Shown: positions 1-64,000 of the stretch, piece after piece
How positions within the stretch are numbered: position 1 is the stretch's first letter
Layout of the letters: every line of letters starts with the position of its first letter
Source: Maridesulfovibrio hydrothermalis AM13 = DSM 14728
GTDB lineage: Bacteria > Desulfobacterota > Desulfovibrionia > Desulfovibrionales > Desulfovibrionaceae
Direction: 5' to 3'
Assembly: GCF_000331025.1 (NCBI RefSeq)
Contig: NC_020055.1
Location: forward strand, 981,870-1,045,869
Length of the DNA: 64,000 bases
Position numbers and translations under genes: made by a program
Notes under the pieces: model-generated
What the model saw: only the letters and a program-made list of their open reading frames with translations
Told to the model about the DNA's origin: nothing
The model's database searches: none

Positions 1-400
1 GTCTAAGCCCCACAGATAAAATATTGCAGACCGAACCGCCCTGACCGACCATAATATCCTCTTCTCCACCCTGATTGAGGATCTGAAAATCAACCTGCAG
101 CTTCTTATCCCTGATGGATGCAACAGCCTTGACTTCACGGTCCTGACCTAAAATTTCTCTTATGGCATGGGTCAGGTTTGTTTCCAGTTCACTTAGAAGT
201 TCACCAAACAAGGCCGTAGACAGCTCTTCCAGCTTTGTAGCTGCAACAGGAGCAAGCTCTAAAAATTCATCCACAGCTTGATATTCCTGCCGCAAAGACA
301 GCCAGTCATCCACCCGCGACGATGCACGGGCCGCAATACGGTCAGCCCTGCGCTCCAAAGCTTCTAAAGCCGGAAGTTCTGATGTGCTGTTATGTTCCAT
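1..400 (-). CDS. Rad50/SbcC-like C-terminal ATPase half (partial)
   Basis: Only the first 133 codons lie in the window; the gene continues past the left edge. It starts at the ATG at 400-398 and overlaps the upstream coiled-coil gene by 11 bases. The N-terminal part is rich in Glu, Leu and Ala and looks helical. Near the edge it reads GQGGSVCNILSVGLR, which resembles the ABC signature motif that precedes Walker B in Rad50/SMC-type ATPases. With the Walker A protein and a metallophosphatase encoded upstream in the same operon, it is probably the C-terminal half of a split Rad50-like ATPase. The Walker B motif would lie outside the window, so the role is inferred. Confidence 0.6.
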   Translation of the reverse strand, partial: MEHNSTSELPALEALERRADRIAARASSRVDDWLSLRQEYQAVDEFLELAPVAATKLEELSTALFGELLSELETNLTHAIREILGQDREVKAVASIRDKKLQVDFQILNQGGEEDIMVGQGGSVCNILSVGLR

Positions 401-752
401 TATTCAGCTCCGCAGACTTGGCGGGGCGTGAGGTTTGATGCGCTTCAAGCTTTTGAAGGCCGTCCATGATGGAGGTGATATGCGCACGATACTCGGCAAC
501 AAGTCTGGCGTTGCCTGCCTTTTTTTCTTCGAGAAGTCGGCCAAGCTCCTGCGGGTCGGCTGTGCCGTACTGCGTTTTTGCCTGTGCTTCAAGCTCTGCA
601 AGCTGACGTCCGATATTGTCAAGGTTCTGTTCAGTGCGCACTTTATCTTCACGCAGCCGTTCGTACTGCTGTTTGAGCTGAGCCAGTTCACGCTCTAAGC
701 CGTTTCCGCCCTGATTCATGCTGTTTCCGTTTGCTCCATTACCCATTACCAT
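390..752 (-). CDS. small coiled-coil protein of the split Rad50/Mre11 operon
   Basis: A 120-residue protein starting at the ATG at 752-750; an earlier in-frame start at 809 would reach further into the upstream gene. A Gly/Asn-rich N-terminus (about residues 1-18) is followed by a long amphipathic heptad-like helix (about 18-60, LERELAQLKQQYERLREDK and onward), a break, and a second helix to about 108. It overlaps the end of the metallophosphatase gene by 14 bases and the start of the next gene by 11, so all are probably translated together. It may supply part of the coiled-coil arm or a linker between ATPase halves. No family was recognised and the function is inferred from context only. Confidence 0.6.
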   Translation of the reverse strand: MVMGNGANGNSMNQGGNGLERELAQLKQQYERLREDKVRTEQNLDNIGRQLAELEAQAKTQYGTADPQELGRLLEEKKAGNARLVAEYRAHITSIMDGLQKLEAHQTSRPAKSAELNNGT

Positions 753-1695
753 CGGTAACCTCCGTATATAAATCCCAGATGAGTTTGCTTTCCGGTTCAT
801 CCGGATCAATATTTTCTTCCAGAAATTGTTTCAGCCCTGCGCCTTCATGAGTGCGTTTCCATGCAAGGCGTTCTAAACCCAGCAAAAATTTTGACTCAGC
901 AGCCTCGGCATCTTCCAGTTCAAGCGGAAAGTCCTGATCCGGAAAAACATCATAAAAATCACGGTGCGGTATGTCCCATTTTTCAAGATCTTTACAATCA
1001 GGAGTCCAGATTGCTCCTTGCGGACTGCGCTCAAAAGACCTTTGCGAAAAGACCATACGACTGATGTTTCCCGGATTGGCCCATGTTGTCATACCCTCAG
1101 TTACGGTCGATCGCGGCCCGTGAATATGTCCGTTGATAATCCAGTCAATTCCCGGTTTTTCCTTAATCGTATGCTGCTGTTTTTTGCAGTCAGGGAATGA
1201 AATATTATGATGAGTCAGCCATACTACTTTTATATACTGACCATCATCACGCTCAAATTTCCCGGGAATTGGAAACCCGTCAGGGGAAGCGGCGACAAGC
1301 ACCAGCCCCTGCGGAGTTTGCAGTTCAAAGGCCGGTCCGCCTTCACTCAACAGGCCGATTACTCCGGCAGCTTCAAGCACAGCCAGAGATACGTCAGAGG
1401 TAAAACGAGCCTGATATTTATCGTGATTACCTACCAGAACAAAAGGCTTATACCGGCCGAAAAGAGCAATCATATCCACCAGCAGGCTGTTTCCGTTATC
1501 ACGAGGCCAGTGAAACAGATCGCCGAGAATGACCGGAACCAGATCAAGCTTTACAGAATGCGCAAAGCAGGCTTCCAGCTTATTCAGAACATCCCCAGCA
1601 TAATCACCAAGACGCTGTCCCGGCGGAGTCGAAGCTATATGGGGATCGCCGATAAGAAAAAGTCCGTTCCCCTCTACTTTATCAAGATAACTCAT
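739..1695 (-). CDS. Mre11/SbcD-like metallophosphoesterase
   Basis: A 318-residue calcineurin-type phosphoesterase. Metal-binding motifs occur in the expected order: GDPH at 16-19, GDLFH at 58-62, GNHD at 89-92, THHN at 161-164 and GHIH at 189-192. This is the arrangement of Mre11/SbcD nucleases, which use two metal ions to cut DNA in complex with a Rad50/SbcC ATPase. The C-terminal 100 residues are acidic and unassigned. The chosen start (MSYLDKVEG) overlaps the end of the upstream ATPase gene by 14 bases; longer in-frame starts lie deep inside that gene. The operon position between two ATPase fragments supports a nuclease role, although substrate specificity cannot be read from sequence. 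Confidence 0.8.
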   Translation of the reverse strand: MSYLDKVEGNGLFLIGDPHIASTPPGQRLGDYAGDVLNKLEACFAHSVKLDLVPVILGDLFHWPRDNGNSLLVDMIALFGRYKPFVLVGNHDKYQARFTSDVSLAVLEAAGVIGLLSEGGPAFELQTPQGLVLVAASPDGFPIPGKFERDDGQYIKVVWLTHHNISFPDCKKQQHTIKEKPGIDWIINGHIHGPRSTVTEGMTTWANPGNISRMVFSQRSFERSPQGAIWTPDCKDLEKWDIPHRDFYDVFPDQDFPLELEDAEAAESKFLLGLERLAWKRTHEGAGLKQFLEENIDPDEPESKLIWDLYTEVTDGNG

Positions 1696-3025
1696 AAGCA
1701 GCCTCCCCGAGCAACTTATCCGCTTCAAGATCACCGCCGCACAGGGGGCAGTTGCCGATCTCGGCAAGCCGCTGCCCGATACGTTTTTTAAGCCGTTCAC
1801 TTGCCAAATCAAGATCGGCAAGACGCTTACGCATCTCATCCTGTGAAAGTTTCAGGGACGAAATATTATTTACAACCTGCATCAGCTGTGAATCTTCAAA
1901 AAGCTCAGGCGGAGAGGCAAGCGGAGCCAGCAGCGTTGCCCTTTTAGAAATATTATCCCTGAGAAAACGATTGCGGGACACATTGCTGATGGTTGCAGAC
2001 AGGGTTGCCACATCTTCCAGTTCAGGCGGCGAGCACAAGGGTGACAGCAGATTCAGCCGGTTGTCCTGAAACAAATCTGCCGCAGAGAGTTGCTTTTGAC
2101 GTGCAATATCAGCTTCTAACCGCTGTACCGGATACAACTCCGGCTGCGGCTTTAGTCCCTCCAAAGAGGCTGCCCTGCTCTTCAAACTTTCGCCCTTTTG
2201 ACGCAAACTCTGCATACGGCTCACGGCAACTTCAAGCGGAGCGGTTGGAAAAAGTTCAGGTCCGGGTTGTAAAACTGCCAGTTCCTTTTCCCGTGCGGAA
2301 AGGTTTGAATAAGTATTTTCAAGCTCCCCCTTACGCCGCAAAAAGGTTTCGATAGCGGGAATCTCATCAGCAAGTTTATCTGCCTGCCCTTTCAGTTCAC
2401 GAGCCGATTCAAGCTCCAGATTTACAAGCGGTAAATCCTGTAGACCGTCCAATTCATCTGATATTTGAGCCATTTTCTGCTGCTGAAATTTCTTATCCCG
2501 TTTAGCGGTACGGACACGCCCCTTCAGCTCGGTCTGCATCGCCAGCAGGTGTGAACCTTCGGAAGATGAAGCAAAAAACTGCGCCGCAACCGACGCTGGC
2601 TGATCAAGCAGAAAAATAGGATTGCGCTGATTACCGATATGAACATCCAGCGATTTATCCCCCTCAAGAGGGACATGGTTGAGACGCAAAATATTAAGAA
2701 TATCCTCTGGCGGCTTACGCCCGAACTTGGCATAAACTTCCGCCTCTTCTGCCCCGGGCTTAAAAACTTCATACCAGGCCGTGGCTTTTTTACGAACCCA
2801 GACCACGCGAGTACCGTCATCCATCTCCAGTTCAACTCGCGCAACTTTAGCCCCGTGGCGAATAAAATGTTTGGGCAGGGGATTCGTTGCAATACAACGC
2901 AATGCCTCAACAACAGAAGATTTTCCACTGTTATTAGGGCCGGTAAGGACGGTCATGCCCGCGCCAAGTTCAATCTCGGTCTCAGCGTGGGCAAGAAAAT
3001 TTTTGAGTGTAATTTTTTTGATCAT
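1682..3025 (-). CDS. Rad50/SbcC-like N-terminal ATPase half with zinc-hook-like end
   Basis: A 447-residue protein. Residues 1-45 carry the N-terminal strand and Walker A motif of Rad50/RecF/SMC-type ATPases (GPNNSGKSS, 29-37). A helical arm follows. Residues 254-409 are four tandem 39-residue repeats, each opening with xxPEL at 254, 293, 332 and 371. The chain ends soon after CPLC (426-429), which looks like one half of a Rad50 zinc hook. No signature motif or Walker B is present; complete SbcC proteins are about 1000 residues and contain both ATPase halves. This is therefore a split form, first in a minus-strand operon with a Mre11-like nuclease, a coiled-coil protein and a probable C-terminal half. 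Confidence 0.75.
   Translation of the reverse strand: MIKKITLKNFLAHAETEIELGAGMTVLTGPNNSGKSSVVEALRCIATNPLPKHFIRHGAKVARVELEMDDGTRVVWVRKKATAWYEVFKPGAEEAEVYAKFGRKPPEDILNILRLNHVPLEGDKSLDVHIGNQRNPIFLLDQPASVAAQFFASSSEGSHLLAMQTELKGRVRTAKRDKKFQQQKMAQISDELDGLQDLPLVNLELESARELKGQADKLADEIPAIETFLRRKGELENTYSNLSAREKELAVLQPGPELFPTAPLEVAVSRMQSLRQKGESLKSRAASLEGLKPQPELYPVQRLEADIARQKQLSAADLFQDNRLNLLSPLCSPPELEDVATLSATISNVSRNRFLRDNISKRATLLAPLASPPELFEDSQLMQVVNNISSLKLSQDEMRKRLADLDLASERLKKRIGQRLAEIGNCPLCGGDLEADKLLGEAAYELS
1799..2266 (-). repeat. four tandem 39-residue coding repeats in the Rad50-like arm
   Basis: Residues 254-409 of the ATPase half divide into units starting PGPEL, PQPEL, SPPEL and SPPEL, spaced exactly 39 residues apart. 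After the PEL core each unit has a Leu near position 11, hydrophobic positions through a helix, and usually a Leu-rich end (SLEGLK, NLLSPL, TLLAPL). The fourth unit blends into the helix leading to CPLC. The DNA is diverged between units, so these are old protein repeats rather than recent duplications. Confidence 0.75.
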
Positions 3026-3219
3026 TATGTCTTCAGCGCCCCTTCGGGTTCCAGAGCGAAACTACTTTTGTAAAAGTTTTTCAACTCTGAACTCCCCCCT
3101 TCAAAACCTTTCAGCAGTATATTGCCAGCTTATGAAAATTCAACTCATGAGGAACAAAGAGTGTTATCGCTATGGAAAAGCAAGTGCAACTTTAAAACAC
3201 CAACTTTGCCCCTGTAAAC

Positions 3220-3945
3220 CTACTTCGCAATAAATGAACAATATTCAACAGAATCAACAGCTACATCACCACTTTCATCAAAAAGAATAACCGGAGGTTC
3301 AAGCACCAGCCCCGGTTTACCGTTTTTCACGGCTTCCACCAGAACGACTTTGGCAGGGGCATTAATACGCCCGTGAACAAGTTTCATGCGTTTCGGTTCA
3401 AGTTTATGTGCGATTAAAGAGTTGACCAGTCCGGCGAGCCTTTCCGCAAGAAATACAAAACATACTCTGCCCCGATTACGAACCATACGGGCAGCGGTTG
3501 CAGAAAACGCATTCAGATCCGCTTCCACTTCGAAACGGGCTTTATTTTTTTCCATGTCAGGACAGGCACAACCTCGACCTTCTGTTCTATATGGAGGATT
3601 AGATACAACCAGATCATAACTTTCGGCTGGAGCAAAATCAGGCGTGCAGACGTCACCCTGCAAAATTTTTATTTGATCAGCAAAACCAAGCTTGGCAACG
3701 TTATTTTCCGCTGCGGCGACCATCTCAGGATTTAGATCTATTCCGGTGATGCTGAGAGCCTTCCCTTTATTGCGCAACATGATGCCAAGCGGAATAACGC
3801 CGCTTCCGGTGCCGAGATCAAGAATTCTTCCTTTCGACGGCACTGACACAAAACTGCTGATCAGCAAGGAGTCAGTAGAAAAACGAAATCCCGTCTCCGG
3901 CTGCTCAAGGCCACGCGGAAAATATTTTCGTGCTTCTCCGTACAT
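3220..3945 (-). CDS. tRNA1(Val) A37 N6-methyltransferase-like protein
   Basis: A 241-residue class I SAM-dependent methyltransferase. It has the SAM-binding DLGTGSG (43-49), an acidic loop ending GID (68-70) and the N6-adenine/N5-glutamine methylase motif NPPY (116-119). The order, and the N-terminal phrase on a fixed set of bases (FRFSTDSLLISSF), match the YfiC/TrmN6 group that methylates A37 of tRNA. The start is the ATG at 3945-3943 because GGAGAG lies eight bases upstream; a TTG start at 3972 lacks this. It is separated by about 195 bases from the ATPase operon and by about 60 from murJ. The exact RNA target is inferred from the family. Confidence 0.75.
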   Translation of the reverse strand: MYGEARKYFPRGLEQPETGFRFSTDSLLISSFVSVPSKGRILDLGTGSGVIPLGIMLRNKGKALSITGIDLNPEMVAAAENNVAKLGFADQIKILQGDVCTPDFAPAESYDLVVSNPPYRTEGRGCACPDMEKNKARFEVEADLNAFSATAARMVRNRGRVCFVFLAERLAGLVNSLIAHKLEPKRMKLVHGRINAPAKVVLVEAVKNGKPGLVLEPPVILFDESGDVAVDSVEYCSFIAK

Positions 3946-4007
3946 AAAACAATCTCTCCGAATACTCTCCAAGTACCCTGCGGGGTCCAGAGAACTTTTG
4001 TATCAAA

Positions 4008-5531
4008 CTAACCCTTTCCACGCCGCAAAGCACCCATCAACATGCGGGCATCGTCTGACTTCAGCACAAGTGATCCTGCGGCGTAAATTACTATCCAGAC
4101 CGGAATAAGGACAAACCAGAGTATATCATACGCAGATGTGTACCATGCTCCCGCCCCGATCAGCGCGCTCAAAAAAAGACTCTTAAAAACACTTAGACAT
4201 GGCAGCGGTGAAACCTTTGTCCTGAACCACACAATGGTTGCAAGCAGCAGACAATTGAGCATAGATGAGATTGAAACCGCCAATGCCAGCCCCACATGGG
4301 CAATATGCTGCATCAAAAAATATCCAGCACCAACATTCACAATCAAGCACAAGATAGCAACTTTGACCGGAGTTTTGGTGTCTTCCTGTGCATAAAAAGC
4401 TGAAACCAAAGGACGGGACATGGCAATAAACGGCAGACCGACTCCGTAAGCCATCAAAGCCTGAGCTGTTGCCGTTACGGCTCCTGCATCAAAAGCACCG
4501 CGCTCAAAAAGCAATTCAATTAAGGGATGCGCAAGAGAAATCAACCCCGCCATTGCCGGAAGGCTGATAAAAAGAGTCAGTCCCACAGTCTGCTTAAGCG
4601 TATCGGCAAATTCACGCTGCTTACCTTCGACCCACAAAGCTGACAGACTCGGCAGGGCCGCCGTTCCGACTGCAATACCGAAAATACCGAGCGGAAACTG
4701 CACCAGTCGATCAGAATAATATAGATATGAAACACTGCCTACAGGTAGAAAAGAAGCCAGTAAAGTTCCCAGTGCCACATTGATCTGATAAACCGCCGCG
4801 CCTAATACGGTAGGCAGCATCAGGCTGCCCATCCGCTTAACTCCCGGATTATCAAGACTGTGCCTGCCGCGCCAGTTAAGCCCCAGCCGTTTAAGGTAAG
4901 GCTGCTGCAACATCCATTGCAGAACCCCGCCGATAAGCACACCCCAGGCCATAAACAGAGCCACACTGTTTCCAGTGAAATAACCGACCAGTGCCGAACC
5001 GATCAAAGCCACATTCAATGCACATGGAGCCAGTGCTGGAGCCAGAAAATGCCCCATACTATTCAAAATCCCCATGCAAAGCGCAACACCGCAAATAAAA
5101 ATTACATATGGAAAACAGAGTCTTACCAGCTCAACTGTAAGAGACATCAGTTCCGGATTGCGGTCAAATCCCGGTGCAATCATCAGCACCAGCGGCTTTG
5201 CAAAAACAACCGCCAGCAAAGTAATTCCGCCCAGCACAATAAGCAGCCAGACCAATGCCGAACGAGCCATTTCAAAGGCAGCTTCTTCGCCCTGTTCTCT
5301 GCGAACACGGCTGAAAACCGGAACAAAGGCCATCGTGAGCGAACCTTCGCCAAACAGTCGTCTAAGCAGATTAGGTATGCGAAATGCCACAAAAAAAGCG
5401 TCCGCAGGCATCCCCGCCCCAAGTGCAAACGCAACAATAAGATCCCTGACAAAGCCAAGGATTCTGGAAAGCAATGTTGCTCCGGCAACAACCGAGGCAT
5501 TGCGGACTATCTTACCGGTTTCAGCAGTCAT
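4008..5531 (-). CDS. murJ: lipid II flippase MurJ
   Basis: A 507-residue polytopic membrane protein of the MviN/MurJ family, which moves lipid II across the inner membrane for peptidoglycan synthesis. The N-terminus has the family block LSRILGFVRDLIVA and then FRIPNLLRRLFGEGS near residues 48-62, followed by about 14 hydrophobic segments. The length is typical. It lies 21 bases downstream of mutM on the same strand, so the two may be co-transcribed. Nothing appears truncated. Confidence 0.93.
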   Translation of the reverse strand: MTAETGKIVRNASVVAGATLLSRILGFVRDLIVAFALGAGMPADAFFVAFRIPNLLRRLFGEGSLTMAFVPVFSRVRREQGEEAAFEMARSALVWLLIVLGGITLLAVVFAKPLVLMIAPGFDRNPELMSLTVELVRLCFPYVIFICGVALCMGILNSMGHFLAPALAPCALNVALIGSALVGYFTGNSVALFMAWGVLIGGVLQWMLQQPYLKRLGLNWRGRHSLDNPGVKRMGSLMLPTVLGAAVYQINVALGTLLASFLPVGSVSYLYYSDRLVQFPLGIFGIAVGTAALPSLSALWVEGKQREFADTLKQTVGLTLFISLPAMAGLISLAHPLIELLFERGAFDAGAVTATAQALMAYGVGLPFIAMSRPLVSAFYAQEDTKTPVKVAILCLIVNVGAGYFLMQHIAHVGLALAVSISSMLNCLLLATIVWFRTKVSPLPCLSVFKSLFLSALIGAGAWYTSAYDILWFVLIPVWIVIYAAGSLVLKSDDARMLMGALRRGKG

Positions 5532-5552
5532 ATGAAAAATTGAAATTACAGA

Positions 5553-6377
5553 TTAGTCTTCCAGCTTCTGGCATTTACTGCAAAAAGTTGTGCTTCGTCC
5601 GGCGACAGTTGCGCCCTCAAAAATATGGCCGCAATCAGGGCAGGGTTCGCCTTTTTTCCCGTATACCTTGAAACTGTTCTGAAATCCGCCTGCATCACCT
5701 CCTGCATCAACGTAATCACGAATGGAGCTTCCGTTTTCGCTGATGGCCTGCTTAAGCACAGACTGCACTTCGCTGAAAAGTTTTTCAAGAGAATCTTTAG
5801 AAAGATCGGATGCTTTGGCTTTAGGGTGAATTCCGGAACGGAATAAAGATTCGTCAGCGTAGATGTTGCCGACTCCGGCTACCACTGACTGATTTAAAAG
5901 CAGCCCTTTGATCTGGGCTTTACGTCCTTCGATGCGTTCAGCCAGAGCTGCGGCGGTTGTTTCAAGAGGCTCGGGACCGAGGTTGCGGTAGAAATCCCAG
6001 TCTTGCAGTTCTTCATTGTTAAGAGCACGCACTTCACCGAACTTGCGGGTATCATGAAATTCAATTGATCCGCCATCAGCCAGACCGAAAACAAGGCGGG
6101 TATGAGTATCCGGGCTGGTTGCTCCTTCATGAGCAAGCACCCTTCCAGTCATTTTCAGATGAAAGGTAATATGCAGATCCTCCCCCAGATCCATTATAAG
6201 CAGCTTTGCACGTCTGTGAACACGGGTAATCTCCTCTCCGGCTACTCTGGACGAAAAAAGATACCACGGCATTTTTACAGAGCTGTGATTGAGTATTTTA
6301 ACGGATTCAATGGTTTTTCCTACCAATGCTTCGGATAAACCTCTGGAAATAACTTCTACTTCTGGTAATTCTGGCAT
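5553..6377 (-). CDS. mutM: formamidopyrimidine-DNA glycosylase MutM
   Basis: A 274-residue Fpg/MutM glycosylase that removes oxidised purines such as 8-oxoguanine and nicks the abasic site. It begins MPELPEVE, where Pro2 is the Schiff-base nucleophile and Glu3 is catalytic. Lys58 falls in [16 protein letters not shown] is intact, and the C-terminal zinc finger has Cys246, Cys249, Cys266 and Cys269 with Arg261 between. All key residues are present and the length is standard. It lies between the ChaN-type lipoprotein gene and murJ. Confidence 0.95.
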
Positions 6378-6405
6378 TTTATCTTTCCTGAAATATGTAA
6401 GGTGA

Positions 6406-7590
6406 TTATTTTTCTTTTTTCATACGCTGAAGCAGCCCGATATCAAGATCAAAAACTTCGCCCCTTCTGTCCATAGTAAAAATTAAGGGGCTGTTCTCTT
6501 TGTGGGCCTTGGCTCCGGCCATGTGCATAGCAGACAAACTTGTAACGGGGATGCCTTGCGCTTTGACTATAATATCTCCGGGACGAATTCCCTTTTGATA
6601 GGCTTTACGGTCACGTTTAACAGCAGTTATCACCGCACGGCCCAGACGCATTTCAACGGTCATGCCCATTCTGCTCTCATAAGATGGCGGACAGTAGAAA
6701 AATGAATCAGCGGCTGAAGGGTAAAATTTATCCCCACGCCAAGGCATGATGATTGTAACTCCGGCTTGCGGATCTAGCACTTTAAGCCGGCGGGCAATGC
6801 CCCAGCCGTGCTCGACATGTCCACCGCCGGCAAGAATGATTACCGGATGACCGGAGCTTTTACGTAAATTCACAGCTTTCTCCGCCATGGCTGTATCCCA
6901 GAGGGACTGTACCAGAAAAAAGCGTTCAACCTGTACGGGGTCGGCCGTATCACGGTTTGTATGCATGGCGAGGACTTCTTTAAGCCCTTCCTCCTGTTCG
7001 GGAGCGGGAGGGATAACTTTTTCAGGCAGCATAGCCCTATCCTCAGCGGACAACCCTTCCAAGCCTTTGTCGCGCACCTCTTTGGTGAGCCTGAAAGGAA
7101 AATTAAGTCCGGCAACAGTAAGCCGGCGGGCAGCAGCAAGTTCAAAAACAGGCCGGAACATATTGAAATCATAACGCCAGCCGTTTTCCCAGTCGAGTTC
7201 TCCGGGCAGATCATCAGTGCTGAGCTGTCCAAGATTGAATCGATTGAGGATGTCCTGTTTATCCGCTGTGACCATTTCAAGACCGATGGCAACTTTATTC
7301 CGGCCGCGGGTCAAGCCTTCAATAATTTCAAACTGAACCTTATGATCACAGACGCTGGTATGTCCCTCTCCGATAAGTACATAATCAGCCTTGGCGGCTT
7401 CGCTCATAAGTTTGTCAAATGGCAGCCTGTCGCCTACCGGATCAAGGAACTCCCCGGGACAGGGCAGGAAAGATACAGCCATTTCAGATGAAATATTCTT
7501 TTTCACACACCCTGCTCCGGCCATAAGAAAAAAAAGTGCGCAAAGGACCAAAAGGCCCTTTGCGCAAATATTGTTATTTTTCTGCACCAT
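6406..7590 (-). CDS. ChaN-family haem/iron-type lipoprotein with C-terminal PDZ domain
   Basis: A 394-residue protein with an N-terminal hydrophobic signal ending MAGAGC (Cys28), an imperfect lipobox. The middle part matches the ChaN/DUF399 family: [13 protein letters not shown] near 71-83, AIGLEM, and [11 protein letters not shown] further on. The last 90 residues form a PDZ-like domain ([19 protein letters not shown]). ChaN of Campylobacter binds haem and is iron-regulated; transfer of that role here is inference. The ATG at 7590 is preferred to an upstream TTG at 7629 because it gives a clean signal peptide and lies 13 bases after the PaaK-like gene, suggesting one transcript. Confidence 0.75.
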
Positions 7591-7603
7591 GCAAGATACC
7601 GGG

Positions 7604-8869
7604 CTAATCCCAGATTCGCTTATCTTCAATGGGTCTGATCTGCGGAGGCAGTGAGCCGGGAGTCAAAACCTTGAGGATAGGACGCAGTTTGATCTTCTCA
7701 CGGAACATGTGCAGCAGCTCATCTTCACGCTTGAAGTTTGAAACCTCAATATTGAGGATCATTTCATCAATTCCACCGGGGTTGGTAACTTCAATCTGCC
7801 AGCGTTTAACTTCTTCGAAGTGAGCCATAACCTGCTCCACCTGATGAGGATAGACAAACATCCCCTTAATACGGGCAGTTGTATCTACGCGGCCGACAAT
7901 GTTGCCGAGGCGGGGTGTAGAACGTCCGCAAGGACAGGGAGAACGGTCAATGTAGCTCAGGTCGCCGGTAGCAAGTCTGATGAGCGGGTAGGTTTTGTTG
8001 AAGGCGGTGATAACAATCTCACCAACTTCGCCGTCCTTAAGAGGAATACCGGTATCAGGATGGCAGATTTCAACAAAAGCACGGTTGGTGATGTGCAGAC
8101 CGTTTTTATGGTAGCACTCATAACCGATACAACCTACGTCTGCGGTTCCGTAACCCTGACGCATGATCAGATCGAATTTTTTCTCAAGAGAAGAACGGAC
8201 TTTCTCAGAAAATTTTTCACCGGTAACAAATGCAACCTCAAGATAGAGGTCTTTGCGCAGGTTAAGACCGGCCTCTTCCGCTTTCTGGGCAAGATGCATA
8301 AGATAGCTGGGAGTGCCGACATAACCGGTAACTCTCAGTTTCTGCATGATTTCAAGCTGGCTGTTGGTAGAACCGGGGCCGGCGGGAATCACTGCACAAT
8401 TAAGATTGCGCAGGGGTTCTTCAAACATGAGTCCGGCAGGGGCAAGATGATAGTTGAAAGTGATCTGAGCAACATCGCCGGAACGGAATCCGGCTGCATA
8501 GAACCCTTCAGTCCATCCCCAGTAATCATCACTGCGGTCTTCAGGATCAAAAATCGGTCCGGGAGACAGAAAAATACGGCGCAGTTCGCCGAGATCTTTG
8601 GTGAGCAGTCCGCCGAGACGCGGTCCCATGGATTGAAGAAAGATAAGCTCTTTCTTCTTTAAAATAGGTATATGTTTAAGATCAGCAAGTTCTTTAAACT
8701 TATCAACCTGAAACTGAGCTCTGTCGAAGCGTTTTTTTACATCTTCAGAATAACGATAGGCATAGGTCAGAAGTTCTTTAAGCTGCAAGGCGCAATATTG
8801 GCGTCTTTCACCTTCATCAAGTACTTCACGACGGCTGAAGATGCCTTCGGTACGATCTTTACGAGTCAT
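7604..8869 (-). CDS. PaaK-like phenylacetate/aryl-CoA ligase
   Basis: A 421-residue adenylate-forming enzyme of the phenylacetate-CoA ligase family, which activates a carboxylic acid with ATP and joins it to CoA. The middle region has MRQGYGTADVGCIGYEC and the C-terminal domain has SPCPCGRSTPRLGNIVGRVD, typical of PaaK. The ATG at 8869 follows GGAGGAAACC at good spacing. No phenylacetate pathway genes are nearby. In anaerobes such stand-alone enzymes are often indole-acetate or aryl-acid CoA ligases, so the substrate is unknown. Confidence 0.8.
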   Translation of the reverse strand: MTRKDRTEGIFSRREVLDEGERRQYCALQLKELLTYAYRYSEDVKKRFDRAQFQVDKFKELADLKHIPILKKKELIFLQSMGPRLGGLLTKDLGELRRIFLSPGPIFDPEDRSDDYWGWTEGFYAAGFRSGDVAQITFNYHLAPAGLMFEEPLRNLNCAVIPAGPGSTNSQLEIMQKLRVTGYVGTPSYLMHLAQKAEEAGLNLRKDLYLEVAFVTGEKFSEKVRSSLEKKFDLIMRQGYGTADVGCIGYECYHKNGLHITNRAFVEICHPDTGIPLKDGEVGEIVITAFNKTYPLIRLATGDLSYIDRSPCPCGRSTPRLGNIVGRVDTTARIKGMFVYPHQVEQVMAHFEEVKRWQIEVTNPGGIDEMILNIEVSNFKREDELLHMFREKIKLRPILKVLTPGSLPPQIRPIEDKRIWD

Positions 8870-9093
8870 TTATAGGTTTCCTCCAAAATTTATTGCCAAG
8901 CGAAAAGCGCGCTCTCCACTCAGCCTAGGCAATATATGAAAATAAAACTCATATGTCAACTTTTTTCGAAATTACTTAACTATTACAGCATATTAAGAAC
9001 ATTCCCCTTAGTAGAGGCATAAACCTGCTCTATAATATCAATATACAAATCTAACATTAAAATCAAAAAAAACAAAGTTTTTACCTTTTTTGG

Positions 9094-9122
9094 TTGACAG
9101 GAAGGAGCAGTCTAGCTAAATC
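9094..9122 (+). promoter_or_regulatory. candidate sigma-70 promoter for the first tRNA-Lys
   Basis: A perfect -35 TTGACA (9094-9099) is followed after 17 bases by TAAATC (9117-9122), a weak -10. The tRNA begins 19 bases further on. Confidence 0.5.
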
Positions 9123-9140
9123 GTTCTTCGTTCACACGGA

Positions 9141-9216
9141 GGGGCGTTAACTCAGTCGGTAGAGTATCTGCCTTTTAAGCAGAGAGTCGCTGGTTCGAGC
9201 CCAGCACGCCCTACCA
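9141..9216 (+). tRNA. tRNA-Lys(UUU), copy 1
   Basis: A 76-base cloverleaf can be drawn by eye. The acceptor stem is GGGGCGT/ACGCCCT with a G-U first pair; the anticodon stem TCTGC/GCAGA encloses loop CTTTTAA, so the anticodon is TTT; the T arm is GCTGG-TTCGAGC-CCAGC; CCA is encoded. It is identical to two further copies downstream. Confidence 0.96.
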
Positions 9217-9235
9217 CCCGAACACTAAATACCTT

Positions 9236-9267
9236 CCCTTAAGTATTTAAGGGTTTTTATTTTTTTA
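9236..9267 (+). terminator. rho-independent terminator after tRNA-Lys copy 1
   Basis: CCCTTAA (9236-9242) pairs with TTAAGGG (9247-9253) across a four-base loop, followed by a T-rich run to 9267. It would end the first tRNA transcript before copy 2. Confidence 0.75.
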
Positions 9268-9301
9268 AAACAGGCGGTCTTAAAGGCAGCTTTAATTATA
9301 T

Positions 9302-9377
9302 GGGGCGTTAACTCAGTCGGTAGAGTATCTGCCTTTTAAGCAGAGAGTCGCTGGTTCGAGCCCAGCACGCCCTACCA
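9302..9377 (+). tRNA. tRNA-Lys(UUU), copy 2
   Basis: Identical over all 76 bases to the copy at 9141, including the encoded CCA and the TTT anticodon. It follows the terminator at 9236-9267, and no TTGACA-type promoter is seen in the 34 bases between. Its own promoter must be weak (an AT-rich TTAATTATA lies just upstream), or it relies on read-through. Confidence 0.96.
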
Positions 9378-9451
9378 TATAATTACCCACCTGAGGGTCA
9401 GGGATCTTTTACAATGAGCGGTTAGATTTTCGCAAACAATGCTTGAAGTAC

Positions 9452-9480
9452 TTGACACTATTAGCTAGTATGCGTAGACA
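9452..9480 (+). promoter_or_regulatory. candidate sigma-70 promoter for the third tRNA-Lys
   Basis: TTGACA (9452-9457), a 17-base spacer and TAGACA (9475-9480) give the same -35 and spacing as the promoter before copy 1. The tRNA starts 16 bases later. The -10 is poor. Confidence 0.5.
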
Positions 9481-9495
9481 CGCTTTTGAATATAT

Positions 9496-9571
9496 GGGGC
9501 GTTAACTCAGTCGGTAGAGTATCTGCCTTTTAAGCAGAGAGTCGCTGGTTCGAGCCCAGCACGCCCTACCA
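9496..9571 (+). tRNA. tRNA-Lys(UUU), copy 3
   Basis: A third exact 76-base copy of tRNA-Lys(UUU) with encoded CCA. Spacers between the three copies (85 and 118 bases) are not alike, so only the tRNA bodies are conserved. Confidence 0.96.
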
Positions 9572-9583
9572 TATTAAAGACTT

Positions 9584-9620
9584 AAGGCATTTCATCGCAA
9601 GATGAGATGCCTTTCTTCGT
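9584..9620 (+). terminator. terminator after the tRNA-Lys cluster
   Basis: GGCATTTCATC pairs with GATGAGATGCC (one G-U pair) around a GCAA loop, followed by TTTCTTCGTT. Confidence 0.75.
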
Positions 9621-9645
9621 TGGACCGTACTTATCTCTGTCCCCC

Positions 9646-9679
9646 AAAAAAAAGGAGCAAACCTTTCGGCCTGCTCCTT
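9646..9679 (-). terminator. terminator of the minus-strand chemoreceptor gene
   Basis: On the minus strand AAGGAGCA (9679-9672) pairs with TGCTCCTT (9659-9652), followed by an unbroken T run (complement of 9653-9646). It sits about 25 bases after the stop codon. Confidence 0.85.
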
Positions 9680-9704
9680 CCCGTTCATATTATTCTTAAT
9701 AAAC

Positions 9705-11846
9705 TTACTGCGCGGCCTCTTCCCTGAGCTTATCAACAAGTTCAGAGAGAAGAGCTGACTCTTCTGAGAGCTTTTTGATGGCTTCCACTGCGTTGTGGAT
9801 GTTCTCAGTTGTGCGCTCGGCAATGGAGTCAACTTCTTCGACGCTGTTATTGATTTCGGTAAATGTTGCAGACTGTTCTTCAGCAGCAGTGGCAATCTCC
9901 TGAATCATCTGGCTGGCCAGATCGGCTGCGTCAAAAATCTCATTCAGCATCGTTCCGGATTCATCAATTTTTGCAACTGCAACGTCCACAGTGCCGGTTG
10001 TTTTTTCAACATCTTTGATATTCTCCTGCGCAACCTGCTGAATTGCCGCAATAGACTGCCCCACTTCCTTAGTAGCATCCATTGTCTTTTCCGCCAGCTT
10101 GCGGACCTCATCGGCAACAACAGCAAAACCACGCCCGGCTTCGCCTGCGCGTGCGGCCTCAATTGCGGCGTTGAGTGCCAGCAGGTTGGTCTGATCGGCA
10201 ATGTCGGTAATTACATTCATAACACTTCCGATATCCTGCGCCCGCTCACCGAGACGGCCCATCCTTTCACTGAGTCCGGTAGCCATCTCACGAACCTGAT
10301 GCATGGTAGTACGGCCTTCGTCCACAACGACAACTCCGCTTTCAGCTTTGCTGCGGGTATTACTTGATTCTTTGGAAGCACCGGCAGAGTTGCGGGCAAC
10401 CTCTAAAACAGTAGCGTTCATCTCTTCCATAGCAGTTGCTGTTTCTGTGATGCGCCTTCGCTGCGTATCAACACCTGCGGTCAGCTCCTGCGCGCCGGCC
10501 GCAAGCTCGCTTGCCAGCTCGTCAATCTGGGTAACCACTCCGCCAAGGCTTTCAGCAGCAGAGAGCAGACCTTCACTCTTGGCCTTTACAGCCTCTTTAC
10601 GTGCCTCTTCAGCGGCAGCCTTGGCCTCCTCTGCCTGCATCGATTTTTCCTCAGCAAGCTTCATCTGGGTTTCAATCTCTGAAATATTCTCCCTCAGCTT
10701 TTCAGCCATACGATTAACTGCTCTCTGCATATTTGCAGACTCATCAACACCTTTAGCCTCAAGGTGCACATCAAGATCACCGTCAGCAATTTTTCCGACA
10801 GCCTCAGAAGTATTGCGAATAGGCTTTGCAATCAATTCAGCCATAAACCAAAGCATGGCCATAGCAAATATCAGACAAGCAGCTCCAAGCCCGACAAGCT
10901 TCAAGGCCTGTGCATTTACCGGCCCTGCGATGACTGCTTCAGGCAGTGTTACGATTACTCCCCAGCGGGCTTTTGCTGAGCCAAAAGATATCGGCACTCC
11001 AATACGGATCAAACCGTCCTTATCTTCATAAAACTCTCTATTCGCAGCAAAGTCTTTAACCTGCCTCTCAATGCCCGGCATAACTTCGCTAATGGGCTTA
11101 CCATTAAACTCAGATTTTCCGGTCATACCAGCAATCTTACCACTGTCATCCACAATTATGATTTTGCCCTGACCGCCATACATATGGACCTTGTCAGCCA
11201 TTTCCTGAAGGAATTTAACATCAATATCTGCGCCCATAACCCCCAGAGATCTGCCGTTAACTACAATGGGGACAACAAGACTGGCCAGAACCATAGGCCG
11301 ACCATCAATCTCATAAGGAGTCGGAGCGTACACAACTTCATTTCTAGAATCACGGGCCTCTGTATACCAGCCGTTTGATGAAACATCATCGTGTCCGCTG
11401 GTACTTGATAGATGCAGTCCGTTGGCCTTATTCCAGTAGGCTGTCATCTGACCGTCAATATCACTATACGGCGTCCCTTTCGAAGCAGCGTCGTTGCCAT
11501 CAAAGGCCTCTGGCTCCCAAACCGTCCATACGCCGAAAATATCGGTATTTTCCCGGGCAATAACTCCCATCATAGAAGTCAGTGTTTTGCGATCAAAGGT
11601 TGAAGGCTCTTCCTTCCACCCTCTCACCCCCTGAGCCAGCCCCCTGACCAAGGTCAGGTTTGTATCAATTCGCACACCTATATTGAGCGCCTGCTCTGCA
11701 GCCTCAGCCTGAATAACTTTTACAGCATCATTAAATGCCGCAGTTCTGGAAGCCCATGTTGAAACTGCGATGACCACTGCAAGTGAAAGTACAATGCATA
11801 ACCCGGCCCAAAAAACAATGCGCCCTTTAACCGTTTTAAATCCCAT
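9705..11846 (-). CDS. methyl-accepting chemotaxis protein with dCache-type sensor
   Basis: A 713-residue chemoreceptor. It has a first membrane helix at about 9-30, a long periplasmic domain of about 280 residues consistent with a double-Cache (dCache_1) ligand sensor, a second membrane helix ([20 protein letters not shown]), a HAMP linker, and a cytoplasmic coiled coil. The highly conserved hairpin tip [19 protein letters not shown] is intact, so it should couple to CheA/CheW. The ligand is unknown. A sigma-28-like site lies about 290 bases upstream and a strong terminator follows the gene, so it is monocistronic. Confidence 0.92.
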
Positions 11847-12133
11847 ATCTCCTCCTCATTAGAGAAAATTTATCAAATTTCAATATACCAACAACATTTT
11901 TTTAAATCAACTTCTTCTATATTTTTATTATCTCTTTGAAACAAAATGATTGCAGACTGCCCAGTACTATAAGAGCAGCAGATAATTACTAACATAATAG
12001 ATTCACCACACAAACGCAGCGTCTAAAAATGATGCTGTGAGCACATGCAAACTGAAACAACCATATTCTTCGGGCCGTATAAGCAGCTTATAAAAAGGAG
12101 TCATCAATAATATAAAAATAATAGGAACTCTTA

Positions 12134-12160
12134 TTATCGGCGTTTTTTACCTCCCCTTCA
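12134..12160 (-). promoter_or_regulatory. candidate sigma-28 (FliA) promoter for the chemoreceptor
   Basis: On the minus strand TGAA is followed after 15 bases by GCCGATAA. The -10 is a perfect match to the flagellar sigma-28 consensus and the -35 matches three of four bases (TAAA). The resulting 5' leader would be about 280 bases, which is long. Confidence 0.4.
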
Positions 12161-12161
12161 C

Positions 12162-12217
12162 TTGACTAAAACTCGGCACAGCTATACTGGTAGGACCAGC
12201 AGACATTATGATGTCTG
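12162..12217 (+). promoter_or_regulatory. promoter and GntR/FCD operators of the glycerate operon
   Basis: TTGACT (12162-12167) and TATACT (12183-12188) resemble -35 and -10 boxes, although the 15-base spacer is short. CTGGTAGGACCAG (12187-12199) is a perfect palindrome of the TGGTnnnACCA type bound by FCD-class GntR regulators. Directly after it CAGACAT (12200-12206) and ATGTCTG (12211-12217) form a second perfect inverted repeat. The operator overlaps the -10, suggesting that the adjacent regulator represses its own operon. Confidence 0.6.
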
Positions 12218-12329
12218 ACCAACAAAGTACTAGTTTTATATTGCATACCCTTAAGGGTGTCACCTACAAATCCCTGTTTTTCAATAATATCAAAGGCAAA
12301 ATATTAATCACTTTTACCCAGAGTTACGC

Positions 12330-13025
12330 ATGTTTAAACCGATCAAAAAAGTAAGAGTTTCAGAAACCGCCGCAAAACAGCTGGAAGAACTGATCCAGAA
12401 TAAGACTTTTGCCGAAGGTGAACCACTGCCGTCAGAACGCAAACTGATGAAGGAACTACAGGTTGGGCGCGGCTCAATACGCGAAGCTTTGAGAATTCTC
12501 GAAATTAAAGGTTTCATTGAAACTCAGCCGGGGATAGGTGCTTTTGTCAAAAGTTATGAGGGTGATATCTTCAGCCCTCTTTCCACATGGCTCACCGATA
12601 ACAACGAAGCTGTTCGCCATTTTTTTGAAGTAAGATTACTCCTTGAGCCGAACACCGCCCGACTTGCTTCCGAACGCATTTCCGAAGAAAACCTTGAAGA
12701 TCTTCAAAAGACTCACGAAGAATTTATCAAAACAGTTGAAGATGAAGACCTGCCCCGGGCCATTATGGTGGACGCTGAATTCCACCGCCTTATTGCCAAG
12801 GCAACCGGCAACAAAGTTCTCTCGTCCATTATGGACGCTTTATACAGATCAATGATTGAAGGTTGGAAAGCTCCCCTTAAAGTTCCGGACAGACCCCGGA
12901 AAAGTATGAATGAGCATGCCGATATTCTAGCTGCGATCAAAAACAAAGACGGAGAACGGGCTGCCGATCTTATGACCTCCCACCTTAGCGGGGCTGTCAA
13001 AGATCTGGGAGATGCCGGACTGTAA
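12330..13025 (+). CDS. FCD-domain GntR-family transcriptional regulator
   Basis: A 231-residue regulator. The winged helix-turn-helix spans about 10-75 and has the family hallmark LPSERKLMKELQVGRGSIREALRIL. The all-helical FCD effector domain spans about 90-220; its His residues (EFHRLIAKATGN, HADIL, TSHL) are those that usually hold a metal and a carboxylate ligand. It is the first gene before a GntP permease and a glycerate kinase, so the inducer is probably glycerate or a related hydroxyacid. The palindromes upstream are probable operators. Confidence 0.85.
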   Translation: MFKPIKKVRVSETAAKQLEELIQNKTFAEGEPLPSERKLMKELQVGRGSIREALRILEIKGFIETQPGIGAFVKSYEGDIFSPLSTWLTDNNEAVRHFFEVRLLLEPNTARLASERISEENLEDLQKTHEEFIKTVEDEDLPRAIMVDAEFHRLIAKATGNKVLSSIMDALYRSMIEGWKAPLKVPDRPRKSMNEHADILAAIKNKDGERAADLMTSHLSGAVKDLGDAGL

Positions 13026-13161
13026 GCAAAAGCAGACTATGCGCGAGGTGCTACGCGATTCCTTGCCAAAATGATGCAGCCGGACATGCGGGTACGGCTG
13101 ATAAATTAAGGGAGTCAGCACAGCTGCTTTTACGGATCAACTTCAACTTAAGGAGACGGAT

Positions 13162-14493
13162 ATGGTTTCTGGTGGGTTAGCTGTATTATTTCTTTTATTG
13201 TGTGTCGGGATAATCATTCTTTTGACCTCCCGATACAAGGTCAATGCCTTTGTAGTTCTCATCGGTGTTGCATTTCTTTTCGGACTGCTGGTAGGGATGC
13301 CGCTTGATAGTATTGTCAAGTTCATCCGTGCCGGATTCGGTGGAACTCTCGGTTACATCGGAATCGTAATTGTAGCCGGTACAATTATCGGGGTTATTCT
13401 GGAAAAGACAGGTGCAGCCCTGTCCATGACCAGATCCATCCTTAAACTGGTCGGTAAAGAACGCTCTCCTCTGGCTATGTCTATTGCCGGATACGTTGTT
13501 TCCATTCCTGTTTTCTGTGACTCCGGCTACGTCATCCTTACACCGCTGAACAAAGCACTGGCCCGTGAGACCGGCAAGTCAATGGCTGTTATGGCTGTAG
13601 CCCTTGCGACGGGCCTTTACGCCACTCACTGCCTTGTTCCCCCGACCCCCGGCCCCATTGCCGCTGCCGGTATTCTGGGTGCTGATCTCGGGCGTGTAAT
13701 CGCTTTCGGTGTTGCTGTGTCCATCCCCGGTATGATTGCCGGTTATCTCTGGGCAATCCATTTTGCCAAACGTTACACTGTGGATCTGGGTGAAGCTGAG
13801 TCATACGAATCACTGGTTAAAAAATTCGGAGACCTTCCCGGCGGACTGCATGCCTTCATGCCTATTCTGATTCCCATCGGGCTTATTCTTCTTAAATCTA
13901 TTGCCGCATACCCCACCAAGCCTTTTGGCGAAGGGACACTGGCAAACTTCCTGACCTTTATCGGCGATCCGGTAACTGCGCTGATGCTCGGTATTCTTAT
14001 CGCGCTGACTCTGGTTAAAAAAGAAATGATGGGCGAGGCTGTTTCCGACTGGATGAGCAAAGGAGTTAAAGACGCGGCACTCATTCTGGCTATCACCGGT
14101 GCGGGTGGTGCTTTCGGTAAAATTCTTAAATCATCACCTCTTGCAGATTATCTGGGTACAACCCTTTCCACTATGAACATAGGTATTCTGCTGCCCTTCA
14201 TAATTGCCGCGGCTATTAAGACTGCGCAGGGTTCATCCACTGTGGCTATCATAACTACAGCGTCCATCATGGCTCCGCTAATGTCCGGACTGGGACTTGA
14301 TCCCGCTTTCACCGTGCTTGCTATCGGCGCAGGGGCGATGACTGTATCCCATGCTAATGACTCGTACTTCTGGGTAGTTTCCCAGTTCTCAAACATGGAC
14401 GTTCCTGTTGCATACAGAGCTTATACATCAGCTACGTTTGTGCTCGGTACTGTTTCCATTATTTGTGTGGCAGCACTCTCTGTCATCTTCTAG
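13162..14493 (+). CDS. GntP-family sugar-acid/H+ symporter, probable glycerate permease
   Basis: A 443-residue membrane protein with about 12 hydrophobic segments. Family signatures are present: VFCDSGYVILTPLN, HCLVPPTPGPIAAAGILGADLG and TVSHANDSYFWVVSQFS. GntP permeases import gluconate, glycerate or related acids with protons. The start follows AAGGAGACGGAT. Because glycerate 2-kinase is encoded downstream and no gluconate kinase is present, glycerate is the likeliest substrate; this is inference from neighbours. Confidence 0.85.
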   Translation: MVSGGLAVLFLLLCVGIIILLTSRYKVNAFVVLIGVAFLFGLLVGMPLDSIVKFIRAGFGGTLGYIGIVIVAGTIIGVILEKTGAALSMTRSILKLVGKERSPLAMSIAGYVVSIPVFCDSGYVILTPLNKALARETGKSMAVMAVALATGLYATHCLVPPTPGPIAAAGILGADLGRVIAFGVAVSIPGMIAGYLWAIHFAKRYTVDLGEAESYESLVKKFGDLPGGLHAFMPILIPIGLILLKSIAAYPTKPFGEGTLANFLTFIGDPVTALMLGILIALTLVKKEMMGEAVSDWMSKGVKDAALILAITGAGGAFGKILKSSPLADYLGTTLSTMNIGILLPFIIAAAIKTAQGSSTVAIITTASIMAPLMSGLGLDPAFTVLAIGAGAMTVSHANDSYFWVVSQFSNMDVPVAYRAYTSATFVLGTVSIICVAALSVIF

Positions 14494-14506
14494 AAAAGAT
14501 TAATTA

Positions 14507-14538
14507 CTGCCTCAGGGGAGCATGCTTCCCTGAGGCAG
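14507..14538 (+). other. intercistronic hairpin between permease and TPR gene
   Basis: CTGCCTCAGGG (14507-14517) pairs perfectly with CCCTGAGGCAG (14528-14538) across a loop that itself contains AGCATGCT. It is followed by ATCAAATAT rather than a T run, so it resembles an mRNA-processing or stability element more than a terminator. Confidence 0.6.
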
Positions 14539-14560
14539 ATCAAATATACAGAAGTGCAAA

Positions 14561-15232
14561 ATGTTTAAAAAACTCCGCTTGAAATATCACGAAAGAATGG
14601 CTTTCAACGGCTTCGTCAAGTCTGATTTTGATACGGCTTTAAAGCATTTCCGCAAAATTGCCGGTCTTGTTCCTGAAAAAGAAGGAATAGACTTCAACTC
14701 CGCAGTCTGTCTCATGTCACTGCGCCGCTATGATGAAGCTGAAAAGTATCTGCAAAGCGAGCTTGAAAAAGGTAACGAAGGGCTTCCGCTTAAACAGGCT
14801 TTGGCTGAAAACGCCTTTCACTGCGGACTGCGCGAAGAGGCGTTAAACCGTTATAATAATATTTTAAAATATGATCTTCCAGACAAAGTGCGCATGTTCA
14901 CCGAGTTGAAAAAGAATGTTATGGAAGATGAAAAAAGATTCAAAGATGCACTGAAGAGCCGAACAGAAATGGAAAAAGGCGACTCCCTGCTTGCACAGGG
15001 TGATCACAAAAAAGCCCGCAAACATTTCGCCAAAGCAGCCAGACTGGACCCTACCTGCTTTCAGGCCCACAACAACTTAGGTGTCATCGCCATGAACTTT
15101 TTAAATGATTACAAGGCAGCCCTGACTCACTTTGAAAAAGCTGACAGCCTAAACGATATTCCTGCGGTGCAGATGAATATCCAGAGGCTTAATGAAGCAC
15201 TGCTAAAGGAGCAAGAACATGCTGATGACTAA
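14561..15232 (+). CDS. tetratricopeptide-repeat protein
   Basis: A 223-residue, probably cytoplasmic, all-helical protein. TPR-like units are visible near 20-60 (DFDTALKHFRKIAGLVPEK then FNSAVCLMSLRRYDEAEKYL), 85-105 and 140-205 (GDHKKARKHFAKAARLDPT, AHNNLGVIAMNF, YKAALTHFEKADSLND). Such repeats normally bind partner proteins. It lies between the permease and kinase genes of the glycerate operon, and its last codons overlap the kinase start by 14 bases, so the two are coupled. A role in glycerate metabolism is not obvious. Confidence 0.8.
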   Translation: MFKKLRLKYHERMAFNGFVKSDFDTALKHFRKIAGLVPEKEGIDFNSAVCLMSLRRYDEAEKYLQSELEKGNEGLPLKQALAENAFHCGLREEALNRYNNILKYDLPDKVRMFTELKKNVMEDEKRFKDALKSRTEMEKGDSLLAQGDHKKARKHFAKAARLDPTCFQAHNNLGVIAMNFLNDYKAALTHFEKADSLNDIPAVQMNIQRLNEALLKEQEHADD

Positions 15233-16595
15233 AGAGCAAGAACACCTTGAACAGATTTTTGCAGAAGCTCTAAGCAGAGTTGATCCGTACAAAATTATCA
15301 CAAACAAAATGACCCTGAAAGATGAAGTCCTGACTGTTGTTATGGACGAAGGGAATATTGTTGTGGATCTCAAGGAATTTGAGCGAATAGTTGTCATCGG
15401 CGCAGGCAAAGCCACCGCCAAATTGGCCCGTGCTGTTGAAGACATTCTAGGTGACCGCATTGAATCCGGCCTAATCTCAGTAAAATACGGGCATACTGAA
15501 AAGCTGGAACGTATCAAGACCATTGAAGCAGCCCATCCGGTTCCCGATGAAAACGGAGTGCGCGCAGCCAAGGAAGTTGAAGAGCTGGCCTGCTCCGCCA
15601 CCGATAGAACTCTGGTCATCAATCTGATTTCCGGCGGCGGATCAGCTCTGCTGCCCAGCCCGATGTGCGCTGAAGTGGATGGCGAAAAAATAGCTATCAC
15701 TCTTGAAGACAAGCAAAGTGTGACCAAGGCACTACTATCCTGCGGTGCTGACATCAGCGAAATCAACTGCATCCGCAAGCATCTTTCAAATCTCAAGGGC
15801 GGCCGGCTGCTGCGCTGTCTGCGTCCTGCCCGCAGCCTGAATCTCATTCTCTCGGATGTGGTCGGTGACAATCTGGATACCATTGCCTCCGGCATGACCA
15901 GTTTTGACCGCAGCACTTATTGCGATGCGGTTTCCATTATTGACCACTATAAAATCAGAGATAAAGTGCCTGCCCATGTCATTAAGGCCCTCGAACTAGG
16001 CAGCAAAGGCAGACTGGTTGAAACATTAAAAAAAGATGAATTTCAAAATGCCCGGGCTGAAAATATCCTTATAGGCACTAACCGTATTGCCCTGCTGGGA
16101 GCGCGTGATAAGGCTCAGGAGCTGGGCTACAACGTACGTATGCTGACCTCACGGCTGCAAGGTGAAGCTGCAAACGCCGCCGACATGCTCTGGGCTGTGG
16201 CTCAAGATGAACGTGAATGGGAGCTTATTGAAAAAAAACCGGCCTGCATAATCGTTGGCGGTGAAACTGTAGTGACCATCAAAGGCAATGGTAAAGGCGG
16301 GCGCAATCAGGAAATGGCCCTGCAATTTCTTATGAGGCTTGGACAGGACGAACAGGAAGGAAAAGGCATCCATTTCCTTGCTGCCTCAACTGACGGCAAT
16401 GACGGACCGACCGATGCAGCCGGAGGTTTTGCCGATAGCGAAATACTGAAAAAATCCCGCGAAATGGGACTGTCCATAGCAGATTACCTGCATGACAATG
16501 ACTCCTACCACTTCCTTGAAAAGGTAGGAGCCTTGCATAAAACAGGCCCCACCAACACTAATGTCTGCGACGTGCAGATGCTTATCGTCAAATAA
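15219..16595 (+). CDS. glycerate 2-kinase (GckA/TtuD type)
   Basis: A 458-residue kinase of the DUF4147-MOFRL family, which phosphorylates D-glycerate to 2-phosphoglycerate. The N-terminal domain has VVIGAGKATAKLARAVED and NLISGGGSALLPSP. The C-terminal MOFRL domain has GGETVVTIKGNGKGGRNQEMAL and STDGNDGPTDAAGGFAD. The ATG at 15219 follows AAAGGAGC; an ATG six bases later is also possible. It ends the operon begun by the FCD regulator and permease, and a strong terminator follows. Together they form a glycerate uptake and activation route into lower glycolysis. Confidence 0.9.
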   Translation: MLMTKEQEHLEQIFAEALSRVDPYKIITNKMTLKDEVLTVVMDEGNIVVDLKEFERIVVIGAGKATAKLARAVEDILGDRIESGLISVKYGHTEKLERIKTIEAAHPVPDENGVRAAKEVEELACSATDRTLVINLISGGGSALLPSPMCAEVDGEKIAITLEDKQSVTKALLSCGADISEINCIRKHLSNLKGGRLLRCLRPARSLNLILSDVVGDNLDTIASGMTSFDRSTYCDAVSIIDHYKIRDKVPAHVIKALELGSKGRLVETLKKDEFQNARAENILIGTNRIALLGARDKAQELGYNVRMLTSRLQGEAANAADMLWAVAQDEREWELIEKKPACIIVGGETVVTIKGNGKGGRNQEMALQFLMRLGQDEQEGKGIHFLAASTDGNDGPTDAAGGFADSEILKKSREMGLSIADYLHDNDSYHFLEKVGALHKTGPTNTNVCDVQMLIVK

Positions 16596-16925
16596 GTCGT
16601 TGATGGGTTCCCGCTGAAAGTAAGGCCGCTGCCACCTTCCACTTCCCCCGGTGGCGGTCTTACTTTCAACTTTTAAGCTTCTCTCCCCTATCCCTACATA
16701 CGTCCCTCACGCAACATATTAGCATTATCAAGCTAAATACGCACTCTAGAACGCCTGACCCTTCTATCTTTTCGATATATTCGAAATCTCCTTATATTTA
16801 TAACACCAAATCTATTTCTTTCTTGTAATGAATACGTACGAAGTATATGATACACTTCAAACTTAAAAATAAGTAGACTGTGCTCAGCCTTTTTCAAGAC
16901 GCAGTTCAACTCCCGGGGGAAACGT
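16596..16925. other. intergenic region before second chemoreceptor
   Basis: 330 bases. The first 80 hold the glycerate-operon terminator; the rest is AT-rich with no supported gene or clear sigma-28 site. Confidence 0.6.
16617..16676 (+). terminator. terminator of the glycerate operon
   Basis: A long imperfect hairpin: AAAGTAAGGCCGC...CCACC pairs with GGTGGCGGTCTTACTTT, followed by CAACTTTTAAG. The stem is very strong although the T run is poor. Confidence 0.7.
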
Positions 16926-19049
16926 ATGAACTTACTAAGTAATATGAAGGTAGGAGTAAGAATAGGATTACTGGCAGCCATTCTGCTCCTTCTGATGGTC
17001 GCCTCTGCCGGCATCGGTCTCAACCTGACAGCAAGCTCAAACAGTGGCCTTGAAACTGTATACCTCGACCGGATCGTCCCGCTAAAACAGTTAAAAATCA
17101 TCTCTGATGAGTATGCCGTAAACGTTGTGGATACTTCCCACAAAGTCCGCAGCGGAGCTTTGACCTGGAGTCAGGGAATTCATAATCTGGATGTTGCACA
17201 AAAAAAGATAGCCCATGAGCTTGAAGCATATTTAGCAACAGAACTTGTTCAGGATGAAGTTGACTTAGTTAAAGAAATCAAACCGCTTCTGGTCAAAGCA
17301 GATGCATCGATCAAGCTTCTGCGGTCCATTTTCGAATCCCACAATACAGAAAAACTTGTTTCATATATCAATAAGGAACTTTACCCGGTCATCGACCCAG
17401 TGACCGAAGTTATTGCACGGCTTATTGATGTGCAGCTTGTTGTGGCAAGTCAGGTTTACAGTAAAGCAGAAGCCACATTCCACGGCGGACAGCAAGTGAT
17501 GATATTCATCATTATCTCAGCAGTCATTCTTGCTATTCTCATTACTTTTTTTATCGGCCGTTCTTTGACCAGCCAACTTGGCGGAGAACCACAAACGATC
17601 CAGCACATTGCTTCTCGTATTGCAGCCGGTGATCTTAAAGCGGCCAGCGAAATTAACAGAAGCAAGGCTCAGGGCGTCAGCAAAGCCATGCTTGAAATTA
17701 ATGACAGCCTTACATCTATCTCGCAGGAACTTGAATCTGCCGTGGGGAAAATAAGACTTGGTGAACTGCGCTTTCGCGGTGATGCAAATCAACTTTCCGG
17801 CTTTTTTGCCGCAATCATGGATAACAGCAACAACCTTGCAGACTCACTGGTGAATTATCTTGACGATATTGCCAACCCCATTACTTGTTTTAGCATTAAT
17901 CAGGAAACCTTGTTCATGAATAAAGCAAGTACCGATTCTACTGATCTTACCCCCGCTCAGAGCAGCAGAGAAAAATGCATCAAATTCTTTCAGAATTCAG
18001 GGTGCAGCGGAAGCAATTGCCCCAATTATGAAACGATCCTGAACGGTACTGATTTAAGCAGCAAGGAGATGCACGATAACTCCGACATAACAGTCTCCTA
18101 CACAGGTATCCCTATAGTAGATGAGAATGAGAACCTTACCGGAATATTTGAAATCCTCGTTGATCAGACGGCTGTAGTCGGTATGCAGCGCAAGATTGCA
18201 AACCTTGCTGAACAGGCATCAACTATATCTGAACGGCTTTCATCATCCGCTTCTGATCTCAGTAATCAGGTAGATGAAGCCAGCGGCGGAGCACAAATTC
18301 AAAGTGCAAGAACAGCAGAGACCGCTACGGCTATGGAAGAAATGAATGCCACGGTACTTGAAGTGGCACAGAACGCAGGAAGAGCTGCGGATAACACCAA
18401 TTTAACCAAAGACAAAGCCTTACATGGTGCTGATGTTGTAGAAAAAGTTGTAGATGCAATCGGTGAAGTACAGCGACAGGCAGATTCCTTAAAAGTTGAC
18501 ACGGAAGAAATGGGCAAACAAGCTGAAGCCATCGGTAACATTATTGAAGTCATCAGTGATATTGCAGACCAGACCAACCTTCTGGCTCTAAATGCCGCGA
18601 TTGAAGCGGCCCGTGCCGGTGAAGCCGGACGAGGCTTTGCTGTTGTTGCTGATGAAGTCCGCAAGCTGGCAGAAAAAACCATGACAGCAACCACAGAAGT
18701 AAATAATGCTATCAGTGCTATTCAGGATTCAAGCCGCAAGAACATTATATCAACTGAATCTGCCGCTAAAACTGTTGGCAAAAGCACCGAACTGGCAAAT
18801 CAGGCCGGTGACGTGTTAAAAGAAATCGTCGCTTTTTCAGACAGTTCATCCGAACAAGTGCAGTCAATTGCCGCGGCTTCCGAGCAACAGTCAGCAACGG
18901 CTGAAGAAATCACCCGTTCAACAGAAGAAGTTGATAAAATATCACAGGAAACAAGCTCTGCCATGAATGAGGCAGCCCGTTCAGTCGATGAAATTGCAAC
19001 AATGACCAGAGAACTTGATAAGCTGGTTCAAGCTATGGTTTCCAGCTGA
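16926..19049 (+). CDS. methyl-accepting chemotaxis protein with 4-helix-bundle sensor and Cys-containing PAS-like domain
   Basis: A 707-residue chemoreceptor. A first membrane helix lies at about 11-33, a helical periplasmic sensor of the four-helix-bundle type at 35-188, and a second membrane helix at 191-213. A HAMP region and a PAS-like domain (about 300-420) follow, with Cys351, Cys360 and Cys365 in [16 protein letters not shown]. The signalling helices carry the intact tip [19 protein letters not shown]. The cytoplasmic domain could sense redox state or bind a metal or cofactor, but this is inference. GGGGGA precedes the ATG at 16926, and a strong bidirectional terminator follows. Confidence 0.9.
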
Positions 19050-19072
19050 TTATCCTTAATTCGGAAAGAAAA

Positions 19073-19108
19073 AAAACCGCAATACTTTTTGTATTGCGGT
19101 TTTTTTTA
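19073..19108. terminator. bidirectional terminator between convergent genes
   Basis: AACCGCAATAC pairs with GTATTGCGGTT across TTTTT, with an A run on the left and a T run on the right, so it can stop transcription from both the chemoreceptor (+) and the amidohydrolase (-). Confidence 0.9.
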
Positions 19109-19120
19109 TGAAACCTGAGA

Positions 19121-20239
19121 TTAAACTCTCTCCCGTTCTGCCAACTTTTTGCGCACCCTTTCAGGCAAGGTGGACAGGTAGTTATCACGGGCCACTTTTT
19201 TTGCTGTATCTTTCGGCAGATTATCGAGCAGCGTGTAGTATTTTCTAATATTAAAAGCGTAGTTCTTAAAATTACCGACTGCGTCGCTTCCAATCATAAA
19301 TTTATCTGGAAAACTATTTATCAGCTCCAGCCAGCAAGACTTGACTTCATACATATGCCTGCCGTCGGTAATAAAATCCTCATAGACAATCCAGGACAGG
19401 TCAATCCACAGATTGCTATACTGGCTGAGCATTTTGCCAAGCATTTCAGTATATTTATCCTGATCCACGTCCAGATAGCGACTGAGTCCGGCATGCGCCC
19501 ATGTTATTCTTGTTTCGGGATGCTTTTTAAGGGCATCTTCAACCTCATAAACATAGACTGGGTTATCCAGTTTATTTCTTGAAGTGCAGTTATTGTGCAG
19601 GCAGACCGGAAGATCTTTTCGGGCAGCCAGTTCATAAACAGGGTCCAATGCTACATGATTGGCGCGTGCTCTCTCCCCATAAGTCAGGTTGGTAAGATCA
19701 TCGCGATGACCGAATATTTCACCGATACCCTCCCACAGGTCACCATACTGCGTAATCATACGCTTCACATGCTCCACACCATATTTATCCGTCGGGTTAA
19801 AGGCGCAGATATATGGATGAAAACGATAACGTTCAGCTTCCGGAATAGTCTCAACAGTTTCCGCCACATAATAATCCGTGGCAGAATACCAATAAGTACG
19901 GGAGTTGTTATCCAGATAATATTTAGGCGGAACCGGATCGTCCTTATTCCACTTTTTAATCAGCGGCATGCCGGACATCATGATATGCTCCACTCCGTTT
20001 CCATTCATATTACGAAGCAGGGCGTTCAGCCCTTCGGTATCCTGCAAAAAATCAACGTAATGAAAATGCGAATCTGAAACCATGTACTTCGGCGTTCCAT
20101 TCATAAACCATTCTGGATCAGCCTGAACTTTTTTGCGGATAACATTACTGCCGCCACATCCGGTAAGAGTAAAAATCCCCTGTACAGAGCAAACCACTGT
20201 CCCCGTTGATACAAGTTTTAAAAACTTCCGGCGATCCAT
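19121..20239 (-). CDS. exported TIM-barrel amidohydrolase (Amidohydro_2-like) with Tat-type signal
   Basis: A 372-residue protein. It begins DRRKFLKLVS, a Tat-like twin-arginine motif, followed by a hydrophobic stretch and LTGC, a possible lipobox, so it may be an exported lipoprotein. The body has features of amidohydrolase-2 enzymes: an early metal-site-like DSHFHYVD, AFNPTDKYG, VCLHNN, ITWAHAG and a late IGSDAVGNF. Such enzymes hydrolyse or decarboxylate small ring or acid substrates. No substrate is suggested by the neighbours, which appear to be transcribed alone. Confidence 0.75.
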   Translation of the reverse strand: MDRRKFLKLVSTGTVVCSVQGIFTLTGCGGSNVIRKKVQADPEWFMNGTPKYMVSDSHFHYVDFLQDTEGLNALLRNMNGNGVEHIMMSGMPLIKKWNKDDPVPPKYYLDNNSRTYWYSATDYYVAETVETIPEAERYRFHPYICAFNPTDKYGVEHVKRMITQYGDLWEGIGEIFGHRDDLTNLTYGERARANHVALDPVYELAARKDLPVCLHNNCTSRNKLDNPVYVYEVEDALKKHPETRITWAHAGLSRYLDVDQDKYTEMLGKMLSQYSNLWIDLSWIVYEDFITDGRHMYEVKSCWLELINSFPDKFMIGSDAVGNFKNYAFNIRKYYTLLDNLPKDTAKKVARDNYLSTLPERVRKKLAERERV

Positions 20240-20305
20240 TTAAGCTCCTGTTTTCAGCGTGCGACCAGTCAAAATACAAACACCTGCAAACAACTCCCCC
20301 ATTAT

Positions 20306-20737
20306 CTATTGCTGAAGTCTCCATACGCCGTCATCGCTGCGGCATGCTTTGGCCATAATCTGTTCGCCACCGTCTTCAGTAATTGTGACATCGCGGCAGA
20401 CCTGCCCTTGCTTGACATATGCAGGAGAAGGAGCAGCACTGTATGATTTTCCAGTATCAGGGTTTGTCCATGAAGACGTCTGACCGGAAGCATTGTTTTC
20501 CAGAGTTTTAGAGATCTGCTGTTCATCAGATTTATCCCACTCATTACCCACGATATAGCCCATCAACATACCTACACCGGCCCCGATAGCGGCTCCTGAA
20601 GCTTTATTTTTAAAGGTCAAAGCTCCGATGGTCGCACCGGCAAGCGCGCCGATTCCGGCACCGGTCTGAGCTTTATTGGCACAGCCACTTGCTGCAAAAA
20701 GAAAACACACGATTAGCAAAGGGATCAATTTCTTCAT
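20306..20737 (-). CDS. glycine-zipper lipoprotein (17-kDa antigen type)
   Basis: A 143-residue protein with lipoprotein signal LFAASGC (Cys19). It is followed by a glycine-zipper hairpin (TGAGIGALAGATIGALTF then GAAIGAGVGMLMGYIVG, about 25-64), which inserts into or lines a membrane. The C-terminal 60 residues contain two Cys and resemble the surface-antigen domain of Rickettsia 17-kDa-like proteins (GKSYSAAPSPAYVKQGQVCRDVTI). It probably sits in the outer membrane. Function is unknown beyond envelope structure. Confidence 0.8.
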   Translation of the reverse strand: MKKLIPLLIVCFLFAASGCANKAQTGAGIGALAGATIGALTFKNKASGAAIGAGVGMLMGYIVGNEWDKSDEQQISKTLENNASGQTSSWTNPDTGKSYSAAPSPAYVKQGQVCRDVTITEDGGEQIMAKACRSDDGVWRLQQ

Positions 20738-20806
20738 CTCAAAAACTCCTGATCATAAATTTTTAACAGATTAATATCATAAGCAAAGCCCAAGGTCATC
20801 CGCCAT

Positions 20807-20840
20807 AAGAAAAAGCTCCTCCGGCAGACACCGGAGGAGC
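20807..20840 (-). terminator. terminator of the methyltransferase gene
   Basis: GCTCCTCCGG (20815-20824) and CCGGAGGAGC (20831-20840) pair perfectly. Read on the minus strand the stem is followed by TTTTTCTT. Confidence 0.85.
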
Positions 20841-20849
20841 AAACTATAA

Positions 20850-21638
20850 CTACTCTGTATCCCTGAAACATTCCTGCTTCAGGGCTTTTCTTTTAGCCGA
20901 AGACACAGCCGAGGGCATATGTTTCCATGCGTGCAGCGGATTTAACGGTCTGCGATTGCTAAAATCCACCCTGCAACCGGTAAAAGCACCTACGTAAGGA
21001 GGATACACAAACCCGTTAAGCTGCTTCCACGGTACCTGTTTTTTCCAGCTCCACATCGGACCGGGCAGCACAGAACGGGTCACCACAGGTTTATAGCCGG
21101 TCCCCTCTTTTATTGCCCTGCTCATTTCAGATGGTGAAAACCACTTGGCTTTACGCAAAGTACTCTCAGAAGCCCAGGTCCACATTTTACCATGAGTTAA
21201 AAAATAAATAGAATGGCGATTGAGAAATCCCACCAGAACACCGCCCGCAGAAACCCTTGCAGCTTCACTGAGCATTGCATCGGGGTCGGAACAGAATTCA
21301 AGCACGGTCCAAAGAACCGTAAAGTCGAACTCATTATCATCAAAAGGAAGAATCTCCCCGTTACAAAGATAAAGCGAAGCACGCTTACCAAGCCTTTTAC
21401 GCGCAGCCTCAAGCATTACCGGAGAATGATCCACTCCGCTGATATCAAAGCCGCAACGATAAAGGTGCTCCAAAAAAAGACCGGTCCCGCAGCCCACCTC
21501 AAGCAGCTTTCTCTTACGGCGGGGCCAACCGGAAATAAGATGATCCATCAGGTTCACTTCCTGCTCAAGCGCAAAACGCCCCGCAGGTGTCTTGAACCAT
21601 TCATCAAATTTTTCAGCGTCAAAGCCGTCCCAGACCAT
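20850..21638 (-). CDS. class I SAM-dependent methyltransferase
   Basis: A 262-residue methyltransferase of the Methyltransf_11 type. Motif I is LLEVGCGTGLFLEHLY (about 40-55), with a GVDHSPVMLEAARKRLG acidic loop, and the post-motif region FDFTVLWTVLEFCSDPDAML. The C-terminal 80 residues contain several Trp and aromatic positions near KMWTWASES and WSWKKQVPW. The substrate is unknown. It is transcribed alone, with a terminator 10 bases after the stop. Confidence 0.8.
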   Translation of the reverse strand: MVWDGFDAEKFDEWFKTPAGRFALEQEVNLMDHLISGWPRRKRKLLEVGCGTGLFLEHLYRCGFDISGVDHSPVMLEAARKRLGKRASLYLCNGEILPFDDNEFDFTVLWTVLEFCSDPDAMLSEAARVSAGGVLVGFLNRHSIYFLTHGKMWTWASESTLRKAKWFSPSEMSRAIKEGTGYKPVVTRSVLPGPMWSWKKQVPWKQLNGFVYPPYVGAFTGCRVDFSNRRPLNPLHAWKHMPSAVSSAKRKALKQECFRDTE

Positions 21639-21774
21639 ATCTGACCACCTTTAATAATTTAATCCGTTCAGTTCACCGGGCTACATATATAAAGATAAAC
21701 AGCAAGTTTGATATGGTCAAACCTTATCGCTGCTGATCATGTTTTTAACTCTGAGACAAGTGCTGTCGTAAGCG

Positions 21775-21818
21775 AAAAAAAGACCTGAAACCGGTCGAAT
21801 GGTTTCAGGTCTTTTTCA
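21775..21818. terminator. terminator of the peroxiredoxin gene
   Basis: AGACCTGAAACC and GGTTTCAGGTCT form a perfect 12-base stem with an eight-base loop, flanked by A and T runs; usable on either strand. Confidence 0.85.
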
Positions 21819-21882
21819 GGTATTCTTGAGGGGGGTTAAAGCATCAACTTAGACTGTAATCAGATGACACTTTTTTAAAGAG

Positions 21883-22521
21883 TTAGCACTCTTCGTTAAG
21901 CTGTTCGTAAACCTTTCCTACCAGTTTTTCGGAAGGAGTGAGGGTTTTGTCACCGGGAGTCCACCTTGCTGGGCAGGCTTCTGCCGGATGATCTTTGAGA
22001 TATACATTTGCTTCAACTTTGCGCAGCAGCTCTTCAGCGTTACGACCCACATTGTAGAAGTTAACTTCGGAGGAGACGAGAACTCCATCAGGATTGATGA
22101 TAAAAGTTCCGCGCAATGCGAGACCTGTCGCAGGATCATATACGCCGAAATAGTCAGAAACTTCGCCGGTGGGATCTGCCGCCATTTTATATTTTACATC
22201 CTGAAGCAGTCTTTCATCTGTTTTCCATGCAAGGTGCACAAACTTGGTATCGGTGGAAACAGAGACCACTTCGCAGCCCAGTTTTTCAAGCTCCGCATGT
22301 TTCTGAGCAAGATCAGCAAGCTCAGTCGGGCAGACAAAAGTAAAATCTGCAGGGTAGAAGAAAAGGATCAGCCATTTGCCGGCTTTTTTTACTTCTTCAA
22401 ATTTAACTTCGCAAAATCCGCAATCTTCAGGATCGAACGCTTCCATAACAAATTCAGGAACGGGTTCGCCGATGCATGCCGCTGATGTCAATTCTTCAGT
22501 ACCTTTGTGTCCACAACTCAT
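21883..22521 (-). CDS. typical 2-Cys peroxiredoxin (AhpC/TSA)
   Basis: A 212-residue thiol peroxidase. The peroxidatic Cys64 lies in ADFTFVCPTELAD and the resolving Cys183 in HPAEACPARWTPGD, with the usual C-terminal tail. It reduces hydrogen peroxide and organic peroxides. No AhpF or thioredoxin reductase gene is adjacent, so a thioredoxin-type donor is likely. A good promoter and an overlapping palindrome upstream suggest regulated, perhaps peroxide- or iron-responsive, expression. It is monocistronic. Confidence 0.92.
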   Translation of the reverse strand: MSCGHKGTEELTSAACIGEPVPEFVMEAFDPEDCGFCEVKFEEVKKAGKWLILFFYPADFTFVCPTELADLAQKHAELEKLGCEVVSVSTDTKFVHLAWKTDERLLQDVKYKMAADPTGEVSDYFGVYDPATGLALRGTFIINPDGVLVSSEVNFYNVGRNAEELLRKVEANVYLKDHPAEACPARWTPGDKTLTPSEKLVGKVYEQLNEEC

Positions 22522-22592
22522 TTTATATCTCCTGTAATTTTAAAATTTAAAATCTGTATTTTCAAAACATCTTTTTCTAATGCGTTGAATGA

Positions 22593-22631
22593 AGATTAGG
22601 TAAAACTTGATTTCATGTCAACGATAATCGT
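22593..22631 (-). promoter_or_regulatory. promoter and candidate operator of the peroxiredoxin gene
   Basis: On the minus strand TTGACA (22621-22616), a 17-base spacer and TAATCT (22598-22593) form a good sigma-70 promoter. The 11-base palindrome ACGATAATCGT (22621-22631) abuts the -35. It is loosely similar to Fur/PerR sites, but is shorter than their consensus. Confidence 0.55.
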
Positions 22632-22763
22632 AATCTTTCTCGTTATTTTTTTAACACACTGTTTTTATAAGATATTCATATTTAAGATACATTACATCTA
22701 TTATTGATTTTGGATGTCATTTTAGGTAATTTCCACAGATCATAACCTATATGGAGATAATTA

Positions 22764-25649
22764 ATGACCAAATTACATGGTTTTAAAGAGATATCACGCG
22801 AATACCTGACTGAGCTTAACGGTGAAGCCGTTATATACGAGCATGAAAAAACCGGCGGACGTGTTCTGTCAGTAATAAATAATGATGAGAATAAAACTTT
22901 TGGCATCAGTTTCCGCACTCCCCCTGAAAACAGCACCGGACTTCCCCATATACTGGAGCACTCAGTGCTTTGCGGATCTAGAAAGTATCCCGTCAAGGAA
23001 CCTTTTGTAGAGCTTTTAAAATGCTCACTGCAAACTTTCCTCAATGCCATGACCTACCCCGATAAAACGGTCTACCCTGTTGCCAGCCCCAATGAACAGG
23101 ATTTCCGGAATCTGGTCGGTGTATATCTTGATGCTGTCTTTTTTCCAAACCTGACCCCCAACACACTGATGCAGGAAGGATGGCATTATGTTCCTGAGGA
23201 AGACGGCTCTCTCAGCTATAAGGGCGTTGTTTTCAACGAAATGAAAGGGGCTTACTCTTCACCGGACAGCCTCCTTTATGAATATACCCAGAATTCTTTA
23301 TTCCCGGATGTTACTTACGGCCTTGATTCCGGCGGCAACCCTGAAGTCATCCCTGATTTGACCTTCAGTGAATTCATGGAATTTCACGAAAAGTACTATC
23401 ATCCGTCTAACTCCTATGCTTTCTTCTACGGGGATGACGATCCAGAGCATCGTCTTGTTATGCTTGATGAATATTTTTCACAGTTTGAAAGAATCAACCC
23501 TGAATCTGAAATAGGCGTTCAAGCTCCGTTTGATGCACCTGTCGCGCTCAACAAAAAATACGCTGTCTCAGATGAAGGAAGCCAGAAAGCCATGTTTACG
23601 GTGAACTTCGGCATCGGCCGTCCCCGCGAAACCATGATGGACCTTGAACTTGGAATTCTGGAGCAGATCCTTATCGGTCTGCCCTCATCCCCTTTGCGCA
23701 AAGCACTCAACGATTCCGGACTGGGAGAAGATCTTGCTGGAGTCGGCCTTGAAGATGAACTTCGCCAGCTTTATTTCTCCACCGGCCTGAAAGGCATTGA
23801 GGCTGAAGATGCTCCCAAGGTTGAAGAGCTTATTTTCGCGACCCTTAAAGACCTCGTTGAAAAGGGTGTTGAGCGGGAGGACATTGATGCAGCTGTAAAC
23901 ACAATTGAATTTCACCTGCGTGAAAACAACACCGGATCATATCCGCGCGGCCTGTCAGTTATGATCACCGCTCTCACTTCATGGTTATATGATGCGCATC
24001 CTCTGGAGTATGTGCGCTATGAAAAACCTATAGCGGACCTTAAGAAACGCATCGAGAAAGGTGAGAAAATATTCGAACCACTTATTGAAGAACTCTTTTT
24101 AAACAACAATTACCGTTCTACCGTTCTTATGGTCCCTGATACTGAAGTCGGCCCTGCACGTGAAGCCCGCGAAAAAAGCAAACTTGAAAAAGCGCGTTCA
24201 GCAATGAGCGATCAGGAATATAAGTCCGTTGTGAATAAAGCAAAAGAGCTGCAGGAAGAACAGGAGGCCCCTGATTCTCCTGAAGATCTGGATTCTATTC
24301 CACGCCTTAAAGTGGCCGACCTTGACAGGGAAGGAAAAGAGATTGTCTGCGAAGAAAAAGGCGAACTGCTTTTCCACGACTTAGACACCAACGGTATCAT
24401 CTACCTTGATCTAGCCTTCGACTTTGCAGGACTGCCGGACAGGCTGCTGCCCTACCTGCCCATTTTCGGACGGGCTTTGCTCCAAACCGGAACCAGATCC
24501 ACTGATTTCGTGACCATGACCAGACGCATGGCAGCCAAAACAGGAGGCATATCCCCCGGAACCATTGTTTCCGCCAAACACGGCACTCACGAAACCGCAA
24601 CCCGTTTTTTGCTGCGCGGCAAGGCCACAGCTGAAAGAGCAGCAGATCTGCTGGAAATAATAAGCGAACTGCTGCTTGAGGCTTCTCTGGATAACAAGGA
24701 CCGCATACGCCAGCTTGTGCTTGAATCCAAAGCACGCATGGAGCAGAACTTAATTCCATCCGGTCACATAATGGCTGCTACACGCATGAAAGCCCGTTTC
24801 AACGAGGCTGGATTGATCAACGAACTCATGAACGGTATATCCGGCCTTGAATTCCTGCGCACTCTGGCTGAACGGGTCGAAACTGATTTTGATTCCGTGG
24901 TTGCAGATCTCGAAGAAATTCGCTCCATGATCTTAAATCAGGCTAATCTTCTTTCCAACGTAACTCTGGACGGCAAGAATTTCAGCACCATTGAAACAGC
25001 CATCTCCGGCATGAGAGCCGCCCTTCCCGCAGGAAAATGCAGCGCAGCCAAGCGCAACATGCTCACTTTTCCTAAAGCGGAAGGACTCTGCATCCCGGCA
25101 CAGGTCAACTATGTTGCCAAGGGTACTAACGTATATGAACACGGTTACGAGTATTCCGGCGCAGCACATATCATCAGCCGTTATCTGCGTACCGGATATC
25201 TCTGGGATAAAGTCCGTGTGCAGGGCGGGGCCTATGGCTCATTCTCCATGTTTGACCGCAGTTCCGGCAGCCTGAGCTTCGTATCCTATCGCGATCCCAA
25301 CCTGATCCGCACTCTCGACACCTATGACGGGGTTGCAGATTACCTGGAAAACATTGAAATTAATAACGATGAGCTTGAAAAAGCTATTTTAGGCGGGATA
25401 GGAGATATCGACAGCTACATGCTGCCCGATGCCAAAGGGTATACATCTATGACACGCTACTTAAGCGGAGAGGATGCAGCATTCAGGCAATCCATACGTG
25501 ATCAGGTGCTCGGTTGCAGCCAGCAGGATTTCCGTGATTTCGCAGCCGCCGCTAAGTCGGTAGCTAAACACGGTGATATTGTTGTGATCGGCAGCAAAAA
25601 GTCTATGGAAGAATCCGGACTTGATATGAAACTGGTGGACGTGCTTTAA
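22764..25649 (+). CDS. M16C presequence-protease-like zinc metallopeptidase
   Basis: A 961-residue peptidase of the M16C (PreP/falcilysin/Cym1) family, which forms a closed chamber that degrades short unstructured peptides. The inverted zinc motif HILEH is at 62-66 within GLPHILEHSVLCGSRKYPVKEP, a sequence characteristic of PreP. The distal Glu follows in VFNEMKGAYSSPDSL. The C-terminal half has the usual RYLRTGYLWDKVRVQGGAYG block. No signal peptide is seen, so it is probably cytoplasmic. GGAGATAATTA precedes the ATG. It converges with the asparagine synthase gene, whose stop is 17 bases away. Confidence 0.93.
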   Translation: MTKLHGFKEISREYLTELNGEAVIYEHEKTGGRVLSVINNDENKTFGISFRTPPENSTGLPHILEHSVLCGSRKYPVKEPFVELLKCSLQTFLNAMTYPDKTVYPVASPNEQDFRNLVGVYLDAVFFPNLTPNTLMQEGWHYVPEEDGSLSYKGVVFNEMKGAYSSPDSLLYEYTQNSLFPDVTYGLDSGGNPEVIPDLTFSEFMEFHEKYYHPSNSYAFFYGDDDPEHRLVMLDEYFSQFERINPESEIGVQAPFDAPVALNKKYAVSDEGSQKAMFTVNFGIGRPRETMMDLELGILEQILIGLPSSPLRKALNDSGLGEDLAGVGLEDELRQLYFSTGLKGIEAEDAPKVEELIFATLKDLVEKGVEREDIDAAVNTIEFHLRENNTGSYPRGLSVMITALTSWLYDAHPLEYVRYEKPIADLKKRIEKGEKIFEPLIEELFLNNNYRSTVLMVPDTEVGPAREAREKSKLEKARSAMSDQEYKSVVNKAKELQEEQEAPDSPEDLDSIPRLKVADLDREGKEIVCEEKGELLFHDLDTNGIIYLDLAFDFAGLPDRLLPYLPIFGRALLQTGTRSTDFVTMTRRMAAKTGGISPGTIVSAKHGTHETATRFLLRGKATAERAADLLEIISELLLEASLDNKDRIRQLVLESKARMEQNLIPSGHIMAATRMKARFNEAGLINELMNGISGLEFLRTLAERVETDFDSVVADLEEIRSMILNQANLLSNVTLDGKNFSTIETAISGMRAALPAGKCSAAKRNMLTFPKAEGLCIPAQVNYVAKGTNVYEHGYEYSGAAHIISRYLRTGYLWDKVRVQGGAYGSFSMFDRSSGSLSFVSYRDPNLIRTLDTYDGVADYLENIEINNDELEKAILGGIGDIDSYMLPDAKGYTSMTRYLSGEDAAFRQSIRDQVLGCSQQDFRDFAAAAKSVAKHGDIVVIGSKKSMEESGLDMKLVDVL

Positions 25650-25666
25650 GGCAGCGTCCGCCGGCC

Positions 25667-27511
25667 CTAATGCGTCTCAGTCCAACGGCAGAGCACTGAT
25701 AACAGCCAAAGCCTGTGCCCATTCCGGCGCACTTGTCCGGGGCTGCCTTCGGTCATTTTTTTAACGTAATCACGGTTTAAATAATTCCACAAGGGATGGT
25801 TGGGGTTGCTTGCAGCCCCGGCAACCTTGTGCTTGAAAATTGTTTCCGCCCAGTTGCCTACCGGCACTGAAAAGCCTGCTTTGGGCCGATAGATTATTTC
25901 GCGAGGCAGATATTTTGCAGCAAGTTTCTTGAGCAGATATTTTGTCTCGCCATTTTTTATCTTGTATTGCGGAGGCAAAGTTGCCGCAAATTCAAATAGC
26001 TTATGATCCATGAGCGGAGAACGCGTTTCTAGAGAATTACGCATTCCGGCAATATCCATTTTTACTAAAAGGTCACAGACGAAATAATGACGGTAGTCTA
26101 TATTTTGCAACCGGCACATAAGCGGACCGGTGAGAGGCAGTTCAGAGATCAGCTTTTGCTCATACTCGGAACGTATTTCGAGTACTTCGCTGAATATCTC
26201 CGGCCGATAAAGACCTTTGCGGTATTGTGATGAAAAGAAATGGTTGAAACGCACAACTTTTATATACGGGGAGAAACTTGATCCCATACGGTCGGCAAGC
26301 TTAAGAACTTCCGGTGAGCTGAACCGTTTATTGACGAAGTTATCCAAGGTGCATCCGGCCTTATAACCGAATGAAGCAAAAGGGGTCATGAGCCGGCGCA
26401 TGAACTTGGGATTGTATTTGCCGTAGCCGCCCATAAGTTCATCACCGCCATCGCCGTTCAGGGCAACCTTTACTTCCGAAGCTGCATGAGCACAGACAAA
26501 CAGACTGGGAAGTGCCGAGTTATCGCCATACGGCTCACCGTAAGCATTGACCATGTCATCAAATAATGAACCGGCTGTCTTTTCGTCGAGGGATGCGGGC
26601 CTGTGGATTGAATTGCAGGCAAGAGCGGCTTTAGCGGCATGCTCAAGTTCACTTTTGCCATAATCAAATCCAACCGAAAAAGTTTTAAGGCGCATGCCTG
26701 ACTCTTTTGCCGCTACCGCAGCAACAAGGCTGGAATCAACCCCGCCGCTCAGGAGTACAGCTACTTCTACGTCAGAACGCATTCGCAGCCTGACCGCCTC
26801 TTTGACCTGCTCTTCAAGCTGCTCAAAGGCTTCATCTTCACTAATAGAGTAGTCAGGTTTGAAGTTTATTGACCAGTAGCGTTCAATTTTGAGCTGGCCG
26901 TCCTTGAATCTAGCAAAATGAGCCGGAGGAAGCTTTTCGCAACCTTTATAGATAGTGAACGGATGTGGAATGAATTGATAAGCGAGAAACAAATCCATAG
27001 CCCTAGGATCAATTTCCGGCTTTTGCGGAAGCAGACTGACCAGTGCATCAAGTTCGGAAGCGAAACTCATGGAACCGTTTCCACAACTGAATACAAGAGG
27101 CTTTTTACCCATTCTGTCCCGGGCTAGAAAAAGCTCCTTCTCCTTTTTATCCCAGATGGCAAAGCCGAACATCCCCCGCAAATGGCTTAAAGAATCAGGC
27201 CCCATAGCCTCCCACAGTTCAAGCAGCACCTCGGTATCGGACGTGGTGCGGAAATCAAAGTCAGGAAAAAAATCTTTTTTCAGTTCCCGATAATTGTAGA
27301 TCTCGCCATTAAACACAATGACAAATCGACCGCTACGGCTGACCATAGGCTGAGAAGCGCGGGTATCGAGATCAATAATGGATAAACGGGTATGACCAAG
27401 ACGGCAGAAGCTGCCGTCATTCCACTGTCCCTGTCCGTCGGGACCGCGATGATGAAGCGTGGCAAGGTCCAGTCCCGCTGAGGAATTAACAGCTCCGATA
27501 ATACCGCACAT
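25667..27511 (-). CDS. asparagine synthase (glutamine-hydrolysing) family protein
   Basis: A 614-residue two-domain enzyme. The N-terminal glutaminase begins with catalytic Cys2 (MCGIIGAVN) and has RLSIIDLDTRASQP and FNGEIYNYREL. The synthetase domain has the ATP pyrophosphatase loop LLSGGVDSSLVAAVAA. These enzymes use glutamine ammonia to amidate aspartate or, in sugar clusters, uronic acids or other carboxylates. The ATG at 27511 overlaps the stop of the upstream glycosyltransferase (TAATG), so it probably acts with that gene in surface polysaccharide synthesis rather than in general asparagine supply. Confidence 0.88.
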   Translation of the reverse strand: MCGIIGAVNSSAGLDLATLHHRGPDGQGQWNDGSFCRLGHTRLSIIDLDTRASQPMVSRSGRFVIVFNGEIYNYRELKKDFFPDFDFRTTSDTEVLLELWEAMGPDSLSHLRGMFGFAIWDKKEKELFLARDRMGKKPLVFSCGNGSMSFASELDALVSLLPQKPEIDPRAMDLFLAYQFIPHPFTIYKGCEKLPPAHFARFKDGQLKIERYWSINFKPDYSISEDEAFEQLEEQVKEAVRLRMRSDVEVAVLLSGGVDSSLVAAVAAKESGMRLKTFSVGFDYGKSELEHAAKAALACNSIHRPASLDEKTAGSLFDDMVNAYGEPYGDNSALPSLFVCAHAASEVKVALNGDGGDELMGGYGKYNPKFMRRLMTPFASFGYKAGCTLDNFVNKRFSSPEVLKLADRMGSSFSPYIKVVRFNHFFSSQYRKGLYRPEIFSEVLEIRSEYEQKLISELPLTGPLMCRLQNIDYRHYFVCDLLVKMDIAGMRNSLETRSPLMDHKLFEFAATLPPQYKIKNGETKYLLKKLAAKYLPREIIYRPKAGFSVPVGNWAETIFKHKVAGAASNPNHPLWNYLNRDYVKKMTEGSPGQVRRNGHRLWLLSVLCRWTETH

Positions 27512-28662
27512 TATACTTTCTCTCCGGGAGCCTGATCAAATTGTTTGAAATCATCCTTTCCATTCTTGCCGTTTTTAACGAGAGCTTTGTAGAAGCCAAC
27601 CAATCTTTCCACGTAATTATCCATCGAATATTCCGGTGCGATTTCCCTTGCTTTTTCGGAAAGCTTTGTATGCAGATCCTTGTTGTCTATAAGGGAGATA
27701 ATCAGCTCAGCAATATGGGCGGGTTCCCTGCGGCAAAGCAGAGAAGCTTCAGATGCTATCTCAAGGGAGGGCACAAAACGCGAAATAATCGCCGGAACTC
27801 CGCAGAAGAGAGCTTCAATATGGGTGATAGGCAGCCCTTCGTAATCTGAAGGCATAACCAGTATATCCGTTGAACGCATGAATCTAGGCACATCGCTGCG
27901 ATAGCCCGGGAAAATTACTTTATCTTCAATTTTCAGATACTTGACAAGCTTCTCAAGTTTTTCCCTCTCTGCCCCGTCACCGAGCAGTACCAGAGATGCC
28001 TGCGGATATTTTTCCACAACTCTGGCAAAGCCATGTATCAGCAGATCAAAATTCTTTTGCGGTACGAAACGCCCGACCCCTGAAATAATAACATCCCCGG
28101 CTCCGAATTCTTTTTTAAGATCAATTCCGTCCACCTTAAGCTTTTCCGGATCGGCCGCATTGTAGAAAACAAGTGAAGGCTTTCCGCAGACGTTGTGGTC
28201 CAGAGCAACGCACTCCTTTTCCACCTGACCGGAAACTGAGAGAAATACATCGGTGAAACGGCAAAGAAATTTATTGGCAAAACGACGGAATTTTTTCTTC
28301 TGGCGATGGATATTCCTGATATGTGTAACCACCGGAATACCAAGCCCGACAGCTGCCAGCCGTCCAAAATAGTCACCGGAAAAATGCAATGTATGGATGA
28401 CATCGGGAGCCTCATCCTTAAGTACTTTTCTAAGCTTAAGGGCAGTACTTAATTTAAAGGTCTTCAACCCCTTTTTGGAATCGCAGATATCCACAACCCT
28501 GATTTCTTTTTCCGCATATTCGGCGGCCTTGATGCCAGTGCCGGAAACATTGATCACAACACTATCCACATCACTCCTATCCTTAAACCGCAAACTAAGG
28601 TCAAGAAGCCAGTTTTCCACTCCGCCAAAGGGGAGTCCGCCTATCACATACGCTATCTTCAT
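27511..28662 (-). CDS. family 4 glycosyltransferase
   Basis: A 383-residue GT-B enzyme. The N-terminus has the acceptor-side glycine loop IGGLPFGGVENWLLDLSLRF. The C-terminal half has GVGRFVPQKNFDLLIHGF and the donor-site EGLPITHIEALFCGVPAI (EX7E-like). It probably transfers a sugar from a nucleotide donor to a lipid-linked glycan. It is translationally coupled to the asparagine-synthase-like gene. The acceptor is unknown. Confidence 0.87.
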   Translation of the reverse strand: MKIAYVIGGLPFGGVENWLLDLSLRFKDRSDVDSVVINVSGTGIKAAEYAEKEIRVVDICDSKKGLKTFKLSTALKLRKVLKDEAPDVIHTLHFSGDYFGRLAAVGLGIPVVTHIRNIHRQKKKFRRFANKFLCRFTDVFLSVSGQVEKECVALDHNVCGKPSLVFYNAADPEKLKVDGIDLKKEFGAGDVIISGVGRFVPQKNFDLLIHGFARVVEKYPQASLVLLGDGAEREKLEKLVKYLKIEDKVIFPGYRSDVPRFMRSTDILVMPSDYEGLPITHIEALFCGVPAIISRFVPSLEIASEASLLCRREPAHIAELIISLIDNKDLHTKLSEKAREIAPEYSMDNYVERLVGFYKALVKNGKNGKDDFKQFDQAPGEKV

Positions 28663-28868
28663 TTATCAAAAACTCCGTCATCATCGCGGCCGGACAGTCC
28701 GGATGCGAATTAATAATTATATCCAGTTTTCATGCGCGCCAACTCTAGGTTAATTCAGCGATTACAGCAACTTTTCACTTCTGACGCTATACGGTACAGT
28801 AACAATCCTCTTATCTTTCAACCAGTTAGACTTAATTTTATTACATTGGAAAAGTTTCTATTTATGAC

Positions 28869-28895
28869 TAAATATTAAGCAAAACTGTCCGATAA
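28869..28895 (+). promoter_or_regulatory. sigma-28 (FliA) type promoter for the FlgM-like gene
   Basis: TAAA (28869-28872), a 15-base spacer and TCCGATAA (28888-28895) match the sigma-28 consensus TAAA-N15-GCCGATAA at 11 of 12 defined positions. The FlgM-like start codon is 57 bases downstream. Confidence 0.7.
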
Positions 28896-28951
28896 TAAAA
28901 GTAAGCTGCAAAAACTTACAAAGCTCACTAGAATGGAATCCGGGAGGAAAG

Positions 28952-29167
28952 ATGACTTTCGACAAGACTGATGCAGACGGTCTCTGGCTGTCCTGTACCT
29001 TATTACCTGAGGAGCATGAATCCTCTTTTGACCAGGAAGAAGCGGACAAAAATGAAAAGCTGCTCAAACTCCGGACTCAAATCCGCGAGGGGTCATATCG
29101 TCCCTCAATCGGCGAAATCGCCATTAATCTGGTCAAAGGAACTATGAATCCTGACAGTTTCAGATAA
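28952..29167 (+). CDS. flgM: FlgM-like anti-sigma-28 factor
   Basis: A 71-residue acidic protein. The C-terminal half, LLKLRTQIREGSYRPSIGEIAINLVKG, fits the FlgM sigma-28-binding helices: Leu-Arg, then Ile, Gly-Ser-Tyr, then a Glu-Ile-Ala helix. The N-terminal half is poorly conserved, as usual for this largely unfolded family, although FlgM proteins are often nearer 90-100 residues. GGGAGGAAAG precedes the ATG. A near-perfect sigma-28 promoter upstream would give the expected feedback loop, with FlgM held by and exported past its own sigma factor. It stands apart from any flagellar structural operon in this window. Confidence 0.7.
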   Translation: MTFDKTDADGLWLSCTLLPEEHESSFDQEEADKNEKLLKLRTQIREGSYRPSIGEIAINLVKGTMNPDSFR

Positions 29168-29356
29168 AAATTTCGACCTGTTCTTTATTTCTCCCGCTCA
29201 CACTTTTTACAGTCACTCCTGCATGTTAACTTGATTAAAACCATTTTCCATATTTATTTATGCCTTTAATAGCCGTAAAATCCACATTTAGACAGCTGCG
29301 GGCTTTACCTTCTGCGCGCATAGTTTTAGACTGCCGCCTCTGAAACCGGAGGTATA

Positions 29357-30223
29357 ATGTTAGTTGTAACCAATGTGGATGATCTGGGATTGCACCCCGC
29401 AGTGCGCCGCGCCGTGGACAAACTTGCGGCGTGCGGAGTTGTAACTTCCTCCACCCTGCTTGCCAACGGGCCGGATCTCTCTGAATCTGTTCTGTTGCAG
29501 GATAAGCACGAGGGGCTTGGACTTGGCGCGCATCTCAACCTGCTGCGCGGCAAACCGATATCCAATCCCGACCATATTTCTTCTCTTGTAGACGATGACG
29601 GGCTGCTTTTCGGCAACTACTCCTCACTGCTGCTGCGCTACGTAACCGGACGCATCAGGCTTTCAGAAGTGGAAAAAGAATGGTCTGCCCAGATTGAGTA
29701 CCTCCTTGATCACAAAGTACGCCTTACTCACTTTGACAGTGAAAAGCATATCCATGCCTGGCCCGGACTCTTCACCCTTGCCGGCAGACTCGCTAAAAGA
29801 TACGGCGTTAAGTGGATTCGCAAACCTTTTGAGCATACACCGCTCACCCGTTTGGACAAAGGCATGATGCGCACCCGCTTCCTACAGCTCTGCCTTGCCG
29901 GTTCATTTCCGGACAAAACCCCTCGCACAGCTTCCTGCGTCTGGGGAATCGGTGATCAGAAAGATAATTTTGACCCTGTACTTTTTGAAAAGTACATTGA
30001 TATATATCAACCTGAAATTATTGAAATAGTATGCCATCCCGGTGATCCGGCCACAAACGACGGCCCTCTCCCTTCCGAATTCGGCCCCATGCGTGTAGAA
30101 AAACAATGGAAAGAGGAATTTAACTCTCTTTCCTCCAAAGGATGGCTGGAAACATTTGAAAAAATCGGGGCTGTGCCTGTTAATTACGGACAAATCAATC
30201 CCCTGACCGGAGAAATTTTATAA
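29357..30223 (+). CDS. YdjC/ChbG/HpnK-family carbohydrate deacetylase
   Basis: A 288-residue protein. It has the metal-site start VTNVDDLGLHPAVRRAVDKL, GLGAHLNLLRGKPIS, HFDSEKHIHAWPGLF and EIVCHPGDPA, the ordered motifs of the YdjC family, which removes acetyl groups from N-acetylated sugars using a divalent metal. Members include ChbG (chito-oligosaccharides) and HpnK (hopanoid sugars). Its stop overlaps the start of the next glycosyltransferase gene by one base. The pair probably modifies a lipid-linked sugar, although the exact glycan cannot be told. Confidence 0.82.
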   Translation: MLVVTNVDDLGLHPAVRRAVDKLAACGVVTSSTLLANGPDLSESVLLQDKHEGLGLGAHLNLLRGKPISNPDHISSLVDDDGLLFGNYSSLLLRYVTGRIRLSEVEKEWSAQIEYLLDHKVRLTHFDSEKHIHAWPGLFTLAGRLAKRYGVKWIRKPFEHTPLTRLDKGMMRTRFLQLCLAGSFPDKTPRTASCVWGIGDQKDNFDPVLFEKYIDIYQPEIIEIVCHPGDPATNDGPLPSEFGPMRVEKQWKEEFNSLSSKGWLETFEKIGAVPVNYGQINPLTGEIL

Positions 30224-31215
30224 TGCAAGACTACATGGAACACGAAAAAGATATCGAGATCAGCATTGTTACTCCCATGCACAACGAAGAAGGTTGCGTG
30301 CGTGAATTTCACCGCCGCATTTCTGCTTCTCTGCAAGGCATGAACACTACCTATGAAATTTTGCTGGTCAATGACGGGTCGACAGACTGCACCGAAGATA
30401 TCATTCGCGAACTGTCTGTTAATGATCCGCATCTCAGAGGAATCATGCTGGCCCGCAACCGCGGACAATGCACCGCAATCTATGCCGGTATTCAGGAAAG
30501 CAAAGGACGCTATGTTGTAATCATGGACGGCGACCTTCAGCACAAGCCCGAAGAGGTTCCTTCACTCATCGAAGAAATCCGCAAAGGCTACGATTTGGTC
30601 TCCGGCTGCCGCACTAATCGCGGCGAATCCATGATCAAGCGTAAACTCCCCAGCAAAATAGCCAACTACCTCATGCGTGCCACAAGTGGATGTCAGGTTA
30701 AAGACATGGGCGGTCTATCATGCCTCAAAGGCAGGCTGGCCCGTTCCATGACTCTGCGTGAAGGCCAGCACAGACTGATTCCGGCATTGGTTTACGGCAT
30801 GGGCGGATCTGTATCCGAAGTGCCAATATCTGCCCCTCCCCGCTTTGCCGGCGAGAGCCATTACGGTCTGGCACGTTCAATTGATGTACTTTTTGATATT
30901 GTCATGCTCTGGTTTCAGGCATCTTTCAAGCAGCGTCCTATCTATCTTTTCGGGCGCATCAGCCTGCTGCTGTTCATGCTCGCCTCTTTAGTAATGGTCT
31001 GGCTGCTCTACGAAAAAGTTTTTTTCGGAGTACACATGGGAACCCGCCCTCCGTTCATGGGTTGTATTCTGCTGTACCTCAGCTCGCTCGGATTTATGTC
31101 CACAGGATTCATCCTTGAATCTCTAGCCAACACCTATGACGCTGTCATGGGGACCAAAACCTACCAGATACGTGAGATCGTAAGTGAAGGACTTGCGCAG
31201 GCCCCTAAAGAATAG
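30223..31215 (+). CDS. family 2 glycosyltransferase with C-terminal membrane helices (ArnC/DPM1-like)
   Basis: A 330-residue GT-A enzyme. The catalytic domain has SIVTPMHNEEGCVREF, LLVNDGSTDCTED and VIMDGDLQHKPEEVP, where the DGD aspartates hold the metal and nucleotide sugar. Two hydrophobic segments follow at about 245-265 and 280-305. This layout matches polyprenyl-phosphate glycosyltransferases such as ArnC and GtrB, which load a sugar on undecaprenyl phosphate. Overlap with the YdjC deacetylase gene suggests load-then-deacetylate chemistry. A strong terminator follows. Confidence 0.87.
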   Translation: MQDYMEHEKDIEISIVTPMHNEEGCVREFHRRISASLQGMNTTYEILLVNDGSTDCTEDIIRELSVNDPHLRGIMLARNRGQCTAIYAGIQESKGRYVVIMDGDLQHKPEEVPSLIEEIRKGYDLVSGCRTNRGESMIKRKLPSKIANYLMRATSGCQVKDMGGLSCLKGRLARSMTLREGQHRLIPALVYGMGGSVSEVPISAPPRFAGESHYGLARSIDVLFDIVMLWFQASFKQRPIYLFGRISLLLFMLASLVMVWLLYEKVFFGVHMGTRPPFMGCILLYLSSLGFMSTGFILESLANTYDAVMGTKTYQIREIVSEGLAQAPKE

Positions 31216-31312
31216 CGTGGAATTTTTCCAGTTGCTTTAAACAAGCCAAAACAGCTTAAAATAGGTCCAGACTGATTTTTAATTCGCAATTATCTGCCCT
31301 GAAATAAATGGT

Positions 31313-31360
31313 AAAGGCCGGATGCTTTGACTGAAAATGTCAAAGCATCCGGCCTTTTTT
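31313..31360 (+). terminator. terminator of the YdjC-GT2 operon
   Basis: GGCCGGATGCTTTGAC and GTCAAAGCATCCGGCC form a perfect 16-base stem with a seven-base loop, then TTTTTT. Confidence 0.95.
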
Positions 31361-31488
31361 AAGTTTTAAAACTTCCTAGATTCTACAAGGAGGGCAGAAT
31401 AAAAAATCACTTCATAGCCTGCAAATTGAGCAGTTATTAAAAGATCTCGGAAAAACTGTGAAAAAGTCCAGAAACCGGACAAAACATC

Positions 31489-32208
31489 CTATTTTTCGGC
31501 ATTTTTCCCGGCAGGAAAAACCAGCAATGTCACACGGCGGTTTTTCTTTTGATTCTCGGGTATGGATCTACCGGCCTTATCAACGTTTGGATACATGGGG
31601 GCAGTGTCGGCCATGCCCATAACTTTGATTCTATTCTTGCTGAACCCGCTTTTAATCAAGTATCTTGCGACTGCGCTGGCTCTTGCTGAAGACAGCTCCC
31701 AGTTGGAAGGGAACTGCTTGGAACGTATGGGGATGTTATCTGAGTGCCCCTCTACGACTATGTCGTATGGAGACTTTGCGAGCGTGGGGACTATTTTTGA
31801 AAGAACTTTTTCCGCCTGCTTCGTCAAATCAGCCTTACCGCTGTTGAAAAAGAATGCCCCTTTAAGAATAACTTCAACGGAATCAGGACGCATTTTAATT
31901 TTCAGTGCGTCAGTTTCCCTTCCGACCAGTCGGGAAATCTCAATCTGCATTTCAAAAATATTGCGCTGATCTGTGTTAATGGGCACTCTGGTGACAAAAC
32001 TCCCTTCACCCGCACCCTGCACTTCCACCCCCATTGCTTCAGCCATAGATTCGGAAACGCTTTTATATTTATTCTGATCCACATCAGCAATAGTCAAAAG
32101 CAGCACAAAGAAACAAAGCAGCAGAGTCATCATATCTGCCAGCGTCAATGCCCAGTTACCTTCTCCGCCGCCCCGTGCACGTTTTTTAAGCTTAAAACTA
32201 TCGCCCAT
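31489..32208 (-). CDS. motB: flagellar stator protein MotB (OmpA-type domain)
   Basis: A 239-residue protein. One membrane helix (about 18-40) carries the proton- or sodium-carrying Asp25 in LTLADMMTLLLCFF. The C-terminal peptidoglycan-binding domain has VVEGHSDNIPI and NWELSSARASAVARYLI. With MotA it forms the ion channel that drives the flagellar motor and anchors it to the wall. It follows motA by 12 bases. OmpA-domain proteins can serve other roles, but pairing with MotA makes MotB the best call. Confidence 0.9.
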   Translation of the reverse strand: MGDSFKLKKRARGGGEGNWALTLADMMTLLLCFFVLLLTIADVDQNKYKSVSESMAEAMGVEVQGAGEGSFVTRVPINTDQRNIFEMQIEISRLVGRETDALKIKMRPDSVEVILKGAFFFNSGKADLTKQAEKVLSKIVPTLAKSPYDIVVEGHSDNIPIRSKQFPSNWELSSARASAVARYLIKSGFSKNRIKVMGMADTAPMYPNVDKAGRSIPENQKKNRRVTLLVFPAGKNAEK

Positions 32209-32220
32209 ATCAGCCCCCGT

Positions 32221-32997
32221 TTATTTCTTGGCCTTAACAGAAGCCCATTTACGGGGAGGCAGATAGCCCTTAAGCTTATCCATTACGATTGCTGACGGGG
32301 TTTTGTCTTTGATAAACAGAATTCCATCACGAATAACCTGCATGAGCAGAGTAATTTCATCAATGCGTTTTTCAACCTTGATGGCGATGGGCATAAAAAA
32401 CATGTTGGCAAAAAGTGCGCCGTAAAGCGTTGTAGTCAATGCTGTTGCCATTGCGGGGCCGATAGCTCCGATATCAGATCCCATCCCCTGCATCATGGCA
32501 ATCAGTCCGATCAAAGTTCCGATAATACCGAAGGCTGGAGACAGTGTGGCCATAGTGCGGTAAATACCTGCCGCGCTGTATTCCTGTTCATGGTATTGCT
32601 GAATGCGGTTATCAAGGATTTCCTTAATTTCCTCCTTGGAATAGCCGTCCACAAGCATCTGCAACCCTTCCCTGAGAAAGTCATTTTCGATGTTTTTAAG
32701 GCTTCCTTCAAGATGTGCTTCACCTTTAGTGGCAACCTGCTTAGAAAGACCGACAATAACCTTGATGTAATTTTCAAGCGGAAGTTCGTCTGCTCCCATA
32801 GCCATCATGAACACTTTCAAAACACGCATAACTTCGCGCAGCGGATAACAGATAAAGGTGGAAGCAATCGTACCGCCGCCGACAATAGCTATGCCGGGCA
32901 GGTTGATAAACACCTCCACAGAATCTGTTGAGGCGTAAGTTGCCGCCACTAAAATTGCAACACCGAATAAAATACCTATTATGGTTGCTATATTCAC
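32221..32997 (-). CDS. motA: flagellar stator protein MotA
   Basis: A 258-residue MotA/PomA-family protein with four membrane helices: about 3-20, 30-50, 150-172 and 182-205. It has the conserved cytoplasmic loop and the late AAGIYRTMATLSPAFGIIGTLIGLI segment. It forms a ring around MotB and touches FliG to transmit torque. Its ATG overlaps the stop of the cNMP-binding gene by four bases, so stator production is coupled to that protein. Confidence 0.92.
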   Translation of the reverse strand: MNIATIIGILFGVAILVAATYASTDSVEVFINLPGIAIVGGGTIASTFICYPLREVMRVLKVFMMAMGADELPLENYIKVIVGLSKQVATKGEAHLEGSLKNIENDFLREGLQMLVDGYSKEEIKEILDNRIQQYHEQEYSAAGIYRTMATLSPAFGIIGTLIGLIAMMQGMGSDIGAIGPAMATALTTTLYGALFANMFFMPIAIKVEKRIDEITLLMQVIRDGILFIKDKTPSAIVMDKLKGYLPPRKWASVKAKK

Positions 32998-34160
32998 CCG
33001 TTATCCCCCCCTTTAAGCCTCCGTACCATTTCAAAAAGTTCATTGACCGCGTCTTCCGCTTCGCTTTCATCCACCTGATCGCGAATTTCATCTTGAACAA
33101 TTTTAGCAATTTTTCTGGCAAGATTGGAAATGATCTTCTTCCGCGCCTCGTCCTCAGCAACACTCATAAGTATACTCAGTTTATGGTACCCCAGACGAGT
33201 GAAAGCCTGCTTGAGCGTGGCATTATCCACAAAGACTATATCTTCTATATATTCAAGTTCCTCAAGGGACTTCTTCTTTTTTCTGACCTTGCTGAAGTAA
33301 TCAGGCTCCTTCTCAGCGGCCCACTCGCTGACCATCTTGCGGTCAAACATAAACATATTTTCCGGAAAATCTTCATTCGCGATCTTCTTATAGATTATCC
33401 TGGGGTCACTTTCGAGCATATCAGAAATTTCATAGATATCTACAACCTGAAGTTCCGAAGTTGTAGTGTAGGCTGTCTGCTGAAGCTCTTTGAACAGATT
33501 GGCTGTGATTTCCAGAAAATTATCAGGATCGGAGATTTGAATGAAACGATCAGAAAAAGCCTTGCCGGTCCGCAAATCTGTTACTTCGATTATCTTAAGG
33601 CATTTCAACCTGTTAATAACCGCATCAATATCACTTTGCGAAACAAGAATTATATTGCGGATGGTTTTGCAGAGCTTGCTGTATTCAACACCGAGGTCAT
33701 GATTACGTTCTTTTCTGGCTTTATCCCGCGGCATGGAGACATGGGTCTGATGTGTCAAATCAAGAATGTGGCAAATGCTGGTAAAATGACTCCTATGCCC
33801 CTTCGCAGAAATCATTTCACCGGTGCGCGCCAGCCGCTTTACCAACAGACGTGTCATATACTGAATAGTCCGCGGGCATTGATCAAGAAGCTTGAAAATA
33901 ATCTGTTCAGTAAGAATGACGAGGTCACAGTACTCGGCTGCCTCTGCATTGGCAGAACGGTTGCCTTTGGAAATAATGCCCATCTCGCCGAAAATTTCAC
34001 CCTCGCTCAATCTGGCGAGAATAATTTTTTCATTGTTCTGGACTTTATAAATATTTACCGCGCCCTTTTTAATCATATAGGCAACGGAACTTTCCTGTCC
34101 TTCCTTGAAAATTTCCTGCCCTCGATAAAAGGACTTTATATTAGGACTGCTGCGCCCCAT
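32994..34160 (-). CDS. cyclic-nucleotide-binding, winged-helix protein with FliG-C-like C-terminus
   Basis: A 388-residue protein. Residues 8-115 are a cNMP-binding domain with a phosphate-binding-cassette-like FGEMGIISKGNRSA (Arg68). Residues about 120-210 resemble a CRP-type winged helix. Residues about 300-385 (EDIVFVDNATLKQAFTRLG...) align by eye with the FliG C-terminal domain that contacts MotA; Asp357 and Glu358 fall where E. coli FliG has torque residues Asp288 and Asp289. It is the first gene of a motA-motB operon and overlaps motA by four bases. It may be a second-messenger-controlled switch or stator regulator. The fusion call rests on visual alignment. Confidence 0.7.
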   Translation of the reverse strand: MGRSSPNIKSFYRGQEIFKEGQESSVAYMIKKGAVNIYKVQNNEKIILARLSEGEIFGEMGIISKGNRSANAEAAEYCDLVILTEQIIFKLLDQCPRTIQYMTRLLVKRLARTGEMISAKGHRSHFTSICHILDLTHQTHVSMPRDKARKERNHDLGVEYSKLCKTIRNIILVSQSDIDAVINRLKCLKIIEVTDLRTGKAFSDRFIQISDPDNFLEITANLFKELQQTAYTTTSELQVVDIYEISDMLESDPRIIYKKIANEDFPENMFMFDRKMVSEWAAEKEPDYFSKVRKKKKSLEELEYIEDIVFVDNATLKQAFTRLGYHKLSILMSVAEDEARKKIISNLARKIAKIVQDEIRDQVDESEAEDAVNELFEMVRRLKGGDNG

Positions 34161-34696
34161 GAAACTCTCCCCGTAACAGCCCCGTGGTTAGGACTAAGTA
34201 AGTATCATCCACTTTGTCAGCTTGAAAACCAGACAAGACTATTTGACAAATCAGCTAGTTATATCCCGCAAATATTCACGGCCTCAGTTCTTAATGTAAC
34301 TTAGTTCACTATAAAGAACAATACGTCATAATAATAGCTGCATGAATAGCAGTATTTATTACTCCGGTCCCAAAAAGCAAATCTTCCGATATCCGGTTAC
34401 GGCTTCATAAACCAGGTCAGGTATTCTTAATATTTCGTCAGCACGGAACTATTCATTAATTTGCAGAGGAACATTAACAGCAGAGTTGACAAACCGTCTC
34501 GTCCAGCACTTCTTTCGGAACTTCATTCTTTATTTTAACCTCAAAGGTGAACCTTTAACCGGCGAGGATATTAATTATTATTCCGGCATTTATTTTGTTA
34601 CGAAGCGAGGCAAATATTGATAGGCTGACTTCACCTTACGCGACTGTTTCATTTATTATATAAAGTGCTCTAAACTACAGGAAGTTAAAAACTGTC
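34161..34696. other. intergenic region between cNMP/mot operon and cardiolipin synthase
   Basis: A divergent, AT-rich gap of 536 bases. It should contain promoters for both flanking genes, but no good consensus site, repeat or gene is seen. Confidence 0.5.
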
Positions 34697-36082
34697 ATGG
34701 AATGGAATCTATTAATAGGACATCTTGCGATCGTCGGCGGTTTTTGTCTGGCAGCTATTCTGGTCATGTCCATTTTACGTAAACAACGCACCTCCTCCGC
34801 AGCCTTTGCGTGGCTGCTGGCTATCTTCTTTGTACCGTATATAGGGGTTCCTTTGTACCTGACCTTTGGTGGACGCAAGCTCAAACGTGATGCTCATACC
34901 AAAGAAAATATACATCTTGAAGTTCAGGAAACCGTGCCCATTGAAAAAGCAGACCCCATTGATGTTCTGCTTAGGGAATATGGAATCCCCGGTGCAACCG
35001 GAGGAAACAAAGTCAAACTCTGCCCTACCGGAATTGATATATATAATGAGCTGGTCAAACTGATTGAAAATGCCGAACATCAGATCCTCATAACAACATA
35101 TATTCTTTCACGCGATGTAGTTGGAAAGGATATTGTTGACAGGCTGGCCCGCAAGGCTGCCAGCGGCGTAACCATACGTTTACTTCTTGATGATATCGGC
35201 TCCATGTTTACCACCCGCCGCTATCTGGCCCCCCTCCTTAAGAACGGAGGGAAAGTAGCTTATTTCATGCCACTGTTCAGAGCACCCTTTCACGGCAACA
35301 GCAACCTGCGAAATCACCGGAAAATTGCCATAGCCGACCAGAAAGTTGTTCTTGCCGGCGGGACGAATATCGCCAATGAATATATGGGACCAACCCCGTG
35401 TGCAGACCGCTGGACAGATCTTTCATTTGTCCTGCGCGGACCTGCGGTGCGCCATTACCTTGAAGTATTTCAGTCCGACTGGCTCTTTGCCTACGGTGAA
35501 AAGGTAAATATCATTCCCCCCTGCACCGAAGGTTCTGCAATCAGCGGTGAAGGCGTTATGCAGGTTGTTCCATCAGGACCGGACGTACCCAGAGACCCTG
35601 TTCACGATGCCCTGCTTACAGCGGCCTACACAGCTGAAAAGCGACTCTGGTTTGTTACTCCATACTACGTGCCGGATGAAGCTCTGGCGCAGGCCCTGCG
35701 TCTTGCCGCACTGCGCGGGGTTGATTTACGGGTTGTTGTTCCGGCAAGATCAAACCATAAACTGGCCGACCTCGCCCGAGGCACTCATTTACGCGAACTT
35801 GAAAGATGTGGCGGAAAAATTATTAAATACCCGCACATGGTCCATGCCAAGGTAGTTGTGGTTGATGACCGGCTTGCAGTTGTCGGCTCAGCTAATATGG
35901 ATATGCGCAGCCTGTTTCTTAATTATGAAATCGTAATGTTCTCTTACTCAAAAGCGGATATTGCCCCTGTGCACGACTGGGTGCAGGGACTGATTGATGA
36001 AAGCGATGAAGGAGTTCAGCAGGTTGGCATGGTTCGCGACACAGTGGAAGGACTGGCCAGATTAATCGCTCCCCTTCTATAA
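34697..36082 (+). CDS. cardiolipin synthase (phospholipase D family)
   Basis: A 461-residue membrane enzyme. Two membrane helices at about 8-28 and 37-58 are followed by two phospholipase-D domains with HKD motifs: NHRKIAIADQKVVLAGG near 215-230 and HAKVVVVDDRLAVVGSANMD near 380-400. It joins two phosphatidylglycerols, or PG and PE, to make cardiolipin. All key residues are intact and the length is normal for ClsA-type proteins. Confidence 0.92.
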   Translation: MEWNLLIGHLAIVGGFCLAAILVMSILRKQRTSSAAFAWLLAIFFVPYIGVPLYLTFGGRKLKRDAHTKENIHLEVQETVPIEKADPIDVLLREYGIPGATGGNKVKLCPTGIDIYNELVKLIENAEHQILITTYILSRDVVGKDIVDRLARKAASGVTIRLLLDDIGSMFTTRRYLAPLLKNGGKVAYFMPLFRAPFHGNSNLRNHRKIAIADQKVVLAGGTNIANEYMGPTPCADRWTDLSFVLRGPAVRHYLEVFQSDWLFAYGEKVNIIPPCTEGSAISGEGVMQVVPSGPDVPRDPVHDALLTAAYTAEKRLWFVTPYYVPDEALAQALRLAALRGVDLRVVVPARSNHKLADLARGTHLRELERCGGKIIKYPHMVHAKVVVVDDRLAVVGSANMDMRSLFLNYEIVMFSYSKADIAPVHDWVQGLIDESDEGVQQVGMVRDTVEGLARLIAPLL

Positions 36083-36140
36083 AAAGAAGTTCATTCCCAT
36101 TTCAGGTTGACCGCGCAAAGACATCGACTTATTTTTATAT

Positions 36141-36179
36141 GGTAGGCCTCTTCACTATTTGAAGCAGGCCACCTATTTT
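36141..36179 (+). terminator. weak terminator-like hairpin after cardiolipin synthase
   Basis: GGTAGGCCTCTTCA pairs imperfectly (with bulges) with TGAAGCAGGCCACC, followed by TATTTTG. It could partly end the transcript before the phospholipase gene. Confidence 0.45.
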
Positions 36180-36214
36180 GTGCTAATCAATTTCTGGTCA
36201 ACACCCCGGAAAAT

Positions 36215-37141
36215 ATGAAAAAAATATTACTGGTCCTGCTTTTTACCATACTTACCGTTTTGGGCTTTGCCGCAACCTGCTTCGCATGGGGGCCGGGAGT
36301 TCATATGGCTATCGGCAATGCTGTTCTGGCCCGTCCGGAAATTCTGCCCGCAGCAGTGGCGCAATTGCTTATGTCCAATTCCGCCATATTTCTTTACGGC
36401 TGCCTCAGCGCGGATATCTTCATAGGTAAGGGAAGCAAGGCCAAACGCAAACACAGCCACAACTGGCAGACAGGTTTTGCCCTGCTTGACGAAGCCAGAG
36501 AGCCACACCTAAAAGCTTATTCCCTAGGTTATCTCTCACACCTTGCCGCTGATATCATGGCGCATAATTACTATGTGCCCAACCTCATGAGACAAGCCCC
36601 GCCGAGTGGCCGCCTGAGCCATGTGTATATCGAAATGCTGGCTGATGATCAGGCCAGATGGTCCACAAGGCAGGCTACAAAACTTTTCCGTCAGGCAAAT
36701 CAGGAAGCTGACCTGACTCTGCGCAAACACATGGACGCCCGAAAACTCAGTTTTTTCCTGAAGAAGGGCGTTTTCCATCAAACCATCGGGCTGCTTGAAT
36801 ACAAAACCGTATCCAGATCCATTAACTTTTCTAAAAAGGTCATCCCGGCCTATCAGGCTGAATACCTTCATTCTGTTATGGACTATTCATATAGACTGGT
36901 GGTGAACCTGCTAAGCTCTCCTCATGATGCCATCGCCCTGAACTTTGATCCTATCGGAAGCATGAATATCGCCCTTGCCAATGAAGATAACGGCTGGCGT
37001 AAATCATTAAAACGTACTGCCCCGTTCTCGCCCCGTTTTGACGTTGCTGAAATTATTACGGAACTTCCCTGCTCGGCCGGACTGAATTTATTATTTAAAG
37101 AACAAGTCAAAATGCAGTCTCAACCATTTCCTGATTATTAG
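36215..37141 (+). CDS. exported zinc-dependent phospholipase C-like protein
   Basis: A 308-residue protein with a signal peptide (about 1-24, ending CFA). The mature part starts WGPGVHMAIGNAVL, where the first Trp and His match the zinc ligands of the zinc-dependent phospholipase C/S1-P1 fold. Further likely ligands occur in KRKHSHNWQTGF, YLSHLAADIMAHNYYVP and VYIEMLADD. These enzymes cleave phospholipid head groups. Its place directly after cardiolipin synthase suggests membrane-lipid turnover, although it could equally act outside the cell. Confidence 0.78.
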   Translation: MKKILLVLLFTILTVLGFAATCFAWGPGVHMAIGNAVLARPEILPAAVAQLLMSNSAIFLYGCLSADIFIGKGSKAKRKHSHNWQTGFALLDEAREPHLKAYSLGYLSHLAADIMAHNYYVPNLMRQAPPSGRLSHVYIEMLADDQARWSTRQATKLFRQANQEADLTLRKHMDARKLSFFLKKGVFHQTIGLLEYKTVSRSINFSKKVIPAYQAEYLHSVMDYSYRLVVNLLSSPHDAIALNFDPIGSMNIALANEDNGWRKSLKRTAPFSPRFDVAEIITELPCSAGLNLLFKEQVKMQSQPFPDY

Positions 37142-37891
37142 GATATGCCGGCAGTTTATTTTTTCCATGATTTGATTACTTAAACGATTCATGGCCGACT
37201 TCTGCCTTTTGATAAAAAATCATAATAACATCAAGGAAGCATTCGAATAACATTCTGTTTACACGCGCCGCACTCGCAAAAAGTTCACACTTTCGTCTAA
37301 AAACACGAACTTCCTTCTGATCAAAGGTCAGAGTACAACCCTCTGATCCTTTCGAAACAGCTCCTCTTTTGTGTTAATGTAACTTTACATAGATCAATGC
37401 AGTGTTAACTGTTACTGCATTGATCTCACAGTAAAGCAATAGGGAGTATATTTGTTTTACATAAAAACAACAGTTAAGGATAATCGATTTCCGAGTTTCC
37501 CGGCTGTGCACAGGCTTATCCGGCAATTTACAATTTTGAAGAAGGCATTGATCCATCTCTAAAAAATACAACTATTTTAGACATATATACACTCACTCTT
37601 TATTCCAATATTGTAAACTCGTACATGACAAAGACAAGCTTGAGAAAAATTTCACCAACGCATTGATCATTAAATCAACGCTGTCTGAAAACTGACACAC
37701 GGGTCTACAAGCACTACATCCCCCCTACTAACCACCTTAATTTACACAATAATTGTAAGAATAAAAGCACTGAACATTATTTGCTATGTATTTTTAAGTT
37801 TTGCATTGCATACTGTTGACTTGCATCAGTGTCGGGCATAGGTGGGAATTGTGAACGACACAAATCAAACCAATTTTTAAAGGAATATAAT
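37142..37891. other. long AT-rich intergenic region with palindromes
   Basis: About 750 bases with no supported gene. It contains two adjacent perfect inverted repeats near 37,377-37,426 and several TTTACA/TGTAAA-type words (near 37385, 37457, 37527, 37610 and 37741). A TTGACT near 37,818 may be part of the promoter of the small downstream gene. It may be a regulatory region or hold a non-coding RNA, but no known RNA family was recognised. Confidence 0.5.
37377..37426. repeat. paired perfect inverted repeats
   Basis: ATGTAA-CT-TTACAT (37377-37390) is followed at once by AGATCAATGCAGT (37391-37403) and its exact reverse complement ACTGCATTGATCT (37414-37426), with a ten-base loop. No T run follows, so a terminator is unlikely. 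Confidence 0.7.
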
Positions 37892-38134
37892 ATGTACGCT
37901 ATCGGAACCTTCAAGGCTTGGGCAGCCACCCGCGCAGCACGCAACGGCGGCGAAGTAAACCACAGCATCCACGCTGTTCTGACCATTGCATCACTCGGTC
38001 TCTGGCTTCCAGTCTGGACTGTTATATGCGTAAAGAGCCGTGCAAAAATGAGAAGCACTCTTGTTGACCTGCGTCACATTGAACGTCTCGAAATTTCACC
38101 AGAGTATCGCCGTCAACTCGCACGTATGTCTTAG
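37892..38134 (+). CDS. small single-helix membrane protein
   Basis: An 80-residue protein starting at the ATG at 37892, with AAAGGAATATAAT before it. A basic N-terminus with Ala/Arg repeats (WAATRAARNGG) is followed by one membrane helix (about 31-48, LTIASLGLWLPVWTVICV), then a positively charged tail. The phrase NHSIHAVLTIASLGLWLPVW resembles a motif seen in other short bacterial and phage membrane proteins of unknown role. A terminator follows, so it is transcribed alone from the long AT-rich leader region. Confidence 0.7.
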   Translation: MYAIGTFKAWAATRAARNGGEVNHSIHAVLTIASLGLWLPVWTVICVKSRAKMRSTLVDLRHIERLEISPEYRRQLARMS

Positions 38135-38193
38135 ACCGTTTAAAGACTGACTGCGCCTGCATGCGGTAAAGCTGCTGCGGTGACTTTTTTTAG

Positions 38194-38237
38194 GCCCGTT
38201 TCCTCTTGAGAATATCTTGAGGTGACGGGCTTCTTTT
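38194..38237 (+). terminator. terminator of the small membrane protein gene
   Basis: GCCCGT and ACGGGC close a hairpin with an inner CCTC/GAGG pairing, followed by TTCTTTT. Confidence 0.75.
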
Positions 38238-38304
38238 ATGGGACTTTCTTTTGCCTTCACCATCACCTTCTGATATTTTCACTTCAAATAATGGAGTGCA
38301 CTTG

Positions 38305-39273
38305 ATGAAAAAAACATTTCTATTCATATTTATTCTTTCAACCGTTCTTATCTGCGGCTGTCAGCCTAAAATGAACCTTTTTCCTGACGGGACTGATCCA
38401 CTTCTTGAAAAGACCCTTCAAGGTGAAGGCAGTGATAAAGTTCTGGTTATCTCAATCAGTGGAACTATTTCTGATCAAGCTAAAAAAGGACTTTTCGGAG
38501 CTGCGCCGAGCTTAGTGCAGGAAGTAACCTCCCGCTTAAAACTTGCTGAAAAGGATGATCAGATCAAAGGGCTGGTGCTCAAAATAAATTCTCCCGGCGG
38601 TACTGTTACTGCCAGCGATATTCTTTATAATGAAATTATGCGTTTCAAAAAGAAAACCGGAGCCAGCGTTGTTGTCTCCATGATGGATCTGGCTGCTTCC
38701 GGCGGCTATTATGTCAGCCTTGCGGCGGACAGGATTATGGCCCATCCTACCAGCCTGACAGGGTCAGTCGGAGTTATCTTCGTCCGTCCCAAAGTGGGAG
38801 GACTGCTGGATAAAATAGGAGTATCAGTTGAGGTTTCCAAATCAGGACGCAACAAGGACATGGGCTTTCCTTTCAAGGCTGATACCAATGAACAAAAAAA
38901 GATTATCAACTCCATAGTCGGTGATTATGCTGCGCGCTTTCATGGACTGGTCAGAAAGCACCGTTCCATATCAGAATCAGATCTGGAAAAAGTTTTCACA
39001 GCGCAAATCTACAGCGCAGCCGGTGCAGAGAAAGCAGGGTTGATTGACGGCGTAGGCTACCTGCCGGATGCCGTTGACATGGTCTGTGAGCTTGCAGGAA
39101 TTCCTGAAAATTCAAAGGTGATCACCTACAAACGCAAATCATATCCCAATGATACATTATACAATTCTGCATCTTCACAGGTAGCAAGTCCGGCCGTCAT
39201 TAATATTGATACCGGTAACCTGCTCCCTCCCAGCGCGGGGTTTTATTATTTGTGGCTTCCGGCTGCTCAGTAA
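38305..39273 (+). CDS. signal peptide peptidase SppA-like S49 lipoprotein
   Basis: A 322-residue S49 protease. It starts MKKTFLFIF with a lipobox at LICGC (Cys19) and GGAG upstream; a longer in-frame start at 38251 gives no sensible signal. The catalytic Ser is in LAASGGYYVSL and the Lys in KSGRNKDMGFPF, the Ser-Lys dyad of the short SppA type that degrades left-over signal peptides in the membrane. It is followed about 115 bases later by a small lipoprotein gene. Confidence 0.88.
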   Translation: MKKTFLFIFILSTVLICGCQPKMNLFPDGTDPLLEKTLQGEGSDKVLVISISGTISDQAKKGLFGAAPSLVQEVTSRLKLAEKDDQIKGLVLKINSPGGTVTASDILYNEIMRFKKKTGASVVVSMMDLAASGGYYVSLAADRIMAHPTSLTGSVGVIFVRPKVGGLLDKIGVSVEVSKSGRNKDMGFPFKADTNEQKKIINSIVGDYAARFHGLVRKHRSISESDLEKVFTAQIYSAAGAEKAGLIDGVGYLPDAVDMVCELAGIPENSKVITYKRKSYPNDTLYNSASSQVASPAVINIDTGNLLPPSAGFYYLWLPAAQ

Positions 39274-39388
39274 CAGTAGCCTTCAGGTTGATGTAAAGCC
39301 TGATTTGACGGCTTTGCTTTCCTGTAAAAAAAATGTATGAACTGCCAGCTTGCAATTAAGTGCAGCCATTTCCCCCAAGGAGGAAACG

Positions 39389-39748
39389 ATGAAAAGATCT
39401 CAGCTTATACTTTCACTTCTAATATTAGTTTCTTTTGTATTCTTCGCAGGATGCACGCAGGAAACCCAGAACCGCATCGGTCGTTCCATTCAGAACTGGA
39501 CCGGAGTTGCCGGTGTTCTCGAAGTCTATTCCGGCGGCAAACTTGTTAAGCGATTCATAAAAATCGATAAACTTTCCACTGCATCCGGCACAAGTGAACG
39601 AATTGAACGTCCCTACCGATTCGGTTACGGAGTTCTTGACTCCAACTTGAACGGCAAAGCAGACCCGAACGAAAAGAAAGTCTACTTTGAATTCAGTGAC
39701 TACTCCACCAATTACGTTTTCTTTGAAAACCCGAACGTAAAAAAATAA
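39389..39748 (+). CDS. small lipoprotein
   Basis: A 119-residue protein with AAGGAGGAAACG before the ATG and a clear lipobox FFAGC (Cys22). The mature part is short and looks like a single beta-rich domain (GVLEVYSGGKLVKRFIKIDKL, YRFGYGVLDSNLNGKADPNEKKVYFEF). DSNLNGKADPNEKK resembles a calcium-type acidic loop but is not a canonical EF hand. No family is recognised. Confidence 0.75.
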   Translation: MKRSQLILSLLILVSFVFFAGCTQETQNRIGRSIQNWTGVAGVLEVYSGGKLVKRFIKIDKLSTASGTSERIERPYRFGYGVLDSNLNGKADPNEKKVYFEFSDYSTNYVFFENPNVKK

Positions 39749-39756
39749 TTACCCAA

Positions 39757-39784
39757 GCCGGACCAGATGGTCCGGCATTTTTTT
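39757..39784 (+). terminator. terminator abutting the next start codon
   Basis: GCCGGACC (39757-39764) and GGTCCGGC (39769-39776) pair perfectly around AGAT, followed by ATTTTTTT. The next gene's ATG is at 39789, only four bases after the T run. Confidence 0.85.
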
Positions 39785-39788
39785 GCCT

Positions 39789-40928
39789 ATGAAAAAATGC
39801 ATACGAGCGGCTCGCGCCGTCACAATGAATGGCAGTGACAACATCACCACAGATTTTGCTATGATCCATGACGGGAACCGGATTCTGGAAACAGGAAAAT
39901 GGTCATCCCTTAAAAACGGTTTTTCCGGTGAGATAACCGACCTTGGTGATGTGACCATTGCTCCCGGCCTGATCAATTCCCACATACACCTTGAACTTTC
40001 ACATCTGAAAGACAAAACGGTGCAGGGAAAAGGTTTTATGGACTGGGTAAAGTCGCTGCTGGCCAGTCCGCTTTACGAGCTTGAAGAAAAAGCGGTCCGA
40101 AATGCCCTGCAAACTATGCTCGCAGACGGGACCGTCTTTTGTGCGGATATTTCCACCCGCAACTGCGCAGCCATTGCGTCTATTATGAACGAAATGGGCA
40201 TGGGATTTTATGCTTTTTGTGAGGCAATCGGCCTGCAGATTCCAGATGCAGGAGCTAAGTTTTTCCCGCAAAAAGACTTTTCCACAGGCTGGGCTGCCGG
40301 AGCAGGACACGCGCTTTATTCAACTTCTGCGCAGCTTTTACAGGCTGTCAAAAAAGCCGACAATGAACAGAAAATGCCCTTTTCTATTCATCTGGCTGAG
40401 AACGTGGAAGAGGATGAGGCCATCAGCAAGGGGACCGGTGATTTTGCTGAGCTGCTTAAAGGCGCAGGCATGTTTGCAAGCTGTGACCAAAAGGGGCTTA
40501 CCCCTGTTCAATATGCAGATTCACTTGAGATACTTGATGATTTAACCCTTGCCGTTCATTGCGTCAGGGTTACAGATGAAGACATTGAAACTCTGGCTCA
40601 GCGAAACGTGAATGTCTGCCTCTGCCCACGCTCCAATGAATATATAGGCGAAGGACGTGCGCCGTGGGAGAAGATTCTCAGCTCAGGAATAAACACATGT
40701 CTGGGCACGGACAGCATTGCTTCCAACCATGACCTAAGTATGTGGAATGAACTTGAATTTTTCCTGAAAAATGTTGAAAGCCGCCTTTCTGCATACGAAG
40801 CATTAGCACTCATTACGACCAACAGTGCCAAGGCACTTAACATTGATGAATTATACGGATCTCTTGAAAAAGGTAAAAAAGCGGTTTTCGCAACTGTCCC
40901 GCCGCGCCTTGATGATCTTTTGTTTTAA
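39789..40928 (+). CDS. amidohydrolase, possible aminofutalosine-type deaminase
   Basis: A 379-residue metal-dependent amidohydrolase. The first metal site is NSHIHLELSHL, followed by IHLAENVEEDEAI, LAVHCVRVTDEDI and CLGTDSIASNHDLSMWNEL. HLELSHL plus the nearby FMDWVKSLL resembles aminodeoxyfutalosine deaminase (MqnX) of the futalosine menaquinone route; cytosine or S-adenosylhomocysteine deaminases are alternatives. The ATG at 39789 is used because earlier bases belong to the terminator and later starts would cut the first beta strand. No Shine-Dalgarno precedes it. pyrB begins 46 bases downstream. Confidence 0.75.
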   Translation: MKKCIRAARAVTMNGSDNITTDFAMIHDGNRILETGKWSSLKNGFSGEITDLGDVTIAPGLINSHIHLELSHLKDKTVQGKGFMDWVKSLLASPLYELEEKAVRNALQTMLADGTVFCADISTRNCAAIASIMNEMGMGFYAFCEAIGLQIPDAGAKFFPQKDFSTGWAAGAGHALYSTSAQLLQAVKKADNEQKMPFSIHLAENVEEDEAISKGTGDFAELLKGAGMFASCDQKGLTPVQYADSLEILDDLTLAVHCVRVTDEDIETLAQRNVNVCLCPRSNEYIGEGRAPWEKILSSGINTCLGTDSIASNHDLSMWNELEFFLKNVESRLSAYEALALITTNSAKALNIDELYGSLEKGKKAVFATVPPRLDDLLF

Positions 40929-40974
40929 TAACTTTTTTCAGCCGCTTTAACGCCGGCTGCACAAAGAGGTTTAT

Positions 40975-41901
40975 ATGGAATGGCAGCATAAGGATTTGCT
41001 GGATATTACCCAGCTCAATAAAGAGGAAGTGCAGCATGTTTTTGAAACAGCCACTTACTTTCAGGAAATCAACTCCCGTCCGGTCAAGAAGGTACCGACA
41101 CTTAAAGGCCATAGCGTGGTCCTTTTTTTTGCCGAACCCAGTACCAGAACAAAAGTTTCTTTTGATATGGCCGGTAAAAGACTATCCTGTGATACTTTCT
41201 CCCTTGCTAAAAGTTCAAGCAGTCTGACCAAAGGTGAGACACTTAAAGATACCGCCCTGACCTTGCAGGCCATGAACCCTGATGGAATTGTTCTAAGGCA
41301 CTGGGCCAGCGGATCGGCAGCATTCCTTGCTGAGCGACTCGATTGCAGCATTATCAATGCCGGAGACGGCCGTCATGCCCACCCCACACAAGCCCTGCTG
41401 GACGGCTTTACCCTCTATCAGGAATGGGGAAGCCTTGAAGGTAAAACAGTACTCATTCTCGGCGATATCGCCCATAGCAGGGTTGCCCGTTCCAATGTGA
41501 TCCTGCTGACCATGATGGGCGCAAAAGTACGCCTTTGCGGTCCGCGCACTCTGCTGCCTCCATACCTTAAAAACTGGCCGGTCAAAGTATACTCCGACAT
41601 TAATGAGGCCTGCAAAGGGACTCATGCCATCATGTGCCTGCGCTTGCAGCTTGAACGCCAGCAGGCGGGACTGCTTCCTGATACCCGTGAATATTCCAGA
41701 TATTTCGGTCTTGGCTACAGACAGATGGAGCTTGCCTCCCCTGATGTTAAGGTTATGCATCCCGGTCCCATGAACAGAGGCGTTGAAATCAGTTCTGAAC
41801 TTGCTGACTCTGCGGCGAGCCTTGTACTTGATCAGGTTGCCAGCGGTGTCGCCACCCGTATGGCTCTTCTTTATCTCTACCTAACCCGCCAAAAACAATA
41901 A
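40975..41901 (+). CDS. pyrB: aspartate carbamoyltransferase catalytic subunit
   Basis: A 308-residue transcarbamylase for the first committed step of pyrimidine synthesis. It has the carbamoyl-phosphate site [37 protein letters not shown] and [11 protein letters not shown], all typical. No regulatory subunit (pyrI) lies next to it. pyrC starts 12 bases later, so the two form an operon. Confidence 0.95.
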
Positions 41902-41913
41902 GGAGAACTGACT

Positions 41914-43185
41914 ATGACCAATCCTGAACTGGTTGTCCGCAAAGCGGTATGGAAAGGCGATGAAGTCGACCTTCTCGTTGCCGACGGCAAAATACTGAAT
42001 ATTATCCCCTCCTCAGATGCCATGTATGAAGGAGCAGAAGTAGTTGCTGCGCGCGGCCTGCTGCTTATGCCCAGCCTTACTGACGTGCATACCCATCTGC
42101 GTGAACCGGGCTTTGAATATAAAGAAGACATCAGATCCGGCCTGACTGCTGCGGTTCACGGTGGTTTTTCCAACATAATGTGCATGGCCAACACTGATCC
42201 TGTTAATGATAACAGCGTGATCACTGATGAAATGCTCGCCAAAGCCAAAGCAGCTTTTCCCGAAGGCGGACCGCGCCTTTTTCCGGTCGGAGCTTTGACA
42301 AAAAAACTTGAAGGAAAAGAACTTTCCCCCATGCATGAGCTGGCGGAAGCAGGATGCATGGCTTTTTCAAACGACGGCCTGCCTGTAAAAAGCAGCGAAG
42401 TTTTCCGTCGGGCAATGGAATACGCATCTGATACCGGAAGACCGGTTATTGATCATTGCGAAGATCCATATCTCGAAGTTGCGTCCGGCATGAATGAAGG
42501 CAAAGTATCCAGCCTGCTGGGTCTGGCAGGACAGCCCGATGTAGCTGAAGCTTCTCAGGTTGCCCGTGATCTGCTGATGGCGGAATATCTGGATATGCAC
42601 ATCCATCTGGCCCATATTTCCTGCCGCAAATCTGTGGACCTTATTGCCTGGGCCAAAAAGCGCGGCGTGAAAGTTACTGCTGAAACCTGCCCGCATTACC
42701 TGCTGCTCACCGAAGAAGCTGTACACGGATACGGAACTGACACCAAAGTCAATCCCCCGCTGCGCACTGCCGATGATGTGGTAGCCCTGCTGAACGGCAT
42801 TAAAGACGGCACAATTGACATGTTTGCCACCGACCATGCCCCCCATGCAGCATATGAAAAAGAAGTTGAATTCATGATTGCTCCATGCGGCATTTCCAGT
42901 CTGGACACAGCCCTTTCGCTGACATGGTCACTTGTTGCCGCCGGCAAGCTCACCTTTGATGATTTCATCAGAATGTGGACAACTGCTCCCTGTGAAACAT
43001 TCGGCCTGCCGCTGAACAGTTTCAATAAGGGTGATGTGGCTGATTTCTTTCTATTCGCCCCCGACGAAGAATGGACACTCAGCCCGGAAAACATGCATTC
43101 CAAGGGCAAAAACACACCTTTCATGGGTCAAACCCTGAAAGGACGGGTTATAAGCCATTTCCTTAGCGGGAAAAAAATAGTATGA
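41914..43185 (+). CDS. pyrC: dihydroorotase (type I)
   Basis: A 423-residue amidohydrolase closing carbamoyl-aspartate to dihydroorotate. Metal-site residues are in TDVHTHLREPGFEYKEDI, and MCMANTDPVND, AHISCRKSVDLI, AETCPHYLLLTEEAV and FATDHAPHA are all present. It follows pyrB with AAGGAG in the spacer. In several bacteria such a dihydroorotase and an ATCase form a joint complex. Confidence 0.95.
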   Translation: MTNPELVVRKAVWKGDEVDLLVADGKILNIIPSSDAMYEGAEVVAARGLLLMPSLTDVHTHLREPGFEYKEDIRSGLTAAVHGGFSNIMCMANTDPVNDNSVITDEMLAKAKAAFPEGGPRLFPVGALTKKLEGKELSPMHELAEAGCMAFSNDGLPVKSSEVFRRAMEYASDTGRPVIDHCEDPYLEVASGMNEGKVSSLLGLAGQPDVAEASQVARDLLMAEYLDMHIHLAHISCRKSVDLIAWAKKRGVKVTAETCPHYLLLTEEAVHGYGTDTKVNPPLRTADDVVALLNGIKDGTIDMFATDHAPHAAYEKEVEFMIAPCGISSLDTALSLTWSLVAAGKLTFDDFIRMWTTAPCETFGLPLNSFNKGDVADFFLFAPDEEWTLSPENMHSKGKNTPFMGQTLKGRVISHFLSGKKIV

Positions 43186-43346
43186 CCTCCTGAAAGGCAG
43201 CGTAAAGAAGTTGTCTAGTTAGGTAAAAGATCTATAATTTTATATATTTCGAACATTATACTTAATCAAGTATAAGGCTGTTCATAAAATGCACATGTGC
43301 ATAGCATAAACAAATATGCGCTGGAACAGTCTGCTAAGGAGAACAT

Positions 43347-44681
43347 ATGAGCGAACCTTTCAAGGACGCGGTAGGTATTTGTAAAACCATCATGCGTAAC
43401 GGCTATGATGCTTACATCATCAATGAAGGACTTCAGAAACTTACCATTGAAGATAAAGGTCAAGAAGTAGAACTGGATATTTCCACCGAGCTTGATTTCA
43501 AAGGGCTGTCCAAACTTTTCCCTAATATTCAGGCTTCTGATAAAAACGGCATTGCTGCAAGATTAAAAGAAGGCGAAACAACCTTTCTTTTTTACACATC
43601 TGAAACAAGCAACTCCTCTCATCCAGAAGAATGCGTATCCCGCATGACCCCCAGATTGCTCAAGGCTTTGGAAAAACAGCATGAAATCCCCATGTCTGCG
43701 GCATGCCCCTACATTCCCAAGGCAACCGATCCCTACAAAGGTTTTGCCGAACTGAGCAGCGGTCAGGTTCGTCTGCTGGGTATCCCCGACCAGACTCTTA
43801 AAAAAGATTATCTCATGGGCATCAGAGCGTTGCGGTTTGCCGCGAACTACAACCTGCCCCTTGAAACAAATACAAAGATCGCTATCATCAGGGCTTCCAA
43901 GCGTATTCTTGATTACGTTCCGGTTCCTGAGATAATGGACGAATGGCGCAAGGTCGAAGCAGAAAACATGTACGTTTTTGTTTCCCTGCTTTTCGAAACC
44001 ATGATCCTGCACGGCCTGATTCCTGAAATTGCCGCCCTTTCCCGCCTTACTCAGGTAAAAAACAGCAAGACAGGGGAAACTGAGAACGTATTCAACCATA
44101 CTCTGGACGTTATGCGCCTCTACCCTGAAGAATTGCCTTATGACTGGTTCGGCGTGGTCGCATGCCTGTTTCACGATGTTGGCAAGCTTTACACAGCTGA
44201 AGAGATCGAAGGCAGATGGCAGTTCCTTCAGCATCATCGTGTCGGGAGCAAGGTAACCAGAAAAATTCTGACTCGCCTGAATTTCCCGCAGGAAGATGTG
44301 GACCTTATTTGTGAACTGGTTCGCCATCACATGCGTTTTCATTTCATGCTCACTGACAAAGGTATCAGAAAATTCAAAGCAATTGATGAATACCCCCGTC
44401 TCATCGAAATGGTTCGCGCTGACATTAAAGCCCGCGAGACCACTTACAAAGAGTTCAACCACAACCTCAAAATGCTTGAGCGTGCAGATATTCCCGAAGA
44501 GGCACTTGATCCTTTCCTTAACGGCAACGAGATCATGCAGCATACCGGACTCAACCCCGGACCAAACGTCGGCATCATCCGTGAATCCCTGCTTAAAGCC
44601 CAGATTTCAGGTGATGTAAGCACTATGGAAGAAGCAATTGAATACGTGATTGAACAGGCTGATAAAGAGAAGCTCATCTAA
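43347..44681 (+). CDS. degenerate CCA-adding-enzyme relative with intact HD domain
   Basis: A 444-residue protein. The N-terminal 120 residues take the place of the class II nucleotidyltransferase head, but the usual GG and RD signature is gone (GYDAYIINEGLQKL) and the catalytic Asp pair reads ELDIST. The neck still aligns: KKDYLMGIRALRFAANYNLPLETNT (about 152-176). A classic HD domain follows: FNHTLDVM (His251), LFHDVGK (His276, Asp277) and RHHMRFH. The C-terminal FLNGNEIMQHTGLNPGPNVG is like that of CCA enzymes. It probably keeps a phosphohydrolase and RNA-binding role without nucleotide addition. Confidence 0.78.
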   Translation: MSEPFKDAVGICKTIMRNGYDAYIINEGLQKLTIEDKGQEVELDISTELDFKGLSKLFPNIQASDKNGIAARLKEGETTFLFYTSETSNSSHPEECVSRMTPRLLKALEKQHEIPMSAACPYIPKATDPYKGFAELSSGQVRLLGIPDQTLKKDYLMGIRALRFAANYNLPLETNTKIAIIRASKRILDYVPVPEIMDEWRKVEAENMYVFVSLLFETMILHGLIPEIAALSRLTQVKNSKTGETENVFNHTLDVMRLYPEELPYDWFGVVACLFHDVGKLYTAEEIEGRWQFLQHHRVGSKVTRKILTRLNFPQEDVDLICELVRHHMRFHFMLTDKGIRKFKAIDEYPRLIEMVRADIKARETTYKEFNHNLKMLERADIPEEALDPFLNGNEIMQHTGLNPGPNVGIIRESLLKAQISGDVSTMEEAIEYVIEQADKEKLI

Positions 44682-44713
44682 CTTTATCAACAAAGACATA
44701 GAACAAAAAAATT

Positions 44714-44749
44714 CCCCGATCTGATTAATTTCAGATCGGGGAGTTTTTT
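44714..44749. terminator. bidirectional terminator between HD gene and pfk
   Basis: CCCCGATCTGA (44714-44724) pairs with TCAGATCGGGG (44731-44741); an A run precedes it and a T run follows it, so it can serve both convergent genes. Confidence 0.9.
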
Positions 44750-44770
44750 AATTTCTATCAACTGTAACGG

Positions 44771-46108
44771 CTAGTTATCACAAAGATCCTTTTCCATATC
44801 ATTGCGCAGATGACCCTGACCAGTGGATTCCAGAACTGCCCGCCAGTAGTCGGAGCGGATGTTCAATTTTTTACGCTTGGTAATGACCAGATCCAGCGGC
44901 AGGTGCACATATCTTGCCTGCAGTCTGCTGACCACCATTCCGGTTTTTCCGGCCATAGCGGCGTGCACTGCATGCTGTCCCAGAAAGCCGCAATAGACGC
45001 AATCATTGGCATTAGCAGGAACCGAGCGGATAATGTAGCTGGGGTCAATAAATTTAAGGGTAATCTCCTTGCCTGTATCCTTAAAGTAATCTTTGATCCT
45101 GCGGGTAATCAAAGTGCAGATATCGCACAATACGGGGTTTCCGGAAGGATCTTTTTCCCCTGTATACTCGCATTGCTCCTGCCCAGCTCCCTCGGCGCAG
45201 ACAATTACCGCATGCTGCCGATCGTCCAGCCTTTTTTCAAGGGAACGCAGCAAACCGTATTCCCCGTCAAATTCAAAAGAGTGCTCAGGAACCAGCACAA
45301 AGTTTACATCTTTAAGTGCAAGGGTGGCCTGAGCGGCGATAAAGCCTGATTCACGCCCCATGAGCTTGACCAGTCCGATACCGTTTACTACGCCCACAGA
45401 CTCTACATGAGCAGACTGGATGGCCTCGGTAGCTTTATCTACCGCAGTATCAAAACCGAAAGACTTGGTAACAAAACTGATATCGTTATCAATTGTTTTT
45501 GGAACACCGATAATGGAAATTTTTATCTTGCGGCTCTCAATTTCAGCTACAATATTTTTAGCAGCCCGCATGGTTCCGTCACCGCCGATCATGAACAGGA
45601 CTGATATATTCATTCTTTCAAGTGCATCAACGATCTCTACCGGATCTTGCGGGCCTCTGGAGGAGCCGAGAACAGTTCCGCCGAACTGATGAATATTAGC
45701 GACCTTTTCTGCTGTAAGCTCTACTACATCGTGCCCGTACTTGGGGATAAACCCCTGAAGACCAAACTTGATACCCAGCACAGATGGAACCTTGTAAAGA
45801 TAGTAAGCCTCCAGAACAATAGACCTGATCACATCGTTCAGCCCCGGACAAAGCCCGCCGCAAGTAACAATTGCGCATTTCGTCTTGGAAGGGTCAAAAT
45901 AGGTGAATGCGCGGGGACCGGCTTTCTCAAACTCTTGATATATTGAATTATCAATGGAAGAATCCATTTCCTCTTCAGCAAGGTTAACCAGAGTCCTTTC
46001 TTGATCATCAAGAAAAACGCAACGTTTTAAAGGGGATGGTATCTTGGCTTTGCCGAGTACCGGAATATCAGTATTAATCAGCTCTTTATGACTTGTCTTT
46101 CTAGCCAC
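44771..46108 (-). CDS. pfkA: 6-phosphofructokinase (long, group X/III type)
   Basis: A 445-residue PFK. It has TCGGLCPGLNDVIRS, MIGGDGTMRAA, PKTIDNDISF and LMGRESGFIAAQ. The Gly of GGDGT favours ATP over pyrophosphate as donor, while the Lys of PKTIDND is shared by pyrophosphate enzymes and by plant and trypanosome ATP enzymes of this length. ATP use is therefore likely but not certain. An extra N-terminal 70 residues precede the catalytic fold, as in this group. It is transcribed alone. Confidence 0.88.
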   Translation of the reverse strand: MARKTSHKELINTDIPVLGKAKIPSPLKRCVFLDDQERTLVNLAEEEMDSSIDNSIYQEFEKAGPRAFTYFDPSKTKCAIVTCGGLCPGLNDVIRSIVLEAYYLYKVPSVLGIKFGLQGFIPKYGHDVVELTAEKVANIHQFGGTVLGSSRGPQDPVEIVDALERMNISVLFMIGGDGTMRAAKNIVAEIESRKIKISIIGVPKTIDNDISFVTKSFGFDTAVDKATEAIQSAHVESVGVVNGIGLVKLMGRESGFIAAQATLALKDVNFVLVPEHSFEFDGEYGLLRSLEKRLDDRQHAVIVCAEGAGQEQCEYTGEKDPSGNPVLCDICTLITRRIKDYFKDTGKEITLKFIDPSYIIRSVPANANDCVYCGFLGQHAVHAAMAGKTGMVVSRLQARYVHLPLDLVITKRKKLNIRSDYWRAVLESTGQGHLRNDMEKDLCDN

Positions 46109-46158
46109 GTTAAACCTCCTGCGAAGCCAAAGCTTCGACCTTCAAAATATGAAAAAGC

Positions 46159-47520
46159 TTACCTTATCTCACCTTCAATCAGCGGAACCCAGAGGGCCGG
46201 CTTATCTGCAAGAATACTTTCTCTGACCGGAAGCTCCATCGGATGTGGATTATGATTTCCAAACCGGCCGACCTGCTCCCACCATAGATAGAACCCCAGT
46301 CCCTCGATATGCCTGCAATAAAGACGCTGAATGCCTTTCTGATACACAGGGTCATATAGGCGGAAACGAGCTTTACCGACCTTGTAAACTCCGTTTTTAG
46401 CTGAAACCATCTTCCAGTCTGCGGCACTGGCCTCTGAGATTTCTTTGCCGTCCAAAGTACTATAGTAACGTGTTTTACCATCAAGGTCACGTACTCTAAG
46501 CAACTTTTCCTTTGCAGAATGTGAAACAATAAAGAGCGGCAGTCCAAAATGCTCGGTAATCTTCCAGCGGTCGACACCTGTTGAATAAACCAGAGAACCT
46601 GCCTGTTCATAAATCCACGACGGCTGTTGTTTTAAAGCATCCGATTTTTCAACCACGGCCCGTTTGCGTAAATCCCAGTAGACTTCATGTCCGTCATCTC
46701 TGATCATATGGACCACGTAACCGGACATTTTTGCTGAAACAAAAGGACCACCCGGAACTTCATCAGAATCAAGACGCTCCTTATTCTTCATACCCGTCTT
46801 TATGATGTTTCCGGAAGCCTCAATAGTAACCAGCACCCCCTGCCCCGGCGTATAACCGAGATAGAGGGGAGTTCCTTCAAGAACAGAAATTTCATCCAGA
46901 GGACCGGTCACAGGGCCGCATAGCAATGTATTGAAGCTGTCAATCAATCCCAGCCAGTCTCCGGTACGGGACACGGCCATAAATTTAACCGGGCCATGCT
47001 CCAGCGGAATATCTCCGGGAACCCTTGAACATTGCTTAAGGTCATAAACATAAAGTCTGCGGCCGTTTTTATCTGTTGCGGCAAGCATGGAGCTTCCGGC
47101 TCCGTAGCCGACCTTTTCAGCCCCTCCACCATCGGGCAGGCGAACTTTGCTGCAACTGTATTCACTCCAGATGCGAATCGTCCCGTCATAAAGTGCAGCA
47201 GCCAGACCTTCTTCATTCCCGGAAAAAGAAGATACTCCTCCGGCAATGATCGGAACAGCTTTTTCACGTTTTACTGAAATATAAAGTTTATCCTCCAGAC
47301 CTTCAAACGGAGGATCATAAAGCTTTGCAGCACTCACGTATTCTTTACTGAGCAATTTTGAAACATAACTTTTAAGAGATCTGGTTGTACCCTTTCTAAG
47401 CTGGGCAGGAACATCAATATAAAATTCCCCCACCCTTTCACGGTGCGCAGCCTGCCCCTGAACAGGGATTGCCAGAAGAAGCAAGGCCAGAAGAAGCCCC
47501 TTTGAATATCTCTGAATCAT
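46159..47520 (-). CDS. exported beta-propeller-like protein
   Basis: A 453-residue protein with a signal peptide (about 1-25, ending GQA). The rest resembles degenerate WD40/YVTN-type propeller blades: GNEEGLAAALYDGTIRIWSEYSCSK, GAGSSMLAATDKNGRRLYVYDLKQCS and VVHMIRDDGHEVYWDLRKRA. It is the last gene of the Mla-type operon; its ATG overlaps the DUF1992 stop (TAATG). A periplasmic partner role is possible, but no function is recognised. Confidence 0.65.
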   Translation of the reverse strand: MIQRYSKGLLLALLLLAIPVQGQAAHRERVGEFYIDVPAQLRKGTTRSLKSYVSKLLSKEYVSAAKLYDPPFEGLEDKLYISVKREKAVPIIAGGVSSFSGNEEGLAAALYDGTIRIWSEYSCSKVRLPDGGGAEKVGYGAGSSMLAATDKNGRRLYVYDLKQCSRVPGDIPLEHGPVKFMAVSRTGDWLGLIDSFNTLLCGPVTGPLDEISVLEGTPLYLGYTPGQGVLVTIEASGNIIKTGMKNKERLDSDEVPGGPFVSAKMSGYVVHMIRDDGHEVYWDLRKRAVVEKSDALKQQPSWIYEQAGSLVYSTGVDRWKITEHFGLPLFIVSHSAKEKLLRVRDLDGKTRYYSTLDGKEISEASAADWKMVSAKNGVYKVGKARFRLYDPVYQKGIQRLYCRHIEGLGFYLWWEQVGRFGNHNPHPMELPVRESILADKPALWVPLIEGEIR

Positions 47521-47915
47521 TACTTTATTTCCTTGAATTTCTTGCTGTGCAAGGTCATACGCTCGACTATGCTCTTATAATACTCATCTTCTTCATCAAT
47601 TGATATCTTCGTACCGCGCATACTTTTTACCTGCTCAAAGAGCAAGTTGACCTTTTGCATCTGGAGATAGCGTTTCTTTTCATCTTCCATATGCTCAAGC
47701 AAATCAAGGGCACTGTGAATATCTTTACGAAGCTGCATTTCCGGCGGCAGATAACCGGCATTCTTCAAGGCCTTGTAAGCCATACGCAAATCAGGCGGAA
47801 TCATCGAATCGTCTTCATAATTAATAGGACGCCCGTTGCAGGACAGGTTATCAAACTCCCCTTTGCGTTCAGACTCTTTAATTTTAGCCTCGGCTATGGC
47901 TGATATAAAATACAT
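47520..47915 (-). CDS. DUF1992 (DnaJ C28-like) domain protein
   Basis: A 131-residue soluble protein. AEAKIKESERKGEFDNLSCNG followed by MIPPDLRMAYKALKNAGYLPPE is characteristic of the DUF1992/DNAJC28-conserved family. The second half is a coiled-coil-like helix (SALDLLEHMEDEKKRYLQMQ). Its molecular job is unknown. It begins three bases after the lipoprotein gene and overlaps the propeller gene. Confidence 0.82.
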   Translation of the reverse strand: MYFISAIAEAKIKESERKGEFDNLSCNGRPINYEDDSMIPPDLRMAYKALKNAGYLPPEMQLRKDIHSALDLLEHMEDEKKRYLQMQKVNLLFEQVKSMRGTKISIDEEDEYYKSIVERMTLHSKKFKEIK

Positions 47916-47918
47916 TGC

Positions 47919-48545
47919 CTACTTTGTGTTTCGGGAAAGAATCTCACTGTCAAAACCGTCTACCCAGATGACAGTCTTCTGCATAACCGAGTTCATTGCC
48001 TGTTGTGCTGCTTCAGCTATGGAGTGACCATCTATGCTTTTGACCGGAATACCTGCTTCAATATACTTTCTCGCCAGAAGCTCCTTTCCGCTGCTGTCCC
48101 ACAAAGAATACCTGACCGCTGCTTTGAAAACTTCGCCATCTTTGCGCTGCAACTCAAAAGACATAATCACACCGGACAGGATCAAAGCTCGCTTCAGTCC
48201 CGGGCGATAAGGAGTCACCACCTCATAATTGTTCATACAGCTTAAAGCCGGACCGGCGGTTAAATCAAAAATTTCTGCAGGGGTTCCTTCCCAGCTCCAT
48301 CTGTAATCAGGCTTTAAAACCGATCCCTGAGCTATGATTACTGTTTCCCGGTCCAACGCCGGCAGACTGACAAATCTTTTAACTGCCAGTTTTGGAATGC
48401 CCTTTTTAACTTCCTCACAAGCCAGACTTGCATCAGAGCTGACACCTACGCGCAGATATGATGATTCAACGGATTTTCCGCCTATGCAGCCGCCGGTGAA
48501 AATTGCTGCAACAACCACTATCAACCCTAAAATTCTAGTTATCAT
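47919..48545 (-). CDS. ABC-type transport auxiliary lipoprotein (PqiC/DUF330-like)
   Basis: A 208-residue lipoprotein with lipobox FTGGC (Cys20). The mature part (SSYLRVGVSSD, AVKRFVSLPALDRETVI) and the end SIAEAAQQAMNSVM fit the ABC_trans_aux family that accompanies MCE transporters at the outer membrane. It overlaps the MlaD-like gene by 11 bases. Confidence 0.72.
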   Translation of the reverse strand: MITRILGLIVVVAAIFTGGCIGGKSVESSYLRVGVSSDASLACEEVKKGIPKLAVKRFVSLPALDRETVIIAQGSVLKPDYRWSWEGTPAEIFDLTAGPALSCMNNYEVVTPYRPGLKRALILSGVIMSFELQRKDGEVFKAAVRYSLWDSSGKELLARKYIEAGIPVKSIDGHSIAEAAQQAMNSVMQKTVIWVDGFDSEILSRNTK

Positions 48546-49500
48546 TTTCTGCCCCCTGCGGAGGATTAAGTACCTGCCACGGACGTTCTCTGAGTGATCT
48601 TGCCAAACGGCTCATTTCGCGTGAAAGACGATTGATATTCATCAATATCATTGCCAGCTCTTCCTGATCATATTCAATATTCTCGCGCAGGTCTGCGGTC
48701 AGACTTTCTACACTGTCCACAGCGCGAACCACCTGACCGTCAACATTTTTCAGAGTACTGCTCAGCTGAACTTCCAAATTGTGAAGCACACTTTCAACCT
48801 TCTGCAAGGTATCGGCTACTTCTGCGGTGAGCACTGTTAAATTTTTTGCGCCGGACTTCATGGCTGAGGAACCGGAACGGGACAGATTTTTCCATTCATT
48901 CCTGAAAGAAACAAGAGTTGCATTGGTTTCAGCAAGTATCTCAGGAGCCATTTTAAGACTTTTCCCGATGTTTGACATGTTCTCAGGTGAAAAGAGCAGC
49001 TCAAAGGCTCCTAGAGCCTTTTCGAGCTGTGGAACCAGAGCGGCAATGGATTTTCCCATTTCAGCAGCCACCTCGTTCATACTCATGGTTACGGCCACCG
49101 GAATCCTGTCACCGTGGCCCAGCTTCGGTCCGGCCTCACCGCTGAGCTGTAATAAAATATAATTATCCCCTACCAGCCCCTTCTGGGTGACTGTTGCAAC
49201 TGTTCCTTCATATAGCGGAAAATCCTGATCAACATTAATAACCACGGAAATCCTACCGGGGTTTCCAGGATCAACCATGATGGAGTCGACCTTTCCCACA
49301 CTCAGCCCTGCATACTTCACCGGCCTGCCGGAGGTCAGATCTTTAACATTATTAAAGAGAATCTGGTATTGTGTGTAGCTGGAAAAAAAATCGTGACCAC
49401 CCAGAAAAACTATAAACATGCCGAGCACAGTCATACCGGCCAGTGCGGCCAGTGCGGCTTTTACTATATCTGTTACGGAACTGCGGGGATTAAGTACCAT
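48535..49500 (-). CDS. MCE-domain lipid transport protein (MlaD-like)
   Basis: A 321-residue protein with one N-terminal membrane helix (about 15-35). It is followed by an MCE domain (about 40-120: YTQYQILFNNVKDLTSGRPVKYAGLSVGKVDSIMVD) and a long helical tail (about 150-310) that may form the needle-like barrel of longer MCE proteins. It binds lipid between the inner-membrane permease and the outer membrane. It lies between the ATPase and the auxiliary lipoprotein genes. Confidence 0.9.
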   Translation of the reverse strand: MVLNPRSSVTDIVKAALAALAGMTVLGMFIVFLGGHDFFSSYTQYQILFNNVKDLTSGRPVKYAGLSVGKVDSIMVDPGNPGRISVVINVDQDFPLYEGTVATVTQKGLVGDNYILLQLSGEAGPKLGHGDRIPVAVTMSMNEVAAEMGKSIAALVPQLEKALGAFELLFSPENMSNIGKSLKMAPEILAETNATLVSFRNEWKNLSRSGSSAMKSGAKNLTVLTAEVADTLQKVESVLHNLEVQLSSTLKNVDGQVVRAVDSVESLTADLRENIEYDQEELAMILMNINRLSREMSRLARSLRERPWQVLNPPQGAENDN

Positions 49501-49516
49501 TTAATTTCTCCAGAAA

Positions 49517-50320
49517 TTAGATTCTGCTTCTGAACTTCACAGCCCGTTGCATTGTGTCATCAAGCTTTGTCGGCCGCCTTTCCAGAAACCCTATGATATA
49601 CTCATCATCGGATTCCCGCAGACCATCAAGATCACCTTGATACAGGCATCTGCCATTATGGAGAACCACCACGTGATCAGCAATGTTAAACAAGCTGTCC
49701 AGATCGTGAGTCACCACTATTGTTGTAACTTGAAAAGTTTCTTTAAGCTTCAAAATGAGCTGATCAAGATCCGCAGCGGTAACGGGGTCCAGTCCGGATG
49801 AAGGCTCATCGCAAAGAAGTGTAGTCGGGTCCATGACCATAGCTCTGGCAAGTCCGGCTCGTTTACGCATACCGCCTGAAAGCTGACTGGGAAAATAGTG
49901 CATAAAGTCGCCAAGACCGACCATACGCAATTTCATCTGAACCACTTCTTCAATAATTGAATCCGGCAGCTCTGTATGCTCCTGCATGGGCAGGGCTACA
50001 TTTTCACCAAGGGTCAATGATCCGAGCATGGCTCCATCCTGAAAAAGAACCCCCATACGAGTGCGAATTTTTTTATATGCCCGTTCATCTTCAAGCGCAG
50101 TCAAGTTGGTTTCACCAAGAAAAATTCTACCTGAAACCGGAGTATTAAGCCCCAGAATATGCCTGAGCAGCGTAGATTTACCGCAGCCTGATCCACCTAG
50201 AATCACGCTGATTTTGCCCGCAGGCAGTACTGCGTTCAAATCTTCCATCAGCACCTTTCCCGGATAACCGAGGCTGAGTTTATCGAGGCGGATATCTTGA
50301 GCAACTCTTGATAATTTCAT
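49517..50320 (-). CDS. lipid transport ABC ATPase (MlaF-like)
   Basis: A 267-residue ABC ATPase. Walker A is GGSGCGKST, the signature is LSGGMRKRAGLARAM and Walker B is LLCDEPSSGLDP. The phrase GGMRKRAGLARA is typical of MlaF. It powers lipid movement by the MlaE permease, whose gene is six bases upstream. Confidence 0.93.
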   Translation of the reverse strand: MKLSRVAQDIRLDKLSLGYPGKVLMEDLNAVLPAGKISVILGGSGCGKSTLLRHILGLNTPVSGRIFLGETNLTALEDERAYKKIRTRMGVLFQDGAMLGSLTLGENVALPMQEHTELPDSIIEEVVQMKLRMVGLGDFMHYFPSQLSGGMRKRAGLARAMVMDPTTLLCDEPSSGLDPVTAADLDQLILKLKETFQVTTIVVTHDLDSLFNIADHVVVLHNGRCLYQGDLDGLRESDDEYIIGFLERRPTKLDDTMQRAVKFRSRI

Positions 50321-50326
50321 GGATGA

Positions 50327-51076
50327 TCACCGGAATACAAAGTTCAGTGCAGTAAAGAAAAGGTCCAGCAAAATTATCACAAAAATCGAAATAACAACAG
50401 AATTTGTGGTTCTGCGACCAACATCAGCAGCCCCTTCGCGAGCCAGAAACCCCTGCCAGCAACCTATAATAGTTATTGCAACAGCAAAACCGCCACTTTT
50501 GACCAATCCGGCCAAAACATCCTTTAACTGCAAAAACTCCACAGAATTATTGAAATATGTCGTTTTATTGATGCCTAGCGCAATTGCAGAAAAAGCTCCT
50601 CCGGAAAAAATCCCCACAAAATCCGCCCAGACGGTCAGGCACGGGACCATGATCAGCATGGCAATCAGCTTGGGGACAACAAGAAAGCGGACGGGTTCAA
50701 TGCCCATGACTTCAAGAGCATCAATCTCTTCTGAAATCTGCATAGTGGCAATTTCGGCTGTAAAAGCGGCGCCTGAACGGCCTGTGACAATAATAGCGGT
50801 AAGAAGCGGACCCAGTTCACGAATAATGGTCACGCCTACAAGGTTGGCAACGTAACTGATAGCCCCGACCTTTTCCAGCTGCTGAGCAGACTGTAAAGCC
50901 AGAATGATTCCGGTACAGGCTGAAATTACACTTACAATTGGAATAGAATCCGCTCCGACCTGTGCGAAATCACGATAGAGTCGTTTGCGGTAGAAAGACT
51001 TTTTTTTGCCGCCCCTTAAACGCAGGCATCCCATAAGTCGCGAGACCATCCATGCGAGCACCTGCAATCCGTTCAT
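50327..51076 (-). CDS. lipid transport ABC permease (MlaE-like)
   Basis: A 249-residue membrane protein of the MlaE family, with five or six helices and the hallmark RELGPLLTAIIVTGRSGAAFTAEIATMQISEEIDALEVMG. It forms the inner-membrane channel of the MCE-type lipid transporter. The spacing to the STAS gene upstream is about 40 bases. Confidence 0.93.
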   Translation of the reverse strand: MNGLQVLAWMVSRLMGCLRLRGGKKKSFYRKRLYRDFAQVGADSIPIVSVISACTGIILALQSAQQLEKVGAISYVANLVGVTIIRELGPLLTAIIVTGRSGAAFTAEIATMQISEEIDALEVMGIEPVRFLVVPKLIAMLIMVPCLTVWADFVGIFSGGAFSAIALGINKTTYFNNSVEFLQLKDVLAGLVKSGGFAVAITIIGCWQGFLAREGAADVGRRTTNSVVISIFVIILLDLFFTALNFVFR

Positions 51077-51116
51077 GAAAAATAAACTCCCGGCAATATC
51101 AAATATTTTAGAAGGG

Positions 51117-51425
51117 TTAAGTCACTCCGAACAAGGACTTTACCTGAGTAAGATTCAGCAGCCTGTCCACCTGCTCGGTGACCGCAATGATTCTGACACT
51201 GCGCCCCTCTTTGCTCAGTATTCTGCGTAATTCAATTAGCGAAGCAAGCCCGGAGCTATCCAGATAATCAAGCTCTGAAAGATCAACCTGAACTTCACCC
51301 GCAGTATTCTTAACAAAGTCATGCATCTCCTCGCGCAGCTCAGGTGTTCCGGTAAAATCAACCTCACCTATAATCTTAATCAGAGCCTTGTCTATGGAAG
51401 ATTCCATTTTCCAGCCAGCACCCAT
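51117..51425 (-). CDS. STAS-domain protein (anti-sigma-antagonist or MlaB-like)
   Basis: A 102-residue STAS protein. The start is the ATG at 51425 with AAAGGAG before it. The phosphorylatable Ser is in LDYLDSSGLASLIEL, as in SpoIIAA/RsbV. Next to MlaE it could be the MlaB subunit; next to an RsbU-type phosphatase it could be that enzyme's substrate. Both roles may be combined, since MlaB is itself a STAS protein. No anti-sigma kinase gene is in the window. Confidence 0.82.
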   Translation of the reverse strand: MGAGWKMESSIDKALIKIIGEVDFTGTPELREEMHDFVKNTAGEVQVDLSELDYLDSSGLASLIELRRILSKEGRSVRIIAVTEQVDRLLNLTQVKSLFGVT

Positions 51426-51463
51426 AAGCACTCCTTTAGTAATCCGACTATATTCCCAATCCG

Positions 51464-52723
51464 TCAGGGTCTGTATATTTCAACAACGGTGGTGTCATCA
51501 TTGGAAGGAGTCTCACCTCTCCATCTTGCAACAGCCGTAAGCAGTTTTTCGCCCAGCGGTGGATGACCGGCATTTTTCAAAGTTTCTACCAACCTTTTTT
51601 CACCGAAAAATTCACCATTTCCGGCCCGGGCTTCGTCAACTCCGTCAGTAACAATTATCAAAGACTGACCTTTTTCAATTGTAAACTTTGTCGTGCCGAA
51701 CTCCCCTTCATCCATAATTCCGACAGGAAGGCCGAAAGGTCTCTCCAGCTCTGTCACCACTCCGTTATCTACAATCAGCGGAGCCGGATGGCCGGCTACA
51801 GCGTATTCACATTCGCCGCTGGACGGATCGTAACGAAGCAGCACCATCGTCGCAAAAAGCTCGCCATTCATAAATTCCCATGCACCGGCATTAACAGCCT
51901 TCAGCATCTCACCGGGGCTTTTCTCACGCAATGCCTCCGCCCTGATTCGGGTCCAGAGAGCAGACATAATCAATGCGGCAGGCAGCCCCTTTCCGGAGAC
52001 ATCTGCCACATAGATATACCAGCTTCCGTCTGAATTTGATATGAAATCATACAAATCACCCCCAACAAACTGGGCAGGAACAGAACTTCCCCAAACAATA
52101 TTCCCATCATCAAATTCGGGCTGCTTAGGGCTGAACTGTTTCTGAATACGCGAAGCTGCTTCAAGCTGGGTTTCTAATTTTTGCTGATCAAGCCGCTGAA
52201 GCATCAGCTCTGAGCGGACCAAAGCAACCCCCGCCAGATGTCCAAAACTTTCGAGAAGCTCACGGTCTTCATCTTCGAAGCACTCTTTAGCAATAGAATT
52301 CAAGACTTGAACAACACCAAGCAATTGGTCTTTATGAATGATCGGAATACATAGTATGCATCTGGTCTTGAATCCTGTTCTCTCGTCAGCGGCCTTGGAA
52401 AATCGTTCGTCATTTTGCGCGTCAGTGACATTAAGCGGCTTTCTGTTTTCAGCCACCCAGCCGGCAATGCCCTGCCCCATAGGCAGCTCAAAACCGTACT
52501 TGAGATGTCGCATTTTGTCTTCACCTACGACATCATTCATCGCCAGTGAAAAAGTAAGTACGTCCTTCTCTTTATCATAAAGTAAAATAGAAGAAGCCTC
52601 AGCACCGGTAACATCCTGCGCCAGCCGTAATAACTGCGGCAACAAATCCATCAACGATTCAATGCTTGCCAGCACCTCGTTTGCCTGAATCAATTTTTTC
52701 AATCTTCCAGCCTGACTGCTCAC
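51464..52723 (-). CDS. GAF-PP2C (SpoIIE/RsbU-type) serine phosphatase
   Basis: A 419-residue protein beginning at a GTG (52723-52721) with GGAG before it. The first 180 residues form a GAF-type sensor (GQGIAGWVAENRKPLNV, RCILCIPIIHKDQLLGVVQVLN), joined by a helix to a PP2C domain (FVGGDLYDFI, YIYVADVSGKGLPAALIMS, IIVTDGVDEARAGNGEFFG). It should dephosphorylate a STAS protein, most likely the one encoded 38 bases downstream. It heads the Mla-type operon. Confidence 0.88.
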   Translation of the reverse strand: MSSQAGRLKKLIQANEVLASIESLMDLLPQLLRLAQDVTGAEASSILLYDKEKDVLTFSLAMNDVVGEDKMRHLKYGFELPMGQGIAGWVAENRKPLNVTDAQNDERFSKAADERTGFKTRCILCIPIIHKDQLLGVVQVLNSIAKECFEDEDRELLESFGHLAGVALVRSELMLQRLDQQKLETQLEAASRIQKQFSPKQPEFDDGNIVWGSSVPAQFVGGDLYDFISNSDGSWYIYVADVSGKGLPAALIMSALWTRIRAEALREKSPGEMLKAVNAGAWEFMNGELFATMVLLRYDPSSGECEYAVAGHPAPLIVDNGVVTELERPFGLPVGIMDEGEFGTTKFTIEKGQSLIIVTDGVDEARAGNGEFFGEKRLVETLKNAGHPPLGEKLLTAVARWRGETPSNDDTTVVEIYRP

Positions 52724-52873
52724 AGCAACTCCGTGTATGCACTATCTTGAAGGTGGTTCGGCAACCCGTCAGGATTCCCGCGGGGCCAGCAAACTTTTTC
52801 CCCGCAAACAACTTATCCAATCCTCGGGAAAGCACCTTATACTATCTCATCTTTTATTAAAATAACTCAAGTA

Positions 52874-53884
52874 TTATTCGCTCCAAGTATTAACTTCAGG
52901 CTTCGGCCAGTTCCGTACGGCCTCGGCCAGTTCTTCTACATTTGCTGTTGCCGCCCCCACCTGACCTACAACTATTCCGGCGGCGTAGTTTGCCAGTACT
53001 GAGGAGGTAAGAGCGTCCAGCCCTGAAGCCAGTCCTAACCCCAGAGTTGCAATTACAGTATCACCGGCTCCGGTTACATCAAAAACCTTGCGGGCAAATG
53101 TAGGTACATGCTTGACCACGTTTCTTGATTCGAAAAAGGCCATGCCGTCCCCGCCCAGCGTGATGAGCAGGTGACTCGGATCAAGGCGGTCAAACAGCCT
53201 GCGGCCCACTTCAAGAACGTCTGCTTTATCTTTGATCACCATGCCTGCTCCCTCTCCCGCCTCTTTCGCATTGGGGGTGAGCAGGTTAACGCTTTTGTAG
53301 CGGTCATAATGAACGGTTTTTGGATCAACCAGAACATGCGGCTGATGATTTTTCCTTTTTAAAAGGCTCCAGAAACGATCAAAGAATGACTGGGAAAGTG
53401 TTCCTTTCCCGTAGTCAGAAAGAATGACAACTTTATAGTTACAAATTTCCTTATCGAGAAAGGAGAAAAGCTCATCCATAAGCGGCAGGGGGAAATCAGA
53501 TGTTTTTTCGCGATCCACCCTGACCATCTGCTGATTATGGGCCATAACTCTGGTCTTTTTCGTGGTAGGCCGATCACCGGTATTATATAAACTGTATGGA
53601 ATGCCGGAGTCGATGCAGAGTTTTTTAAAGACATCTCCTTCCTGATCTGCACCAACAAAACCTGTTAAATGCGGCTCTCCGCCAAGAGCGACAATGTTTC
53701 GAGCCACATTGCCGGCTCCGCCCATGAGATACTTCTCTTCTGTTACCTGAACGACAGGAACCGGAGCCTCCGGTGAAATACGATCAACTGATCCGATCAC
53801 ATAATGATCGAGCATCACATCACCGATGATCAGAACCTTCTGCCCCTTAAGCTTGGGGAGCACACCGAGTATTTTGTTATTCAT
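52874..53884 (-). CDS. heptose-7-phosphate kinase (RfaE1/HldE kinase domain)
   Basis: A 336-residue PfkB-fold kinase that phosphorylates D-glycero-D-manno-heptose 7-phosphate on the route to lipopolysaccharide core heptose. It has IGDVMLDHYVIGSVDRISPEAP, GGAGNVARNIVALGG, GDRPTTKKTRVMAHNQQMVRVD and the catalytic GAGDTVIATLGLGLASG. The adenylyltransferase domain of fused HldE is absent, so a separate HldC/RfaE2 is needed elsewhere. Confidence 0.92.
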   Translation of the reverse strand: MNNKILGVLPKLKGQKVLIIGDVMLDHYVIGSVDRISPEAPVPVVQVTEEKYLMGGAGNVARNIVALGGEPHLTGFVGADQEGDVFKKLCIDSGIPYSLYNTGDRPTTKKTRVMAHNQQMVRVDREKTSDFPLPLMDELFSFLDKEICNYKVVILSDYGKGTLSQSFFDRFWSLLKRKNHQPHVLVDPKTVHYDRYKSVNLLTPNAKEAGEGAGMVIKDKADVLEVGRRLFDRLDPSHLLITLGGDGMAFFESRNVVKHVPTFARKVFDVTGAGDTVIATLGLGLASGLDALTSSVLANYAAGIVVGQVGAATANVEELAEAVRNWPKPEVNTWSE

Positions 53885-53917
53885 AATTACTATAAAATTC
53901 CTTTTGCAGCTTAATCT

Positions 53918-54844
53918 TTATGAACGCAATTCGAGAATGGCCACGATACGCTCAAGCTCTTCTTCATTGGAATAATTAATGGTCATCTTTCCTTTACTAT
54001 AAGAACCGCTAAATGAAATCTTTGTTTCCAGCGCGGATTCAAGCCTCCCCTTGATACGGACAAGACTTTCTTCAAGTTTTTTCGGCTCTTTTTTCTTACG
54101 CGCAGCAGGCTTAGGCTTGGAAACATCCCCTTCCGGAAGTCGGCCGTTCTCTTTAAAATATACGGCTGCTCCTTCGGACTGGCGAACAGACATTCCCTCT
54201 GACAAAACCCTGTTAAAAAGCTCTTCGCGTGCGGACTCGTCAGCGACAGCCATTAGCGCACGGCCGTGACCTGCAGTAATTTTACCGTTCCCGATTGCAT
54301 TTTGAATAGGCTCTGCAAGAGTCAGGAGTCTCATGGAGTTGGAAAGAGTTGAGCGGCTCTTGCCCACCTGCCCTGAGAGCTGCTCCTGACTAAGCCCGAA
54401 TTTCGAAATCAGCTCCTGATAACCTTTCGCCTCTTCAATGGGATTAAGGTCTTCACGCTGTAAATTTTCAATAAGGGCAATAGCCATGCTCTCAAGGTCT
54501 GTCATCTCCTTAACCAGAGCAGGTATTTCACCAAGACCGGCCAGTTTGGAAGCTCTTAAACGCCGCTCCCCTGCCACCAGCTCAAAACGATCTTTGCGTC
54601 CGGCTATGGGCCGGACTAAAATAGGCTGCAAAACCCCTTTGGACCTGATCGATTCAGACAAATCCTTCAAAGCTTCAGGAGCGAACTCCTTGCGCGGCTG
54701 GTTCGGGTTGGTCACGATCATATCTATATCAATCTGCCGGGCGTCAATTAAAGCAGCAGAAGATCTCTCCTCTGTATCATCACCTTTGCCGCCGCCCAGA
54801 AGTGCATCTAGGCCTCTTCCTAATCCGCCTGTTACACCTGCCAT
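53918..54844 (-). CDS. parB: chromosome partitioning protein ParB
   Basis: A 308-residue ParB/Spo0J. The start is the ATG at 54844 with AAAGGAG upstream; it opens GGLGRGLDALLGG, as usual. The N-terminal CTPase domain has NPNQPRKEF and AGERRLRASKLAGL, followed by ALIENLQREDLNPIEEAKGYQELI and the parS-reading helix-turn-helix FGLSQEQLSGQVGKSRSTLSN. A basic linker precedes the C-terminal dimer region. It binds parS, of which one perfect copy lies 1.4 kb away, but parA is separated from it by an opposing gene. Confidence 0.95.
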   Translation of the reverse strand: MAGVTGGLGRGLDALLGGGKGDDTEERSSAALIDARQIDIDMIVTNPNQPRKEFAPEALKDLSESIRSKGVLQPILVRPIAGRKDRFELVAGERRLRASKLAGLGEIPALVKEMTDLESMAIALIENLQREDLNPIEEAKGYQELISKFGLSQEQLSGQVGKSRSTLSNSMRLLTLAEPIQNAIGNGKITAGHGRALMAVADESAREELFNRVLSEGMSVRQSEGAAVYFKENGRLPEGDVSKPKPAARKKKEPKKLEESLVRIKGRLESALETKISFSGSYSKGKMTINYSNEEELERIVAILELRS

Positions 54845-54968
54845 GAACTTCTCCTTTATTTCTATACTCCCGGGAACGGGAGTCATTATAACATTTCCTT
54901 TGACTTGATCAGAACCGTGATTAATGTATCTCTACAACATCCAATTTTAAATATACGTCGGAGCAGAT

Positions 54969-55397
54969 ATGTCTAAACACGATGATAGTCTTACAGAACT
55001 TTTTGATAAAAATGGTAACCTGATCGGCGCATTGCTTACCGCAGACCTGTGGAGCAAAGTTAAACCTCGCGTTAAAGATCTCCTTCCTGCGCAAACCCCT
55101 CAGGAACGCCCTGAGCCGATCGGAGCATGGGAAACCCTCAAGGAGTACTGGGATTTTGAGTACCCGATCGATACCGACGTTCACTGTAAAATCTGCGGCA
55201 CTTCAACTCAGAACTGGGAAGAAGACACCCCCCGCAAGTTCAGACTTGTTTCTGCAAACCTTGGAGGGCTTGTCTCCTTTAAGTGCTGTCAGTGCAGTGC
55301 CCGTATCACCAAAAAGCATTTCAAGGATGAGATCAAAGTTGAAACCAAAGCTTTCGTCGAAGAAAAAACGCTCAATTTCGAAGCACGATACAAATAA
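54969..55397 (+). CDS. zinc-ribbon-like protein inserted between parB and parA
   Basis: A 142-residue protein. The N-terminal half is polar and partly helical; the C-terminal half has CKIC (about 74-77) and CCQC (about 107-110), a probable zinc ribbon (HCKICGTSTQNWEE ... FKCCQCSARITKK). No family was recognised. It is oriented opposite to both par genes and has its own terminator, so it is an independent unit. A DNA- or RNA-binding role is possible but not shown. Confidence 0.72.
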   Translation: MSKHDDSLTELFDKNGNLIGALLTADLWSKVKPRVKDLLPAQTPQERPEPIGAWETLKEYWDFEYPIDTDVHCKICGTSTQNWEEDTPRKFRLVSANLGGLVSFKCCQCSARITKKHFKDEIKVETKAFVEEKTLNFEARYK

Positions 55398-55421
55398 AAA
55401 TTATACTCAAGATTCTATTCA

Positions 55422-55448
55422 GGCCGACTTTTTAGTCGGCCTTTTTTT
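55422..55448 (+). terminator. terminator of the zinc-ribbon gene
   Basis: GGCCGACT and AGTCGGCC pair around TTTT, followed by seven T. Its end overlaps the stop codon of parA on the other strand. Confidence 0.92.
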
Positions 55449-56229
55449 ATTTAGCACTATCCAGCTTAGCATGCCTTTTCACAACCTCCTGTGCCAGACT
55501 GATATAAGCCATAGCACCATTGGATTTGGCATCATAGGAAATAGCAGGCTTTCCAAAACTCGGAGCCTCAGAAAGTCTTACGTTCCTTGGAACAATCGTT
55601 TCAAAAAGACTATCAGGAAAAGCTTTGCGAACTTCATTTTTAACCTGCCGGGCAAGACGGTTACGGCGGTCATACATAGTCAGAACGACCCCAAGAACAG
55701 TCAGCTCAGGATTAAGCCTTTTCTTCACCAGCTCATAAGTCATCAGCAACTGCGCTACACCTTCTAAAGCGTAATATTCTGTCTGCAATGGAACAAGCAG
55801 TTCCTTGGCAGCGCAAAGTGCGTTTACTGTCAGCAGTCCAAGTGATGGCGGGCAATCGAAAATTATGTAATCGAATTCATCATCTACTTTTTCCACTAAC
55901 TCTTTTAGGTAGTACTCCCTACCCATCTTATCAATCAGCTCTATCTCTGCTCCCACCAAATTCTGACTAGCAGGCATAAGTGAAAGAAACGGGATATCCG
56001 TCTGGTAAATAGCATCATGAACTCTTTCAGGTTGAAAGAGTACAGAATATACATTTTCTCTGGCATCACCGGGGTAAAAACCCAACCCGCTGGAACCATT
56101 CCCTTGAGGATCACAGTCAACCAGCAAAACTTTTTTTTCCATAACCGCCAGAGAAGCGGAAAGGTTTATCGAAGTAGTTGTTTTACCTACTCCACCCTTT
56201 TGATTGGCTACTACAATTCTTTTTGCCAC
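55447..56229 (-). CDS. parA: chromosome partitioning ATPase ParA/Soj
   Basis: A 260-residue MinD/ParA ATPase. The deviant Walker A is KGGVGKTTT, with LVDCDPQGNGSSGLG and FDCPPSLGLLTVNAL. It binds non-specific DNA with ATP and is stimulated by ParB. The start at 56229 lies 35 bases downstream of a perfect parS, so ParB binding could also affect its expression. Length and motifs are complete. Confidence 0.95.
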   Translation of the reverse strand: MAKRIVVANQKGGVGKTTTSINLSASLAVMEKKVLLVDCDPQGNGSSGLGFYPGDARENVYSVLFQPERVHDAIYQTDIPFLSLMPASQNLVGAEIELIDKMGREYYLKELVEKVDDEFDYIIFDCPPSLGLLTVNALCAAKELLVPLQTEYYALEGVAQLLMTYELVKKRLNPELTVLGVVLTMYDRRNRLARQVKNEVRKAFPDSLFETIVPRNVRLSEAPSFGKPAISYDAKSNGAMAYISLAQEVVKRHAKLDSAK

Positions 56230-56264
56230 TTGAAACCACCTTGTTCATGAGATTTCAATTTTAA

Positions 56265-56280
56265 TGTTTCACGTGAAACA
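56265..56280. promoter_or_regulatory. parS centromere site
   Basis: TGTTTCACGTGAAACA is a perfect 16-base palindrome and matches the bacterial parS consensus (TGTTNCACGTGAAACA) exactly. It lies in the leader of parA, as expected for an origin-proximal partition locus. Confidence 0.95.
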
Positions 56281-56464
56281 TCTGAAAAACAAGTTAACAC
56301 AAAACAACAAAAAACAAGCTAGACTGAAATAATGGTTAAATCAAGGAAAGGGATAGACAAAATGAATGGTATAAAATGTACAATCACGCGATTACTACCC
56401 CCTTCACACCATAACCATCTGAAAAACAAACCAATAAGAAGACACATCAAGAAATGATCATCAC

Positions 56465-56494
56465 AAAAAAAAGGGACTGCTTAAAAGCAGCCCC
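56465..56494 (-). terminator. terminator of the slipin-epimerase operon
   Basis: On the minus strand GGGGCTGC pairs with GCAGTCCC (one G-U) around TTTTAA, followed by eight T. Confidence 0.85.
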
Positions 56495-56523
56495 TTAATA
56501 AAATACAAATCTAAAAAAGATAT

Positions 56524-57531
56524 CTAAACTTTGTAATACTCTTTATACCAGTCTACAAACTTCACAATACCCTCTTCAATTGTTGTGCACGGCTTGAAAT
56601 CAACATCACGAACAAGGTCGTCAACATTGGCATAAGTAAGGGGAACATCGCCGGCCTGAAGAGGCATCATGTTCTTTTCTGCTTTCTTGCCAAGGCATTC
56701 TTCAAGGACTTCGATGTAGCGCATAAGTTCAGTCGGCTGATTATTACCGATGTTATAAATGCGGAAAGGTGCAGGGCTGGTTCCCGGATCAGGAGCATCA
56801 CCAGACCAATCGGGATTAGGTTTGGCAGGATTCTTCATAACCCGGACAACGCCCTCAACAATATCATCAATGTAAGTGAAGTCACGAAGCATTTTGCCGT
56901 GGTTGAAAACATTGATAGGTTTTCCGTCCACGATTGCTTTGGTGAAAAGGAAGAGTGCCATATCAGGTCTTCCCCAAGGGCCGTACACGGTAAAAAATCT
57001 GAGTCCGGTAGTCGGAATATTAAACAAATGGCTGTATGAATGGGCCATAAGTTCGTTTGACTTTTTAGTCGCGGCGTACATGCTGATGGGATGGTCGACG
57101 TTGTCATGGATGCTGAAAGGCATGCTGGTATTCAGCCCGTAAACGGAACTTGAAGAAGCGTACACAAGGTGTTCAACACCGTTATGACGACAACCCTCAA
57201 GAATATTCATGTAACCGACCACGTTGGAGTCTATATACGCTTGCGGGTTCTCAAGAGAGTAACGCACGCCGGCCTGAGCGGCGAGGTTAACTACATGAGT
57301 AAACTTATGCTCCGCAAACAACTTTGGCATAGCTTCACGATCAGCCATATCCATGTAGGCAAAAGTGAATTTTTCATGATCTTCAATCTGCTTAAGACGA
57401 TTCTTCTTAACATTTACATCATAGTAATCATTAAGAATATCTAGACCGACCACTTCGTGGCCTTCAGCCAGAAGGCGCTTGGAAAGGTGAAAACCGATAA
57501 AACCGGCTGCTCCTGTTACGAGGACTTTCAT
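56524..57531 (-). CDS. UDP-glucuronate 4-epimerase-like SDR enzyme
   Basis: A 335-residue extended SDR. The NAD site is [15 protein letters not shown], the catalytic Tyr and Lys are in [19 protein letters not shown], and SSSSVYG precedes them. [18 protein letters not shown] and the [17 protein letters not shown] end are typical of UDP-glucuronate 4-epimerases (CapI/GAE), which make UDP-galacturonate for capsule or lipopolysaccharide. Its ATG overlaps the stop of the slipin gene by four bases (ATGA). Confidence 0.9.
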
Positions 57532-58316
57532 TCTTTATTGCTCTCTTGATCGTTTTTATCTATTGCCTCTCCCCTGCTGGTAAACGGTGCCAGCATCTTC
57601 ATCAAATCTAGAGGGAGAGGAATTATGGTGGAAGACTTACCTTCAGCAGACATTTCTCGAAGTGTCTGCAAATATCTAAGCTGTAGCGCTTCAGGATGTG
57701 CTGATATAATGGCAGCAGCTTCAGAAAGTTTTGTTGCGGCCTGAAACTCACCCTGAGCATTAATGACCTTGGCACGGCGTTCGCGCTCAGCTTCGGCCTG
57801 TTTTGCCATTGCCCGCTGCATTTCCTGCGGCAGATCAATATACTTAAGCTCGACGGTCCCGACCTTAATGCCCCACGGGTCAGTGTGAATGTCCAGTATT
57901 TCCTGAATTTCATCGTTCACTTTTTCGCGCTGGGAAAGAATCTCGTCAAGCTCGACGCCTCCACATACGCTACGTAAGGTAGTTTGTGCAAGCTGAGATG
58001 TGGCGAACATAAAATCTTCAACCTCCAAGATCGCCCTGCTCGGATCAGTTACCCGAAAATAAACAACCGCATTAACCTTGATACTCACGTTATCTTTAGT
58101 GATCACATCTTGATTCGGTACATCAAGCGTCATAATTCGCAGAGAAACTCTGACCATCTTATCAACAATCGGGATCAGCACTATCAGTCCGGGACCTTTG
58201 GTCTTAATAACTCTTCCCAGCCGAAAAATCACGCCCCGCTCATATTCGTTCAAGACTTTCAAGGCAGTGATCAGAAAAAAAAGGACAAATAAAACAACAG
58301 GGATTAAAAAACTCAT
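57528..58316 (-). CDS. slipin/stomatin SPFH membrane protein
   Basis: A 262-residue SPFH protein. The start at 58316 has GGAGG six bases before it; the ATG six bases upstream directly abuts GGAGG. An N-terminal membrane helix (about 2-20) is followed by [38 protein letters not shown], the SPFH core, and a charged coiled coil ([22 protein letters not shown]). It probably scaffolds membrane microdomains together with the NfeD protein encoded 27 bases upstream. Confidence 0.9.
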
Positions 58317-58343
58317 GACCATCCTCCGTTTTATAAATTGTGA

Positions 58344-59657
58344 TCAGGACTTTTTTACGACTCTCAAGAGCAGACCATCTGCCTGAACAACCTCTATGAC
58401 TGTGCCCGGTTCAAACGCACCGGACCCATCAGAAACAGCCTTCCAAATTTCACCGCGTACACGGACCTTCATTTTGCGGCCCTGAAGCTTTATCACTTCA
58501 CCTTCAAGTCCGACCATTGCCTGCAACCCCATGCCGGTTCCTTTTAACTGAGCCTTGCTGACAAGATATACAATTGTCCCGGAAAAAGCTGAAAAAGATA
58601 AAACAGTCCCAATGATCGTACCAAGTGGAATCTGCTGCATCTCACCGCCCCTGAAAAGGACAAGGGAACCAATAAACAGACTTATTATAGCCGCCACACT
58701 AAGCAGACCATAACTGACTATAAAGGCTTCCAAAATGAAAAGGACTGCGCCAAAAAGCAACAGAATAAGTCCAGCTGCATTAGTCGGCAAAATTGACATA
58801 GCATAAAGAGCAGTTACAAAACAAAAGCCTCCAACAACACCGGGCAGAATTGCTCCCGGATGGGAAAGCTCAAAAAATATACCAAGTATCCCGCCGATCA
58901 AAAGAAAATATGCAACCTGCGGATCAAGCAGCCATGAAAGGACTGAATACCTTAAACCCGGTTCATGTCGAAAAACCTGAACATCAGTCAGCGAGAATTT
59001 AACTTTATCACCTTTCAGCAAAACACCCTTCGCACCGAGCTGCTCTAAAAAGTCATCAACTGATGAGGCCATGAAATTTATTACATTCAAGGTAGCCGCT
59101 TCCTGCGCACTCAGACTGACTCCTTCATTAACGGCCTTGGCATACCATTCAAAATTACGCCCCCTTTTACGCGCGATACCTTTGATCAGGCTGACCATGT
59201 CATTTTTAACCTTCTTGTTCATGGTCTCCGGAAGATCATCGCCAGAAGATGAAACCGGGCTTGCCGCCCCCAGAGTAGTCCCCGGAGCCATAGCAGCAAC
59301 TTCGGCCGCGGCTACGATAAAAGCACCGGCAGAAGCTGCATGCGCCCCTTCGGGACCAACCCAGACACAAACCGGAATATCACTTATCATCATGATCTTA
59401 ACCATATCACGCATGGATGATCCAAGACCGCCGGGAGTATCAAGTCTGAGTAAAATCAAATCATGATCGTCATCAACCGCTCGCCCAATAATATCCTCCA
59501 AAAGCTCCACCTGTGCAGGACTTATACTACCGTCAATGTCCGCATATAAAAGGCTGATACCCTTTTCAGCCATAACAAGCGCAGGGTGAATGATGATAAT
59601 CGCAAGAGCGATAATCAAGAATGAAAAAATGGTTGATAAGCATTTGCGATTCATCAT
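58344..59657 (-). CDS. NfeD-type membrane serine protease (long form)
   Basis: A 437-residue protein starting at the ATG at 59657; the TTG at 59663 is less likely. A signal helix is followed by a ClpP-like protease domain: LLRLDTPGGLGSSMRDMVKIM, HAASAGAFIVAAAEVAAMAPGT (Ser) and NDMVSLIKGIARKRGRN (Lys). Four or five membrane helices (about 240-370) and a C-terminal NfeD beta-barrel domain (LEGEVIKLQGRKMKVRVRGEIWKAV) complete it. Long NfeD proteins cleave stomatin partners; the partner gene is directly downstream. Confidence 0.92.
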   Translation of the reverse strand: MMNRKCLSTIFSFLIIALAIIIIHPALVMAEKGISLLYADIDGSISPAQVELLEDIIGRAVDDDHDLILLRLDTPGGLGSSMRDMVKIMMISDIPVCVWVGPEGAHAASAGAFIVAAAEVAAMAPGTTLGAASPVSSSGDDLPETMNKKVKNDMVSLIKGIARKRGRNFEWYAKAVNEGVSLSAQEAATLNVINFMASSVDDFLEQLGAKGVLLKGDKVKFSLTDVQVFRHEPGLRYSVLSWLLDPQVAYFLLIGGILGIFFELSHPGAILPGVVGGFCFVTALYAMSILPTNAAGLILLLFGAVLFILEAFIVSYGLLSVAAIISLFIGSLVLFRGGEMQQIPLGTIIGTVLSFSAFSGTIVYLVSKAQLKGTGMGLQAMVGLEGEVIKLQGRKMKVRVRGEIWKAVSDGSGAFEPGTVIEVVQADGLLLRVVKKS

Positions 59658-60125
59658 GGCCAACCTCGTTATTGATACTTTTATGATTCATCATGCCAAA
59701 TCCGGAAGGATTAATAAACTGGAAGTTGAGATAAGTAATAACTTCTGCCGGAAGTATTAGTAAGGATGAGCTGCAAATATGTAAGAATACGCTATGCGCT
59801 TAATTCTGAAATGCCTGCGAAGGATATTCAAAAGTCAGAATCTTTATGAAAATATTTCTCTAAGCTATTACAGACTGAAGATTGCATAAATAAAGCACCA
59901 ACAAGTGAATTCCTGTTTAAGGAAAATTATGAAGGCGGGATATTCTGCCTTATAATCAGCAAAACATCCCGCCTTCATAATTTATGTCAATGTCAGTAAG
60001 TACTTTCAGGTTCAAACAACGAGCTGAAACCTCATCTCAGGAGCAAGTTGCTTATCATTTCATTCGCAGACCAGTTAAACCGTTCAGACAAATGGCATGT
60101 AGATACTGAAAAGGTACACACTCTT
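59658..60125. other. intergenic region with a long inverted repeat
   Basis: About 470 bases upstream of the NfeD gene and downstream of the unknown gene at 60126. No gene is supported. It contains the 18-base inverted repeat at 59924-59983; otherwise AT-rich. Confidence 0.55.
59924..59983. repeat. 18-base perfect inverted repeat
   Basis: AAATTATGAAGGCGGGAT (59924-59941) has its exact reverse complement at 59966-59983, with a 24-base loop. No T run follows on either strand, so a simple terminator is doubtful; it may be a structured RNA or a small mobile remnant. Confidence 0.75.
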
Positions 60126-60917
60126 CTAGAAAAGAGGTAATCGGAGCAGCGAAATGCATAACAGCTGCTGTTCATCCGGTGGCAGTGTTTTTAAAAAATC
60201 AGGATCCTGCAGCATGACCAGCTGAACACCGTCAACATGCACTGATGCGGCATTTGCTGGGGCATCCGGAGCCAGAATAGCTCTGGTCTGATCTCCGAAG
60301 CAGGCAACGAATTTTACACCGTAAGACTTAACACCTTTCCAGAACATTTCAGGGTGCTGTTCAAACTCACCACCATTACTCGCGGTGCAGGGCCAAAACG
60401 AAATAGCTCCCTTAGGCAGCCCCATATACCCGATAAGAGACTGGAAAAGCTTTCTTCGCGCCGGATCAGCCTGACCGGATAAATCCTGACCAAGCTGTGC
60501 GTAAGTCCAGAAAATCTGCAAACGCGGCGTAATACGTGAAGCAAGTGTGCTCCACGGAGATGGCCATGAGTCGGGATCTGGATAACAGATATTTTCAGTC
60601 TGGTGAGCTTTGCGCTTTTCGGGAATCCGCAAAGGCTTAGGTGCAGGAGTTGGCTGCTGAAAACCCTGCTGCTGTGCAGGACTGCCGGAAGAACGTTGCG
60701 GTGGTACGCGGTGCTGAACCGGAGGAACTTCTCCCGCCCGCGCTCTACTCTGCGCAGCTGCCTGAGTTTGAGCAGGCATAGCGGTGCGTTGCCTGACCGG
60801 AGGATTTTCAAGTTGCTCTAACTCCGGCAAAGCGTCTTTAAAGACATATTGCAAACCGTTTTGATACCACGGTCTGGCACTCTCAAGTACATTTAATTCT
60901 GCAGAAGGAGATCCCAT
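60126..60917 (-). CDS. unknown protein, possibly a diverged uracil-DNA-glycosylase fold
   Basis: A 263-residue protein starting at the ATG at 60917 and overlapping the end of coaBC by 25 bases; a GTG at 60956 is an alternative. The first 110 residues are Pro/Gln/Arg-rich and probably disordered. The C-terminal half (about 110-263) has a compact domain with IFWTYAQLGQDL, KGAISFWPCTASNGGEF and FVACFGDQTRAIL. The last two look like the N-xx-RP and P-xx-v-xx-lG elements of uracil-DNA-glycosylase-superfamily proteins, but the catalytic GExPG motif is missing. Function is unknown. Confidence 0.6.
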   Translation of the reverse strand: MGSPSAELNVLESARPWYQNGLQYVFKDALPELEQLENPPVRQRTAMPAQTQAAAQSRARAGEVPPVQHRVPPQRSSGSPAQQQGFQQPTPAPKPLRIPEKRKAHQTENICYPDPDSWPSPWSTLASRITPRLQIFWTYAQLGQDLSGQADPARRKLFQSLIGYMGLPKGAISFWPCTASNGGEFEQHPEMFWKGVKSYGVKFVACFGDQTRAILAPDAPANAASVHVDGVQLVMLQDPDFLKTLPPDEQQLLCISLLRLPLF

Positions 60918-62104
60918 ATTCGCCACGCTATTTCTGTTTTGGGAAGATTGGGCCACTCTTCGGTACGTCCTGCCCTGTCTAAAACATATACAGAATTTGT
61001 TGAAGACTCAAATCCCGCACCGGGCACATTAATGGGATTTGCAATTATCAAATCCAGATTCTTCGATTCAAGTTTACCTTTTGCGGATTCCTGAATATTT
61101 GAAGTTTCCGCGGCAAAACCGATCAGCTGCTGGTCATCCCTTTTCATGGAACCGAGAGTTTTAAGAATATCAGGGTTGGTATCAAAATCGACCGACAAAG
61201 AATCACGGCCGGCTTTCTTAAACTTACCTTCACCATGAGGTATCGGCTTGAAGTCGGCTACAGCAGCAGTAAGGCAGCCGGTAGTGCATTGTGACCATAC
61301 GTCAGTACAGGCATCAAACATTTCCTTTGCAGTTCCAACCTTGATCACGTTAATCTCGTCAGGAAACCACCAGTTCACCGGCCCTGAAACAACTGTCACC
61401 TCAGCGCCGCGCAGCCACGCAGCCATAGCAATGCAGGCTCCCATCAGACCGGACGAAGGATTAGACCAAAAACGAACCGCATCCCATTTTTCACGGGTAG
61501 GCCCAAGGGTGATCAGCACATGCCTGCCACTCATATCATCAGGCGATACAGCCCTCAGGCTATGAGTAAAAATTGATTCTAAAGACGCCATGCGTCCTCT
61601 GCCGTGATCGCCACATGCAACATCGCCGCAGTCGGGTCCAATAAATTGAACGCCTCGATCAGCCAGAATTTTACAATTATCACGGGTGGCAGGCGCATCC
61701 CACATAGCCGGATTCATTGCAGGGGCAACAAGCTTGGTCCCGTTAAATGCCAAAGCCTGACAAGAAAGCATGTCATCAGCAAGACCATGAGTCATACGGG
61801 CAAGGATAGACGCAGTAGCCGGAATTATGACCATAGCATCAGCAGCCTGAGCCGGTTCCAAATGCCCGAAGGTATCATCCCCTGTCGGAAACATTTTTTC
61901 CCAGACTTTAAACGCACCAAGGGCCTCATAACTGAGGCCCTTGATAAATTCCTGCGCACCGGAAGTCAGAGTAACACTGACTTCTATTCCAGCTTTGCGA
62001 TACATGCGCAATAAATCAAGTGACTTATAAGCAGCAATAGAACCGCAGACACCCAGATGGATGCGTTTTCCTAAAAAGCAGTCAAAATTAAGATGTTCAT
62101 TCAT
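60893..62104 (-). CDS. coaBC: bifunctional phosphopantothenoylcysteine decarboxylase/synthetase CoaBC
   Basis: A 403-residue CoA-pathway enzyme. The N-terminal flavin CoaC domain has GVCGSIAAYKSLDLLR, IIPATASILARMTHGLADD and APAMNPAMWDAPATRDN. The C-terminal CoaB domain has TLGPTREKWDAVRFWSNPSSG and IGFAAETSN. Both halves are complete. Its ATG overlaps the stop of the lipoprotein gene by one base, and its end overlaps the unknown gene downstream. Confidence 0.94.
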   Translation of the reverse strand: MNEHLNFDCFLGKRIHLGVCGSIAAYKSLDLLRMYRKAGIEVSVTLTSGAQEFIKGLSYEALGAFKVWEKMFPTGDDTFGHLEPAQAADAMVIIPATASILARMTHGLADDMLSCQALAFNGTKLVAPAMNPAMWDAPATRDNCKILADRGVQFIGPDCGDVACGDHGRGRMASLESIFTHSLRAVSPDDMSGRHVLITLGPTREKWDAVRFWSNPSSGLMGACIAMAAWLRGAEVTVVSGPVNWWFPDEINVIKVGTAKEMFDACTDVWSQCTTGCLTAAVADFKPIPHGEGKFKKAGRDSLSVDFDTNPDILKTLGSMKRDDQQLIGFAAETSNIQESAKGKLESKNLDLIIANPINVPGAGFESSTNSVYVLDRAGRTEEWPNLPKTEIAWRIWDLLLQN

Positions 62105-62595
62105 TACTGGATGTTTTGTTCCTGAACGCCGCCCGACTCGGGGAACGCAGCAGATTTAAGTTCGACAGCATAAATTTCTACTTCAGTATTATAAGAGCCA
62201 TCAAAAATTCTGATGGTGCAGCTCTTGTAGGGCTTCTCAAAAGTAAGTGCTGAAATGGTAGAAGTAAAAGAATTAGACAAAGTCCAGTTATCTTTTACCA
62301 TCTGATTTTTGAAAAAATCGATCAAACTTTTATTTTCAACACGTCCCTTAAGAACAATTTTTCCGTATTTGAAATTACGGCCATCAGCAACGTAAGAGTT
62401 TTCAGGAACCTGACTCAGTTCATTAGGAACCGCAATATCATCAAATTCAGTATAAGGAACGAATTCTTCAAAACTTTCAGTTACGCCGTTCACAGCTACA
62501 GCCGGCTCCTCGGAGCTGGAATTTCTAGTTGTGATACAACCGACCAAAGAAACAAAAAGCATGGAAATAAGAAACATTCTAATAAAAATTTTCAT
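62104..62595 (-). CDS. lipoprotein of unknown function
   Basis: A 163-residue protein starting at the ATG at 62595 with GGAGG upstream. The signal ends VSLVGC (Cys20). The mature domain contains VPNELSQVPENSYVADGRNFKYGKIVLKG, NKSLIDFFKNQMVKDNWTL and EKPYKSCTIRIFDG, like small envelope lipoproteins (DUF4810/DUF-type) found in related bacteria; the family name is not certain. It is coupled to coaBC by a one-base overlap. Confidence 0.7.
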   Translation of the reverse strand: MKIFIRMFLISMLFVSLVGCITTRNSSSEEPAVAVNGVTESFEEFVPYTEFDDIAVPNELSQVPENSYVADGRNFKYGKIVLKGRVENKSLIDFFKNQMVKDNWTLSNSFTSTISALTFEKPYKSCTIRIFDGSYNTEVEIYAVELKSAAFPESGGVQEQNIQ

Positions 62596-62777
62596 ATCTA
62601 ATCCTCCAGTTTTAATGCCAATGCATATTGAAATTAATGTCATATGTTGCTGGCTCAAAAATATTTTCTTTCTCACGGACAGTGTCTGTATAAAGTATAA
62701 TCCGCATGTCTTCTAGACTTTTTCTACAGGCATGATCACAAAAAATCAAATACGCTTTTACCTCCGGAGCAATCATA

Positions 62778-63455
62778 CTAAGATTTTAAGCGTTGTATTT
62801 TATCCAGAAAATATTTTTCCATATCACGGCGATCTTTACGCAGTCTAATCAGTTCAGCTTCCATAACATCAACTTTGTTACGCAAGCTGGTGTTTTCCTG
62901 AGCCAATTCTGATGTTGCTTCTTCAAGTTCTATATCTTTTTGCTCCAGTGCATTGGTACGCTCATCATATTCTTCGGTCATCGACCGGATATCCAGCTGC
63001 GGAAGGGCCTTGATTTTTTTCTGACTGCGAGCCAGAAGAACGAAAGCTTTTTTTAACTTATAAATATCTTCGCGCTGCTCTTCGATAATTGACTTCTGAT
63101 CAGCAATAACATCAAGTGATTTGCTCATCTTATTCATCATCTCGGCAAAGGCTCCGCTAAGCTCAGCCTGAAGATTCATAGCAGGCTGGGCAGGCACAGC
63201 TCGCTCAGACGGGCTGATCTCAATTGTGCGGGGATATTCAGAGCGAAGCTGCTCCTCTATCTCGGTTGTCACCATTCCTTCATTATATAAGGTGACAATA
63301 CGCGTAAAAATTTCAACTGCTGATTCGGGATACTTGGTAACCCGACCCATTTTTTTGCTGGAAAGAAAGTCTTTAAAAAGCGAAGCATAACGCCTGGCTG
63401 TAGGAGCGGGAATCATTGTAATTTTCGATATTTCTGCAACTGATAACCATTTCAT
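62778..63455 (-). CDS. MerR-like HTH protein with long coiled coil
   Basis: A 225-residue protein starting at the ATG at 63455. Residues 1-75 look like a MerR-type winged helix (WLSVAEISKITMIPAPTARRYASLFKDFLSS, VTKYPESAVEIFTRIVTLYNEGM). A linker leads to long helices (about 105-160 and 170-225; LEQKDIELEEATSELAQENTSLRNKV) that should form a coiled-coil dimer. No effector domain is seen. It may be a DNA-binding organiser of the RacA/MerR-coiled-coil sort or a regulator; targets are unknown. It is divergent from queA. Confidence 0.72.
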   Translation of the reverse strand: MKWLSVAEISKITMIPAPTARRYASLFKDFLSSKKMGRVTKYPESAVEIFTRIVTLYNEGMVTTEIEEQLRSEYPRTIEISPSERAVPAQPAMNLQAELSGAFAEMMNKMSKSLDVIADQKSIIEEQREDIYKLKKAFVLLARSQKKIKALPQLDIRSMTEEYDERTNALEQKDIELEEATSELAQENTSLRNKVDVMEAELIRLRKDRRDMEKYFLDKIQRLKS

Positions 63456-63602
63456 AAGTACAATCCGGTTTTCGTGATCAACGTGACAATCAAGCCTTAT
63501 GCTTGACCGGACAATCAAGCCGCAAACGGTGCGGCTGTATACCTTAAGAGACTTTACTGAAAGATTCTTACCAGATTATCACCAATAAAGAAAACTGAAA
63601 AT

Positions 63603-64000
63603 ATGAAGATAAAACCAGAAGATTTTTTACTAGAAAACTATAATTTTGAACTGCCCGAAAACCAGATAGCACAATGCCCTGCCGAAATGAGGCATGGCTC
63701 AAAGCTCATGGTCCTCGATCAAAAAAGCGGTGAAACTGAGATTAAATCATTTACCGACCTGCCGGACCTGCTCCCTGAAGGCGCACTTCTTGTTGCCAAT
63801 AACTCTAAAGTTATCCCGGCCCGCATCTTTGGACAAAAACCTACCGGAGGACGGGTGGAATTTCTTTTGCTCACCCCCCTGCCTCTTATCAAGCCGACAG
63901 TTACTCCGAAAGGGTTTAAGGCTGTGGTACGGGGGCTGCTTCGCGCATCAAAGAGTCCAAAGCCCGGCGGAGTTGTAACTTTTGAATGTGGTATGAAACT
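63603..64000 (+). CDS. queA: tRNA queuosine enzyme QueA (partial)
   Basis: The first 132 codons of S-adenosylmethionine:tRNA ribosyltransferase-isomerase, which builds epoxyqueuosine on tRNA; it runs off the right edge. FELPENQIAQCPAEMRHGSKLMVLD, LLPEGALLVANNSKVIPARIFG and TGGRVEFLLL match the QueA N-terminus. The family's usual N-D-T in VxNDTRVIPAR reads NNSKVIPAR here, a mild change. Confidence 0.9.
   Translation, partial: MKIKPEDFLLENYNFELPENQIAQCPAEMRHGSKLMVLDQKSGETEIKSFTDLPDLLPEGALLVANNSKVIPARIFGQKPTGGRVEFLLLTPLPLIKPTVTPKGFKAVVRGLLRASKSPKPGGVVTFECGMK

Follow-up and report, generated by a model that had tools for sequence, protein, structure and literature searches.

In canonical SbcCD (Rad50-Mre11) complexes the ATPase is one chain, in which an N-lobe, a coil, a mid-chain hook, a second coil and a C-lobe follow one another. 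Rearranged architectures have been described. Mre11/Rad50 fusions of the Mimivirus R555 type occur sporadically in plasmids and phages, and for Anaerostipes and the Bacillus phage 0305phi8-36 the authors report that one P-loop segment was not observed (PMC3175470). In Lamassu (LmuA-LmuC-LmuB), a short Rad50-like ATPase, LmuB, is a single protein that has a zinc hook in many members and generally carries Gln at the position of the Walker B Glu, and it works with a small middle partner, LmuC, and with different effectors (PMC10586767).

Here we analysed a window, the whole stretch of 64,000 nucleotides taken from contig NC_020055.1 of Maridesulfovibrio hydrothermalis, whose left end encodes a related set of parts. 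Like the canonical complex, it combines an ABC head (Walker A, signature, Walker B, H-switch), a hook motif and an Mre11-fold nuclease within one operon. In contrast to canonical SbcCD, the ATPase halves lie in separate genes (or, in relatives, are circularly permuted), the hook is at a chain end, the ATPase chains appear to lack a descending coiled-coil strand as long as the ascending one, the split form has an arm built of 39-residue units, and an extra small subunit is conserved. The locus resembles the R555 type in that the same complex has a rearranged gene architecture and occurs in plasmids and phages; however, in the R555 type Mre11 is fused to Rad50, whereas the system described here keeps Mre11 apart and splits or permutes Rad50. 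We consider it very probable that the locus encodes an SbcCD-type (Rad50-Mre11) complex with an ATPase formed from two polypeptides, and that in its own lineage this complex takes the place of canonical SbcCD.

Four overlapping genes and their products

An earlier note on this DNA had described four overlapping genes with junctions of 11-14 bases, and this layout was borne out: all four are on the minus strand and, with the ATG starts used here, overlap by 14 bases (N-half/nuclease), 14 bases (nuclease/coiled-coil protein) and 11 bases (coiled-coil protein/C-half). The Rad50 N-half (1682..3025, 447 aa) comprises an N-lobe, an arm and a C-terminal zinc-hook-like motif. Its Walker A, GPNNSGKS, spans residues 29-36 (2918..2941), and the protein matches the Pfam family AAA_23 above the cut-off (1.8e-12); in a sequence search of the PDB, Rad50 chains were the best matches, and 1f2t/1f2u_A proved to be the N-lobe. 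The hook motif, CPLC (residues 426-429, 1739..1750), lies 18 residues before the C-terminus within a below-threshold match to Rad50_zn_hook (residues 412-437). A CxxC near the C-terminus is present in 35/35 N-half sequences, in all 11 plasmid fusions described below and in 58 of 61 fusions from genome loci, the other three being cut by contig ends. L159 and L170 gave no hook motif, and in several split proteins the motif has no Pro.

The Rad50 C-half (216 aa) begins at position 400, with its first 133 residues inside the window (1..400), and extends 251 bases beyond the left edge to contig position 981619 (G000:C2). The signature region, GQGGSVCNILS (residues 119-129, 14..46), departs in its letters from the canonical ABC signature, LSGGE; in an alignment of 22 C-lobes its G and N are invariant. 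The earlier note had proposed extending this gene leftwards, with the absence of a Walker B as the refuting outcome. That outcome did not arise: the extended protein contains GQGGSVCNILSVGLR, a Walker B that includes the catalytic Glu (FLVLDEQDCW) and the H-switch VISHH. The D and E of Walker B and the H of the H-switch are invariant in 22/22 C-lobes, and the Glu is also invariant in the 47 fused-form sequences, out of 61 fusions, that entered a separate alignment. Judged by its motifs, the pair of halves fits Rad50/SbcC: Walker A in a Rad50-type N-lobe, a signature, Walker B and H-switch in the C-lobe, and a CxxC. The note's central reading, a split Rad50/Mre11 system, is right and was its main insight.

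The nuclease (739..1695, 318 aa) is a predicted Mre11/SbcD-type phosphoesterase with a Metallophos match of 9.8e-8. The Mre11/SbcD motif residues are conserved in an alignment of the window nuclease with 56 of 72 usable relatives. A sequence search of the PDB returned nothing for it at E 0.1. Its AF2 model has a pLDDT of 89, and the 50 PDB matches listed by Foldseek are all Mre11 or Mre11 complexes, which points to an Mre11 fold carrying the phosphoesterase motifs. The model also predicts three C-terminal helices (269-279, 286-295 and 301-314), which may correspond to the Rad50-binding helices of Mre11/SbcD.

The small coiled-coil protein, CC (390..752, 120 aa from the ATG at 752, with alternative starts at 809, TTG, and 746, ATG), has a mostly conserved (Y/F)GT(S/A/T)D turn and is a conserved partner of the other three proteins; the note had seen it as a third arm piece, a place that it may have.

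The arm of the N-half (residues 200-425, 1751..2428) consists of 39-residue, proline-punctuated repeats. Over the 33 split arms, of 35 N-halves, that are long enough for the test, prolines at a lag of 39 were observed 195 times against 26.9 expected, and among 50 split proteins with both Walker A and hook found, arms differ in length by whole 39-residue units. These units are probably helical. Up-down zigzag packing of the units was considered and set aside, because with it a length step of one unit would turn the hook end around. Only about 60-70 residues precede the lobe in the C-half.

Conserved order and a permuted, fused form

The note had called the order N-half, nuclease, CC and C-half unusual; it proves to be conserved, and there is also a cyclically rotated version in which the ATPase halves are fused, C-lobe first. 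For the own genome and phylum, 41 loci were compared: the locus of the window and 40 stretches chosen for their C-half. In 35 of them the four unfused genes stand in this order on one strand; the other six lack one or more parts in the stretch fetched. This recurrence, like the CxxC shared by all 35 N-half sequences, goes beyond chance. The same unfused order is found in 17 of 80 loci from named genomes, the best 80 of 185 confirmed. As L062 and L166, which agree in length, are the same contig, counted in both sets, the four-gene order occurs in 51 distinct bacterial loci. A Microcystis phage has it too, with a weak match for CC. Long frames that join nuclease and N-half in some high-GC loci were read as mere open frames rather than as fusions.

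In the rotated order, CC is followed by a fused C-lobe and N-lobe and then by the nuclease. This order was found in 58 of the 80 genome loci, all Pseudomonadota by title, and on plasmids; the 58:17 ratio is not a prevalence, as the loci were ranked against a fused query. Methylorubrum extorquens AM1 (L010) is among the carriers of the permuted form. The C-lobe and N-lobe share a single chain in all 11 plasmid loci read and in 61 of the 80 genome loci. In a tree of 68 of 120 complete loci (135 examined) kept after removal of near-duplicates, the fused forms are one clade with a support of 96. The fused form is a natural circular permutation of the ATPase, with the C-lobe first, and the canonical order of both lobes in one chain around coil, hook and coil was found neither in the window, with its separate genes, nor in these relatives.

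An AF2 model of one 630-aa fusion, computed with 47 sequences, has an ATPase core mostly above 90 pLDDT and a pTM of 0.60; arm residues 480-493 and 524-559 fall below 50. At E 1e-3 or better, the fold search of the PDB returned 12 Rad50 chains and two SMC/Smc5-6 heads, including 1f2u chains for both lobes; the C-lobe matched 1f2u_B with a TMt of 0.73. In the model both lobes are confidently predicted, with Rad50 chains of both lobes among the best matches. The top viral structural match was A7KV18, which PMC3175470 assigns to the Bacillus phage 0305phi8-36 named above.

These data bear on two other explanations of the split. That the genes are pseudogene fragments of a decayed or recently broken sbcC seems scarcely credible: its sole point is that canonical SbcC is one chain, while the catalytic motifs are intact in both ATPase fragments, the same break recurs as open frames in the 51 bacterial loci and a phage, and a simple break could not give rise to the reversed lobe order of the fused relatives. 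It is also very unlikely that the halves serve separate complexes, with the C-half an independent ABC-type regulator beside an SMC-like N-half and the phosphoesterase. Such a regulator would suit the six relatives in which the C-half lies 0.9-2.6 kb from CC and the four loci (L070, L079, L083 and L086) in which, within the stretch fetched, it stands by itself or away from the other genes, but both lobes, with complementary motifs, form natural single-chain fusions, and the four genes are co-located in most of the 41 loci.

Among phage families, PHROG 16465 (exonuclease) matches the N-half at 2.2e-27 and PHROG 15167 (ATPase) matches the C-half at 8.2e-5; they are two separate families, and their listing mentions no joint system. 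Gene 4 of the Magritte phage, which we take to resemble a clamp loader, was considered as an N-half and dropped, having no N-half match, and only the Magritte C-half stands. Scans of viral contigs with three queries matched 92, 3 and 7 stretches, none of which was confirmed; with few peptide patterns, this is weak evidence.

Relation to canonical SbcCD and to defence systems

The earlier note had asked whether a complete sbcC also exists in this genome. Unlike genomes with canonical SbcCD, it gave no match to the SbcC Walker B (PF13558) or SbcD (TIGR00619) profiles; its AAA_23 matches, examined in part, are RecN, the N-half and some of lower score. Across 149 genomes of the family, taken as one set from two draws whose shown handles agree, the split system occurs in 55, a strong SbcC in 33 and both in one. 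The first count comes from 60 genomes matching profile P0004 at E 1e-3 after five weak matches (8e-5 to 9e-4) were dropped, the second from 46 genomes matching PF13558, less 13 with weak matches (9e-5 to 9e-4). This near-exclusion gives a Fisher p of 6e-7 (0.013 by genus) in a test that ignores phylogeny and uses thresholds of our choice, by which 62 of the 149 genomes have neither. In the only overlap genome, G329, the SbcC match lies in a 214-aa frame, and seven of the 13 dropped PF13558 genomes are split carriers with matches in frames of 322-594 aa. In the phylum sample a strong SbcC was found in 0/9 strong split carriers, and PF13558 matches the split carrier G073 weakly (7.5e-4). Outside the family, among 35 carriers that are a subset of the genomes of the 80 loci, 11 matched at 1e-3 and eight remained after three weak ones were dropped: 7 of 21 fused-form and 1 of 14 split-form carriers. 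Replacement of SbcCD is not universal, because these eight carriers also have a strong canonical SbcC.

Within the genus, 16 of 17 genomes have the split system, and a trmN-like neighbour recurs beside it. The note had left the choice between a repair and a defence nuclease open; together with the near-exclusion in the family, these observations favour the repair or housekeeping part, and defence is less supported. An anti-phage or anti-plasmid system derived from Rad50-Mre11, Lamassu-like and with CC as LmuC, would fit the best PADLOC match of the N-half, LmuB (2.6e-15, residues 2-437), the small partner and hook described for Lamassu, and the permuted form on plasmids. We regard it as improbable. 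The locus has a two-gene ATPase with the Walker B Glu kept in both alignments, in place of an LmuA effector with the one-protein, generally Gln-bearing LmuB of Lamassu (PMC10586767); PADLOC returns nothing for the nuclease at E 0.1, and the near-constant presence in the genus with recurring neighbours is unlike patchy defence islands. The operon is most likely a housekeeping replacement of SbcCD, and its role would be in repair.

In the mechanism we propose, the separate N-half and C-half would associate into one ABC head, and two such heads would hold ATP at their interface, enclosed by the Walker A of one head and the signature of its partner. Upon a change in head state the Mre11-type subunit, presumably an active nuclease, would cut DNA. 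The N-half arm of helical 39-residue units would end in the Cys-x-x-Cys hook, and hooks may bind zinc and thereby join two arms, tethering DNA ends or sisters. In place of the descending coiled-coil half, which neither ATPase chain appears to contain, the small CC hairpin probably packs against the neck or the arm.

We lean slightly towards a broader reading in which these proteins are a distinct Rad50-Mre11 branch that lost the return strand of its arm, a loss that allowed its ATPase to be cut and, on one occasion, rejoined, permuted by rotation of the operon. The arm would be a modular rod or solenoid, formed by one chain from 39-residue helical blocks that are gained or lost whole, with a terminal zinc hook, the hairpin subunit would brace the neck, and the whole would be a four-subunit SbcCD replacement in several phyla.

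How the Rad50 arm signals between hook and head is a long-standing question, and this family offers a natural experiment: the arm is detached from one half of the head, its return strand is apparently shortened or removed, its length varies in countable blocks, and another lineage rejoins the head in reversed order. Each of these changes is hard to make by hand, and the proteins are small (120-450 aa). The findings also suggest that some genomes scored as SbcCD-negative by standard models may carry another form of the complex.

The split operon and its predicted proteins

The four genes of the operon are all encoded on the minus strand at the left end of the window (C2:981870-1045869 of the 3.71-Mb genome). 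They encode the Rad50 N-half (3025-1682, 447 aa), the Mre11-type nuclease (1695-739, 318 aa from its ATG), a small coiled-coil protein, CC (752-390, 120 aa), and the Rad50 C-half, which runs from 400 to 251 bases beyond the window edge (216 aa); successive genes share 14, 14, and 11 bases. The N-half contains GPNNSGKS, ends in CPLC plus 18 residues, and no signature of the C-half kind was found in its sequence. The C-half, once extended, contains GQGGSVCNILSVGLR, FLVLDEQDCW, and VISHH, and no Walker A was found in it. Upstream, window positions 3220-6377 hold a trmN-like methyltransferase (under the curated cut-off), murJ, and mutM, and positions 6406-7629 a 407-aa lipoprotein-like protein that presumably resembles ChaN, with a PDZ-like part at its C-terminus.

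Profile searches matched the N-half to AAA_23 (1.8e-12), PHROG 16465 (2.2e-27), and several archaeal Rad50 models, with Rad50_zn_hook under threshold; its best PADLOC match was LmuB of Lamassu. The nuclease matched Metallophos (9.8e-8), and the family matches of the C-half were all weak, including MADS ATPase (1.1e-7) and PHROG 15167 (8.2e-5). The predicted structure of the window nuclease (57 sequences, pLDDT 89, pTM 0.81) returned only Mre11 or Mre11 complexes among the 50 PDB matches listed (best E 6e-12). The two ATPase lobes were modelled in a natural fusion from Arenibaculum (630 aa, 47 sequences), with a mean pLDDT of 81.6, a pTM of 0.60, and an ATPase core mostly above pLDDT 90. At E 1e-3 this model gave 14 PDB matches: 12 were Rad50, and the remaining two, at ranks 3 and 6, were heads of SMC or Smc5/6. 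The PDB match of the N-half itself was P. furiosus Rad50, which was reportedly crystallised as separate N and C fragments. Since the N-half matches chain A of 1f2t/1f2u, chain A is the N-lobe, and chains B/D are therefore the C-lobe; the fusion model matched 1f2u_B/D (TMt 0.73 and 0.72) as well as 1f2u_C (TMt 0.61).

Conservation of the gene order and its rotated form

The C-half query, P0004, matched 16 of 17 genomes in the genus, 60 of 149 in the family (55 strong), and 14 of 198 in the phylum (nine strong). Gene order was compared in the operon itself and 40 stretches fetched around these matches. The order N-nuclease-CC-C on a single strand was found in 35 of the 41 loci, each with a CxxC near the N-half C-terminus. 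Nuclease-CC-C stood without N within the fetched 12 kb in two (L058 and L061), where the N-half may sit elsewhere in the genome; C was alone in three, one being a short contig end, and CC and C were widely separated on opposite strands in one. A gap of 0.9-2.6 kb parts CC from C in six of the 35 complete loci, which indicates that the C-half is a free-standing gene. Between CC and C in L074, L089, L090, L092, and L093 lies a gene for a putative CPBP-family membrane protease (motifs EEFGWRG and HLPLNLRGYNF).

A tblastn search of plasmids with the C-half matched 21 records. In all 11 that were read, a single chain carries the C-lobe before the N-lobe, with CxxC at its end; by the models used, CC lies upstream and the nuclease downstream in nine, while the CC match was absent in one and the nuclease match in another. 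Among the best 80 of 185 confirmed relatives in named genomes, ranked against a fused query, 58 have the order CC-[C-N]-nuclease, three have it cut by a contig end, 17 have unfused N-nuclease-CC-C, one has nuclease-CC-C, and one C only. By record titles the fused loci are from Pseudomonadota (35 of the best 80 loci are labelled Microvirga) and the unfused ones from Planctomycetota, Desulfobacterota, Sumerlaeia, and Bacillota. Rotating either gene order cyclically gives the other. Across 26 CC proteins of both architectures, G63 is the sole invariant column; it lies in a retained (Y/F)GT(S/A/T)D-like turn, whose surrounding letters differ in single members. Full-text searches of the open-licence literature listed no paper describing a split or circularly permuted Rad50 in its title, opening abstract lines, or retrieved passages.

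An unrooted tree was built for 68 loci from the columns of both lobes and the nuclease. All 26 fused forms group in a single clade (UFBoot 96); the three split phages are next to join it (support 100), and the split forms from bacteria fall outside. The simplest reading is a single permutation, fission first and then fusion.

Phage relatives and the repeated arm

Searches of a phage collection with the operon proteins P0001, P0002, and P0004 matched four, one, and two records, respectively, and three phage-protein queries gave no additional phage. Microcystis phage Mvi-JY20 (L175) has the N-nuclease-CC-C order (332, 319, 94, and 205 aa), with CSQC close to the N-half C-terminus; its CC match was weak (1.5e-4 in a 12-sequence set) and was not regained at E 1e-3 in a large set. 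All four genes are annotated only as hypothetical. In Bacillus phage vB_BboS-125, N is followed by genes for an AP2 protein and for a small coiled-coil protein without a match to the CC model, then by C, another gene, and a nuclease frame. This Mre11-like frame (L015:7612-8730), adjoining split Rad50 genes, lacks annotation in the public record. In an uncultured phage of 485 kb, the N, nuclease, and C genes are separated from one another. Two pairs of viral proteins with neighbouring BFVD accessions also matched the permuted model, A0A516LLJ5 with A0A516LLJ2, and A0A8S5ME05 with A0A8S5MDN9 (both Siphoviridae sp. ctYh54); they are candidates for additional split Rad50 halves.

Proline spacing in the split N-half arms is periodic, with a lag of 39 (195 observed vs 26.9 in shuffles); the z-score of 35.6 is inflated because the sequences are related. 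Anchoring on PPxL gave 47 units, in which positions 4, 10, 13/14, 17, 20, 24, 27, 34, and 37 are hydrophobic and form a heptad-like stripe; the anchoring fixed the prolines but not this stripe. Distances from Walker A to the hook form four clusters, 351-361 (9), 389-403 (19), 430-441 (9), and 467-480 (10), covering 47 of 50 split proteins (the other three are from phages; L062 and L166 are one locus), and arm length therefore varies by whole units. As the fused arms (n=58) have lags of 40-50 and lower regularity, the 39-residue unit is demonstrated in the split form only.

Relation to SbcCD and probable cellular role

The models for SbcC Walker B and SbcD had no match in the operon's own genome; they matched in 12 and 13 of 14 controls, respectively, with the SbcD curated cut-off passed in eight. 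An AAA_23 search of this genome gave 15 matches, of which two are RecN and the N-half; the other 13 are weaker and lie in frames of 255-916 aa. Of the 149 family genomes, the split system occurs in 55 and a strong SbcC in 33, with one genome having both (p 6e-7, Fisher test with phylogeny ignored and thresholds of our choosing); by genus (n=44) the counts are 18, 11, and one (p 0.013). No strong SbcC was found in any of the nine strong split carriers of the phylum sample, and elsewhere eight of 35 carriers have both. Homologues of the trmN-like gene, murJ, and mutM lie near the operon in 16, 10, and five of 60 stretches, many of them too short to reach these genes. On these findings, a vertically kept repair operon fits better than a mobile defence gene.
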